Below, piece after piece: positions 1 through 64,000 of a DNA stretch of 64,000 bases. Under the pieces are notes generated by a model that was not told the DNA's origin, made no database searches, and saw only the letters and a program-made list of their open reading frames with translations. The translations under genes and the position numbers were made by a program. Positions within the stretch are counted from its first letter, which is position 1; the number at the start of each line of letters is the position of its first letter. The stretch is taken from contig CP136061.1 in the NCBI GenBank assembly GCA_032622095.1, positions 186,812,369-186,876,368 on the forward strand. Direction: 5' to 3'. Source of the stretch: Siphonodentalium dalli (Eukaryota > Mollusca > Scaphopoda > Gadilida > Siphonodentaliidae).

Positions 1-20
1 TACTCAAACAAGTCCTTGTC

Positions 21-265
21 TTTAAAGAATGTAAGAAAAATTGGTAAAGAATGTAAGAAATAATGATAAAATAGATAAAAATTGTTAAAGAATGTAAGAA
101 TAAATTATGAAAACTCATAAAAAATTGTTAAAGAATGTACGAAAAAATCATAACATTATTAAAGAATATCAGAAAAAATTATAAAAAATGTTAAAGAATG
201 TAAGAAAACATACAAAATCATAACAATTGTTAAAGAATGTAAGAAAAATTTGTAAAAAATGATAA
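21..265 (+). repeat. AT-rich minisatellite
   Basis: About eight imperfect copies of a core close to TTAAAGAATGTAAGAAAAA, spaced irregularly by 20-50 bases of A/T-rich filler. It lies in the SMC1A intron upstream of exon 1. No coding or RNA gene is visible here. Confidence 0.8.
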
Positions 266-282
266 ACAAATTCTTATATATG

Positions 283-745
283 CAAGGTGACATATGGTCG
301 ACTCACATTATATAAGAGAATGCATTGGCACAGGGTCTTTAATTTTGAGCCAGCACGGCTCCCATCATGAAATTGTTAATTGCAGATAATTGATCAAATA
401 CTTGAAATAAAAGATGATTTGAACATGAAAAATAGCAAATTCAGGACTTTAGTTTATAGCGTAATTTGGTCTAATACGAGGATAAATGTAAAAATTTGGA
501 CCAAAAGCCTTGAAATTATTGCATTATATTTCCAAGAATGATCAATTGTCGGCATCCATCGTCCATCCATAAATTTTTTGGCACTCCCTTCAGATGACAT
601 ATCTCTTATGAAATTTATTGAAAAACATCTTAGACTACACATTTGAATCCATCGACGCCCTGCAGCCCACAATTATTGGAGAAATGTTTTGATAATTTAC
701 AGGCATGTTCAGGAGCTACAGTGTCATTCATTATGTGATAGATCT
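283..745 (+). repeat. Degenerate interspersed repeats before exon 1
   Basis: The first part (about 310-381) matches the repeat at 27960-28032: TATAAGAGAATGCA, then a CAGCTCCCATCATGAAAT-type tail. The later part (about 540-745) has CTGCAGCCCACA, GGAGAAATG and GAGCTACAGTGTCATT, phrases from the 3' end of the TAGCTCA family at 9795-12230 and 12471-15642. It runs almost to the exon 1 acceptor. Confidence 0.55.
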
Positions 746-770
746 AAGTTATATATTCTCTTTATATCAG

Positions 771-856
771 GAAGTTGAACTGAACAAGAAAAGGCCACTC
801 TACATTAAAGCCAAAGAGAAAACAGCTCATATGATTAAGAAGGTAGAAAGCGCCAA
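771..856 (+). CDS. SMC1A: SMC1A exon 1 of window (N-terminal coiled coil)
   Basis: This exon follows a TTTATATCAG acceptor and ends at a GTAAGT donor. It encodes fragment residues 1-29, including NKKRPLYIKAKEKTAH, which is almost identical to the animal SMC1A coiled coil. It enters in phase 0 and leaves in phase 2, splitting a Lys codon (AA/G) that exon 2 completes. The preceding intron, which fills the left edge of the window, carries a minisatellite and a degenerate repeat tail that runs to within about 35 bp of the acceptor. Confidence 0.95.
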
Positions 857-1005
857 GTAAGTTGGAATATTTTAACTTAATTTGGTGAAATCTCTCTCAC
901 TTCCCCATACTCTGCCAATTGCCCACTTTTGAGATACAATTACTTGTTTATATTAAATGGATTGTTTTTTATATATAGTGCTTATTACATGAGTCCCTAA
1001 GCGCT

Positions 1006-2450
1006 TATTATCCCCTGTCGAAAAGAAATTTGGTGTGGGATAGAGAAATTGGTTCTGTCTATCAGGGCTTCCGTCCCGAGAAGTTGTCCTGGGGTTATTT
1101 CGAACAATTATCAATGTATTTCAAAGATTTTTGGTATATGAGTTCTCAAGGGGAATATCTTAAACAAATTCACAAACTAGGCCTGGCCAGACATTTTCAC
1201 CAAAGTTATGGCCCTTTGATTGTCATTTTTTTGTGTTTAGAACCCAGGAAAAGTTGTAAAGGGGTTATTTCGAACAATTATCAACAGATTAAAAAGATTT
1301 TTGGGATATGAGTTCACAAAAGGAGTGTCTGAAACAATTTCGTAAACTAGGCCCAGCCATACAATTTCACCAGTTTACCAGTTTAGTTGTGATTTTTGGC
1401 ATGTTGCTCCCAGGAAAAGTTGTCCAGGGTTTATTTTGAACAATTATCAACAGATTTGAAAGATTTTTGGTGCATGAGTTCACAAGAGGAGTTTTTGATA
1501 AGAGTTCGCAAACTAGGCCCGGCCATACATATTTACCAGAGTTATGGCCTTTTGAAGTTTTGATCGTAGTGTTTTGGTGTTGCAATTTTAAGCCTGAACT
1601 CAAAACAAATATTAACCAATCTCAAACAAATATTAACTGATTTCAATTACTTTTTATACGCCCTTTTTGAAAAAAGGTCGTATTATGTTATCAGTCTGTC
1701 CGTCTGTCTGTCCGTGCATCCGTCGTTCCGTCCGTCCGTCCGTTAACATTTTTGGTTTCCGATTGATAACTCCAGTTTGGATTATTTGATCTGAACCAAA
1801 GTTGTTATGTGTATTTCCCAGCTAAAGATACAGGCCAAGTTCGAATATGGGTTATGTCCAATTATGTTTACATGAGTTACGGCCCTTTTTCGACTTAGAA
1901 TTTTACCGTCTGTTAACATTTTTGGTTTCCGACCGATAACTCCAGTTTGGATTATTTGATCTGAACCAAAGTTGGTATGTGTATTTCCCAGCTATAGATA
2001 CAGGCCAAGTTCGAATATGGGTTTCGTCCAATTATTTTTACATGAGTTACGGCCCTTTTTCAACTTAGAATTTGACCAATTTCATAACATTTTGGTTTCC
2101 GACCGATAACTCCAGTTTTTATTATTTGAGCTGAACCAAAGCTGGTATGTGTATTTCCCAGCTAAAACTACATGCCAAGTTTGAATATAGGTTCTGTCTA
2201 ATTATTTTTACATGAGTTATGGCCATTTTTCGACTTAGAATTTGACCACATTTTGGCATTGAAATTAGGGGTATATCAGATTTTCTTTAAATGTAAGCTC
2301 AAAGTATTATCTTATTTTGCGATAGTACAATTCGAAATGGCTAAAGGGCGTATTTTGCCACGCCCTAGCGATGCTCTTGTTAATTTTTAAAATTCCCATC
2401 TCCAACTTTGCCCACCTAGCAGGGAATACCACTGTCTGCAACTGCTTGTT
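1006..2450 (+). repeat. TATCCCCTGCC-family tandem element, interrupted
   Basis: It opens with a degraded TATCCCCTG hairpin and a short CCGTCCCG remnant. Monomers of about 170 bp follow, with landmarks AGTTGTCCTGGGG near 1081, 1251 and 1419. Each contains TTCGAACAATTATCAA and a degenerate AGATTTTTGG-ATATGAGTTC stretch. The family's typical end (GAATACC, CTGTCTGCAACTGCTTGTT) appears at about 2420-2450, so the TACGCCC element at 1651-2382 is nested inside it. The best copy of the family is at 28036-28810. Confidence 0.6.
1651..2382 (+). repeat. TACGCCC-family hairpin/TCCG tandem element
   Basis: It starts with an imperfect hairpin (TATACGCCC then GGTCGTATTA), followed by a TCCGTCCGTCCG-type tract. 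Three degenerate monomers of about 170 bp follow (landmark TTTCCGA-GATAACTCC at about 1755, 1926 and 2096). It ends GGGCGTATTTTGCCACGCCC and GCTCTTGTT. Related copies are at 17988-18855 and 45903-54460. Confidence 0.75.
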
Positions 2451-2469
2451 GAAAATTTACATTAATACC

Positions 2470-2820
2470 CCAGGTCTTGAGGAATGCTGGATCTAGTGGA
2501 TGCTGCCATTTTACAGGCACTTCACTAGGGGGGGGGGGGAAGACACACACATACATGCACTGCCAAGAGAACTTATACTTGTCCAACAAACTAGGTACCT
2601 ATTTCTCTTCTATTTATAATGAAGCCATTACAGAACGAGCGACCATGCTCAATGTCACAACTTCGCCTTAGTCTTAACTTAACTTTACAAACACACATCG
2701 CTTAATCCGACCAAGGCAAGGAAACTGAATAGTCCACCAGCGGGCTGCAAACTCGTTGTTTTGACAGCATTACAATCCGGAGGCGCTAACCACTGCGCTA
2801 TCAAGCTCCGTATACATTAT
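2470..2820 (-). mobile_element. tRNA-derived SINE-like element
   Basis: On the minus strand, 2816 back to about 2737 resembles a tRNA: an A-box-like TAGCGCAGTGGTTAGCGC and a weaker B-box-like GAGTTTGCAGCCCG. A body of about 250 bp follows, containing a 12-base homopolymer run. The tRNA body is mutated and lacks a clear cloverleaf, so this is a SINE head rather than a tRNA gene. No 3' tail or target duplication could be fixed. Confidence 0.5.
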
Positions 2821-3098
2821 TTCGATGAAATTAGGTTTACCAATTTAAAATAAGTTTTAAATATTGAACACTCATATTTCCATCTGTGATATTTGATAGC
2901 TATTTTTTTCTCTCAGTCTTGAGCAAAGCTGGATTTAATGTGGTTTGTAATTTATAAGCTTAATTACAGGATATATGGAAAATTTATGACCTTTCTAGGT
3001 GACGCTCATTCATTCAACTAATGAAGATCGTGTTTTCGTCTCCCATTTTGTCAATTTATTAACTACTAATCGCTGAGTACATCATCCTTTCTTTGCAG

Positions 3099-3147
3099 GA
3101 AGTCTTTGAAACAAGCTAAGAAGCAGCATGAGAACCATGAACAAGAG
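3099..3147 (+). CDS. SMC1A: SMC1A exon 2 (N-terminal coiled coil)
   Basis: A 49-nt exon between a CTTTGCAG acceptor and a GTATGA donor. It completes the split Lys and encodes KKSLKQAKKQHENHEQE, rich in charged heptad residues. It was found from the required phase and from alignment to the known family sequence, because it is too short to stand out as an open frame. Exon 2 joined to exon 3 has the same length as the known SMC1A segment, so no exon is missing across the following 12.5 kb intron. Confidence 0.93.
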
Positions 3148-4774
3148 GTATGATTTGAATTTAAAAAAATTTATTCATGGTTCCTCACATCCAGTTTGGG
3201 CTTAATAAATAGTAGGCCGGAACTGATTTGCCAGAAAGTCTCTAGTTGTTTTTAGATACCTTGCATGGCTGAGCCCTTTGCTAAAACTTGTTCCAGTGGA
3301 TAGAGGGGTCATTCCCATGTAAGGCTAGGGTGGACAATTTTTTTTCCTTGAATTGTCGCATATCAAAAAACATTCTTATGTAAAAGTCACCAAATTTCAG
3401 TATTTCCACTATTATCATTGGTTGTCATACAAATTCTGTCTGATATGAATTTATTGGTATCATTTGAGAATTTTTTGGGATAAATAATGAAAAAGACAAT
3501 AAAAACACATTTATATATTACGTCGCATCAGTGCTATAAGGTCGTAAATCTATTGTGGCGGGAAATGAGTATTTGATATCATTCGAATCATGAGATAAAA
3601 TGTAATCCGATGGCCAAACTGTTTTTGCATTGGATGGCAAATATTCTCACAAACCAGTGACACAAATGTCATATCTGCAGCGATCTTCACAAACATTCGT
3701 GCTATAAGGTTGTATGTCCAACAGCAGCCAATCGGATGCTTCAGGTTGTCCATGTGACTTCTGTTTTGTGTTTGTAAATTCTCAAATGTGTGCTTTATGG
3801 TCGTATATGCATGTTAGTCACGTGATCATTTGGTGATTTCAATTTTGTGATTGTTCCACAAATTTCTGTATGATGATGCAATTGAGTGAATTTTCATACC
3901 GGTAATGTAGAATAGGCACTTTTTAGTTCATAGACACATGCGATTGCCACTATATCTCCTTCAAATATATCTTGGACACTGAAACTAATGGTTATATATT
4001 TCTTGCTGGAAAGATTCTAGAAGTCGTAAAAAAAAAGTCGGTACGCAATACCTCGAGTACGCACACTTGTCAAATGCCAATTAATGGCGATTATATCTTT
4101 TGGACCAATCATGCGAGTCCTTTCACTATAACAGCGATGGAAAGACAAGACCTCATTCATTTTAAATTCTTCTAGACGCAAGATAAGTCGCATTTTTTAT
4201 TTGTTCATTTCTCATGAACGTTTCTCTTTATGCTACTGCGAACGACAACACGCAGTTGCCTAATTTCGTGCACTACGCACGTGTTTTCCAATTTTCGCAA
4301 TTTAGTTTTACAATTGTTCAACAATCTTTTATTCTACAATACTGTCTTATTAATGACAGTAGTCCGTGGGTGGATATTTTCATTTACAAATATTTCAATT
4401 TTGTTTTATTTACGAGAATCACTTCGAACAAATATCGTTTTTGTTTGCATAAAACAATACTCAATAGAAAAAAACGATGCTCTTTAGAGTCATTCGGGTT
4501 CTCGTCGGGATTTTTTTAACACTGCACCGGATGCAATATCTTGTTGTCGTCTCCACTAAGCTCCAGTTTGGAGTTTGGTCCCTGACAAAATCCTATCCAA
4601 ATGTATTAGAAGTAATAATTTACAATATTTTACATTACAATATTTTACAATAATTTTCCTCACGGATGCTAGATAAAATAGCCACAGTGTGGCTTGTCTC
4701 TTCTCTCTACATTGAACATAAGGCTCAATGCTTTTACGATGAAAACTTCGTAATGTTTTTTCCCTCCGACAGGG

Positions 4775-4815
4775 GTGCCACGATTAATCGATGAAATGTT
4801 GATTCGGCCGATGAC
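4775..4815 (+). repeat. hAT-like terminal sequence inside DIRS-like element A
   Basis: CAGGGGTGCCACGATTAATC followed by a mirrored GATGAAATGTTGATT resembles hAT MITE ends. A matching partner end was not identified, so this may be a solo fragment. Confidence 0.3.
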
Positions 4816-5349
4816 CATTTTCGGCTGCAATTACTCTGAGTTCTTTATTTTGGATGTCGAAAAGTACCGGACATATTTGGATACCCTGTTTTACAGTTTA
4901 ATATCCAACGGACAGGTTAACGGTCGTTGATCGTGCAAAGATATTGGTAACGCATTGTGCTCATTACTGATTACCGGCTTTCCTTCCCACGAGTCAGTCA
5001 CGATTGCTCTTGTAATTTTCTATTCACGGGTATTCACCATTTGCACTTGTCCACCTGGTCACCATCAATATTAAAATATGTGAAGATATATTTAGCACAT
5101 TTCCCATCTCCGATAATTTATGGGCATGTGAAATTGTCAGTGGACTTGGGTTTATCACACAATGACCTTTGATTTGAGATAACCCCAACTTACAATTATA
5201 TTACCGGTGTAATTACACCCTTCTAATCAACGAAACTATATTTTTTGTCATGGGAAGGACAGTCTCGGTTGTTTCTGATACAAATTATGCACATGTGAAT
5301 ATTATGCACTACTTCCTCTGTCCTTGCTATTAGATACGCTTTATCGATT

Positions 5350-8160
5350 CTAATCTAGTATTGCTCCGCTGAAGTTGGTTGGTGGACATGCCTCCTCCCT
5401 CAGGGTCGCGGCGTCCATAGCCCCCTCAGAGAAGGGCAGCGATGGTGGTCCACGTGCAGCTGCCCTTGGTCCTACCTCCGGTTCCGCCGGGTTCGCACCA
5501 TCGCTGCACCAGCCGGCCACTTGCTACAGCTACCACATCAGTGGTACGTTTAGCTGGCAAGCCCCGGTGCCCTCGGCACATTGCCTGCCTACGCAGTTCA
5601 ATGTGTCAACTGCCACTGCTTCCACTCCAGGGGATTTGACCGCACGGGTTCTGACCTGTCCTCCATTCGTCAACGTCTTTTCCGGCATCCGTCCCTCCCG
5701 GTTTTGGGGTGGGTATGTATCCCTATTATTCACCTGTGTTCTTTCCTCCACCAGTGTGGCCTTGCTTTGTACAGTTTCTGGCCTCTCTTGGGCTCCTAGG
5801 CCAGAACTTAGACTTAGTTTCCTTTCCGAGGCTCCGGAATTTCTTGCCTCATCAAACCAGGTGACCTGGTCGGGATACTTGCCCCTTTCCCCCCATCTCC
5901 GGGACGGACGGTGCTGTTCAGAGACGAGGACGTGCTGTCGCAACATCTCCTGGATTTGGCAGCGTTTGATGCGTGTCCGAGTTCGCCATGCCCATCCGAG
6001 AGTGCCTTCCCTGAGGGTCATTTCGGATGGGTCAGTCCTTCGGTCTTAGGATAACAATTGCGCACAATTTTGCATGCATTACCAGCACGATATTAACAGC
6101 ACAGAAAAAGGAAGAACAAACAGCGCCATTCTCTTGCTTCCTCCATTCACAGGGAGCCTCCGCTGGAGTCGGTTGCGGACATGCCTCCTCCTTATTGGTC
6201 GCGGCCTCCTGAGCCATCCGCAGAGAAGTACGCCTGTCTTCCACAACCGAAGGACTGCATGGGGCCCACATATCAAGAACAAAAACCAACGTGTGACGAT
6301 TTTCCTCTGCCAACTCGATACAGCCTGCGCAGCAGGCTCATGGTCTGTTAGTGGTCATGCCTCCTCTATTTGTAGTCGCGACTTCCACAACCTTCGCAGA
6401 GACGGTCAACAATGGATTTTCCTCTGCCAACTCGGTACAGTCTGCGCTGCAGGCTCGGAATCTGTTGGTGGTCATGCCTCCTCTATTTGTAGTCGCGGCT
6501 TCCACAACCTTCTCCGAGATGGGCAACAATGAATTTTCCTCTGTCAACTTGGTACAGCCTGCGCTGCAGGCTCGGAATCTGTTGGTGGTCATGCCTCCTC
6601 TATTTGTAGTCGCGGCTCCCACAACCTTCGCAGCGACGAGTATCGATGGAGGTTCTGCAGCATCTACCGCTGGTTCTGTCTCAGTCCATCCAGGTTGATG
6701 CTGTCACGGCACATAGCGGTTTTTCCGAACCCTTTCTTGCCTTGGCTACCTCATTGTTCCTAGTCGCCGACAAGTGGCATTCATTCGACTGAGTGTTTTG
6801 TACATATTACCTTTGTTCTTTGTACTCTGAGGTTTCCTCGGTCAGTCTGCTTTCTGCCATATAGCATTGCTCTGGCTATGTGCCGCATTCAGGAACTGCT
6901 CCTGAATAAGTTTCTTTCGCCTCCATTCTCACCTCCGTTCTTATCCCGTCGGGGTATTCCAGGTGTTTTTGAGACCTGTCTTTATAGTTTTGGGCCTTCT
7001 AATCTGTTAGATTTTTAGTCAACAATTAGGCCGCTTTTATGAGACAAACCTAGACGTATTATGGACTTGATCGTGTGTGTGTACCTGATAAGTTAGTATG
7101 CGGGTGCTATATCTCACAGGGGAAATTGGCGCTCTACTCACTTCGCCGAACATATCATGAATATCGACCGTTCAGCTCCATAGACACTATCGTCTGAACT
7201 ACGCTCATTTTCAATTTTACTTCTAGATTTGGGATATATCTTTCAGTGACCACCTAACACCATAGGATTTCATCATATAGCGTATCGGCATTTCATTTTG
7301 TTATCGTCTTTGTCACAGTGCTCACCGACTTTGAACCAAGAATATTTTCCAATTCTATGTTATCACTCGGGCCGAGTGTTTAACATCACTTGACAGGCGT
7401 GATTCTAATTCTAATCTGATTTAGCGATTACCGATTCTCACCTTTGCGACATTTCACAATTATTGCCGCATGCCCATCGGTGCTTGAGCATACCAGTTGA
7501 CGGGTTATCACAGTTTTTGTAACTTTCTGCTAACCTACTGTATGGGTTCCCTATACCACCACCTGACGAACGATATTAAACTTAAGTTCCACATTTATTT
7601 TGAAACCATGCAGGCCGGTTCATTGCATCACAGATTGGCCGTATGATCAGACAGTGTTCCATTCGCGGTATTAGTTCCTCTCCTTGGTTGCCCGTACACT
7701 TCAATTTCCAGTCCTTGGCTTGGTGTACCAGAGGCAGGCAATCTTTCCATCTTGGTCCCCTCCCTTATGTGTATGTTTTTTCTTTCCAGGGTCATGATTT
7801 CCAGTGCTCAACTCAGTCATGTTTTCCTGGTGTATCCCTTGGACCCCCATTGGTCTGGGCCCAACGGTTTCTCATATCTCCCCTGGGCTCAAAATACTGT
7901 CAAGTCAGTCATACCGCACTGAGCATTGCCTCATTTTGTGGGATCCATTCTGAGTATTGATTCAGCTTTTCTGGCGGGGGGGGGGGGGGGGGGAGGGGGA
8001 TGGGTGTGTCATAACCGTGTTTTCCCCTCGGTGCACCTTTTGCATGTATTGTGGGCCAGTCAGCATCCTCTGGATGTCGTGCTTGTGCTGCTTCATCCTC
8101 TAAGGAGGGGGTGTGGGGTAGGTTCCTTTATCCTATTAGGTACATGAATGAATGAGTTAT
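5350..8160 (+). pseudogene. Degenerate coding-like interior of DIRS-like element A
   Basis: A block noticeably richer in G and C than the flanks. The longest + frame (5375-6049) and the frame at 6351-6698 show no recognised domain. Between 6345 and about 6640 three 117-bp repeats keep one frame (39 codons each, with VVMPPLFVVAASTTF). Related CATGCCTCCTC phrases occur at 5387 and 6179, so more copies may once have existed. Stops and frame breaks follow to 8160, including an 18-base G run at 7976-7993. It is probably a decayed structural ORF; this is inference. Confidence 0.4.
6345..6640 (+). repeat. 117-bp in-frame tandem repeat
   Basis: The landmark CTGTTRGTGGTCATGCCTCC recurs at 6345, 6462 and 6579, an exact 117-bp period twice. 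Because 117 is divisible by three, the + frame stays open through all copies as 39-residue units. Copies differ mainly by point changes. Confidence 0.8.
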
Positions 8161-8443
8161 CCCCCTTGCCTATGACCAATGTTTATCCTGGACACCTTCA
8201 CCCTGTGATCATTACTAGTAGGACACATGAAGTACGTGGTGTTTCCTTTTAGGAGGCTCAGTTGTTTTTTAGTTTATCTGAACTATTACATATGGGACAC
8301 AATGATCTATTTTTTGGCACATGTCTACCAAGAAATCTTTTTGGTACAGGATGCAGGTTTTTTCTGCTTCAGCAGGTGGGTTTCATGGACATAGTCGGAT
8401 TATCTGCCTCGTGGCCTCCTCCTCTTCAAGAATTCTAATTTTT

Positions 8444-8539
8444 ACCATTAGTTTCAGTGTCCAAGATATATTTGAAGGAGATATTATATTTTTTTACCCA
8501 AAATATGTATCTCCTATAATAAATATCTTAGACACTGAA
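8444..8539 (+). repeat. Internal complementary region of DIRS-like element A
   Basis: The reverse complement of the element's left end (through AGGAGATAT) directly abuts the reverse complement of its right end (from ATATTTTTTTACCC). The switch point at 8484-8486 predicts element boundaries at about 3952 and 8856. In this class the region is thought to template joining of the two ends in a circular intermediate. Confidence 0.8.
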
Positions 8540-9406
8540 CACAGAGGGCCCTCCAAGTTGGGATCAACATTCCCGCCCCACGCACTCGGTCCAACGCATC
8601 AAACACACAGGAGGAAGAAATTAAAATGAATGAGGTCTTGTCTTTCCATCGCTGTTATAGTGAAAGGACTCGCATGATTGGTCCAAAAGATATAATCGCC
8701 ATTAATTGGCATTTGACAAGTACGCGTACTCGAGGTATTGCGTACCGATTTTTTTTTTACGACTTCTAGAATCTTTCCAGCAAGAAATATATAACCATTA
8801 GTTTCAGTGTCCAAGATATTTATTATAGGAGATACATATTTTGGGTAAAAAAATATCATATTTAGCTTAATCTGTATTATTAGCACAACTTCCTTATAGC
8901 ACGGAAACCAATCGTCATTGGCGTACGCAAAAGGTCGTATCTCCAAACAAGTTATTGCTTTTTAAAAGAAAACGAGGGAGTAAACAGAAAAAATATGTGG
9001 TTCAATGGACAGCTTTTTCATTGGGATAAATACAACAATACGTGATGCTTTGTCAACATTAGGAGAAATGTTGTCTGAAAACTTCAACCTTCATTTTCTC
9101 GGAAAGTTGAAAATGTGGGTTACGACCTTATAGCACTGATGCGACAATTAGGCATCTTCAAAATTTTTGACTGAAAATGGACAAAAATTATTTTTTTCAA
9201 TTTCTTATAGAAACTCAAATAATGAACATCCACTGTGAGTCAATGATAAAAATTTGTCAGCTTATTCCTGAGTTCGACTTTACAAGCCACGAAAAACGCT
9301 TTAATTGACTCTCGGTGAAGGTTTCTTTAACCCTATCTGAAAAATCCACAAAATTTCAGTATTTGCACCTCTAAAGCAAAATCTAGGGAAATGAATTTAA
9401 TTCGTA

Positions 9407-9780
9407 TTGTTTAATGGCCAGACATTTTCACCAAACTTACAACCCTTTGATTGCCATATTTTGGCATTTAGCACTATCAAAAACTTGTTCCAGGGTTTAT
9501 TTCGAACAATTATCAACGGATTTGAAAGATTTTTGATATGTGAGTTCACAAGAGGTGTTTCTGAAACGAGTTCTCAAACTAGGCCCGGTTGTACATTTTT
9601 ATCACAGTTACGGCACTTTTATTGTAATTTGTTGGTGTTTAGCACCCAGGATAAGTTGTCAGGGTTTTATTTCGAAGAATTAACCATGTATTTGAAAGAA
9701 TTTTGGTATATGGGTTCACAAGATCTACGACCCTTTGGTTGTCATTTTTTGGCATTTAGCACCCATGAAAAGCTGTAGAG
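9407..9780 (+). repeat. Fragment of TATCCCCTGCC-family tandem monomers
   Basis: Two to three monomers share CAGACATTTTCACCAAA, TTCGAA-AATTA and CAAACTAGGCCCGG with the element at 1006-2450. No hairpin start is present, so this is a fragment. Nothing coding is seen. Confidence 0.6.
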
Positions 9781-9794
9781 TTCTTTTCGTTTTT

Positions 9795-12230
9795 TAGCTC
9801 AGCGTCCAGTGTGCGTGCGTTCATTAGCAATTTCTTTTGGTTCACCATACAGGCCGATTCCCTCATCTGATCATCACCAAACTTCATATGAATCTTTGGG
9901 GTGACCTCTAGATGGGAGCCATCAATTTTTTCCTAATTTTGTTTAAAAAAGATGGCTGCCAGCAGCCATTTTGGATTTAAAATTTGAATCCATCAGCACA
10001 CCCTGCAGCCGTATTTATTGGAGAAATGTACAGGCATGTTTAGGATAACCTCAAGATGGGAGCTAACAATTTTTAGTGATTTTCGATGAAAAACATGGCA
10101 GCCATCTTGAATTTCACTCTTTGCATGACTAAATCCTTTGGCACACCCTACAGACAACATCCATCATCTAATGGCCACCAGACTGCATATGGATCTTCAT
10201 GGTGACCTCTGAATGGGAGCCATCAATTGTTTCCGAAAATTTGTTAAAAAATATGGCCGCCAGCAGCCATCTTAGATATTACTCTTTCCATGACTAAATC
10301 CTTTGGCACGCCATACAGGCCAGATCCCTCATCCGATCATCATCAAACTTCTTGCAGATCTTCGGGGTGCCTCCAGATGGGAGCCATTGATTATTTCTGC
10401 AATTCGTTAAAAAACATGGCCACCAGCAGCCATCTTGAATTTCAAATTTGAATCCATCTGCACACCCTGCAGCCCGCGTATATCATAATAAAAATGTTTT
10501 GTAAATGGTGTAAATGTACAGGCATGGTTAGGATCACCTCTAGACGGAACTGTTGAATTTGAACGATTTTTGATTGAAACATGGCTGCCGGCAGCCATCT
10601 TATATTTTGCTTTTTGCATGACTAATTTCTTTGGCACACCCTACAGACCAAATCCCTCATCTCATCATCACCAAACTTCATAAGGATCTTTGGGGTGACC
10701 TCTAGATAGGAGCCAACGATGGCTGCCATCTTTGATTTTACTCTTTGCATGACTAAATCCTTCGGCAAAACCAATAGGTCACATCCCTCATCCGATTGTC
10801 ACAAAACTTCATAAGGATCTTCAGGGTGACCCCTAGATGGGAAAAACATGGTCGCCTACAGCCATCTTGGAATTTAATCTTTTCATGACTAACATCCTTT
10901 GGCACACCCTACATGTCACATCCATCATCCCTCATCCAAACTTCATATGGTTCTTTAGTGTGACCTAGATGGAAGCTGTCCAATTCTTCCGAATTTGTTA
11001 AAAAACATTAACGCATGGAGCCATTTTGGATTTCACATTTTAATCCAGTCTATGTAAACATACACTCAGATTCATACTGATACTGAGTCTATTGCATTCC
11101 CATCAACTTTTCATTTCTGAACGGTTGTGGGCTTCCCCCAAATTACGTCACACCGCACTAAATATAAATCTGAAATTAGTTGATTGACAGGCGTAAACAT
11201 GGTCACGTGCCAGTGCCGTCATGGCCGCTTCAACCATGTGAAGCCGATTCTAAGAATCGGAATTAATAGTTGCAGGGTTTTTGACTTTGTTCGGCGGTTG
11301 GTTTACTGACAATAAAGAGAAACAGCTAGCTTCCGGGATCCAAAATAATATGTACAATAACTAAGACAGATCTTCTTGAAATTATAAAAAATGTCTGTGG
11401 ATCTCTTGGACTCAGAACGAATTAGTTTTTAGATTGGCCAGGCGATTTGTCGCCCATGTTGTCAAAAAATAACACAAATCAACGGCCACGAATCAAAAAT
11501 ACATGAATGTCGGGACTATCTGCTAAAACAACTACAGAACTAAAAAAAAGTTAAATGACATAACAAAACGATATATCAGTTCCCCAGTACCGGCAGTAGT
11601 ACCACCGCAGCCAAAACGAGCGTAGAGAAACACAATTCTACCACCAACCCCACCGAAACCCTCCCGACCTTACACAGCCGTATTATTAGCTCCAAAGATT
11701 GGCCAGTTGTACCCTAATTACAGTTGCCTGCAATCCAAATTCCGGTGATTCTTGATTTTAAACTTTCGACCGCTCGTCAACAATCTACTTTATTTGTCGA
11801 TTTGTGAATTTCTCTTCCGGTATAACATGACGTCGTGCATACTATTTTAACAACATTTAGCCACACCTTCGGAAATTCCACACCGAGAGCACGTGACATG
11901 TTACTAATTTTTTATTGGGGCACACATTTCTTGGAGCTAAGTTTTGATTGGCGGTAATTACAAGGAATCCCGGGTTTGGGAAATGAAAACTGAACGAAAG
12001 GTCGTCAGACCCACTATTTTTTATATGTGGGTATGTAGTTTACTCCAGACTGATTTTAATCCATCGGCACACCATGCTGCCCACATATAGTGGAGAAATT
12101 TGATAAAATTAATTTCATTTACACAATGCAATCCATTTTCTGAAACTTTTTAACTTTCCTTCTTGATCATTCTATTGACTGCTCAGCATATAATTATTAA
12201 CGCCTCCCCAAGTTGAGCTACAGTGTTTTA
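9795..12230 (+). repeat. TAGCTCA-family tandem element, first copy
   Basis: It opens TAGCTCAG with a degraded hairpin and a GTGCGTGCG tract. Monomers of about 150-170 bp follow, built from phrases such as CAAACTTCAT, GATCTTTGGGGTGACC, TAGATGGGAGCC and GCAGCCATCTTG. It ends AAGTTGAGCTACAGTG at about 12210-12226. It is interrupted by a 1-kb DNA transposon at 11046-12052. Monomers are more diverged than in the next copy, suggesting greater age. Confidence 0.75.
11046..12052 (+). mobile_element. Non-autonomous DNA transposon with 9-bp TSD
   Basis: Terminal inverted repeats begin CAGTCT and share GTAAAC and an ATAC-CACA stretch. A perfect 9-bp direct repeat ATTTTAATC flanks it at 11037-11045 and 12053-12061. 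Removing the insert and one repeat restores the host phrase GGATTTCACATTTTAATCC, matching neighbouring monomers. A 9-bp duplication fits Mutator-like elements best; the superfamily is inferred. No transposase frame is seen. Confidence 0.75.
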
Positions 12231-12470
12231 TATTATTATTATTATATAATAGACAAATTTTGTTCTTATACCATTCATAAATATCGCATACATTGCTTGA
12301 TATTGTCACATTTACATTCTTTGTTATGTAAACAAACATCAAAAACGTTACAGAACCATTTGTTCATAGACAAACACTCAGAACTATCAGATTGTCCAAT
12401 GAAAATGTTCTGTTGCGCAAATATCAAATTATTGGCGCCATCAACAACGCATTTCAAATCACACCATTTT

Positions 12471-15400
12471 TAGCTCAATTTACTCTTGTAAGTTTGAGCT
12501 ATTGCCATGGCTTGGCGTCCGTCGTCTGTGTGTGCGTGTGTCCGTCAACAATTTCCTTTGGCGCGGGCTACAGGTCGTACCTTTGGTCTGATCTTTATGA
12601 AATTTTGCATGAATGTTGACATTGACATGTAGATGGGAACGAGTCATTTTGGGGTCATTCGGCCAAAAAACATTGCCGCTGGTGGCCATCTTGGATTTCA
12701 AAATTCAATCCATTGGCGCGGGCTACAGGTCGTACTGTTCGTTTGATCATCATGAAATTTGTCATGGATGTTAATATTGACATGTAGATGGGAACGAGTC
12801 ATTTTGGGGTCGTTCGGCCAAAAAACATGGCCGTCAGCAGCCATCTTGGATTTTACTCTTTGCATGACTAAATCATTTGACGCAGGCTACAGGTCGTAGT
12901 TTTGATTGGAACTTCATGAAATTTGTCAAGGATGTTAACAATGACATGTAGATGGGAACGAGTGATTTTGGGGTTGTTCGGCCAAAAAACATGGCCGCCA
13001 GCAGCCATCTTGGATTTTACTCTTTTCATGACTAAATCCTTTGGCGCGGGCTACAGGTCGTACCTTTGGTCTGATCTTTATGAAATTTGTCATGAATGTT
13101 GATATTGACATGTATATGGGAACGAGTCATTTTGGGGTCATACGGCCAAAAAACATGGCCTCTGGCAGCCATCTTGGATTTTACTCTTTGCATGACTAAA
13201 TCCTTTGGCGCAGGCTACAGGTCGTAGTTTTGATCAGAACTTCATGAAATTTGTCATGAATGTTAACAATGACATGTAGATGGGAACGAGAGATTTTGGG
13301 GTTGTTCGGCCAAAAAACATGGCCGCCAGCAGCCATCATGGATTTTACTCTTTGCATGACTAAATCCTTTGGCGCGGGCTACAGGTCGTACCTATGGTCT
13401 GATCTTTATGAATTTTGTCTTGAATGTTGACATTGACATGTAGATGGGAACGAGTCATTTTGGGGTCATTCGGCCAAAAAACATGCCGCTGGTGGCCATT
13501 TTGGATTTCAAAATTCAATCCATTGGCGCGGGCTACAGGTCGTGCTGTTCGTCTGATCATCATGAAATTTGTCATGAATGTTAATATTGACATGTAGATG
13601 GGAACGATTGATTTTGGGGTCGTTCAGCCAAAAAACATGGCCGCCAGCAGCCATCTTGGATTTTACTCTTTGCATGACTAAATTCTTTGGCGCGGGCTAC
13701 AGGTCGTACCTTTGGTCTGACCTTTATGAAATTTGTCATGAATATTGATATTGACATGTATATGGGAACGAGTCATTTTGGGGTCATACGGCCAAAAAAC
13801 ATGGCCGCTGGCAGCCATCTTGGATTTTACTCTTTGCATGACTAAATCCTTTGGCGCAGGCTACAGGTCGTAGTTTTGATCAGAACTTCATGAAATTTGT
13901 CATGGATGTTAACAATGACATGTAGATGGGAACGAGTGATTTTGGGGTTGTTCGGCCAAAAAACATGGCCGCCAGCAGCCATCATGGATTTTACTCTTTG
14001 CATGACTAAATCCTTTGGCGCGGGCTACAGGTCGTACCTATGGTCTGATCTTTATGAATTTTGTCATGAATGTTGACATTGACATGTAGATGGGAACGAG
14101 TCATTTTGGGGTCATTCGGCCAAAAAACATGGCCGCTGGTGGCCATTTTGGATTTCAAAATTCAATCCATTGGCGCGGGCTACAGGTCGTGCTGTTCGTC
14201 TGATCATCATGAAATTTGTCATGGATGTTAATATTGACATGTAGATGGGAACGATTGATTTTGGGGTCGTTCAGCCAAAAAACACGACCGCCAGCAGCCA
14301 TCTTGGATTTTACTCTTTGCATGACTAAATTCTTTGGCGCAGGCTACAGGTTGTAGCTTTGGTCAGAACTTCATGAAATTTGTCATGGATGTTAACAATG
14401 ACATGTAGATGGGAACGAGTGATTTTGGGGTCGTTCGGCCAAAAAACATGGCCACCAGCAGCCATCTTGGATTTTACTCTTTCGATGACTAAATCCTTTG
14501 GCGCGGGTTGCAGGTCGTACCTTTGGTCTGACCTTTATGAAATTTGTCATGAATATTGATATTGACATGTATATGGGAACGAGTCATTTTGGGGTCATAC
14601 GGCCAAAAAACATGGACGCTGGCAGCCATCTTGGATTTCAAAATTCAATCCATTGGCATGGGCTACAGGTCGTACTGTTTGTCTGATCATCATGATATTT
14701 ATCATGGATGTTAATATTAACATGTAGATGGGAACGAGTCATTTTGGGGTCGTTTGGCTAAAAAAACATGTCCGCCAGCAGCCATATTGGATTTTACTCT
14801 TTGCATGAATAAATCCTTTGGTGCGGGCTACAGGTCGTAGCTTTTGTCGGAACTTCATGAAATTTGTCATGTATGTTAACAATGACATGTAGATGGGAAA
14901 CGAGTGATTTTGGGGTCATTCGGCCAAAAAAACATGGCCGCTGGTGGCCATTTTGGATTTCAAAATTCAATCCATTGGCGCGGGCTACAGGTCGTGCTGT
15001 TCGTCTGATCATCATGAAATTTGTCATGGATGTTAATATTGACATGTAGATGGGAACGAGTCATTTTGGGATCGTTCGGCCAAAAAACATGGCCTCTGGC
15101 AGCCATCTTGGATTTTACTCTTTGCATGACTAAATCCTTTGGCGCAGGCTACAGGTCGTAGTTTTGATCAGAACTTCATGAAATTTGTCATGGATGTTAA
15201 CAATGACATGTAGATGGGAACGAGTGATTTTGGGGTTGTTCGGCCAAAAAACATGGCCGCCAGCAGCCATCATGGATTTTACTCTTTGCATGACTAAATC
15301 CTTTGGCGCGGGCTACAGGTCATACCTTTGATCAGATCATTATGAGATTTGTAAAGGCTGTAGATGGGAACGAGTCATTTTGGGGTAATTCGGAAAAAAA

Positions 15401-15642
15401 CATGGCTGCCGGTGGCCATTTTAGAATTTACTCTTTGCATCAATAAATCCTTTGGCACACCATAATCACCACATCCCTGATCCGATCATTATGAAACCTG
15501 TTATGAATGTTGATATTGACATGTACATCTAGTCTTACTTAGACATTTCAATTAGCACTTTTCCTATTCCCCCATGTACTGTCGACCATTAAATTATTCC
15601 CCTATCTAAGTTGAGCTACAGTGTCATTGACACTTTCATTTA
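12471..15642 (+). repeat. TAGCTCA-family tandem element, long array with higher-order period
   Basis: It starts with the hairpin TAGCTCAA...TTTGAGCTA and a GTGTGTGCGTGTGTCCGTC tract and ends TTGAGCTACAGTGTCATTGA. About 18 monomers carry GACATGTAGATGGGAACGAG, at roughly 12624, 12778, 12943, 13107, 13271, 13436, 13590, 13755, 13918, 14083 and onward. Spacing alternates between 152-154 and 163-167 bp because two monomer types alternate in a higher-order pattern. Copies are very similar, so the array is young or homogenised. No gene is present. Confidence 0.85.
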
Positions 15643-15692
15643 ATTTACATGTTGTTTACATGTTGAATCTACATAACTCCTCCTTCATTCAG

Positions 15693-15809
15693 ATATCAGA
15701 GTTGGAAGAAGAACTTGAGGAGATTGGACGGAAGCAGACAGAATACGAGGAGCGGATTGAAGAAGAATCACAGTCACAGGGTCGAGATTTGGAACTTGAG
15801 GAGTCACAG
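15693..15809 (+). CDS. SMC1A: SMC1A exon 3 (N-terminal coiled coil)
   Basis: A phase 0-0 exon of 39 codons after a TTCATTCAG acceptor and before a GTACAC donor. It carries RIEEESQSQGRDLELEE, a strongly conserved SMC1A signature in the coiled coil. The surrounding open frame runs on into the intron, but the donor sits exactly where the family sequence continues in exon 4. The upstream intron is the second largest here and ends only about 50 bp after a long tandem-core repeat. Confidence 0.97.
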
Positions 15810-16612
15810 GTACACACCATTCCGGTCTTGAAATGCTTGTGAAGAAAGAGTTTGATGTTACTCATTTTCAGATGATAACTCCAGTTAAATTGAAGATATC
15901 CCTTTAAAAATTTGAAACTTTAATGACCAAAAATACAGGATGAAATAATAAGTTGTATGCATTTTCGCAGTACTGTTATTTTTTGAGGAGAAACACAGCT
16001 GAGAAACATCCTAACTTCTTGCAATGACGAACATTCTAATTTTGCTCGAAGGTTTAGGAAAATTGTTTTCAAACAGCTATATGTCCGTGTCTCGGCATAA
16101 AATCACACCAAACATGGGCTTTGTAATATCTTAAGTTACCACCGTTATGCATAGATGTTGAAATCTGTATGGCTTTGTTATTATAACTTTATAAAATCAT
16201 TTTCTGTTGACCTGGTGTTTGTTGCCCACTCTACCTACAGTATAATAACACTCGGTACTACAAAACACATGAAAATTATTACTTACGTTCACCTACAGTT
16301 CAATGAGGCTGCTTACCAAGCTATGGTCTCTTTTTAGCAAGATTTTGAGATATTATACTAGGAATAAAGATAGCCTTTCAAACTGGTTATGCCAAAGTTG
16401 TATCACCTTTGGTGTATAGTTGAACCATAATGGATTTATAATTTATAAATATTGACTGCCCTAAATTACTTACCAGCATTATTGCAGACTTACCTATAAA
16501 CTTGAAAAAGAGGGTTGGGGTATTGGATTTACTCACTCAGCTATGCCTGGGGTAAAAACTTACTGTGGCATGCACTATATGAATGCAGCTGTTATAAAAC
16601 ACTCACTCACAG
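15810..16612 (+). other. Intron 3, no recognised feature
   Basis: An 803-bp AT-rich intron between exons 3 and 4. No hairpin, TCCG tract, terminal repeat or coding signal was seen. The same is true of the 304-bp intron 16828-17131. Confidence 0.6.
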
Positions 16613-16827
16613 GTCCAAGAATACCATCGTCTGAAAGAAGAGGCTGGCAAAAGAGCTGCAAAGTATTCTCAAGATATGGACTCTATAACCCGAGAACAGA
16701 AGTCTGACCAAGACAAATATGAGAATGAGACTCGAAAGAAAAGTGAGCTTGGAGCTAAAATCAAACAGAAGGAACATGAGATTGAGGAAAACAGGAAACG
16801 GCTGGACAAGCTGAATGAATATATTAG
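16613..16827 (+). CDS. SMC1A: SMC1A exon 4 (N-terminal coiled coil)
   Basis: A 215-nt exon, phase 0 in and phase 2 out, between a CTCACTCACAG acceptor and a GTATAC donor. It encodes YHRLKEEAGKRAAKYSQD and IKQKEHEIEENRKRLDKL, both colinear with SMC1A. The composition is dominated by Lys, Glu and Gln, as expected for the antiparallel coiled-coil arm. It is fragment residues 85-156, with the last Arg codon split with exon 5. Confidence 0.97.
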
Positions 16828-17131
16828 GTATACAGTTCAGTTTTTCAGCACATACGGGTTTAGTATGCATATATTCTGCTCAATTTCAGATGTAAGCATT
16901 AAAGGTTAAGTAGGAAAGAAAACCAAAGTCTGTTACGTATATATCAGTGATATAACATCACCAATATATGTGTAACTCTTTGTCATTTTAAACTGATTTA
17001 GCACATTTACGAGCAAAAATAGCTTCTATGTTCTTACTAATGGCAAAGACAACTTTAAATAACTTTGAAGCTAACTTAGAAGATAACTTTTGAAGTTGTA
17101 AATATGATATTTTAATATGACTTACTTATAG

Positions 17132-17267
17132 GACAAGCAATATAGCAGTTGAAGACCACAAGCGTCAGGAGGTTGAATTAGCTCGGGATGTTGGTCTAGC
17201 TACCAGTAGGATAAATGAGATTAATGAAGAACTTGGTTCTGTCATTGAACAGCTTGGTGAGGCCAAG
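17132..17267 (+). CDS. SMC1A: SMC1A exon 5 (N-terminal coiled coil)
   Basis: A 136-nt exon that follows a short 304-bp intron. It completes the Arg codon and encodes a segment ending INEINEELGSVIEQLGEAK, which aligns with the end of the SMC1A N-terminal arm. The acceptor is CTTATAG and the donor GTAATG. It leaves in phase 0 into a 4.0 kb intron filled with hairpin/TCCG repeats. Confidence 0.96.
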
Positions 17268-17759
17268 GTAATGTACTTACTGTACAAAATATAATTATTG
17301 GCATATGTTAGCTAAGATGCCCTCTCGAGCTATTTTTTCTTTGTTAATACTCTTGATTAGTGGATACTTTCTTACAGTCTTGTTTTTTGCCTCACCTTCA
17401 TAGTTTCTTTTGTTATCATGGTTGAAAATGTTAGATCAATTAAAATTGACTGTTTTTAAGAGTTATAAAGTTCTGCACCAGAAGCGGAGTTTAGTTAAAC
17501 TTTTCTATACTAAATGGATTGACCCACTCAGTTATAAATGTATACATTGCAATGGTCTATTAATCATCTAGAGGGGTGTTCAAGAAATATGAGCAGACGA
17601 CAGATGGTTAGAAAGTATAGAAGTAATCCTATTCAGCGGTGGGTAAATGTTCATATAATAAGTTCAACAAATCACAATAAGTGTTATCTGAACATTTCCT
17701 ATGGGAAACGAGTGTTTGGTATAGAATGGGTTAAAGTGTGTTGCTAAAATAGTACTAAA

Positions 17760-17990
17760 ATATTATTGTCCCCCGAAAAATTAATTTTCGGGGGACTATA
17801 GAAACGGGCTTCGTCCGTCCGTCCGTTCGTTCGTCCATCCGTCCGTCCGTCTGTCACACTTTTGAGTACCTTCATGGTGTAATCATCTCCTCCTACAGAT
17901 TTCATCCCAGAGATTTGAAACTTCAGAATATTGTTGCCCATATATTGGAGATGTGCAACATGTATATAGATGACGGAATTTTGTTTTTAT
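17760..17990 (+). repeat. GTCCCCCG-family hairpin/TCCG element
   Basis: The opening hairpin GTCCCCCGAAAAA...TTTTCGGGGGAC is followed by a CCGTCCGTCCGTTCG tract. The body contains TACCTTCATGGTGTAATC and ATGTGCAACATGTATATAG. The same 3' body recurs at about 20876-20998. It abuts the TACGCCC element. Confidence 0.75.
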
Positions 17991-18856
17991 ACGCCCGTTT
18001 GAAAAAACGGTCGTATTATAGTATTGGTATGTGGGTTTATTAGCCGAAAAGTAAGTACAAGTTCGAATTTGGGTTCCGCCCGCCAATTTTCACCGGAGTT
18101 ATGCCCCTTATTTGACGTTTTTTTACTTAGAAAATCCTTGAAATTTGTTGTCCGGATGATAACTTTAGTATAGTTTACCGGAATGAATCCAAATTTGGTA
18201 TATTACTTTCTCCCACCAAAACACAGGTCAAGTTCGAACTTGGGTTCTGTCCGACCATTTTTGGCAGAGTTATGCCCCTTTTTCGACTCAGAAAATTCAG
18301 TTTTTCTTATGTTTTTTGGTTTCCGGATGATAACTCGATTTTGGAATGTTTATACGCAAAACCCGTTATTTTGTGGATTACATATATCGAAATACAGCTC
18401 AAGTCCGTATTTCGTTTTAATCCGATAATTTTTGCGAGAGTTATGGCTCCTTTATTGACGTAATTTGACTTAGAAAATCCCTGAAATTTGTTGTCCGGAT
18501 GATAACTTTAGTTAGAGTGAACCGATTTCTATCAAATTTGGTATGTGGGTTTACTAGGAGAAAAGACAGCTCAAGTTCGAATTTGGGTTCCGTCCGCCAA
18601 GTTTCACCGGAGTTATGCCCCTTATTTGACGTAATTTGACTTAGAAAATCCCTGAAATTTGTTGTCCGGATGATAACTTTACTAGAGCTTATCGGATTCA
18701 ATGATAATTTGGTATATTACTTTCTCCCACCAAAACACAGGTCAAGTTCAAATTTGAGTTCCGTCCGCCAATTTTTACCAGAGTTATGCCCCTTTTTTAC
18801 CAGTTTCCGCCGACCCAAGAGAGGGCGTATTTTGCACGCCCAGCGTAGCTCTTGTT
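17988..18856 (+). repeat. TACGCCC-family hairpin tandem element
   Basis: It opens TTTTTATACGCCCGTTTG with a complementary AAACGGTCGTATTA. Monomers of about 150-175 bp follow (landmarks TTGTCCGGATGATAACTTTA and GAGTTATGCCCC). It ends GGGCGTATTTTGCACGCCC and GCTCTTGTT. The ends agree with the copy at 1651-2382. Confidence 0.8.
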
Positions 18857-19720
18857 GTTTTTATGTTCACCCATACTATAGTATGGTAAGCATAGTGACG
18901 TTGTCCGGATTGACCACTCGTCGTTCGTCTGTCTGTCTGTCCGTCTGTATGTCCATCCGTAGACACTTTACGAGTAATGCGATAACTCAAACATTTTCTA
19001 TCCGATCGGAACCAAATTTTGTATATGGGTTTCTCAGCCCAAAATACAGATCGATTTGGGTTTGATCTGATTTTTTGTTACATAGTTATGGCCCTTTTTC
19101 GACTTAGAATTCACGCATTCTGCCAAAAGTCAAACATTTTTTATCTGATTGGAACCAAATTTGGTATGCGAGTTTCACAGCCCAAAATACAGATCGAGTT
19201 CGAATATGGGTTTGATCCGATTTATTTTAAAGGAGTTATGACCCTTTTTTCGAAAATAAAATTAAAAAAATAAAATCCGATGCTATAACCGAAGTATTTT
19301 TTTTCCGATTGTGTTCATATTTGATATGTAGGTTTATAATGACACACCCCTCACCTGTATAGTTTTTGGTATTGGTTGATCGGTTTAGAAAATAATTAAC
19401 CCTTTACACACATGCTATCCAATGCAATAAGTTGAACATATTTCTTCTGATCTGCCTCATATTTCTTACCTAGGTTTTTCTTAGCACGTTCTTCATCTGT
19501 ATGGTTTTTGGTATTGTTTAATTAACCCTTTTCACTCTTATGTTTACTTGGAATTCACCCAAGCGCTATGACTCAAAACATTTTTCATCTGATCAACACC
19601 AAATTTGGTATATGAATTTATCACCCCTAAATACAGATCGAGTTCGAATATGGGTTTGATCCAATATATTTTAACAGAGTTATGACCTTTTATAATTCAA
19701 GTAATTACTGCTGGGAATTT
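18857..19720 (+). repeat. Hairpin/GTCTGTCCG element with CCATACTATAGTATGG start
   Basis: A perfect 16-nt palindrome CCATACTATAGTATGG at 18871-18886 is followed by a GTCTGTCTGTCCGTC tract. Monomers containing GGAACCAAATTTTGTATATG, ACAGATCGA and GAGTTATG then follow. The right edge is not sharp. Confidence 0.65.
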
Positions 19721-21010
19721 GAAGAGAACATATCCCACAGACCATGTGTGTTATTGAAATGAGTTAATTATCACTATGGATATTAGATACTACATGCTAT
19801 AAAGCCTGATAGTGGTACCACTGGCTGGCAGGACTTGTTTATCATTCATGTGTCAAACTGTGATTGATGACTCTCTGGTGGAGTTATGTTTTCTGTGCAA
19901 TATTAAGTTAACCCCTTTGTTGAAACAGGTTCATTAGATTAGTTAATGCAGACACTATATGACACCTATTCTAAAATAATAAATTGGAATAGTCCATTGT
20001 TACTTTGTAGGGATGTTTTACAGACATTGTTTTTTACAGACACTGTTGTCTTATCTTAGACAAAAATTAATCCACACATTCCTTAGTTCCATGATATGAT
20101 GTCATTGGAAATGATTAACCCTCTTCACACATCATATGGTTTTGATGCTTTTCATTTAATTATTCTCCTATTTTATGTCCAGGTTGATGGTGATCCACTT
20201 TTGATTTGCATGGATTTGGGATTAAAATTAGACCATTCCATAGACACATATTATGCGATAGACAGATATAATATTATCCCTTTCACTTTGAGCCAGGTTC
20301 AGTAAGGGTTTCAATAAATCACCAATTGTATATTCATCATTAGAGGAAATATCTTATTTTGAAATTCCCTCAATTGCATTTGGGCTCCAGGATAATATTA
20401 ATGGTGCTGGTATTCTTGAGACTGACTTATTGTACGGGTTTCTAAATCCAATGACATGCTTTTTATAGACTATTTTGTGTTTATCAGTTCATTAGTTTGG
20501 GTAAGATTAACCCCATTCTATCCGATTTGATAACTCAAATATTTCCATTGATTATGTTTATAGTTCTTGGCACAGTTTATGATAACACACCCCTAACCTG
20601 CATAGTGAGGGTCATTTGGTTTATTTTCTTAAAAATATTAACATCCTCCACCAATCCTGTTGACACAATGTGATAACTAAATATTTTTCACACGATCACT
20701 ATATAAAGTGTGAATTGTTGAAACTTTTGCACTCATGAAAAGGTTGGTGTAAGGATTTATAAAATTTATAAAAAATAGCTAATCGCTATCGCCAAGGTAT
20801 GGGTTAACATCTGCCGATCGTGATCGGCCTCTCGTTGTTTTGTTTTATTAACCATTTTTGACTTCTGTATGAGGGTACCTTCATGGTGTAATCAACTCCT
20901 ACAGTATTGATCGTAGATATTTGAAACTTCAGAGTATTGTTACCCACATATTGGAGATGTGCAACATGTATATAGATGACGGAATTTTTTTTTTTTTACG
21001 GAGTTATTAA
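19720..21010 (+). repeat. Degenerate repeat debris in intron 5
   Basis: AT-rich sequence with scattered monomer phrases such as CACACCCCTCACCTG and TAACTCAAATATTT. At 20876-20998 there is a second copy of the GTCCCCCG-family 3' body. Nothing coding was found. Confidence 0.5.
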
Positions 21011-21256
21011 CCCTTTTCGACATTTAAAAAAATTTCTTTAACAAAGCAGCATCGACTTGCCATTTGCCATTTGTTGTGGCAAATTGTATAGTATGATCTG
21101 CCTCTCAAAGCTAGCAAATTAGGCAATTTTTGTTGTTGCGAAACATGTACCATTATAATTTTATACTACCAAGGTCCAAGGAGTTGTCTCCTTATAGAAA
21201 GTGACCATAAATGACTTAATTTAGCTAAGGATTACTTATATCTTGTTGATTTTCAG

Positions 21257-21334
21257 GTTGACAAGCATGAGTCTGCAAGAGCTATAAAGAAAGCAGAATT
21301 GCTTGAAAACCTTAAAAGATTGTTCCCAGGAGTG
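21257..21334 (+). CDS. SMC1A: SMC1A exon 6 (approach to hinge)
   Basis: A 26-codon exon after a TTTTCAG acceptor. It ends at a GTTAGT donor and encodes VDKHESARAIKKAELLEN and LKRLFPGV, matching the SMC1A segment just before the hinge. The protein lacks one residue relative to the human PGSVYGRL stretch, reading PGV then HGRL across the junction. The GTTAGT donor is weaker than its neighbours but is the only one that keeps frame and homology. Confidence 0.93.
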
Positions 21335-21556
21335 GTTAGTATCAGAGGTTTTGTGTCATGAGACTGAATACATCAAACTAATCATTGATAAATAAAGGGA
21401 CTACTTGTATTGTGACTTGAGGACATAGACACATGTTTTATTTGAAACAAACATGAAGTATATTTGGGATGGCAATGACAGCATTTAAAAAGCAATACTT
21501 TTGAAACGTTCTGTACAAACTAAATGGGTGTGCTGACAAACTTTCGGAAATCTTTT

Positions 21557-22230
21557 TAGCTCAACTTGACAAAGTCAAGTTTGAGCTATTGCCATCAGTT
21601 GGCATCCGTTGTCCTTTTGTGGGGGCATCAACAATTTCCTTTGGCATACTGTACAGACCACATCCCTCATCCGATCATCACCAAACTTTATATGTTTCTT
21701 CGGGGTGACCTCTAGATGAGAGCTACCATTGAGGTCAGTGGATAAGTCGCCTTGTTGGATAAGTCACATTGAATATTGAAGCTGAAAATGTTGTCTTTTG
21801 GCTCTTTTTATTGTATCAGTCACAAATATTTCAATGGCTTGTAAGTGAACATTAGCATGACAGATTGGAGGTATTTTGAAAAGCACAGGATGCATTTTTA
21901 GCTCAAAAAAATATATTTCCGTATTTTTACTTGTTGTATGTCTAAATCCTTCGGCGCATTCAAGAGGCCAACTCCCTTATCCAATCATCACCAAACTTCA
22001 TTTGGATCTTCGGGGTGACTTCTAGATGGGAGCCATCATGGATGTTACTCTTCCTATTAGTATCACTGCATCCTTTGGCACTTTCTACAACCAAACATTT
22101 TCATCCGATTAATCTCAAAATGTTTATGCATCTTCAAGGTAACCTCTATTTACTTAAGCATTGTAATATATGGCATGATCCCATTTCCAAGTTGAGCTAC
22201 AGTGTCATTGACACTTTCATTTTAAATAAA
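21557..22230 (+). repeat. TAGCTCA-family element, short complete copy
   Basis: It opens with the near-perfect hairpin TAGCTCAACTTGAC / GTCAAGTTTGAGCTA and a CATCCGTTGTCC remnant of the tract. A few monomers follow, and it ends AAGTTGAGCTACAGTGTCAT. It has the same ends as 12471-15642 but few core monomers, showing that copy number of the core varies. Confidence 0.8.
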
Positions 22231-22259
22231 ATTGATGTTATAGTTGCTTTATCATTGAC

Positions 22260-23350
22260 ATAAGATATGAACAAACCATTCAATCCATGCTTTGGGGATT
22301 CCCCATATGATTTAGGGGGAATTCCCAAGCCGGGGAGATAACAAAGGTTCACTTTATTGAGGAGTGCGTGGGAACATAGATTTCAACTTCTGAACTTTCG
22401 TAACTTAGACGTTTCCTTTAAGTTTTGTTGCAACGTTTATCCATTTCAAATTCGAAGAAAAAATTATATTAGAAACACAATGTCGTTTGAATATTTTTAT
22501 GGTCTGAGGAAATACAAAAATATCCTATCATTTCTTCTGTAATATAAAATTGATAAGTGATGTACTCTTCAATATTTATTAAGTGTCAATGTTAATTTAT
22601 TCAACATTGGGATTAAATGTCTGCACCCGAAGAGACAGCATAAAAGAGTCTTTGTGTAATATATACACAGGTTCATGCTAATACCTCATTAAAACATGAG
22701 AACACGCTGTCAAGAGTTTTGTATAATGCTCATTACCGGGCTTTGAAACTTCATTCCGATGTGACGTCATCCAGTAGAGTTTACCAATTGCAGACACGTT
22801 CAGCAAACTATGTCGCAACAAAGGGATTATACCTCAGTAACTGAATGGGGGGTCAATCATGCACGTGCCCATGCAGTCAGTTAGGTCAAGGATGTTCACT
22901 GTTTGTAGTTCTTTGTGACCTACTAGAGTTATCATGGATGTTGAGTTCTCAGATACTAATAAATATTTTCCACTAAATATTGTTTGTTGTGACAGGGAAT
23001 AAAATAGACTCACACTATGAGGATGGTGTGTTTATTTATTTATACCAGATATTATTATCATCTTATCGGGTCCAGTTAGTTTGTGCTTGCTAATTTGAAA
23101 TTGAAGATTCTCGGTCCCGTTGGCTTACCTGTGGTCGCTGTTTAATATTCTGCAAAATTCTGCTGAAAATATGCCCCTCATTGACTTACCGAACTTTAAG
23201 TCGCAGGAAGATTTTAATAGGGCAAATTGGGTAAAAAAAGTTGCAACTTATCCACTGGCATCTACGGTATCCAATTTTTCCGAAATTGTTTCACATTTGA
23301 ATTCATCAGCGCACCCTGCAGCCCAAATTTATTGGAGAAATGTTTGAAAT
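22260..23350 (+). repeat. Repeat X, intron 6 copy
   Basis: Homologous over about 1 kb to 47640-48620. Shared landmarks are GAACAAACCAT, CATTCCGATGTGAC, GTCAAGGA, GACAGGGAATAAAATA, TTACCTGTG-TCGC and TAAGTCGCAGGAAG, in the same order and orientation. In the other place it lies within a hAT-like element. A TAGCTCA-family 3' fragment (CACCCTGCAGCCC) follows at 23310-23350. Confidence 0.65.
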
Positions 23351-24138
23351 GAAAATAATTTCAACTACACAATACAACCCCTGTGGACTGTTACCCCAAA
23401 CTCGGTGTTACAAATAAAATCTTGTTGTTGATCTTGTGGTCTGTATAAATCTGGTATTCTGTAATTCTTGAGATCTTGGAATCTGTGTTCTTGGCTTGGA
23501 GCTTTCGTATTTAAGCCCGTGGATTTCCAAGTTAACAGACAAATGATATTATTTAATCATAAAAGTCTCTTCAGAGAATTTGATTACAAATATCAATGAT
23601 GACCAATAGGCCACTTTATAGATCTTTGTGGGCATTACTATCAGAATATTTAATTATAAGGCCTGATATGCACCCAACTTAGCATAAAACCAGCTAAAGT
23701 GCGAGCCAAAATATGGCAACAGGACAAATGACAATTAGACAATTCGCCAAATGTCCATGAAATATCCAAAGACAAGGTTGACGCTCCGAAAAAACCCTGT
23801 ATCATGTCTTGGTTAAACGCCCGATGGGTCAATTTATAAAAGTAAGTTATGTACTGACAGCTTTTAACGCGACTACATAATCCATTGCAGTGTACCCCAT
23901 GTAGGTAGTGTCGGCCTTTTTATACGACGCGACCTCCAGTGGGTAGTACTACCTCATTTACTACCTTTAGTTATTTATAGCTTGACAGGTAGACAGGTAA
24001 ATTCCCAGAATGAAATGAATACAATGTAACAACGGTGTGAATAATGCAAATATAAGATGTGATTGATTGAAGTTAAATGGGTAGTAATTAGATGAATATG
24101 CAAATTATGAGTTAGTTATCTCACAAATATAGGTAATA
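23351..24138 (+). other. Intron 6 spacer, no recognised feature
   Basis: AT-rich sequence between repeat X and the pogo-like element. Short frames on either strand have no recognisable domain. Confidence 0.4.
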
Positions 24139-26427
24139 CAGTCAATTTCGCTTTATTGCATAGCGTCGGTGCATGGCTTTTCTTATGCAGTTAACCGAAT
24201 ATGCGTAAAGCCGAAATCACGATAAAAAGAAGCATAAGCCGTTTTTCTATCACCAGCATCAGTCTAGAAATACAGTGAATTGTTTATGTTTCGTTCATTC
24301 AATTTCATCATCAATTTAGTTTGTTTAAAAAAAATAATATCTAAAGAGCTTGATCTATATTAATTTAATGTTATTCCATATTATATTATCATCTATGATT
24401 GTAAAATGTTCAAGAATAAAACGATGTTCTTGTCAGGAACGGCAACCCCCATTGATAATAAACTCACTAAATACATGTTTATATTAAGAATATATCCAAT
24501 CAATCAGTTAGAAATGCATTACACATGTAATATTAAACAAATAATCATTAACTACCCACCAAATATCAGTTAATAGCCACCAAGAACTGATCATAAAAAC
24601 GCCAACGTTTCCCGATAAAATTATAAAAATACTATTTTTGTTTGTTTCACGTTATGAGAAGGGGGATAATTCTATGTACGGTAGTTGCCGTTTATTTTCG
24701 GTAATTTTGTTTGTTTCAAAATAAATAGGTATATGAAGAACCATCTATCCATGTAGCCAACTGGAAAAACTAACAAAAATCAAATTGATTTCCCAATATA
24801 TCATGCATATTTGTGAGCGCAATTTACGAAACTATATTGAACTATGGGAAGAGGCATAACTCTATTCATTAAATGAAACATTAATTTTTGGGAAACAAAG
24901 TGTCTTCAAAAATTAAATAAAATCTGATCTGATAATTAATCAGTGCACATCACACCAAAACAATTGAGTAGCCACTGTCAAACGTAAATGTTTGCTGAAT
25001 TGAGCCCCAATATAGTTTTAATTAAACACTGAAGCCCATTAACAGTGTATGACACCTTCTTTAATTGGTACGCTCACAAATGACTCCAAGCAACATGACA
25101 GTTCAACAAAGGTTATTGTTTTGATAGCACATGCTCCTAGCATTTCTTTAGTGACCTCATTGACATTGCTATGATTTCATTTTGTGCTGCGGCTGCAGTT
25201 AATGGAATTAGGTCAAATTCACACCTCAACTCAATACATGCATATTTGCAGCGACTTGATTAATCTTTTGTTATCGCCACAAGCTGTTTTGTTTCCCAGA
25301 AGCCAGCGATTTCTAAGAAGTTGGAGCATGAACAAATATTGAAGACCTGTTAAATACGGGTTATTTAAATTTAGACAAAATAAATCACTTTGTGTTGCGA
25401 AGACAATAATTTGATGATTTATTTCTGAACTATTTTCCGTAACCTCGCGTAATTAGAGCTACCCATGTCATTCGCGGAAATCTTAGTTTCACTTTCGGTT
25501 TCAACACAAACTGACCGGGAAACTGGAATAATTGCGCAGGTGTTTACAAACTTGCATTTTCTTAAGCTGACACAATTCAACAGATTCTGTTAATCTGATA
25601 GAATTCCTGGAAATATTATTTGATCTTTCAATAGGATTATCTGAATCTGACATAAATTCCAGGAATCAATTGCGCCGGTGATTACAAACGCCATGTGTTT
25701 AGTCGGCGTCTTGATACTTCATTGATGGAATTCCCGGAAACTTCGTTCCTTTCACTTATCGGAATTGCAACTGGAACTGCATGTGTTTACATACGTTTTT
25801 TAAAGGAAATAAGGAAGCATACAGGAAATGTTTGTGAACAGAAGCATGTTAGAAGAAATAGAAAGCACTTTCGGTTTAGTTGCCTTCCTTGTTGGGGAAT
25901 TCCCGGAAATCTTCCTTTCACATTGAATTCTCAGAATTGCAACTGGAACTTCAGGTGTTTACAAACGTTTACAAACTCAACAAACAACCAAATAAATATA
26001 CAAATTTTAATAAATCATGCAATTCACAAATAAATATGGAAACATACAGGAAATGTGTGTCAACAGAAGCATGTTACTGAGAAGAGATAGAAAACCACGT
26101 GTGTTATGAAATTGAAAATTGCCGTCTTCGCTCTCGCGATGGTCATCTTCAACAACTTTGTATTAAGTTTTCCCATAAAATACGTTTTTCAAGGTAAATA
26201 TTTTTACAAATTGCTATAATTTCGACATCATGAGGTGACTTTTTACCCCTTCTCATCAACATTTTTGGCGATTTTCGTATGCATAAAAACGGAATAGAGT
26301 CCGACCCTTATGCAAATAAACGATTAGAAAATAGTCTTTTTATGAGAAAATGGTTTGGTGCATGCATATTTTATGCAAATGACCGAAATATGCATTTAAA
26401 CGATATGCAATTAACTGAAATTGACTG
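24139..26427 (+). mobile_element. pogo/Tigger-like element with TA target site
   Basis: Inverted ends CAGTCAATTTCGCTTTATTG (left) and a complement reading CAGTCAATTTCAGTTAATTG (right) are followed by ATTGCATA-CGT on both sides. A TA dinucleotide flanks each end (24137-24138 and 26428-26429). A TA site with CAGT-type ends and a TTCGC motif fits pogo-like Tc1/mariner elements; this is inferred from ends alone. The 2.3 kb interior has diverged internal repeats with GGAATTCCCGGAAA near 25728 and 25892, but no transposase. Confidence 0.7.
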
Positions 26428-26897
26428 TATTACAAATATGAGTGCATACAGCTTAATTTGAAGGAGGAAAGTGATAAAAAGTTACTGACCAGCGAAATAT
26501 ACTGCCAGTGATGAGAACATGAGTGCTTATTAATAAATTATCACAAAATAACAATGTATTATAATAATTTGATACAACACAGGTGGCCTGTAGCTATGTT
26601 ACAACAGTTTCATTTTGTAATATTGGTTCCAAATAAAATGGTTTTCCAAGTCAATGTCTAGAAGTTGAACTAGTTCAAATGGTCAGAAACGGTCTCTTCT
26701 CAATTTCCAGGATTTCAGAACATCTCATAACTTGATATTATATTGGCTGTTATTTAACAAAAAAATTGAGAAATAGTTGTCCCCTCTTCATAGTTAAACA
26801 AGCTGCATAAACACTCCGTTGATTTAAACAAATGAAAATCTTTTCCAGATGGTTTTACTAATGACTTCTAACCTTTGTTAACTTTGTTTTCTTGTAG

Positions 26898-27109
26898 CAT
26901 GGAAGACTGATTGACCTCTGTGAACCCAGCCACAAGAAATACCAGATCGCTATCACGAAAGTGCTCGGCAAGTATATGGAGGCTATAGTGTGTGAATCCG
27001 AACACACAGCGAAGGACTGCATCCAGTATATGAAAGAACAAAGAATAGAGCCAGAAACCTTCTTGCCTCTAGATTATCTCGATGTCAAACCAGTCAATGA
27101 AAAACTAAG
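26898..27109 (+). CDS. SMC1A: SMC1A exon 7 (hinge, first half)
   Basis: A 212-nt exon from a TTCTTGTAG acceptor to a GTTTGT donor. It encodes the start of the SMC hinge: [30 protein letters not shown] and [17 protein letters not shown]. The hinge is the globular tip that dimerises with SMC3 to close the cohesin ring. It is fragment residues 228-298, with the last Arg codon split (AG/A) with exon 8 across a 442-bp intron. Confidence 0.98.
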
Positions 27110-27551
27110 GTTTGTGTGCAAATAGTAAAATTTGAAGAAAAAAATTAAATATTTGGTAATGGATGTGTTTATTATATTCTCGTTTTAGAGTACAAGTAGG
27201 AGATTTTCGTATTGTTTATTTAAAAGTTCACAGAGGGTTTTCAATTTTAAAATAGGTTGCAGTAATTCAATTTTCAACAGTTTTTTTTTAGGATTTTAAG
27301 CTCCATCAGATATTTAATTCGCATGATTTATTGTGTTTTTGTGTGTTAGTTAATTTTATGTTGTGTAGCTGCTGTTAGCACATTTGCTGTTGCACTGTGG
27401 TGGTATCCAGCACCGGCGGGGGCAATCTCTTGTTTGTGTCTGGCTACTCAGTTTTCAATGAAAACATTTTGAGAACTAAATGTTTGTTCTTTATGAGCTT
27501 TTGGTTTAGCATCTATTTTGGAAGATTTTGTATGTCTTATTTTATCTTCAG
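27110..27551 (+). other. Intron 7, no recognised feature
   Basis: A 442-bp T-rich intron between the two main hinge exons. An open frame reads through into exon 8 from 27397, but its upstream part is intronic. No mobile element was seen. Confidence 0.7.
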
Positions 27552-27714
27552 AGAAATCAAAGAGCCCAAGAATGTTAAGCTGATTGTCGATGTTATCAGA
27601 TATGACCCACCAATTATAAAGAAAGCCCTTACATTTGCATGCGGTAATGCTCTTGTATGTGAAACAGTTGAGGAAGCAAGACGAGTGGCATTTGGTGGCC
27701 ATGAGAGACATAAG
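27552..27714 (+). CDS. SMC1A: SMC1A exon 8 (hinge, middle)
   Basis: A 163-nt exon with a TCTTCAG acceptor and a GTGAGA donor. It encodes [35 protein letters not shown] and FGGHERHK, the conserved hinge core. Near-identity to vertebrate SMC1A shows strong constraint. It leaves in phase 0 into a 4.3 kb intron. Confidence 0.98.
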
Positions 27715-27859
27715 GTGAGATAACAGTCATTCTCTTTAGTTGAGATCAGTGATGTGTAGTGAGCGACTCATGTCACTAATTTGGTGTTCTCTCAGTCAGT
27801 GTCATTATAGGATACCCCAAATATACAATTTACCCATTAACCCTTCCATAACTGAAGTA

Positions 27860-28032
27860 TCCTGCATATATAAGAGAATACATTGGCCTACCAATATTTA
27901 CCTTGACCTTGTAAGCCAGCGCATTCTCTTATATATGCCAGGCTCCCTATGGGAGGCTCGCATATATAAGAGAATGCACTGGCACAGTATCTTTAATGCT
28001 GCACCAGTACAGCTCCCATCATGAAATGGTTA
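27860..28032. repeat. Alternating-orientation CATATATAAGAGAATGC repeat
   Basis: CATATATAAGAGAATAC at 27864, its reverse complement at about 27920-27937 and CATATATAAGAGAATGC at about 27960 form two overlapping hairpins. A GCTCCCATCATGAAAT tail follows that is also present at about 350-375. Confidence 0.7.
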
Positions 28033-28035
28033 ATT

Positions 28036-28810
28036 ATCCCCTGCCAAATTGAAAATTTGTGGGGGATATATGAATGGGTTCCGTCCGTCCGTCGTACCGT
28101 CCGTCCTTCCGTCCGAATTTGTAAGAGTCATAACTTGAACAAGTTTCAACGGATTTCAAAGATTTGTGTTATATGAGTTCACCTGACCATTACCTAGAAG
28201 GTGTTCGCAAGCCAGATCCGGCCGGTTATTTTTACCAGAGTTATTGGACTTAGTTTATTCTTTTTGTCGAATTTACCAAATAGCAAATAGACGACGTCAC
28301 AGGGCTCATTTCCACAAATCTCAACGGATTTCAAAGATATTTGGTATATGAGTTCACATGACCAGTATCAAGAACGAGTTCGGAAACCAGGTCCGGCCGG
28401 ATATTTTCAGCAGAGTTATTGGACTTAATGGATGACTTCACAGGGCTCATTTCCACAAATGTCAACGGATTTAAAAGATTTTTTGTATATGAGTTCACAT
28501 GACCAGTATTTAGAACCGAGTTCGCAAACCAGGTCCGGCCGGATATTTTCAGCAGAGTTATTGGACTTGGTTTATTATTTTTAGTGCAAATGGACAACGT
28601 CACATGGCTAACTCCCACAAATGTCAGTCCTAAAATGAGTTCGCAAGCCAGGCTTTTTGACAAAATTCCACCTCTTGTTGAGAATGCACTTCCCCAACTG
28701 CACATTTCGGCGGAGAACGCAAACATTATTGAGAATGCACTTCCCAGACTGCACATTTCGGCGGGGGATACCGCCGTCTGCGACTGCTTGTTGAGACTGA
28801 AAAGGATCTG
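28036..28810 (+). repeat. TATCCCCTGCC-family hairpin/TCCG tandem element
   Basis: The hairpin TATCCCCTGCCAAATT...AATTTGTGGGGGATA is followed by a CCGTCCGTCCGTCG tract. Monomers of about 165 bp follow with CAACGGATTTCAAAGAT, ATATGAGTTCAC and CCGGCCGG. Near the end a pair of 60-bp repeats (GAGAATGCACTTCCC...CTGCACATTTCGGCG) occurs at about 28679 and 28731. It ends GGGGGATACCGCCGTCTGCG. This is the clearest copy of the family. Confidence 0.8.
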
Positions 28811-29124
28811 ACCAAAATTCTCCACAGTTCATTATTGGTTCAATTATCAGGCCACTTAAAGTCAAATTCCTGTTTCTCTGGCCCGCTCTCATGGTTCCGA
28901 AACCCTGCGTGTGCAACCTTTTTATTCGCTATCAATCTGTTGGGAATTTTTTTTATACAAGTGAGATCGAACAGACCCGTTTCCTGATTCAAATTTCTGT
29001 AATTGGTAGACATGTGTTAAACATGTTGTATTGCATCTGCAAGCTCAGTAAAATATATGTATCAATCATACCTTATTTGGTGATTTTTAACAAAATAAAT
29101 CTCATGGATTCTATCAACTAACTT

Positions 29125-30118
29125 TTAAGGACATCTGTTCAGGTAATAATGGCCACGGGCAACTGAAATTACTACAATTAAACCTAGAGAAACAGCATGC
29201 TTTGATGGTGTGTGCCCCAGAAATAAAAAATCAACTGAAAAACCACACGCACACATGCTTTTCAAATTTGTTTGGCCTGGGAAATTGACTTTGCATGGCC
29301 TTACAGTATTTATAAGTATTTTTTTACAGCCGTGACAAGAGCAAATTTTAACAATCGTAAATTCAATATGTTTTGACAACAGAATTTGTACACCAGTCTG
29401 GAATCCTGGAAAGTTTTCTAATATTAAAAGTGTATTTCCAGGCCTGGAAAAATTATGAAAAAAAACACATTTTTTAACCTCACTATGGAAAAAGCCACCC
29501 CTCTCAGCTGCCGTTCTGGAAATGTCATGGAATTAAAAAATTATCCTTAAAATTTAATTACTCTTGAATAAATCATGTGGAATACTAATAAAACTGATAC
29601 TGAAACTAAGTTCAACTGGACGAATGTAGCATTCTACTAACGTCCCAGAAAATCTTAAAGAAATCGACCATACCACTCAATAGAAAACATTTGATCTATG
29701 CTCAATTGTAAATATTTACGTCTTGATTCTGGATGCAACTTTCAGCGATAAACTAAAGCAAATGATTTCGCCATTGAGAGTCATTTGCATTTAATTAATA
29801 TATATATAAGAATGACTGTGTGTTGTCAATTTGGATTAGTATTCATAAAAATAACTACTTTGAGCAAGATTATTCTTCATTCTATTTGATCATCCTACTG
29901 GAGTGTTTCACATTCATTTAACTGAAATCCTGACAAGCAAAATCTGGAAAAGTTATGAAATTTCATCGGCTTGAGGTTTATTTAAATTTATGAAAATCAT
30001 GGTAAAAGTCATTGAATTTCATTGCTGGATAGGTGTATGAACCCAGGATAATGATACATTAATTTTATTGATGATTTCTGAGTATTTTCAAACCAATTAG
30101 TATTTGTCAGTTTGCAAC
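29125..30118 (+). other. Intron 8 spacer, nothing recognised
   Basis: AT-rich DNA with no hairpin, TCCG tract, terminal repeat or convincing frame. Confidence 0.4.
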
Positions 30119-30553
30119 TAGAGTTAATGGAGAATTCACATTTAAATGTTTGTTTGTGACGTCACAGTAGGTAAGGTATATAAGAATTGAGTTTCTTGTA
30201 TCTTTCCGTTAGTTTAGAATAACTTTGTTGGCATTCAGTTTCAGAGTCAATATTGGGCATTCATCCACAAAGGATGAACAATTCCAGAAACAAAACTTGG
30301 AAAACAAATCACGAAGAAATGAACGTAAACAAAACCTTTACATGGCGGAACAATAACCGAATTCTAAAACATGAGCTATCACAAATCTATACAAACTTAA
30401 ACCAAATTCACAGCATGCTCTACTAATGTACTGTGATGTCATAGACAAGTACCAAACCGGGAATCCCCTTGGTTGTCCCATTGACTCCGAAACTGAATGC
30501 CAACAAAGTTATTCTAAACAAACATAAAGTGTGAATTCTCAGCGAACTCTAGT
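30119..30553. mobile_element. Inverted-repeat element with CRE/TATA-like motif
   Basis: Inverted arms share ACTAGAGTT, GAGAATTCACA and a 30-bp stretch containing GAATAACTTTGTTGGCATTC. The left arm alone carries TGACGTCA and TATATAAG 14-20 bp apart, a promoter-like arrangement. It may be a decayed terminal region of a retroelement; no target duplication was found. Confidence 0.45.
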
Positions 30554-31284
30554 TGTTGTGAACTCATGCACTTACATAAAAGTACATGTAACCTTTACTC
30601 AAAAATAAAATTACATGTAACTTTTACCAAATAAAACTGGTCAAGGTCAACATAAGTTCAAGGTCAACCTAACGGTCACCACCCAGACACCCGGAATTTC
30701 TCTACAGTACAAGACCTCATCCCACTTATTCAGACAAAACATCTGATTGCTAATCGTGACAAACACATGAGGAGCTTAACCCAAGCGAAATCAGTAAACC
30801 CACTAAACTATAAATATAGTACTAATATGCCAATACTTATTACCTAAGTTATACTTAACAAGCAACTTACGAGAACACATATCGACAAACGCTATACTAA
30901 GATAGTTAGGCTTCCCTTGCTAATCTTGTAACTAATCGCCGCAACTACTTACTATATTACTACAAAGATTACACCCGCATAATCTTCCAGATATGTATTG
31001 CTCACCACAGACACAGAAGTCGAATAATCCGACACTGGTGAACCAAACTCATATACGGATAATATGAATGCCGAACGAACGCGTGTTCTATCACATCCCG
31101 CCCAAAAACATGAAAAACCTCCACACATGAAAATTTATATCCCCCTAGACAAAATTCATTATACAAGGCCACGAGAAATGTCCGAATTAAAATCATCAAA
31201 GCAGAACAACACATAGAATTTCTAAACCGTTGATTGACTGAATGACTTATACCTCTTAGTCAATGAGTTAGTATCCAATGAACT

Positions 31285-31536
31285 AATATCTGCACACAGG
31301 AGCCATACGCACAAAGACAAAAAGAGACACTGCTTGAAGCTTCACTTAACATTAAACAAATCAACAAATATCTCACACAATTCTGACTTGACCACAACAA
31401 ATCGGAATTCATTGCCAAAAGCACTGAACTCAATGCCTCATTCTCACTTACTGAAAGGAAAGAGGCAGAAGAAGCAATAGATACACTCCTAACAAGACTC
31501 AATATTGAGCTAAGACAGAGGAATACCTCTAACTAA
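31285..31536 (+). pseudogene. Possible retroelement coding remnant
   Basis: One + frame gives about 75 residues with a single TGA. It includes RQKETLLEASLNIKQINKYL, SEFIAKSTELNASFSLTERK and EAIDTLLTRLNIELRQ, a helix-rich, charged composition unlike the random frames nearby. It lies downstream of the promoter-like inverted repeat, so it may be a gag-type fragment. No family is recognised. Confidence 0.25.
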
Positions 31537-32060
31537 TATACTCTTCATTGCCAAAGCCCTGGCCAGTATACAACTCCCAAATACTGGACAATAACCTAGT
31601 GGTACACCCCTCTGAAACATGACAGGACATATACCTCAAACATTTGACAAAAGCACTCAACAAATAATTTATAAAAAAAATAAACCCCTCCCAACAATCT
31701 TTTTAAACTCTTACAACAAGATACTAACAACACATTAGGGATATATGAAATGTGCACAAAAGCTAGTCAGTAAACACAACTACCACTTATATCGTGTCAC
31801 ATGTCTCACATACTGACTCAGACATTGAGAACAACCTCGATGTCGGTGAAACATAATATAAAACTGGACGTTCCAACTAAGGACGAAATATCCAGAGGGC
31901 ATGCACAGGACAGTCACCTCTGGGTGAATAATATTAATCTCACATTAATTTAGTTGTGTCATTGAATATCAAATATTTGCTTGAGAATATTTTGTCTCTA
32001 ACTGAACATCTCCTTTCAGTCAGTTCATATGAATTATCTTACTTGATTTTTTCTTTTCAG

Positions 32061-32119
32061 TCTGTTGCATTAGATGGAACTTTGTTTCAAAAGTCTGGTG
32101 TTATATCGGGAGGTGCTAG
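32061..32119 (+). CDS. SMC1A: SMC1A exon 9 (end of hinge, glycine motif)
   Basis: A short 59-nt exon encoding VALDGTLFQKSGVISGGA, the Gly-rich end of the hinge, whose glycines form the SMC1-SMC3 dimer contacts in this family. The acceptor is TTCTTTTCAG and the donor GTAAGT. It ends in phase 2, splitting a Ser codon (AG/C) with exon 10. A small TIR element begins about 17 bp after the donor. Confidence 0.96.
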
Positions 32120-32136
32120 GTAAGTTTCATGAGCTT

Positions 32137-32443
32137 TAAGGCCAAAATAAGAAAGATATTTGATTCTCAGGTAATTTAAAAAAAAAAAAAATGAGGGAGC
32201 AAGGGTTTTATTTTAATTTTTTAATTTTTTTCTGTACATACTAAGCAAATAGTTTGATAAAAGATCAATCAAAAAGGTATTAAATTACAAAGTTATCCCT
32301 ATATTTTCTGGACCTGGGAAGGTATAATAACCCATGCTTACTATGGGCAGAAAAAAATTAGAAATAAAAATAAAACCCTCGCTTCCTCATTGATTTTCAA
32401 AAAGAATTGCCTCAGAACAAATATTTTTTTTTTTTGGCCTTAC
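32137..32443. mobile_element. Small AAGGCCAAAA-TIR element (MITE)
   Basis: The left end TAAGGCCAAAA...TTGATTCTCAGG-AATT is mirrored by AATTGCCTCAGAACAAAT...TTTTGGCCTTA. The interior (CCATGCTTACTATGGGCAG) matches 33985-34030 and 63958-63980, so it is a short derivative of the larger element described there. It starts 17 bp after the exon 9 donor without touching the splice site. Confidence 0.7.
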
Positions 32444-32898
32444 AGTTATTTGTCAACACTCAAGAAACATCGTTGATCGCTTAGTAAGTTAAAATATTTT
32501 AGTCGGAATATGTTTCAATGCTTTGACCTTTTCCAATGTTTACAATCAAGATATGATTAAACTTTGGTATTTAATTGAACTGTGACTGGTAATGCCACTG
32601 AAGCTGTCATCATACACTAATGTTTACATAACATTGGTTTCATAATGCGAAATCTTGTGTTTGGAGAGTTATTAATAATAAAAATAAAAATGAAATAAAT
32701 CTATTTTTACATGTTGTTGATGATAGTTGTTTTTCAGACTTTTATAAAATTTTGTATGAACCCACTTCAAAGTGAAGTGACAATAAATTTTCGTAATTAT
32801 GCCTGCTTTGTTGAAAATATAAGTCAATGTTTTTTGAACATATTACAGGAGTTAGAACTTAATAAATATTATTTGTATTAAATTTTTTTTTTTTTCAG

Positions 32899-33094
32899 CG
32901 ATTTGAAAGCAAAAGCTAGAAGGTGGGATGAAAAAATGCTCAACCAGTTGAAGTCCAAGAAAGAAAAGCTGACAAATGAGCTTAAAGAGTACATGAAGAT
33001 GAAAAGGAAAGAATCAGATCTCATTACAGTCCGATCTCAGATAAAAGGGCTAGAAACCAGGCTCAAGTACACCATTACGGACAGGGATAATACA
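32899..33094 (+). CDS. SMC1A: SMC1A exon 10 (C-terminal coiled coil begins)
   Basis: A 196-nt exon after a long T-rich tract and a TTTTTCAG acceptor; the donor is GTATGT. It encodes [13 protein letters not shown] followed by a Lys/Glu-rich helix including [18 protein letters not shown]. The [13 protein letters not shown] motif marks the exit from the hinge in SMC1A. Fragment residues 372-437. Confidence 0.97.
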
Positions 33095-33598
33095 GTATGT
33101 TGACATATATAGAATATGTAGCCAATTGTGTCCATTAACCCTTTACCCAATGCACATATGACCAACGTCATTCCCCCCCAGTCAACACAACGTCACCCTA
33201 ATTTCTTGCGGCATCATATTTACACAACAAAGCACCATTTGATTTGCAATGATGTGTGTTAGGCGTCATGTAATTTTGAGAAGTGGTGAGGGAAACTCTC
33301 AATCTCGCTATAGATCCAAACATCATTTCTGTGTAATTTATTTAGTATCCATTATTTATTTTTAATTATGACATATTAGGCAAAAAAAAACGGTTTTTGT
33401 TTCAATGATAATTTAAAAAATATATTTATTTACAATAGTATATAATTTTTGTTCACATTTCGTTATACAGTCCATTGAATATGAACTAGTGTTTTGTTGT
33501 CAATGAACAAGCGTGTCCTTTGAGTCCCCGCTCTTATTTCCTGGTACATAGGGTTAATTAGATTCTGAAGAACATAAATATTATAACCAACTTTTCCA

Positions 33599-34115
33599 TA
33601 GATATGTATTGGACTTAATAGCGTGCAAAACAATAAGCTCTAACATATATGATATATGAGAAGTGATTTGTGGACATAGAACATGAAGTAGGTGACTACA
33701 TTTAAGAAAATGATTAGCTGATCCTCATGCTCTTGTTACAATTGTGTAATTGTGTACTAAATTACGAAGTGTACCTCCAGATAATTGGTTAAAATTTGGG
33801 ATCACTTATTAGAATGGAGAGGTATCAGTTTATAGACAACAATAACAATAGTGAATAGTCAGGGGCAATATAATGTTATGTAATCCCTGTCATATACTGC
33901 TAGTAAAATGTAATTTTTATACAAGATTAAATGAGTTTATATGCATTACAGTTCCCTTTACGTTCTGGTTATTACTAGACTGACGAAGGTGTATCATTGT
34001 CCATGCTTACTATATGCAGAAAAAAATTAAAATAAAATATAAAAGCTTCCCTCCCAAACTGATTTTAAAAAAAATTGTCTGAGAACCAAGTCTTTTTTTT
34101 CTGGCCTAATACCCA
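33599..34115 (+). mobile_element. AAGGCC-TIR element, right part with empty sites
   Basis: Sequence from ATAGATATGT to CCATGCTTACTATATGCAG is a clear paralogue of 62468-63106 plus 63900-64000, and it ends with the AATTGTCTGAGAACCAAG / CTGGCCTAAT terminal repeat. At 33944-33952 the phrase ATATGCATTACAG is uninterrupted, where the other copy carries a hAT MITE. It also lacks the LINE tail found in the other copy. Confidence 0.65.
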
Positions 34116-34169
34116 TTATTTAGGAAACATTGGGAATTCTAACATAATCTTCATTTTGTCTATTCACAG

Positions 34170-34238
34170 CAAAATAAGCAGCTTGTTCAGAATGACAAAG
34201 ATATTGAACATCACAAGGAACAGCTTAGTTTATTTGAG
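34170..34238 (+). CDS. SMC1A: SMC1A exon 11 (C-terminal coiled coil)
   Basis: A 23-codon phase 0-0 exon between a TATTCACAG acceptor and a GTAATA donor. It encodes QNKQLVQNDKDIEHHKEQL. Sequence similarity alone is modest, as is usual in this part of the coil, but position, phase, splice sites and length all fit the family between exons 10 and 12. Confidence 0.88.
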
Positions 34239-34324
34239 GTAATAAATCTCTTTTTTTTTCAATTCAACTCAACTTTTAGGATATGTAATTTATTCAGGCC
34301 ATACCATTAGTCTAATGATTATCA

Positions 34325-34390
34325 AATTTGTCATGGCTGTTAACATTGACATGTAGATGGGAACAAGTCATTTTGGGGTTATTCAGTGTA
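34325..34390 (+). repeat. Solo TAGCTCA-family monomer fragment
   Basis: AATTTGTCATGG-TGTTAAC, ACATGTAGATGGGAAC and AGTCATTTTGGGGT-ATTC match the monomers at 12471-15400. It stands alone in intron 11. Confidence 0.75.
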
Positions 34391-34791
34391 TTTAAAAAAA
34401 AGAATATATGAACCGAATATGTAGTTCTGCATGTTGTTAAAAATACTTGTGCCAATAAAATAAAAATAAAATATGCTCATCACAATAAAGGTTATAAAAG
34501 GTGAACAAATAATAGACTGGTCAATTCATAATGTTGACAACGATATCATTCTAGGTATTCCGAGTGATGAGTCTTTTGTGTTCGGTCTTTTTGTTTTTCC
34601 AGAAACTGCAAATATTTTTTTAAAATAGCAGCAAATTTCCAACAGCATCCGTAAGCTCCGAGTACTTTTGAATCCATGGCATCATCATCAGCTCCGTCAA
34701 ATTGTCAACGTGCTCCTTCAGAACTGAGGCGTCTACCTGAAACAGAAAATTTAACAAAATGATTATAATATGCATGTCAGAATGATCGCCC

Positions 34792-34922
34792 TGGTAGCTG
34801 ACCTTGTACGCTATTGTACATGTACATATATTTCAGGCAATGTGAGGTAGATAATCTATGCTCAAAATGTTTATCTACCTCACACATATGTACATGTACA
34901 AAAGGATATGGGTCAGCCATGC
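34792..34922. repeat. Long imperfect hairpin
   Basis: Perfect 14-bp arms TGTGAGGTAGATAA (34841) and TTATCTACCTCACA (34871) enclose a 16-nt loop. A second perfect 15-bp pair, TGTACATGTACATAT and its complement, lies outside an asymmetric bulge, and GCTGACC/GGTCAGC lies outside that. It could be a fold-back element or a transcribed hairpin. Confidence 0.6.
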
Positions 34923-35334
34923 CCATTTATAAATGTTTGAACTATACGACTGGCCATATTTTAGTAGGGGGAAAAATTATCAGGGACAGTAGATAAAGCC
35001 TTGAATTTATGTTTTTTAAATTTTGTTGTTGGTATTTTTCAATATTTAAATATACACATGAAATGATTAATAGCCACAACTGGCCCACAAGCATCACAAT
35101 TTACACACCACCAACGAGTAGCTGACAACTCACCGGGTGACCCAGATAGCGTCAGTAAGACTAAGAGTCAAATCTGTATTCAAACCTCTGGACAGCAAGT
35201 CAACGTGCTTAATTGGGACACAAACAAATTACGTTTCTGAAAAAATATCTGACACTTAGAATACAAATAGTAATATTTGTTTTCTGTGTGATATTTTTTG
35301 AGAAACGATATTTTTGACAGAAAATTCCAAGGCC

Positions 35335-35560
35335 AGACAGAATTACATTTCCTAGGCACTTGCCAGGATATCTTGCCCCACCCACTCCCTAAAAAATAAT
35401 TCAACCCCTGCCCACACCTAAAAAATTGGTCCGCAGTTTCCAAGGAGCTTGCCAGGATATGTTACCCCAGAACAAAATTGGACAGCACTCTATTTCCTAG
35501 GCGCTTGCCAGGATATCTTGCCCCACCCGTTCCCAAACAAAATTTCAACCCTTCGCCCCC
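35335..35560 (-). repeat. CCTAGGCRCTTGCCAGGATAT local repeats
   Basis: TTGCCAGGATAT recurs at about 35360, 35448 and 35508, with CCTAGGC and CTTGCCCCACCC beside two of them. The irregular spacing (about 87 and 59 bp) suggests a decayed local duplication just downstream of the minus-strand frame at 35581-36000. Confidence 0.5.
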
Positions 35561-35580
35561 AGAAAATACAAACATTGTGT

Positions 35581-36000
35581 TTAAAAAATCTCAACACCCC
35601 ATTTTGGAATTGTCAGACTCCTTGACTGGAATAGTTCATGGAATGGCGTAAACCACCACAGAACAGCTGTCAGTTTTTTAATGACTTTCTTGCCAATAGA
35701 ATTAACATTGTCCACTGTGAAACTGAACTTTTTGGAAATGAACAGTTCTATTAAGTCATTTTCTAATTTTATATCAGCCCTCCCTCTTGCCGACTCAGTC
35801 ATTTCAGGATAAACTTCCCTATTCATTGATTTCATCAATATTTTGAAAGCATCATTTGTAGTTTCTGGTTTGTTAATAATCTGGTCGGCTTCCGTAACGT
35901 GAATTACGATATATTTGCAGTTGAAATCTGCCAAAACCTTAATCGGTGTGCTGCCTTCGACATTGTGTCCAGTGCCATCAACAGAACTTTTTGCTGTCAC
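35581..36000 (-). pseudogene. Unrecognised minus-strand ORF, truncated by a hAT-like end
   Basis: A 139-residue frame with protein-like composition (DFNCKYIVIHVTEADQII, FTVDNVNSIGKKVIKKL, VLWWFTPFHELFQ). It begins only 8 bp from a hAT-like terminal sequence at 36008, so its upstream part may have been displaced. I recognise no domain. It could be a transposon protein fragment, a pseudogene exon, or chance. Confidence 0.25.
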
Positions 36001-36007
36001 TTTTGAC

Positions 36008-36100
36008 TAGGGTTGAAACGATTAATCGACTAGTCGTAGACGATGCTGAAATGTCAGAACGTCGACTCTGAATTTTGCTGTCGACTAGTCGGAATATAGT
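36008..36100 (+). mobile_element. hAT-like terminal repeat with inner palindrome
   Basis: TAGGGTTGAAACGATTAATC followed by GACTAGTCG, and then CGACTAGTCGG about 60 bp later, resembles the terminal and subterminal repeats of animal hAT MITEs. The opposite end was not located, so the extent (possibly to about 36900) is uncertain. Confidence 0.45.
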
Positions 36101-37019
36101 GTATTAGTTTCATGTATAACGTTTTCAAGATCGATTCCGGCATAAACGGTGTTAACTGCGCGTAAGTTATGGTAAGTATAACGTTTGGTGGCACCCGGAA
36201 TTGACAGTGTTACTAGTATAGACACACACGGACCGGTGACCCGACTATTAATTGGACAAATGAAATTGACAACACAATGTCTCACTCGTCGTTTGAGGTC
36301 AAAGACATCACTGCGACATGATGGCAATGATTGACGCGGCTTTGTAGTTTGTCGGAGACCGCTTTGATACAGACACTGTGTATATTTCCATTGATCTCGC
36401 ACCGTCGGATTATGATGCGACGCTGGGTGCAGGTCGCTTAAGGTGATGTCATTTGTGCTACCGTATATAAATGATACTGACATTAAGAACTGGCTATCGT
36501 ATTCTACAACGTAGCCTATACTATAGGGCGTATTTAGTCGGAACATTAACATTTTATAGTGACACCGCTCGGCACTGGTTTATTGGTGATCACGTGACTA
36601 AACAAAATAATCTCGAACGCTGATATTAAATTTAAAACCTGTATAAATGATTGTGTATCTAATCATTATCCACCACATGTCTAATTATATAATTACATTC
36701 AGTGTGTTGGATAAATATCAAGATGTTTACAGTATTATTTCCCAAATAAATTGGTGTGTATGCAGGGAAATGCGCAATGCAATAGACCACCATTGCATCA
36801 GTCATCAGTGTACGCCATGTACGATGAATTTTCCGTACAATGTTATGGTTGAAAGTTTTGATATCGGGTACCGATAAACAACTTCTCTAACATTTTGGAC
36901 ACAACAATTCCATTATGTGATCACTCAGATCCAAGAGACACTACCCCCACCAGTGACAGCCCTGCCACTACTGCATGGAATATTTAAACGACAACACATG
37001 AGTGGGGTATGATCTCAGC

Positions 37020-37800
37020 TTTAATGTAACATTATAAGCTTGTCCTGCAGATAGCCCATACGCATGGAAAACCAATTAAGCAGAGCCTTCGCTCTGACGA
37101 GAAGCCGAAGCAGAGAACGCTGAAGAAATACTGCTGTACAGCGCAGGCATGAGCATGGCCCGACGAGCTAAGGTACGATTCGGAGCCGGCGCCCAAGAAT
37201 TGCTATGAGGCGCCCTAAGCAATAAGCACACACGGCCACCAGGGAGAAGCCCAACGAGTGCGACGCAGGAATGGCAGTAGAGACCACTGGACAGCCCAAC
37301 TCCCTATGGCTAAGCACCGTGGTATGGGCGGGTAACACCAAAGTTACCCCTGCAGGACGCACCAAAGCTGGATCAATGGCACTGATGACACAGCACCTGA
37401 AAGGGAAAACAAACAGCAGCAACGAGATGCAAACACACAGGGCCCTAGGCCCAAAACAAAACAGGCATCACAGAACAATGAATATGGCGTGCCACTCGGG
37501 CCGCCGAACAAAGCGGGGCATGGAGCTCCAAGGGGGAGGGAGGGAGCGCGATGCGTATAATTCAAGAGTGAATTGCTTTTTCAGTTACCGGAAGGAGGCA
37601 GCATTCTGGGCGGATGTAAAATGCGGACTTTAAGTTCGGCCGATACGGAACGGATTGTACTGAAAAACCGGAACGTCTGCCGGATGACAGGATCAAAGAA
37701 CCACATAAATCACCCCGAACCTTATCGGCCCTGGGTGCATTAGGTTTCACAACAGAAACGCTAAAATACAAATCATCCGCAGCAGACATGTTTACAGCGA
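37020..37800. other. GC-rich block of unknown origin
   Basis: Clearly richer in G and C than the surrounding intron. The + frame 37271-37633 and overlapping minus frames are open for 70-120 codons but have low-complexity, non-homologous translations. It may be a fragment of the GC-rich interior of a retroelement. The flanks 36600-37019 and 37801-38684 show nothing I can name. Confidence 0.3.
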
Positions 37801-38684
37801 CAACGGAAGTACCGAATTAACTCCCCTGACTCCAAAACAATTAATGGAATGGAAATGGAAAAAGTTGTCGGCGGTGTTCGTAAACCAGACTTAAAAATTT
37901 GTGTCGCCTAAGGCTTAATTAATTTTGGTTTTGTAGGGCAGTAGTAGATCTATTTATTTTATTTTATTAGGGCATAACCCGTTTGTAATGAATAGTAAAA
38001 TTTCATAGATGCATTGTACAACTGACAAGTTTTGAGTGTTTTCAAAAACTTTTCATCTCCGAAGGAAAGGGTCCGGAATGTGATCCACGAGACCGTTAGA
38101 AATACTTTATAGGCCTCTTTGCCCTCATCAATTGAAAATAATAATGATTTGAAGATGTTTACACATGTATAACCATAAATAAGAGAATTTTCGGATGGTC
38201 ATGAGAGGTTGCACATCGACTGATTTGGACTCTTCCGATTATGACAACTGTACCGGAAACATTCTACTGATCCCTCTACATTTTGTCTGTAATTGTTAAA
38301 AATTGGTGATATCACAAAAATTTTGTTTTAACTTATTTACACACCCTGCAGTCATTAATCAGTCAAGACTTGAGAGGCTTAATAGTATTTCTATAATATT
38401 TTATAATACCAAAAGAAACATTTTATTTTGTATCATTTTGTGGTATATAGGTTGAAGTTGATAAAACATATTTTAACTTTCTTTCAACACATATCTTCAC
38501 TTTGCTAACTTTATGTAACCTGCCTTTTGATAAATTGTCACTTTTCTGAAGCTCCAATCAAATCTTCAATATTTCTTCATTGATTGTTTGATTTGAACTA
38601 GCAGAAACCTGCATAAAAACTCTTGAAAAATTAATATGATAGTAGTAAATTTGCATTGATCCTTCTATCCTGTGTTCTTTGCAG

Positions 38685-38818
38685 CCCCGCATGAAAGAGA
38701 TAGAAAGGCGGATGTCTGAACGGGGCGACAGAATCAAAGTGCTCAAAGACAAGATGAATCGAGTAGAAGATGAAGTATTTGAAGACTTCTGCCAACAAAT
38801 TGGTGTTGCTAATATAAG
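38685..38818 (+). CDS. SMC1A: SMC1A exon 12 (C-terminal coiled coil)
   Basis: A 134-nt exon with a TTCTTTGCAG acceptor and a GTATAA donor. It encodes PRMKEIERRMSERGD and then the highly conserved DKMNRVEDEVFEDFC and IGVANIR, which are diagnostic for SMC1A. It leaves in phase 2 with a split Arg codon (AG/A). The following intron holds the second DIRS-like element, which runs right up to the next exon. Confidence 0.97.
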
Positions 38819-39420
38819 GTATAAATGAATAACTGTAATAACTAAGAACATCCCTAACCAGATGTGTTAGTGGTTAGCTTGAGAATGTGCTGTACTCAAA
38901 TCAAGGCAGTTAAATTTAAATTTACAGTAATTTAATTCAGGTTATGTATTATATGATGACCATATACTCTTTGAAGGTTTGCTCACTTGGAAAAAATTCT
39001 TATTATTTGAACATTCCCTCCAAATGATTGGACAGGAATCCTATGTCTTCTGAACTTTTATTATCAAAACACCCCTCTAAATTAATAATAGACCATTCCA
39101 ATGTATACTTTTATAACTGTGTGCGAGACTTCATTAAGAAAATGGTTAATTTGGTGCTCACCCTCACAGAATGCTTATTTTCACTTAGTTAGAAATTTGA
39201 CTGTCCATATCCAAATCATGGAGCCTATAATAACTGAGAAAATCATTGTATTCCCGTCAAAGATACGTTACACACTGAACTACATGTTATATACATGTTC
39301 TCTTATTCACAAAGAGAGGATCTATGAGATCCGTTTAAAATTTATTATTTTGGTACGAAATAGCTTAAGTACCTTTTTGAATCATTATTATGACGTAGCA
39401 GGTCACAGGTCCACTAGCTG

Positions 39421-39449
39421 TATATAAGCGAGAGGACACACAGGTAAGG
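39421..39449 (+). promoter_or_regulatory. TATA box and 5' splice-site-like motif in left ITR of element B
   Basis: TATATAAG at 39421-39428 is followed by CAG/GTAAGG at 39441-39449, a consensus donor. TGACGTAGCAGGTCACAGG lies just upstream. The right ITR carries the same set inverted (43637-43665), pointing left. DIRS ITRs are known to hold promoters; here activity is inferred only. Confidence 0.4.
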
Positions 39450-40003
39450 TCTCTTTTCATCTTTGTGCGACAAGATTGAGGGAAGTAAACGCTATGAGGA
39501 AATGAACCACACATTATTGTCGGGTTCATTTTTTAGTTTAACCTAATCCGTTCCAAATTTTTAACTTTTGTTGTGACTTCGTTTCAATTTGAGAAACGAC
39601 ACAATACTTGTTAAATTAATATCAGAGTGACAATTTCATTCAATTTCACTTGAATTTATTTGTCTTACGTAAAATAAAATTAAAAATATCTTTGCTCTGT
39701 TGAGAATTGTGGGAAATTTCCCAACTTCCGGTAACGACGCACATGGTTTACAATTCCGAATTGTCTTTTCCGGTTCGCGTGTCAAACTCTCTTCTGGAAC
39801 TATGTTTACACAGTCCACTTGCTATGTTATATCTGTTCATTTGGTTTTAGAATGTAAGTATTATTTCGAACCTTCGATCAGTGAGACAACATTGGATTTG
39901 TAACTTTGTTTACGTTGAAATCGTCACATGACAACATTGGATTTGTTTACGTTGAAATTGTCACTCACAATTATGTTTCATGTTGACAAATGTAGCGAAT
40001 GCG

Positions 40004-40159
40004 TAGGGAGCAAATTAACTGGCATCGCATCGCAATTTGCTACCCACATTTGTATGGATTATAGCTATGTAATTTGTCATGACTTTGCTATGACTTTAGC
40101 ACAATGATATCAAATTAACTTATTTGCTAATCCAAATTTCAACAGTTATTTGCTCCCTG
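40004..40159. mobile_element. hAT-type MITE (CAGGGAGCAAATTAA family), copy 1
   Basis: Ends TAGGGAGCAAATTAACTGG and TTATTTGCTCCCTG are inverted, with GCATCGCAATTTGC inside. It lies within DIRS-like element B. No clear flanking duplication. Confidence 0.6.
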
Positions 40160-40688
40160 CAAAATTAGGGATCAGGTTTGGGTCCATTTTCGTTTATCTA
40201 TGAATTAACTCACTTTGTGTGGTTTTGCTTGGTTCATAGTTCACTATGAATTAGTTTACTATACACACTGAGGTTGTTTGCCAACAAAATAACTTGGTGT
40301 CCAGTGATCAGATCGCTCTGACACAAGTCATAACGTGACTCATCAGTCACCTAATTTCATGGTAAATTTTGAGGTCCCTTTCCTGATCCTTATCAATGGT
40401 CAAAAACAGGCTATTTTTCTTCCTCGTGTGACCTCGGCTTCAGTAACCCCATTGTCAAGCAGGCTCAGGCTAATCCAATTCCTCGTTCCATGCAGACCTT
40501 GAGGTGGCCCAGCCGCATACTCCACCAATGTCACTGTAGGCAAAAGGTGCCATACTGTTCCGAGGGTAGTTTCTAGTGTTCACGGATCCAACCATGCTTG
40601 ACCGCTCCTGCTGGATCCTACCTCAGATTTTCGTCCTCCCACCTCCCTTTCACTAGCAGGTGCGATGAACCAAGATCTGTCGGCCCCC

Positions 40689-40857
40689 CAGGGAGCAAAT
40701 TAACTGGTATCGCATCGCAATTTGCCATCCAAATTTGGATAATAGCCATGCAATTTGGTATGAATTTTATGTGATTTGAGATTGAGAACAATGCTCTCTA
40801 ATCATGTCAATGTGAGGCTATTTGATAATCTAAATTTCCAAATTAATTTGCTCCCTG
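40689..40857. mobile_element. hAT-type MITE (CAGGGAGCAAATTAA family), copy 2
   Basis: 169 bp with ends CAGGGAGCAAATTAACTGG and AATTAATTTGCTCCCTG, and the same GCATCGCAATTTGCCAT interior as copy 1. It is inserted in the GC-rich interior of DIRS-like element B. Confidence 0.7.
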
Positions 40858-41743
40858 GAGTCCACCCTCAGGTGGAATTGCTGATAAGACCACTTCCCGG
40901 GACTCTGCATGGCATTCAGATGCTTGATATTTGGCGGAGGGCGGATTCTAGCAAGTGTATCGGCTGGGGCTGTAGCGATTCATCGTAAATTTCATTGGGG
41001 TGATACGTGTATAGCGATACACGAATTAATTAATATCTGCAGATCTATGGGTTAGTGTAAACCAACGTTTCGGTTTATTCTATGTAAACTATAATTGACT
41101 GATCTGCCCAATAACCATGTAGTTCAATGCAGATAGTGTTCTTTTAGAAACACTAGTGTAGTGTATCGTTATCTGTATCGTTTCATTGGTCGGTTATCTG
41201 GATTTGTATCGTGTCATGACCAAGTGTGTCCCGCTGCCCTGATGGCTGCACAGCGTGATTCTGCTTCTCGTCCGATTTTAAGCTGGCTCCGGGTTAGGGG
41301 GAAACGGTCTGCACATTAATCATACCTCGATGCCATCTTTCCAGGCTTTACCCAGCCCTGTTTATTCAGTTTTTTACTATACAGAAAAATGATGATCTGG
41401 TATGATGATCTGACATTTAGTTACAATTCTAATTAACAGGGGTGTTTGCCATCTGACGAGAATTACGATTCTCACTTTGGATTTCGGAAAACGCTTGCTG
41501 CTACATGTATTTCTTGTGTCTGTGTGGAAAAATAAATAGAGAAAATTGCAGGGCATCGAGGGGAATCAGACGCAGTTTCTCTCCTCCGGTAGGGGGAACC
41601 GAGCGTTGGGCCATCAGACAGCGCGCCGTCTAATGCCGGGTAATCTCGGGTGCTGTACATAACAGTGAACATAGCGCAGTCATCGGCCGGGGCAGAGACT
41701 TTTAACAGACACTCAATTTGTTGTATAAACCATGGAGTTTTAC

Positions 41744-42037
41744 CAGGGCTCAAACTTATTACCTTTCACTTGTCCCTGATTGGCATTGTACTTTGTTTAT
41801 GGGAAAACGATCGATTCTTCTGAATGTAAATTCTACCAGCCTTCGAAAATTCCCAATGATTGTTCACCTGTAGTGCCAGGCTTAGATCTATTCTCTAACG
41901 ATATCATGGCTTTTATAGTTTGGGTTAGCTTATCGGGTTAAGATATAGACAATTGAACTCATGCAATCTTCTGAGGTGGCTGGTAACAAATAAACCTGTT
42001 CCATGGGAACAGGCACATTTCAGAATTTTGAGCCCTG
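41744..42037. mobile_element. CAGGGCTCAAA-TIR element, copy 1
   Basis: An 11-bp inverted end pair CAGGGCTCAAA / TTTGAGCCCTG bounds 294 bp. hAT-like ends, but no target duplication was seen. Confidence 0.4.
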
Positions 42038-42952
42038 CGTCATGTCAACGACATACCGTGATGCCCTGAATGATTGAGTCCTTTGCCGCCAGGGGGTTGT
42101 GGGTGGCTTTTCGGGATTTGGTGGGCGGTGTGGCTCGTTGCCGGTCGCCGGGGGCTCTCATTGAGAGCTTTCCGCTGGGTGGCTGTGGGCCATGCTTCTG
42201 GCTGGGTCCTGGGGTGCTGCCCGTGGTTCTGCTGTGGTTGGGGGGGTCGGTTGTTTAGGGCATTGCTGTACTCAGTGCTCCTTTTTGACACGCTGTCTTG
42301 AATAACTCAAACAGACGGGCAATCCGTCTAACGGCGCACATGAGGCAATCACCGTTGGCGACAGATGAGTCTCTGCCCACGGGGAGGAACTAGGGTCCGG
42401 GTCCTCGCTGTATGAGCGGCAGACAACCGTCAGACCATACACACATATGTCTGGTCGTCGTAACATGACTCCTCTCGACCAAATGTCGAACGAGACTATG
42501 CCTTCTCCTTAGTGGCTACGGTGGGCTGGAAACACGAACAGCTCATGGATCCGGGGCTTTTGTCTGTTAAGAACAATCAGTGAATAACAAGAAGACACAT
42601 TCTTCTTGTTATCAACATTCTGGTTGTTTTTAGTCCTTCATCATCCACAGCCTGTTCATCCTTTCCGACCGTTTGAACTTTGAAGTTGTTCCATCTCGAT
42701 GGGCTTCCTCCTTCCAAACATTTTCTAATATATTACATTCAGGCCTCCAAGTGTCCCTTTCAATCAAGGTAACTGAATACACTCGATTGGATCGACAGGC
42801 TGTGGAGGTAGTTTACAACTCGGGACTCTCCGAACTTTTTTCTTCTCGATTGTTTCGATACCAGAAAACATTTTAGGAATTTCAAAATCCTATCACGCTC
42901 ATGATGAACTTCGTTTACCAGGGGTTTTTCCAACCAGTTTCACGGCTCATAG

Positions 42953-43257
42953 CAGGGCTCAAAATGCATTTAATTTTGCGAGAATCAAATGCCGAATCAA
43001 GTTAGTCATAAAGCACTGAAAATTAAAAAGTTTTGCAAGAATCGTTACAAGAATCGATTCGGTGATTCTCGTTGAATCTTAAGGCCTGCATAGTAAATGC
43101 TGGTCATGTCATGGTCCAATGGAAATGGCTTATATCCGGTATATTTCTTACTCGAAGTAAAGTTTTTGCACTTTTGAAAACAATAACATGGGTTTTCCTG
43201 GGTGGCAATTGGACGCTCACTACACTGTGCGCCTCATAATAATTATTTTGAGCCTTG
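42953..43257. mobile_element. CAGGGCTCAAA-TIR element, copy 2
   Basis: CAGGGCTCAAAAT on the left and ATTTTGAGCCTTG on the right bound 305 bp. Only the ends are shared with the copy at 41744, so the interiors differ or have diverged. Confidence 0.4.
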
Positions 43258-43460
43258 ACCGGTTGTTCACAAAATTGGGTTTGCACCTTTACTGACAGGA
43301 TGTCTCACAATCATGGTTATGCGGCTATTCCAATCTGGGTTTTCTTCGCCAGAAATGAGGTTTGGTATGTTTCTAATCGTATTTACATTAAAAAGAATTG
43401 CTCTTAACCAAAATAAAATAGTATCTCATTAATCACAGCCTCCTCCTATGAGTTGATTCT

Positions 43461-43554
43461 AACATGTAGTTCAGTGTGTAATGTATCTTTGGCGGGAATA
43501 TAACATTTTCAATAGAAAATACATATTCCCTAATAAAATACTTACACACTGAAC
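43461..43554 (+). repeat. Internal complementary region of DIRS-like element B
   Basis: The first half complements the left outer end (39249-39290) with few changes; the second half complements the right outer end (43863 back to about 43809) almost perfectly. The switch is at 43497-43501. It lies about 70 bp inside the right ITR, as in elements A and C. Confidence 0.82.
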
Positions 43555-43869
43555 TCACATGTCCCTCCCAAATTGGGATTTCCCCTCCCCGCTGCTCGGT
43601 CACACCCCTCGAATCTTGTAAGAGGATGAAAAGAGACCTTACCTGTGTGTCCTCTCGCTTATATACAGCTAGTGGGCACGTGACCTGTGACCTGCTACGT
43701 CATAATAATGATTCAAAAAGGTACTTAAGGTATTTCGTACCAAAATAATAAATTTTAAACGGATCTCATAGATCCTCTCTTTGTGAATAAGAATGAATAT
43801 AACATGTAGTTCAGTGTGTAAGTATCTTATTAGGGAATATGTATTTTCTATTGAAAATGTTATTTTCAG

Positions 43870-43991
43870 ACAATATGAGGAGAGGGAACTGAGAGCCCAG
43901 CAAGAAAGGGCAAAGAAAAAACTGGAATTTGAAAACCAGAAATTCAGATTACAGAACCAGATTGAATTTGAGCGATCCAAAGACACATGGG
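43870..43991 (+). CDS. SMC1A: SMC1A exon 13 (C-terminal coiled coil)
   Basis: A 122-nt exon encoding RQYEERELRAQQERAKKK then LEFENQKFRLQNQIEFE, matching SMC1A. The acceptor is TTATTTTCAG; only the last six intron bases (TTTCAG) lie outside a DIRS-like element that ends at 43863. The donor is GTGACT after TGG G, so the exon leaves in phase 1, the only phase-1 intron here, and G/CA makes an Ala codon with exon 14. Read-through would add three codons and a TAA, but homology resumes cleanly in exon 14. Confidence 0.94.
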
Positions 43992-44380
43992 GTGACTATG
44001 ATTAATTAATATACAGAAATATGTCCAAAATACATAAACGGCTCTTTCAAATTGTATATAAGTAAATAGACACTCTTTGTCGAAGACTTTTGGCCACCTG
44101 GCTTTCTTCAGTGTTGATTTAGTTCAAATTTCTACATGGAACCTGACCTTTTTGTGACTTAAATGCTTCTCGCCCCTGCCAAGTAAACATTTGATGACCC
44201 ACCCATCTCCACAGTACCGTCAATACAGAGAGTTGGGTTTACCCGAAACTTCCCATTATAATAAATTTTTTTTTTAATTCTACTACACACATGCATGTTA
44301 TACTTGGGCCTAAAAAAAAGCTTGTGTTGAGTGTATTCCTACCTATCAAAAAATTCACCCCGACCTTAAACTTTCTGTTA

Positions 44381-45686
44381 CCGTACTGACCCGGTTCAAA
44401 GCCCATCCCCGTGTTTAAGCCCACCCATATATTTTGGCCAAATTCCATGCACAGGGGTATATTCGTGTTTAAGCCCACCCCAAATTTTGTTCAATTTCAG
44501 CAGTGGTAAGTAAGTATTTGCTAATGATACTCCCCAAATAAATAATTCCAAGAAGTATTATTCACAAACGATCGGTGACGGCGAGAATGCCACGAAAAAT
44601 GGAAAGTTATAATTCGTAGGTAAGTGATGAAATAAAATAAAGTGAATCTTAAATTCACATTTCTTTATTCAATTATACTTCCCTGGGGAAACCAAACATT
44701 TAACAGACATAAAATACAATAGAACCCACTTGCTAACAGTGTATAGCTTTAAAAGCCATGTACGGCTATGCGCGTGCAATACTTTTAAGTTTAATCAAAG
44801 CGCACCTGTTCCAACTACAGTACCGGTACTGTAAAAACATATTTTTCGTGTTCAGTGACAACGTAGACCTGTGTGTTCCTACATGTGGCCAAACACAAAG
44901 AACTGGTCTCTTGGTTATGTAAACACACAGTGGGTATCATAATGGAGCAGAAGGGGGAACTTGTCAATTAACAAAAATGTCTTCCAAACTGCGTCAACTT
45001 TATTCACTCGAAACCAAAATATTCAAACACGTGCTTTTGTATACGTTTTTTATACGTTTTAGCATTCGGCAAACCTCGTCAGATTCCGTCACCGTTTGCC
45101 CCCCAGAGGTCACAGGTCGAGGAGTTCAGAATGCCGTTTTAGTAGAAATACAACTGCCTTGTCAGTGCAGCCAGTGCTGTTAAATAATTACACTCACTGG
45201 CTTTTGTTAAACATTCAATTAGTCGCCATTGTAACATCCTCTATGTAGACAATGGATCACGAATAAAGCGCCGGGCTTATTATTTTCCTAATCCGATTAA
45301 ATCTGAACATTGATATAAACTATAGTCAGACTATAGATAACCCACACTCCCGCTTACATAATAACCAGGGCATTCCTGACTCCAAGCATACACTTTGGGA
45401 ACAAGACGGCTGTCAGTCAAGACTACTTACATAATAGTGTCATTTTAACATGGGAATGTTGTCCAATAAAACTACAAGACTTAAAGTGTTATTATAATAT
45501 TTAATATTCACATTTAATTGAAAAAATTCCCAAATAATCGGCGTTAGATCGGCTTTCATCAGTTTTACTGTCCCGATTTCTTAGGATTTTTGGTTTGCAA
45601 AGGGCCATATCCGAGTTTAAGCCCACTTGGATTTTTGAGCTCAAATAAAACAAAGGCCCCCTGGGCCTAAACGTGGGTCAGTACGG
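44381..45686. mobile_element. TIR element with TA target site (CCGTACTGACCC ends)
   Basis: Inverted ends CCGTACTGACCC / GGGTCAGTACGG are flanked by TA on both sides. Subterminal GTTTAAGCCCAC motifs occur twice on the left (about 44414 and 44467) and once in the same orientation on the right (about 45623). The 1.3 kb interior has no transposase. The TA site suggests the Tc1/mariner supergroup; this is inference. Confidence 0.65.
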
Positions 45687-46097
45687 TATTATTATTTCTT
45701 CTCCATATTCATAAATGATGACTGGACTCTCTGCAGTTAAGATTATTCTAAAGTACTTCCATTGAACCACATGCTAAAGAGAGATAAAACTAATTGGTGA
45801 GGATTAGACTGCAAACAACAAAGGAAAGGATTTTATGCATCTACCGGCATATACAGAACATTAGTGAACAACAAGTGTTTATTTCATGTTTCCATACATA
45901 TTGTTTTTATACGCCCATTTGAAAAAAGGCCATATCATGTGATTGGTCTGTCCATCCTGTCCATTAGCAGTTTTAGTTTCCGGATGATAACTGTAGTTTG
46001 GGTTATTTTAACGGAACTAAATTTGGTATGTGAGTTTTCCAGACCAAATTACAGGTTAAGTTCGAACTTGTGTTTACTCTGATTATTTTGTACCGAC

Positions 46098-46354
46098 ATC
46101 AAGCCTTAAATAGGGTGTCTGTCATTTGCAGAATGAGGTCCCCAGAGGGTGAATTTAGTGATGCTACCCCACATAGCGGGCTAGCATCACCAAATTCACC
46201 CTCTGGGGACCTCATTCTGCTTACACCTCAGCAGAATGAGGTTCCCAGAGGGTGAATTTGGTGATGCTAGCCCGCTATGCGGGGTATCATCACTGAATTC
46301 ACCCTCTGGGGACCTCATTCTGCAAATGACAGACACCCTATTTCAAGGCTTGAC
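46098..46354. repeat. Palindrome-of-palindromes fold-back element
   Basis: Two 93-nt units (46128-46220 and 46231-46323), each itself an imperfect palindrome starting GCAGAATGAGG and ending CCTCATTCTGC, are arranged as an inverted pair about a 10-nt spacer. Outer arms AAGCCTTAAATAGGGTGTCT and its complement extend the large palindrome to about 257 nt. It is inserted in a TACGCCC-family monomer. Confidence 0.85.
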
Positions 46355-46526
46355 TGACATATGTCTCTTTTCGACTTAGAATTTTCAATATTTGAGGTTT
46401 CCAAATGATAACTTTAGTTTGGTTTATTTTATCGGAAACCAAATTTGCTATGTGAGTTTTCCAGACCAAAATACAGGTCAAGTTCGATTATGGGTTTGGT
46501 CTGAATATGTTTTATTGACTTATGGC

Positions 46527-48886
46527 AGGGCTGGCGGTCTAGAAAATCCAGGAGGGCTATTAATAGCCCTCCTAGATTTGGCTAGGAGGGCTATAGCCCT
46601 CCTCAACTTTTACAGTTATGATTTTTTATACCTTAGTTACTACTGCCCTTAGTTTGTCTATTTTTTACGTTTAACTTCATCTAAATTAGTTTTGTTATGT
46701 AGACAAAAAAAATGTCCAGAGTTGTGAATGTCAAATCCACAACAGTATGGTATGGTTAATAATTAATTATGTTTTATATATTATGATAATTAAAATGAAC
46801 CACAAACAAAACGTAAGAGTGTTTGTACTTAACAATTTGTCAGTCGGTGTCCAACCCATGCAACGAAATTGGGTGAGTTTGTCGATTTTTAAAACATTTT
46901 CTACGTTGTGAAATGTTACATAGAATAGACAATCAAGTGGTATATTAAATCCAGTATATGTACACTTGAATACAGTTACAAATGACTGCTTTATTTGTCA
47001 AAGTAATCCATATTCCATCACCGATGACAAGACCGCTTTCGCAGATTGCTGCTTCCAGTGGTCAAGTCGCTCGGTATAGAGAATAGTTTCTCAACTTTAA
47101 TAATTGAATAACATTGTAAACAAGAATATTCACCACAGTGATTGATAACATGGAGACTTTAGCTCATTATATTAAGATTGTCAATCAAAGTGAGAAAATT
47201 TCGAATTTAAATAATGATATACAATTTTCTCTGATAGGAACCCAAAACGGAACGAAAGGTTGAAATAAATCGAGACGGTGACATTTGGTTCGCACTATCC
47301 ACAGTTATATGTTGCTTTTATCCAGTGAAATATATTGTAAGCTCAATCTTATGAAGAGAAATAATTAATTTTGTCCTTAAAATGTGTGAGAATCAATCAA
47401 AAGATCAGATTTACGGAACATTTTGTACGGAACGATTCTGCCATTTGACATTACCATATGCAGGCTTTCCGCCGCCCGGACCCATTCCCCCTGCCGACCT
47501 TTGCCATGAAATCCCGCTCATACACAAATAAATGACGTTATTAAAAACTTATTCAGTCTTGTCTGTCTTGGCAGGCTATATATGATATCTAATCCTATTT
47601 TCATTAATAATGACCAAATGGAATCGACACAGTCCATCTTCAGAAAAACAGCATGAACAAACCATAAATAGTGACTCCCCACAAATAGTTCCACGGGATT
47701 CCCCCACGTGATTGGTGGGGAATTTCCTATCAAGGGAGATATCATTGGTTCTATTTACTTCAGAGTATGGGATCGTAGATCATAAAAACTGCCTGATTTA
47801 TTATCTTGACGTGAATATTGACGAGTCGTTTGTACTAATTTATTCATCATTATTCCAACTTGTATAAAATATGTGTATAATTTGAGGCATGAGGAAACAC
47901 ACAAATATCGTATCATTTATAGTAATATAAAATTGTGACTTGGCTTACTGTTGTTTTAGGGCAATGGATCGTTAATTTAGTGGTTGCCTCATTGTCGCGA
48001 ACTGAAGCATGAAAACGCTTGGGCTAATGGCGATCATCATTAAAGAATCTTTGTGCAACATACACAAGTTTGCGGCTTCGCGTCAATGCCCCATTCAGAG
48101 TAAGAGTTTGTCTAATGCTCATTCCGATGTGACATCATCTAGTAGAAGTTTGCAGACACGTGCAGTTAACTGTGTCACAAGAATAGAGATAATCAAAGCT
48201 ATTATACCGCAGTCATTGAATATCATGCACATGTCCACGATTATTAGTCAGGTCAAGGACGCCCAATGTTTTGCTGCTCTTTTGCAGTTGAATTATCAGA
48301 TACTAATACATATAATTTGATATAAATTTGTGAGACAGGGAATAAAATAAAGACACACAGACACATTGAGAACGGGTTTGTTTATTTCTTTTTTTTAATA
48401 TCGGATTTATCATCTTTTTAGATTTAGTTTGCGCCGGCATTTTGTCTTGTTGCTTACCTGTGATCGCCGTTTGTTTCTCAAAATCCTGATGAAAAATGCC
48501 CCTCATGACATACCGATCCATAAGTCGCAGGAAGTTTTTAATAAGGGAAATTGGGTTAGAAAGTTGCGACTTATACATCGGCCGGTACGGTTAATGGCAA
48601 AATTACTGATAAATCGGTCTTCATATATTTAATTATTTACTGGGTTTCCCCCATAGCAGCTACTGGACCCATTCCCCCGACCCCTAGCGGAAACCCTGCC
48701 ATATGTTGCAGAGATCACGCATGCGCACGTTGTACAATTTAAATCTTTACAATTTCGATGCAGTAAAACACGATAAAATAACTTAATAAATTTACTATTG
48801 TTGACGAGGCGGGCTATAAAAAGCCCGCCTTGAAAAATTCTAGGCGGGCTGTAGGCCGCCAGCCCGCCTTGAGATTTCCAGGCCTG
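46527..48886. mobile_element. hAT-like element with GC-rich subterminal palindromes
   Basis: Ends (C)AGGGCTGG and CCAGGCCTG are inverted. An 8-bp flanking repeat with one mismatch (CTTATGGC / GTTATGGC) fits hAT. Near each end lie GC-rich palindromes: AGGAGGGCTATTAATAGCCC on the left and GGCGGGCTATAAAAAGCCCG on the right. It sits in a TACGCCC monomer and contains a second element at 47461-48698. Confidence 0.65.
47461..48698. mobile_element. Second hAT-like element nested in the first
   Basis: Ends CAGGCTTTCCGC and GCGGAAACCCTG are inverted, with a perfect 7-bp direct repeat CCATATG outside them (47454-47460, 48699-48705). The interior from about 47640 is homologous to intron 6 at 22260-23350. 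No transposase frame was recognised. Confidence 0.6.
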
Positions 48887-51800
48887 TTATGGCTCTTTTC
48901 GAATCAGAATTTTCAATATTTGAGGTTTCCGGATGATAACTTTAGTAAAGTTTAGTTTGGGTCATTTTATCGGAACCAAATTTGGTATGTGAGTTTTTCC
49001 GCCAAGGAGAAGCCCTCAACTGAACTATATGGATTACGTCTCCGGCCTTGTGTCAATCAGGAGGGTTAAAATTTTATTGCTGTGCCGATCCCACTCACAC
49101 CCGTGTCCAGATTAGTCTCGCATGAATACACCCGCATTCTATCTATTGTCTAGTCAGTTTTTATTCCTCCTCGCCAGGACAGGATCGTTTCTATTTTCTC
49201 AAGGTTGTATCTTTCTGTGTTGCGAGTTTATCGACTCAATATTTATTGTTGATATTACAACCCGATAGTTAATTAATATTTCTCACATCCGAAACGGGAA
49301 CTTTTTTCGTTTCACTGTATCCTTAATTTGTTTCCGTGTTTTTTTGTTTTCCTCAAGACGGCTTTTATCTTTCAACAATTGGAATTAAGATGGCCATCTT
49401 GACAATGACTAATGAAGCACATAGCTTACTTGTGGCACAACCACATAGTGCATATTGTGCCACACATACGGCGTGATGACTATCATGACTTACAATTGAG
49501 GACGCAATGTAGTACGGTATGCGATATCTCCTAATTTCGTGCTACACGTGTTTCACTTTACATAAGTTTCCGTCGACTCGCTTCGGTTATTTCGTAAGTT
49601 CCGTTGCTTTGTATCATAATGTATACTGCCAAATCATACATGGCACTGCTCTGTTAATTCGCAGAAAGTTGCACAGGACAGCCATATCCTCCTTTGTAAT
49701 AATTTACATGAATAAATACGAAAGATAGTACTTGTTATCAGATGACAATTCACATTTCTTTCGACTGAGCGATCTGTAACATTGTTTTAACGATCAATAC
49801 CTGCGAATCTACGCCCGCCAGTATGTATGAGCGTGTGGTCTTGTTAGACACATGGCAAATGTAATAAAACATTACAGCGACTTCAAGTTCAAGGTATTTA
49901 GAAAATTCTGCCTTGTCTATCACGATTAAATATCATATAACTCATTGTATCATCAGTACAATAGTTACTAACACTCCGTAACAGGGGGATGGTATTCGTT
50001 ATCACATATATAACCACACTTCAAATTGATGTGTTGTCTGACGATCTAAATATTGTGTTGCATTCTTTACATCCATGTATGTACAGTTTGGGTTACTACA
50101 AAATATTGATCACCAACTGCAATGAAGTGAAAACTTTGTAGCCTGACACTCCAGCTACACTTGGCTCACTTTACTTAAACAATGGTGATTCTACCCATGG
50201 TAAGAACATTTTGGAGCCATCTTGGATGTTCGACTTGAAGTGAGACCACTGGCCTACTTGTGGAGAGTAACCATCTCCAATGGGAACTTGGCCAATAAGG
50301 GATAGCTTCGTCTTCAATATGGCACACCTTGTTCACAACATGGTCAGGGTGTTGCAACGATTTATTGGCTTGCCAGCATCTCACTGAATTTTAATTCGAT
50401 TTATGTTTCTCCTTCATAACATCCGCCAGATGATTTAAGATTTACGCCACACATGGGTTGGCACTTAGAATTGACAATCTTTGTGATGTAACGACTGTGA
50501 TCAGCAGATGTCACCAACTTGACACATCTGACCGTTTATCCTCAGACATTAGTGTTTGTCGATACATTCAACTTCTCGGTCCCATTGACATATTATGGTT
50601 TAAGTGCCTCAATGCCATCTTACCGTAGGATCTAATATGCCTCGGCATTGGCGAGCTTGCAATAATGTATTGCACGCCGTAATAGTTCCATACATTGTAC
50701 ATGACAATCATATGGTATCAGGGCCTCATGTATGCTGTCAGAACTGACTACTAGTATGCTTACATATGGTGAACAGTTTTCATCCCAATACTGACATACT
50801 TTGCAGTTTCATCAGTGAATGATAACGGCAAACAGCGAAATAGAAAGAATACATATTGTCACGTGCTCCAGATTCACTGCCAATAGTCTTTCCAGTAGAG
50901 ACCATCACTTGGCTCACTAACTTCTATTTCCACATATATCAAAACGATATTCTGCCAAATAGCTTTCACTCGTGTATGATGCACAGTTACATGCAACACA
51001 TTTATATTGCGCAGAATATCAGAAAGGACTGCATTTGTATTGTTACATGTCTAAAGCGAGCTTACATGCGCAGCGTTTATATTGCGCACATCTACTGCCA
51101 ATATATTTCCGATGCGGCCAAGACATGGCTCTTCGTCTATTGTCACATATCCACTGATTATGTGACAAAACGATTCGATACAATCATGACGAAAATGAAG
51201 GCATTCGTCTCTTCACGTCCGCTGTCAGCGCACTTTCCTAACGGACACCGCCTAGTTCTTGCCTATGTGCATTCGGAACTCATCGTCCTCATATACGAGA
51301 AAAGACAGTATCTTACCTGTCATAGCAGGTAAGATCACGTGGCCAGGGGTATAACGTAATTATATTAACCTTACTTTCTACTCAATAACCTACAGATTGT
51401 ATTGTATTATGTCTATTAACCTTGCTTTGTTATAACTAACAGCATGTCTTGCAGTCGAACGTGATTCGAATTTGCTGGCCACACAGTGCGGGTTGCTCAT
51501 TCACGGGTGTATTACTTGTTATAGTTGGGTGAGGGCATATTAGTCAATGATTACCTACTTTGAGCAACCGTACCAGTCTTTACCTCGGGCAGGACCAGTT
51601 CAGGCCCCACCCGGTCCTGCTACGGCAGTGTGAACCAATGGTAGGCGGGTGCTGCAAGTGGTTGATTCGGGAAACCAATCTTCTCGGGCGATTGCTCCAG
51701 CACCTTTCTCTCAGGTGCCTAATGGTAGTGGCAATACGATTATTAAATTTCGAGAAAATTCACATCGATCTACTATTATTCCACATAGAGTGAAATTTCT

Positions 51801-52639
51801 ATCAGTATTTGATTTCGGCCTGGATTCATGCCACGAAGATCTGTTTATAGGTCATCACAATTATTGGGCACCTGGGAGTAGCCTTTGGCGGCTGTTCTGG
51901 GTGGGGAAGACTCGTTGTCACGTGACGCTCTTGCTCTCATAGACATAGCGCACCAGCCAAATGGCCTTCTGACTCTTCCCCATGGTGCAGTGGCCCACAT
52001 CATTACAAGATGGGGTCCAGTCGATCCCCTGGAATCGTAATACCTTCGGGATACATCCGGGCCTGCTCCTCTGCCGTCATGTGATCATAGTGGTATGTCA
52101 TCGACATTTATTCCAGTTTGGTCAGGACCAACTGCATTTGGGGGATTCCATGGAAGGGGCTTCCTCTGATCAAATGGCTCATCAGAACTAATTCCCTCTG
52201 GCCTTGGGGGCACAGCTTATTATACATTTGCCATTGCTCGTGCCCCAGACTTTGAGGGGGTGACCTTGGACAGGACATAGCTACTTATCCCAAATGCAAG
52301 AGCATTTGTCTTGCGTCGAACCATTTCAGAGTAGGCCTCTTCCACAGTCTGGTATCCCAACCTGATGCAGCCCATTCTGTTGGCTGGCGTCGATCTTGAC
52401 ATGCCTCTCTGCATCGCGTGGCGTCGGCAGGTTTGACGACGATGAGCAAGATTCGCGGGTCGACAGTGGGTCACCAGGCACACTGTCGGACGAGGATTCT
52501 GATGTTCCGCTGGTAAGTGATTTTGTACAGGATGAGGATACAGGTTGATATCTTATATTGCTTCATTTAATTCAACAATTTGCGATAAGTACAAGTATTT
52601 ATCTCAGTCAGGAAAGATCCTGCACTGTAGCCTTTGGAG

Positions 52640-53170
52640 GATGTTCTGGGTGGGGAAGTGAAGAGTTGTTGCGTGCCTCCAAGAGCTGCTCCAGCCTTCT
52701 GCCTCTTCCCCACGGTGCAGTGGCCCACATCTCCACAGATGGGGTCCAGTCACTCCCCTGGAATCGTACACCTTTGGGTTACCTCTAGGCCACTCCTCCA
52801 CCGGTAGGAAAGAAAGGCTGTATGTTCTGGGTGGGGAAGACTTGTTGTTGCGTGCCTCCAAGTGCTGCACCAACCAGCCTTCTAACTCTTCCCCATGGTG
52901 CAGTGGCCCACATCTCCACAAGATGGGGTCCAATCCCCTGGAATCGTAATACCTTAGGGATACCTCCAGGCCACTCCTTCGCCGGTAGGAAAGAAAGGCT
53001 GAATGTTCTGAGTGGGGAAGACTTGTTGTGTGCCTCCAAGAGCTGCACCAACCAGCCTTCTACATGTATCTCTTCCCCACGGTGCAGTGGCCCACATCTC
53101 CACACGATGGGGTCCAATCTCCTGGAATCGTAATACCTTCGGGATACCTCCAGGCCACTCCTTCACCGGT
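52640..53170 (+). repeat. 181-bp tandem repeat inside element C
   Basis: Three units begin GTTCTGGGTGGGGAAG (or a one-base variant) at 52643, 52824 and 53005, a period of 181 bp. Each contains CGTGCCTCCAAG, CGGTGCAGTGGCCCACATCT or a close variant, and CCTGGAATCGTA. A fourth, separate unit starts at 51894. The period is not a multiple of three, so coding expansion is unlikely. Confidence 0.85.
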
Positions 53171-53462
53171 CATTTTGCAATTTTGATCATTCTGCTAAAT
53201 TTGATCATTTCGAAATGTACCCGACACTCGTTATGTGCGCCATCATAGATCACTGATGCTTCTATGCTTGTTCATCAAGTCCTCAGGGGTGTTCTCTAAT
53301 CCCATATATACTGGTATGCAATGATACCTTGGATCATGATGGCGTTCCCTGCTCTCTACATTATACGAGGCTGGAGTACAGATGTGTGGCATGATATAAT
53401 AAAACCTCATACCTCGCTATGATATCTGCAGCATATCATTTTTATATCTGGTTTGTGTATCA

Positions 53463-53626
53463 CAGGGAGCAATTTACTTTCGATATTTGATTAGCAACTG
53501 ATCTCACATTGACATGATTAGATAGCATTTTTATAACATCATACATGTATAAAAAATTCCTCGCTATTACCGGTATCCACATTTCAGTAGCAAATCGCGA
53601 TGCGAGTCCAGTTAATTTGCTCCCTG
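53463..53626. mobile_element. hAT-type MITE (CAGGGAGCAAATTAA family), copy 3, with 8-bp TSD
   Basis: 164 bp with ends CAGGGAGCAATTTAC and AATTTGCTCCCTG. A perfect 8-bp target duplication GTGTATCA lies at 53455-53462 and 53627-53634. The 8-bp duplication supports hAT for the whole family. It is nested in DIRS-like element C. Confidence 0.85.
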
Positions 53627-54006
53627 GTGTATCATAAGCATTCTGATATCTTATGGCATACACAATGGCTGCATGTGACATCAGTTCATAATGTGAACTG
53701 TCGAGAGAGCGAAGAAGATAACAAAGGGAATAGGATGAAGCAAAGTTATACTTGCTCGGTTGTCTCGCTAGCATGAATTATATGGCACTACCTGGGATGT
53801 TTATTCCAAAAACAAGGGGGGGGGGGGGGGCGGTACACATTTGAGCAATGTCGTAATCTGAATTGGGAGCTCTTTCACATAACATAATCATATCTGATTC
53901 ATGACTAAATCACATTTACATGAATCCTGTTTCGGAAGAGTACATTCCCATCGAATTTGGATATTAATTAACTTTATTGCTCGTGCCTCCTCCTGGGCTT
54001 GCATTC

Positions 54007-54106
54007 TAATCCATATAGTTCAGTTGAGGGCTTCTCCTTGGCGGAAAAATATAATATTTATAAATAATATTACTTTTTCCTTAAGGGAAGCCCGAAACTG
54101 AACTAT
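54007..54106 (+). repeat. Internal complementary region of DIRS-like element C
   Basis: The best preserved of the three ICRs. CCATATAGTTCAGTTGAGGG through GGCGGAAAAA matches the left end without a change, and the right-end half also matches through AACTAT. The AAAAA at 54045-54049 belongs to both halves, giving a 5-nt overlap at the predicted circle junction. Confidence 0.88.
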
Positions 54107-54900
54107 CATAGATCCCTCCCATGGTGGTGCCATTCCCAACCCCGCGACTCGCAAATCTCATGATTAAGTCGGAAATAAAAAACTGACTAGACAATAGATA
54201 GAATGCGGGTGTATTCATGCGAGACTAATCTGGACACGGGTGTGAGTGGGATCGGCACAGCAATAAAATTTTAACCCTCCTGATTGACACAAGGCCGGAG
54301 ACGTAATCCATATAGTTCAGTTTCGGGCTTCCCTTAAGGAAAAAGTAATATTATTTATAAATATTATATTTTTCAGACCAAAATACAGGTCAAGTTTGAG
54401 GGTTCAGTCCGAATATGTTTTACTGACTAATGGCTCTTTTCGACATAGAATTTCCAATCCTACAATTTAGTGTCACTGCCATTGTTTGTTTGTGTCAGTT
54501 CATAAAAGCACACCTGGTGTATTTTTCCATGCCTGGCTCTTGTTTAACTGTAAGTTTCAACAAAAACAAAAAGATTTCATGTGCAACCCATAAGAAATTT
54601 TGCATTGGGATATCAGTAAAGATAAATATCCATAAATAAGGAATGAGTAAAAATAATACGCGTTTTGAATGATTTTATGTGGAATTTGCACCCCAGCACT
54701 CAGTGCCACTCACCCAATAACTTTAGAATATAAAGAAACATAAAATAATAGTCTCTACCTACCCTATTTGTTCTGAGCATATCACCTCAAACACAAGCAT
54801 TATCGTCTCTCGAAAAAAACATTCGGAGAACTATAGAAATCACCGGTGTCCGTCCCAGATGGTTTCCAGATGATAACTTTAATTTTAGTAATCTGATTGT

Positions 54901-55760
54901 TATACCCCCGTTTAAAAAAAAAGGGGGGTATACTGTTTTGCACCTGTCCGTCCGTGCGTACGTCCGTCCGATGTCTGTTCATGTCATAACTTGAACAGTA
55001 GTGCTCGGATCTCAATGAAATTAGGTATGGATCTTCACTACTATGAGGACATTAAATAGAGGTTTCCATCGTTTTGTTCGGATTTTCCATTCTAGAGTTA
55101 TTCATCTTTGTTTATCTGGAAATAGTGGCTTTTTGGTCTGTCTGGTGTCTGTTCATGTCGTAACTTCAACAGTTGGGCTGGGATCTCAACCAAATTTGGT
55201 GTGGATGTTCACAACTATGAGGACATTAAATAGAGGGTTCCATCGTTTTGTTCGGATTTTCCATTCTAGAGTTATTCATCTTTGTTTATCTTGAAATGTT
55301 GGATTTTTGGTCCGTCTGGTTTCTGTTCATGTCATAACTTGAACAGTAGTGCTCGTATCGCAATGGAATTTGGTATGGATGTTCACTGCTATGAGGATAT
55401 TCAATAGGGGGTTCCATTGTTTTGCACCGCTCTTCCTTTCTAGAGTTATTCATCTTTATTTATCTGCAAATGTTGGCTTTTTAATCCGTCTTGTGTCTGT
55501 TCATGTTGTAACTTCAACAATTGTGCTGGGATCTCAATGGAATTTGGTATGGATATTCACTGCTATGAGGACATTCAATAGGGGGTTCCATTGTTCTGTT
55601 CCGCTTTTCCATTCTAGAGTTATTCATCTTTGTTTATCAGGAAATGTTGGTTGTTTGGTCCATCCGATGTCTGTTCAGCTCATAACTTGAACAGTAATGC
55701 TCGGAACTCAATGAAAATTTTGTATGGATGTTCACCACTATGAGGACATTTAATGGCACA
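54901..55760 (+). repeat. TATACCCCC-family hairpin/TCCG tandem element
   Basis: The hairpin TATACCCCCGTTTAAA...AAAGGGGGGTATA is followed by a CCGTCCGTGCGTACGTCCG tract. Five monomers follow with CTGTTCATGTCATAACTTGA-type starts at about 54975, 55148, 55326, 55497 and 55670 (171-178 bp period). Open frames across the monomers are a by-product of repetition. The right edge fades near 55830. Confidence 0.8.
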
Positions 55761-55829
55761 TTTAAAAGTTTGTTTGGTTTTTTGTTCTATAGTTATCTTT
55801 GTTTATATGAAAATGCTGATTTCTGGGGC

Positions 55830-56170
55830 CATATGTCTGAGTATAGCCATCATAAGTTATAGATATGCCCACACTAGGCGGTATGCCGCGAGGTGGTATG
55901 CGCCGGACGACAGTCCATCTCTTGTTTTTCAAATATCGTATGTGGATTACCCACATGTGTTTGAATTTTGGGTCGGCCCGCCCATTTTTGCCGGAGTTAT
56001 GTTCCTTGTTGACTTATAATTTGCCAATTATTTTTGTTTACGGATAATAACTTTTAGTTTTAGTTATTTGATTGTTTTCGAATTTAGTATATGGAATACT
56101 GACATCAAAATACAGGTCAAGTTCAAATTTGGGTTCCGTCTACCTCAGATTGATTTTGCATCATTGCGTG
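55830..56170 (+). repeat. Degenerate hairpin-family 3' fragment
   Basis: GTATGCCGCGAGGTGGTATG and TCCATCTCTTGTTTTTCAAA are followed by monomer phrases GGAGTTATG, GACTTATAATTTGCC and CAAAATACAGGTCAAGTTC that resemble the TACGCCC family. The remaining intron to exon 14 (56170-56685) shows nothing recognisable. Confidence 0.45.
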
Positions 56171-56685
56171 ATTAAGAAATAGTTAACATAGAGAGTTGGA
56201 AGCAAAGTTTGATTCGATGGTTGTTCCCAGAGTAACATTTTTCATTTCTAAGAAAGCCACCAGTCAAATAAAGCCACCTTATTCGGGGGACATGTGGCCT
56301 TTTATTTTATTTCTTTTTGGTGATCGAAGGTAGTGAGCAAGGAAAGTGCATGCAGTAAGAGAGATATTTACAAATGCAAGGAATGTCATACCTATACTCC
56401 ATTTATTTTATTAGTTTGAGCGATGACATTTTTGGATATCAGCTTTGGATAGGATTGTGATTCATTTGTTTTTACCTCTGCATTTAAGTACTTCATATGA
56501 TAAAATTACAGCCCATATTATCACTGTGGTTTTCTCCATGGTCAATTCACACAATTAAGTCGTATAATGTTTTGTGTGACTTGACACTGTAGTTTTCAGC
56601 AGACTTTCTGGATAATCTTGCTTGGAGGAACTAATTACTATAACCAAAATACAACATTAGATTTTAACATTTAAATTCATTATAG

Positions 56686-56771
56686 CAAATGTCCAGAAAT
56701 GGGAGGAAAGTGTCAAGCATGATGAAAAGGAACTGGAAAAAGTCAAGAATGATGAAGCCCGCCACATGAAG
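56686..56771 (+). CDS. SMC1A: SMC1A exon 14 (C-terminal coiled coil)
   Basis: An 86-nt exon after an ATTATAG acceptor; the donor is GTGGGT. With the base from exon 13 it encodes ANVQKWEESVKHDEKELEK and ends NDEARHMK, matching the family segment with the conserved Trp-Glu pair and RHMK. It follows the largest intron in the window (12.7 kb). A degenerate fold-back element begins about 40 bp after the donor. Confidence 0.95.
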
Positions 56772-56812
56772 GTGGGTACACAAACAGGCCTGAAAATATG
56801 CTGCCAGACAAT

Positions 56813-56945
56813 TGCAGAATGACGTCCCCAGAGTGTGAATTTAGTGATGCAGCAGGCTAGCATCACCAAATTCATCCTTTTGGGACCAGAGGGATAGCAT
56901 CACTAAATTCACCCTCTGAGAAACTTATTCTGAAAATGTCCAGCA
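56813..56945. repeat. Degenerate fold-back copy after exon 14
   Basis: TGCAGAATGACGTCCCCAGA, GTGAATTTAGTGATGC, TAGCATCACCAAATTCA and CACTAAATTCACCCTCTGAG are recognisable pieces of the 46098-46354 unit. It begins about 40 bp downstream of the exon 14 donor. Confidence 0.7.
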
Positions 56946-57430
56946 CCATAATTATTTGAGGCCTGGATTCTAGTGTATAAAATGAGAATTCTGGCCAGAT
57001 TATCACTTGAAAATGTGCAAGGTATGTTGAATAGGTAGCTATCTGTGTTCCTGTTTATTGTACTAAGTATCAAAGAATTATAGGGTAAGGAGGCCTCACT
57101 CAGTATATTATAAAGATTCTCTACATCTTCCCAAAAATTACAACAAATATTTAAAGAAACTCATTTTGCACAATTATTCCCACAAAGGGAACATCGGTGG
57201 TTACACAATTTTGAAAAAAAGATTTTTCAATAAAAAAAAAGCACGCACACATCACTAAATACTGTATTGATCTAAAAGTAGTAACATTTTCTGTCCCAGT
57301 GCATGGGAATAAATATGAAAAAATATATTTCCTAGTATCATAGCTCATGTTGACTGATCTCTTGACTGTTTTCTACAAATTATTATTTTATTTGTTGGGC
57401 CATAGAATATGAATACCTAGATTATCATCA

Positions 57431-57700
57431 GCCCCCCCCCCCCCCCCCCATAATTGTCCCTAGATCAAATTTGGGATGACTTGTAATCAGCACGCCCATC
57501 CGTGTCCATGATGCATGCGTCCGTACTTTTGGGTTGTCCGGATGATAACTTGAGCAATATTTAACATAATTTCTTGATATTGGTACGTGGTTCACATTTG
57601 ATAAGACGCAGGCCAGGTTTAATTTGGTCACGGTTGGATGTTTTTCAGAGTTTTACCCCTTTTTCGACTAAAAAGCACTGTTTTCGTATTTTCCACATGG
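57431..57700 (+). repeat. Poly-C plus TCCG-type monomer element
   Basis: An 18-base C run (57432-57449) is followed by CCCATCCGTGTCCATG and GCGTCCGTAC, then one monomer with TTGTCCGGATGATAACTTGA and CCCCTTTTTCGACTA. It fits the hairpin/TCCG architecture if the C run replaced one hairpin arm. Confidence 0.5.
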
Positions 57701-57765
57701 AAACGGCATGTTTGAATCTCAGAAATCAGTGCTAACTCTGTAATAATGCTAATTCTCCTTTTTAG

Positions 57766-57984
57766 ATAATAGATGAGGGAATGAAACTGCATGAGACTTC
57801 TAAACAAAAAAAGATTACAGTGAAATCAGAAGTAGATGATTTAGATAGCTCTGTCAGTGACATTAAGAAGAGACTCAATGCTCAAACGAAAGAAATCACT
57901 TCTTTACAAAAAGGCATCACTGCCATGGAGACAAAACTGGAACAGAAAAAAGCTGACAGGCATAGTCTTCTCAAGTCATGTAAG
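57766..57984 (+). CDS. SMC1A: SMC1A exon 15 (C-terminal coiled coil, last in window)
   Basis: A 73-codon phase 0-0 exon with a CTTTTTAG acceptor and a GTAAGG donor. It begins IIDEGMKLHETSKQKK and contains ITAMETKLEQKKADRHSLL and KSCK, matching SMC1A. The next expected segment, a variable linker and the head-proximal coil, was not found before the window ends, so the following intron is at least 6.0 kb. Confidence 0.97.
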
Positions 57985-58162
57985 GTAAGGTATATGTAGC
58001 AATTCAAAGTTCAATCTGAGTTAATGGTCACTAAGTCCTCCATTACATTTCAGAAATAGTTCTCGCAAATGGCTACTCACAAATTTCCAAAACATATGCA
58101 ACTAACATTCTTGAAGCAGTGCTCTCAATAGACATTTTCACCAGTTCAGATCATTAACTTAT

Positions 58163-58560
58163 TAGCTCACCTGAGACGAAGTCTCCAGTGGAGCTATAGT
58201 CATCACTCCCCGTCCATCCGTCTGTCGATCCATCCGTCAAGAATCGTCTTCTCCAGAACCATAAGACTGAATGGGTTCATATTTGGTGTTGATGTTTCCT
58301 GGGTGACTTACATTCAGATCTGTTTAAATGAGGTCACTGAGTCAAATAGTTGCGAAACCATGGCCTCAAATCTTTCTGTCCATAGTAATTCTAAAAATGA
58401 CTTCTTCTTAAGAACTACCAGGCCTATTTAGCTTATATTTTGTATGGAGGGTCCTTGGATGACTGGGGTTTAGATTTGTTCAAATGGGGTCACTGGATCA
58501 AATATGGACTCTTCAAAAAAATTCAATAAAGAATTTACTCTTGTTTTTTTTTTTAGACAC
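58163..58560 (+). repeat. TAGCTCACCTGAGACG-family element, copy 1
   Basis: The hairpin TAGCTCACCTGAGACGAAGT / CTCCAGTGGAGCTATA is followed by a CCGTCCATCCGTCTG tract. Monomers of about 180 bp follow with GAATGGGTTCATATTTGGTG, CATTCAGAT and TTCAAATGGGGTCACTGG. Confidence 0.8.
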
Positions 58561-59321
58561 ACACCCCATCATATCCAAACACCCCCAATTCCCCCTGTCC
58601 CTCCCACCCCACACTTTAGCCAGATCGCTGCCCAATTCACTGGTTAAATATTTGTCTTTTGACTTCATATTTTTCATCTAAATGTCATATAGACTGTTTG
58701 TCGCATTGGGTTTGCCATAATTCACGGCCTTGACACCGAGTGTCTCACTGAATCATTGGGTATCAATTACGATTTTCTGGTTATGGATCATGTTTTATTT
58801 TGAGCAAGGCAATACAATGATTAAAACTATATTTGTACACTATAAAATGGTGCTCTCGGATAATTTTGTCTCCAAATATATTCAGTAACATCAGCTAACA
58901 TCAGTGAATTTAAAGAGAGTACGTATTGTTAGTAATATTTGAGGTCCACTCGATTTGTGTTCTGTTATTGCGTATACAAAATACGGAATATCAACAAGAC
59001 GGAAACGGAACTTTCACCGACACAAAAACAAACAAAAAGTTTAAATCGGCAATGTAATAATTTGAGTTGGCAGTTTTTAAACCAGTCGGTCGGGATGAGC
59101 AGAAACCTACACTTTATTAAGTTTGGCCAAAAAGGAAGGCTTCTCTTGTTTGATATATTATAATCCTTGACTGGACATTGAAGACCGCATTTACTTACTC
59201 AACGCTGTTAAACAACATTTTGCTGCTGTTTGACTGGAGACGATATATTCCTAATTGATTTGTAATGCTATAGCATGCATGGCTTATCACTTGCTACAGC
59301 CGTTGGCTAATTTTTGTTTTA

Positions 59322-59872
59322 TTAGCTCACCTGAGACGAAGTCTCCGGTTGAGCTAGTCATCACTCCTCGTCCGTCCGTCCGTCCGTCCATCAAGAATCA
59401 TCTTCTCAAGAACCGTAAGACTGAACAGGTTCATATTTGGTGTGGATGTTCCCTAGGTGATTCACATTCAGATTTGTTCAAATGAGGTCATCCGTTCAAT
59501 TAGTTCAGAAAGCAGGGCCACAACTCTATTCCTTCATAGTAATTCTTAGAACGACTTCTTTTCCAGAACTATAAGGCCCAATGGGTTCATATATGGTGTG
59601 GATGTTCCCCAGGTGACTCACATTCAGATTTGTTCAAATGAGGTCACCAGGTTGATTAGTTGAGAAATCAGGGCCATAAATCATAGTAATTCTTAGAATG
59701 ACTTCTTCTCAACAAATATTGGGCTGATTTAGCTTATATTTGGTATGGAGGGACATTGGGTGACTGGGGTTCAGATTTGTTCAAATGGGGTCACTGGGTC
59801 AAATAGGGGCAGAGCCAGGAACATAACTCTAAAAACAAAAAATAACATTTTTGCATTTTGACCTTGAATTTT
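59322..59872 (+). repeat. TAGCTCACCTGAGACG-family element, copy 2
   Basis: The same hairpin starts at 59323 with GTCCGTCCGTCCGTCCGTCC; about three monomers follow. It is directly followed by copy 3 in the same orientation. Confidence 0.85.
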
Positions 59873-59874
59873 TT

Positions 59875-60270
59875 TAGCTCACCTGAGACGAAGTCTCCGG
59901 TGGAGCTTTAGTCATCACTCCTCGTCCGTTGTCGGTCCATATGTCCGTCCGTCCATCAACAATTCTTTAAACATCTTCTCCTCTGAAACCATCAGATCGA
60001 TTGGGTTTATATTTGGTGTGGATGTTCCCTAGGTGACTCTTATTCAGATTTGTTCAAATGAGGTCACCAAGTCAAATAGTTTTGATGTCAGGACCATAAC
60101 TATTTTTCCACATAGTAATTCTTAAAACGACTTCTTTTCTGAAGTTGTCGGGCCGAATGGGTTCATATTTGGTATGAGGGTACCTTGTGTGACTGTGGTT
60201 CAGATTTGTTCAAATGAGGTCACTGGGTCAAATGTGGGTGGGGCTATGGACATAAATCTGAAGAATTTTT
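59875..60270 (+). repeat. TAGCTCACCTGAGACG-family element, copy 3
   Basis: The hairpin at 59875 is followed by GTCCGTCCGTCCATC and two monomers. An A/T-rich tract and an 18-base G run (60408-60425) follow. Confidence 0.8.
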
Positions 60271-60761
60271 TTTTGATTTAACTTATTGCTCAATTTAACC
60301 AAAAAAAAAAATTATATCTATTTTATTTTTAATAAATAAAAAAAATTTATTAAACAAAATAAAAAACATTTAATTAAATTTTGAAGAACTTATGACATTA
60401 CATCTTCGGGGGGGGGGGGGGGGGGTAGGTACCTCTAGTCACCCCACTAAATTTGGTTGAAATCAGGGGTTTGGGATGTACAGAAATGTTCAGTCAATTC
60501 CTTTTAATATCTGTGCATTCCCATTACAAGCCAACTCTGCTCCGACATGACACATGTTGTTTATAATCAGGGCCAGATAGATAAGAGAACTTCTGTAGCT
60601 ATAGGCAGAGTCCCCAGGGAGTGTATTCATGTCATTCATAATTTAAATGAGATCAATAGTGTTGTACATTTGTTTTCTAAAGTTGTCAATGTAGCACCAT
60701 CATTGTTTACAATACACTGGTCATTAATATCAGATTAAATTCCTTTTCTCAGAGCTTTAAG

Positions 60762-60870
60762 TGTGTCTGGCATTTGTAGAATGAGGTTCCCAGAGGGTGA
60801 ATTTAATTATGCTCCCCTGCGCAGCAGGCTAGCATCGCCAAATACACCCTATGAGGACCTCATTCTGCTT
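60762..60870. repeat. Degenerate fold-back copy
   Basis: TGTAGAATGAGGTTCCCAGA, GGTGAATTTAATTATGC, CAGGCTAGCATCGCC and GAGGACCTCATTCTGC form a single imperfect palindromic unit related to 46128-46220. Confidence 0.7.
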
Positions 60871-61071
60871 AAGCTTCATCTTCTGGGAAGTATCTTAGAG
60901 TATCAAATTGACATTTTTAGCAGCTCTTTTCCCTTCTGTTCAGATTCTAAAATGCATAATTGAGGTGTCAAATGGTGCGAATACTGTCATATGTCAGTAA
61001 TGTCACCAACTTCAGCTGGAGAACTTCTGTCTGTTCCTAAGTCTCCCATAGCAGTTGAGGGCTAAGTAAAA

Positions 61072-61160
61072 TTGGGTTCCCAGATGGTGAATTTGGTGAT
61101 GCTAGCCCACCTTACAGAATAGCATCACTACATTCACCCTTTTGGGACCACAGACACACT
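61072..61160. repeat. Degenerate fold-back copy, partial
   Basis: GGGTTCCCAGATGGTGAATT, TGGTGATGCTAGCCC, AGCATCACTACATTCACCC and TTTGGGACCA form one palindromic unit without the outer GCAGAATGAG arms. Confidence 0.65.
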
Positions 61161-61799
61161 AAATTCACGATTGGCTGTTCCAATATTATTTTCTTAACCA
61201 CTTATCTATGTGAACTCATTATACCTTATTATGGACAAAAAGTGGGGGTATATTGGATTAAAACTGTTGGTCTGTCCGAGTGTCCTTCCATCCATTGTTC
61301 TGTCCATCCATCCATCCATCAACAATTGTTTTCTTCTCGAGATCTATATGAATTCCTTACCTGTATGTGACTCACATTCAGATTTGTTCAAATAAGTTCA
61401 TCAAGTCAAATAGAAGGGATGCCAGGGCCATAACGTTTTCCCTCCATAGTAACTCTAACAACTATTACTACTCAAGAACCATCTAGTCTATTTAGCTTAT
61501 ATTTGTGTATGCAGGGTCCTTGGGTGGCATGTTTAGATCTGTTCCAATGGGGTCCTTTTTGGAAAATCAATTAACTTCAACTCTTAAAAGTGAATGTTTA
61601 AAATTATAAGATGAATAGATATCAGAGATGGGGATTCATGTTTGTTCAAATAGGGGAAGAGGTAAGAGATTTAGCTCTGCCCCACCCACACTACCTGTAT
61701 CTATGCTGTACGCTACTGGTATAGTAAGATAATGTCATATTCTTGCAGGGATGTCCCCACAGTGTTGGGGAGGTGATTTACAGATTTGTTCAATGAAAT

Positions 61800-62300
61800 G
61801 TAATTTTTGAGCTCACCTGAGACGAAGCTATAGTCATCACTTCTCATCTGTCACCTGTTCATCTGTGTGTCTTCCATCAATCTGTCAACAATTCTGTGAA
61901 CATCTTATCTAGATCATAAGACTGAATGGGTTCATATTTGGTGTGGATTTTCCCTAGGTGACTCATATTCAGATTTGTTCAAATGAGGTCACTCTGTCAA
62001 ATGGTTGTGAAGCCAGGGCCATAACTCTTGCCCTCCATAGTAATTCTTAAAAGCGACTTCTTCTCATCTACCATCAGGTTGAATGGGTTTGTATTTGGTA
62101 TGAAGGGTCTTTGGGTGACTGGAGTTCAGATTTGTTCAAATGGGGTCACTTGTTTTAAATGGGGTTTCAAATTTATTCAGATGGGGTCACCAGATTAAAT
62201 AGGGTGGGATCAGAGACATAACTGTATGTCTCTATGCTAATACTTAAAATGTCTTCTCAAGAGAGGTTGGACTATTTAGCTTACATGTATATAGTATGGA
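61800..62300 (+). repeat. TAGCTCACCTGAGACG-family element, copy 4 (degraded)
   Basis: GAGCTCACCTGAGACGAAGC, without a full second arm, is followed by CATCTGTGTGTCTTCCATC and monomers with TCATATTTGGTGTGGA. A related monomer-only fragment without the hairpin is at 61250-61570. Confidence 0.7.
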
Positions 62301-62652
62301 GGATCCTTTAGGCCAAAAAAAAAAAAGGTTTTGGTTCTCAGGCACCGCCGCATTGAATAAAAAGGGCCGCATTAGGCCTTTTTATTGCAATGCCTGATGT
62401 TATGACAAAAAAACTTCTGAAAAAAAAAATTTGAATTTTTTTTTTTTTTTTTTTTTTTTCGGGGGATACAGATATGTGTTGAATAATAGTGTGCATTGAG
62501 CTCTAACATGTAATGTGTTAAAAAGTGACTTGCAGGCTTACAACATGAAGTAGATGACTACAATTAAGAAAATGATAAGCTGACCCTCATGCTCTTCTTA
62601 CAATTAGTCATTGTGAACTAACTTACACTAATTGTAACAAAAGAACATAATA

Positions 62653-62802
62653 GTCAATGATGTGCGAAAATATTTCTTTTCCCAGAGTGTGATTACAAAC
62701 TGGAATAGTTTATCAGATTACATTGTTTCCACTGAATCGGTTCAACAATTCAAGGAGTTATTCGATAACAACTGTTATAACGAGCGACATATGTACGACT
62801 AA
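62653..62802 (+). pseudogene. 5'-truncated LINE ORF2 C-terminus
   Basis: 49 codons and a stop reading KYFFSQSVITNWNSL, then VSTESVQQFKELFDNN. The W-N-S-L ... S-V-FK--(L/F)D pattern is the typical C-terminal end of CR1/Jockey-type reverse-transcriptase ORFs. About 115 bp of 3' sequence follows, ending TTGATGATGATGATG, a short microsatellite tail typical of such LINEs. The 33.7 kb paralogue lacks this block, so it is an insertion. The clade is not certain. Confidence 0.7.
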
Positions 62803-63106
62803 ACGTCATGGATAATTTTAAAACAATTAATTCATTTACGTTATTCTATACATGTATGTTATTATGTGAAAGGGGTAAAAGTCATGGCGACTTACTCCCC
62901 AAACATTGATGATGATGATGTAACTTTATACAATTGAAAGGCACAGAACTAAATTCAGGATCACATATTAGAATGGAGCGGTATAAGTTTTTAGACAACA
63001 ATAACAGTAGTTAATGTCAGGTGCATTATATAATGTTAGGTAATCCCAGTCATACACTGGTAGTACAATGTCATTTTTATATAAGATTAAATGAGTTTAT
63101 ATGCAT

Positions 63107-63899
63107 TAGTGCTGGGCGGTATGACGATATATCGGGTATACCCGGTTTTAATTTTGATATCGTCAATAATATCGTCTGAAATAAAAATATCGTAATACCG
63201 TCCCAAGTTGTAATATTCTCATGGCATTGCTATCGCTTCAACAAATGTCAAATTCACAAACTAATTGAACATGATTGTCTCTATTTATTTTCCTCAGCTA
63301 AAAAAATGCCGACGCAAATTCATTTCAAATTTTCACGTCGGCTTTTGCCTCGGCACTGCCCATTGTGGCATTGTCGACGCTAATTCCCAGGGCTGCCGTA
63401 TATGGACATTGAAGTCCCACGGTGCTACCAACTACCAATTACCACTGATAAATATAGTCTCACAAACAACCAATTCCTCACGAATTAATAAAATGGCAAT
63501 TTGAGTGTTGAGCGCTATGGTCAAAGGGATATAACTCTAAAAAATGTATGCGAAAACGCACGTGGGCCGTGTTATATGATTATATCCCTTTGTTTCAAAG
63601 TTATTATTTCTCCGTCGGCAAACTGTCAATTGTTGCTGACGAGTGGTCATTATATACATGTATACTGTGATGTTACTGATAATTGTTCAATACACATTTA
63701 CTCGACCTCTCATGACCCACAAATCGTAAATAAAACGTAGGGATGTATTGTGCAAACTTTATTTATGAAATATTGCATATATTGTACATTGTACTTACCA
63801 ATTGTAATATACCAAAATAATATCGCGATAATATCGTGTATCGCGATGTTGTCGCCATAATATCGCGATATTTTTTGGGGCCAATATCGCCCAGCCCTA
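63107..63899. mobile_element. hAT MITE with 8-bp TSD and paralogous empty site
   Basis: Ends TAGTGCTGGGCGGTATGACG and AATATCGCCCAGCCCTA are inverted, with many ATATCGCGATA-type subterminal palindromes. A perfect 8-bp duplication ATATGCAT lies at 63099-63106 and 63900-63907. The paralogue at 33944-33955 reads ATATGCATTACAG without the insert. The 793-bp interior has no transposase. Confidence 0.9.
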
Positions 63900-64000
63900 A
63901 TATGCATAACAGTTCCCTCTACATTTCTGGTTATTACTAGACAGAGGAAGGTATCTTTGTCCATGCTTACTATGCGCAGAAAAAAATAAAAAATAAAAAT

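Follow-up and report, generated by a model that had tools for sequence, protein, structure and literature searches.

The final bases of introns are, as a rule, purged of transposons. In mammals, TEs are strongly under-represented near splice acceptors, and for most sense elements the shortage is greater still (PMC3088655). Introners create introns within exons, and many of them carry the TSD/TIR marks of DNA transposons; DIRS elements are unmentioned in the paper that describes them (PMC9860276). DIRS1-like elements have inverted terminal repeats (ITRs), internal complementary regions (ICRs), and a 3-bp circular junction and leave no target-site duplication (PMC3266345), and Dictyostelium DIRS-1 has been reported to enter its own copies, with no apparent sequence preference (PMC5633606). 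Our literature searches gave nothing relevant on published transposons targeting polypyrimidine tracts and found no target preference described for a DIRS-type recombinase.

We analyzed a stretch of 64,000 nucleotides from the scaphopod Siphonodentalium dalli (the window), which lies within SMC1A, an essential chromosome-cohesion gene. Using a human SMC1A query (partly confirmed by PDB alignments), tblastn found 13 exons in order within the window. A whole-genome search found one such gene, from C1:186776467 (about 36 kb ahead of the window) to C1:186904911, with residues 2 to 1207 in order; it is the one near-complete SMC1A exon set found in the genome, and all exons found are intact. The exon of interest encodes QYEERELRAQQERAKKKLEFENQKFRLQNQIEFERSKDTW, which matches human SMC1A at about 790–826, and is in frame with the exon at 38686–38818 upstream and the exon starting at 56686 downstream, so that phase is continuous across the intron between the first two. 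This intron carries element B, which is 4.6 kb long and non-coding, and only TTTCAG lies between the element and the exon, as the earlier note had claimed. The same note numbered the exon 13, a count that holds within the window if one allows for two short exons not seen there; in the gene it is about the 19th. Taken as a whole, the account that we consider likely is that a non-autonomous DIRS-type family with an NTG-T-TTYY target recurrently lands in sense before exons, and that the composite acceptor formed in SMC1A is used normally. The structural features of the locus are as follows.

38686–38818, plus strand: upstream SMC1A exon (RMKEIERRMSERG...GVANI-R), placed by tblastn and a splice-phase check; donor GTATAA next
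38819–39248, plus strand: remaining host intron left of element B, 430 nt of sequence
39249–43863, plus strand: element B, non-autonomous DIRS-type, sense to SMC1A, with an ITR/ICR layout and ends fixed by genome copies
39301–39461, plus strand: left ITR (core), in 99% and 95% complementary blocks, with 1 mismatch and 7 gap columns over 168
40005–40159, no strand assigned: short palindromic MITE-like repeat nested in element B, 72% match to 40690–40857 and 69% to 53463–53625
40690–40857, no strand assigned: second copy of the nested MITE-like repeat, 72% match to 40005–40159
43460–43555, minus strand: ICR, pairing with 39249–39289 (39/41) and 43802–43863
43625–43792, minus strand: right ITR (core), complementary to the left ITR at 39301–39461
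43864–43869, plus strand: host-retained intron end TTTCAG, plus one T common to the element end, from the right flanks of about 170 copies and a filled/empty pair
43870–43991, plus strand: SMC1A exon, 122 bp, whose skipping shifts the frame (in translation, its loss breaks the frame and gives early stops)

Element B runs from TATTCCC... on the left to ...GAAAATGTTAT on the right. Its right end, which the earlier note had placed at 43863 from the ICR, is confirmed by that region and, independently, by genome copies. The ICR sits just inside the right repeat, and its reverse complement crosses the circle junction GTTA-T-ATTCCC (GTTATATTCCC), where one shared T is certain from the sequence and the filled/empty pair and no three-base overlap was seen. 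Mismatches between the element ends and the ICR number 3 in about 104, and sister copies have the same ITR/ICR layout. Element B thus has the ITRs, an ICR matching both outer edges, and the lack of a target-site duplication of DIRS1-like elements, and none of their coding for GAG, RT/RNase H, methylase, or tyrosine recombinase. An ORF scan of the element found no frame >111 aa, the longest running into the flanks, and 18 sister stretches held no frame ≥180 aa recognized as the element's own (frames not compared with families). Because no coding frame of its own was recognized, we call element B a non-autonomous DIRS-type element and not a full DIRS1-like retrotransposon. No second copy lies within the window, so the element labeled "element A" is not a close relative. 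Separately, tyrosine-recombinase frames are abundant in the genome; no link to the element B family was made.

Elsewhere in the genome the family is large. The last 84 bases of element B matched with 97%–100% identity at 40 scored places, drawn from 912 first-look candidates, and of the 203 exact matches to the 49-base right-end core about half are the internal copy. All copies that we read diverge to unrelated host sequence right after GTTAT, save for a strong TTYY preference. At the left end, copy-specific sequence is followed by TATTCCCG. Right ends exactly matching CTATTGAAAATGTTATTTY were collected in three lists (85 + 69 + 34 = 188, one internal-region match left out), with 172 distinct flanks. 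The first host base is T in about 94% of right flanks in the list compiled without a TTY requirement, and the second is similar; host positions 3 and 4 are mostly pyrimidine (83% at position 4). The left flanks show an enrichment of G at −1 and of T at −2, in a list most of which excluded A at −1 by design. A filled copy (C1:154158216–154163120) reads ACATG-T-[ATTCCC...GTTA]-T-TTTCG, and the empty homologous place in L013 reads ACATG-T-TTTCG. Integration of this family therefore leaves one T common to both sides and no target-site duplication, and its target is about NTG-T-TTYY, resembling polypyrimidine-tract sequence.

By the same token, the one T shared in the filled/empty pair implies that the old SMC1A intron probably ended in ...ATTG-T-TTTCAG, and the empty site was probably ...AAATCATTG-T-TTTCAG (in longer form, ...GAGAAAATCATTG-T-TTTCAG). 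The earlier note had joined the outer flanks directly and let the old intron keep only its last six bases; the flanks and TTTCAG stand, and the predicted empty site is one T longer. The intron bases kept are TTTTCAG or TTTCAG, according to how the shared T is counted. A search of the assembly for an empty SMC1A allele, or for the site in a second copy, found neither, the best matches having three mismatches. In a weight matrix of the target, which includes the SMC1A copy itself as one of many, the predicted site TTG-T-TTTC ranks within the top 141 of 118,756 window positions (top 0.12%). The final 15 bases of sampled introns hold the motif at about five times its density elsewhere, a factor taken from 13 acceptors of one gene with a wide spread between them. 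A pyrimidine-tract-like insertion motif explains the position of element B at the SMC1A acceptor.

The SMC1A site is one case of a family-level pattern and not a one-off. Besides SMC1A, at least four right ends adjoin coding exons in sense, in TOE1, IFT172, a MAM-domain gene, and a DUF4551 gene. In TOE1, TTTCAG is followed by AHGWCKDSKRCPKSHDI..., and further TOE1 exons lie in order on either side of it, all on the same strand (identified by a weak PDB match and the ordered exons). In IFT172, TTTCGTTGGCAG precedes a coding exon ending at a GTAAGT donor; the MAM-domain exon comes directly after TTTTCATCTTTCAG; and the DUF4551 exon follows TTTTTCAG with an open frame >150 aa, at an E-value of 2.5e-5 that is slightly under the curated cut-off. 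In all five exon-adjoining cases the exon lies 5–13 nt away, on the right side and on the sense strand. Two further open frames without family matches (L061 and L063) follow TTTCCCCGCAG and TTTCGCAG, and these copies are probably at coding exons as well. Many copies have a CAG close by without lying at an exon, and inspection of nine flanks with CAG or TAG (L015, L018, L035, L039, L048, L058, L059, L062, and L066) gave no recognizable exon. Overall, CAG was over-represented in flank positions 3–12, at 29 occurrences versus 18.6 in column shuffles (50/5000 shuffles). We attribute the sister copies that end at exons to the resemblance between the insertion target and the exon-start signal.

For 171 copies, the expected number of exon cases is 0.08–0.14 under uniform sense insertion and 0.37–0.62 after motif weighting, which gives P(≥4) = 0.0006–0.004 for exon-adjoining copies. 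SMC1A was left out of this count because it had prompted the search; the expectations are rough, since they assume 150,000–250,000 exons and a motif factor from 13 acceptors, and, with about a third of AG-bearing flanks read, four is a lower bound on the number of cases. These numbers bear on coincidence, by which a family indifferent to splice sites had one copy whose end chanced to fall six bases short of an exon. The target motif itself occurs often, and in a family of this size single odd cases are to be expected, but at least four further copies at coding exons in the same orientation, versus about 0.1 expected, already disfavor coincidence, which we hold to be very improbable. A possibility of some weight, if short of our preferred account, is that open, transcribed chromatin or gene-rich regions are preferred and account for most of the excess, and that TTYY sets the fine position. 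Motif weighting by itself predicts about 0.4–0.6 cases versus the four or more seen; a POLE exon starts about 82 nt past one copy, and a 566-aa open frame lies about 430 nt from another. Chromatin alone would nevertheless not cluster five cases at 5–13 nt, on the right side and in sense, although the systematic search covered AG-bearing right flanks only.

Our preferred account is as follows. A tyrosine recombinase supplied in trans would integrate a circular form of element B at NTG-T-TTYY, with one T in common and no target-site duplication, and the asymmetry of the motif would set the orientation of the inserted copy. Since the motif is asymmetric and denser near intron ends, such a family would repeatedly land in sense and place its right end just a few bases ahead of exons. 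At the SMC1A site, T/TTTCAG remains from the host, and the element would give the branch point and the upstream tract. The candidate splicing signals within the element are the following.

43667–43668, plus strand: cryptic AG in element B, PWM score 9.37; its use would lead to an immediate stop
43826–43830, plus strand: CTTAT, the best branch-point candidate (A at 43829), element-derived and 40 nt from the acceptor AG; putative function
43832–43833, plus strand: alternative AG in element B, PWM score 3.82; if used, it would contribute 36 in-frame nt (EYVFSIENVIFR)

Within the final 70 nt of the intron, CTTAT alone matches yUnAy in full. The same scan of the host intron left of element B points to a candidate ancestral branch-point region (TAATAAC/ACTGAG) near 39230–39237, and this likely host region is now 4.6 kb away. 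The earlier note had derived both the branch point and the pyrimidine context from the transposon; the branch-point region has indeed been replaced by the element, and the pyrimidines nearest the AG (T/TTTC) belong to the host. With a matrix built from the remaining 12 SMC1A acceptors of the window, the composite acceptor scores 6.46, versus 5.10 for the predicted empty site; those 12, scored by leave-one-out, range over 3.16–13.76.

Judged from its sequence, the composite acceptor is therefore ordinary, and normal use of the host AG in SMC1A is the most likely outcome. We think it unlikely that the insertion damages SMC1A splicing, through exon skipping or the use of a cryptic acceptor in the element, and that the allele on the assembled haplotype is hypomorphic or null. 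Such damage would fit the under-representation of mammalian TEs near acceptors (PMC3088655), the frameshift on skipping, and the AG at 43668, which outscores the true acceptor and leads to a stop; against it, the true acceptor scores above the predicted empty site, every SMC1A exon found is intact, and the three mismatches between element ends and ICR suggest that the copy is not brand new. Quite unlikely, in our estimation, is an SMC1A isoform with 12 extra residues made from the AG at 43832–43833: this acceptor is in frame without a stop and scores above the weakest real SMC1A acceptor (3.16), but it is weaker than the downstream AG, and at only 4 nt past the best branch-point candidate it would need another branch point. 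A more far-reaching version of the account that we prefer is doubtful: splice-neutral insertion may have evolved, with a recombinase target that is the 3′ splice-site tract and a right end (CTTAT...TATTTTCTATTGAAAATGTTAT) that is a ready-made branch point and tract. If so, the family would enter essential genes at the most sensitive intron position and do no harm.

Set beside the known systems, element B resembles DIRS1-like retrotransposons in its ITRs, its ICR matching both outer ends, its circle junction, and its lack of a target-site duplication. It differs from them in that neither it nor the other copies read show an RT, methylase, or recombinase frame, and in that its junction overlap as seen is one base (T) and not clearly three. 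Like introners, the family is mobile, present in many genes, predicted to be compatible with splicing, and reliant on the host for one portion of a splice site. Unlike introners, element B made no new intron in an exon: with 430 nt of host intron on its left, TTTCAG on its right, and a continuous phase, it entered an existing intron and replaced only sequence upstream of the intron 3′ end. It shares with mammalian intronic TEs near acceptors an insertion within tens of bases of the acceptor, whereas the family is over-represented at 5–13 nt, the cases found all being in sense. Recurrent entry into the intron ends of conserved genes, in one orientation, makes the family an experiment repeated by nature on the branch points and tracts that suffice for splicing, and suggests a route by which mobile elements can be tolerated inside essential genes. 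Finally, unlike what has been reported for Dictyostelium DIRS-1, the element B family has a pyrimidine-tract-like target, which defines a target preference for a DIRS-type recombinase.

At least 150 tyrosine-recombinase matches above the family cut-off were found in the Siphonodentalium dalli genome (e.g., C8:20662546, C3:96213598, and C6:2598197), many of them in frames of ∼600–660 residues. These matches apparently comprise several families and are candidate movers of element B, the non-autonomous DIRS-type element of the window.

In stretch L065 (C8:43402010-43402224), an exon of POLE (DNA polymerase epsilon) lies ∼82 nt beyond the right end of a sister copy of the element. An open frame of 566 residues (L047 5606-7303), probably a host exon, starts ∼430 nt past the right end of another copy. 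A very short family copy, spanning ∼380 bp from left end to right end (in stretch L045, C3:153184213-153184628), looks like a miniature of the element family.

Copies of other repeats in the window, at 2154, 19030, and 19173 (e.g., TTCTCAGCCCAAAATACAG), lack the element, and homologous places elsewhere in the genome carry it; these unoccupied repeats are usable as additional filled/empty pairs.

A short palindromic repeat, starting with GGGAGCAAATTAACTGG and ending with TTTGCTCCC, occurs three times in the window:

40005-40159, copy 1, within element B
40690-40857, copy 2, within element B
53463-53627, copy 3, outside element B

With two copies inside the element and one outside, the repeat resembles a nested MITE family.
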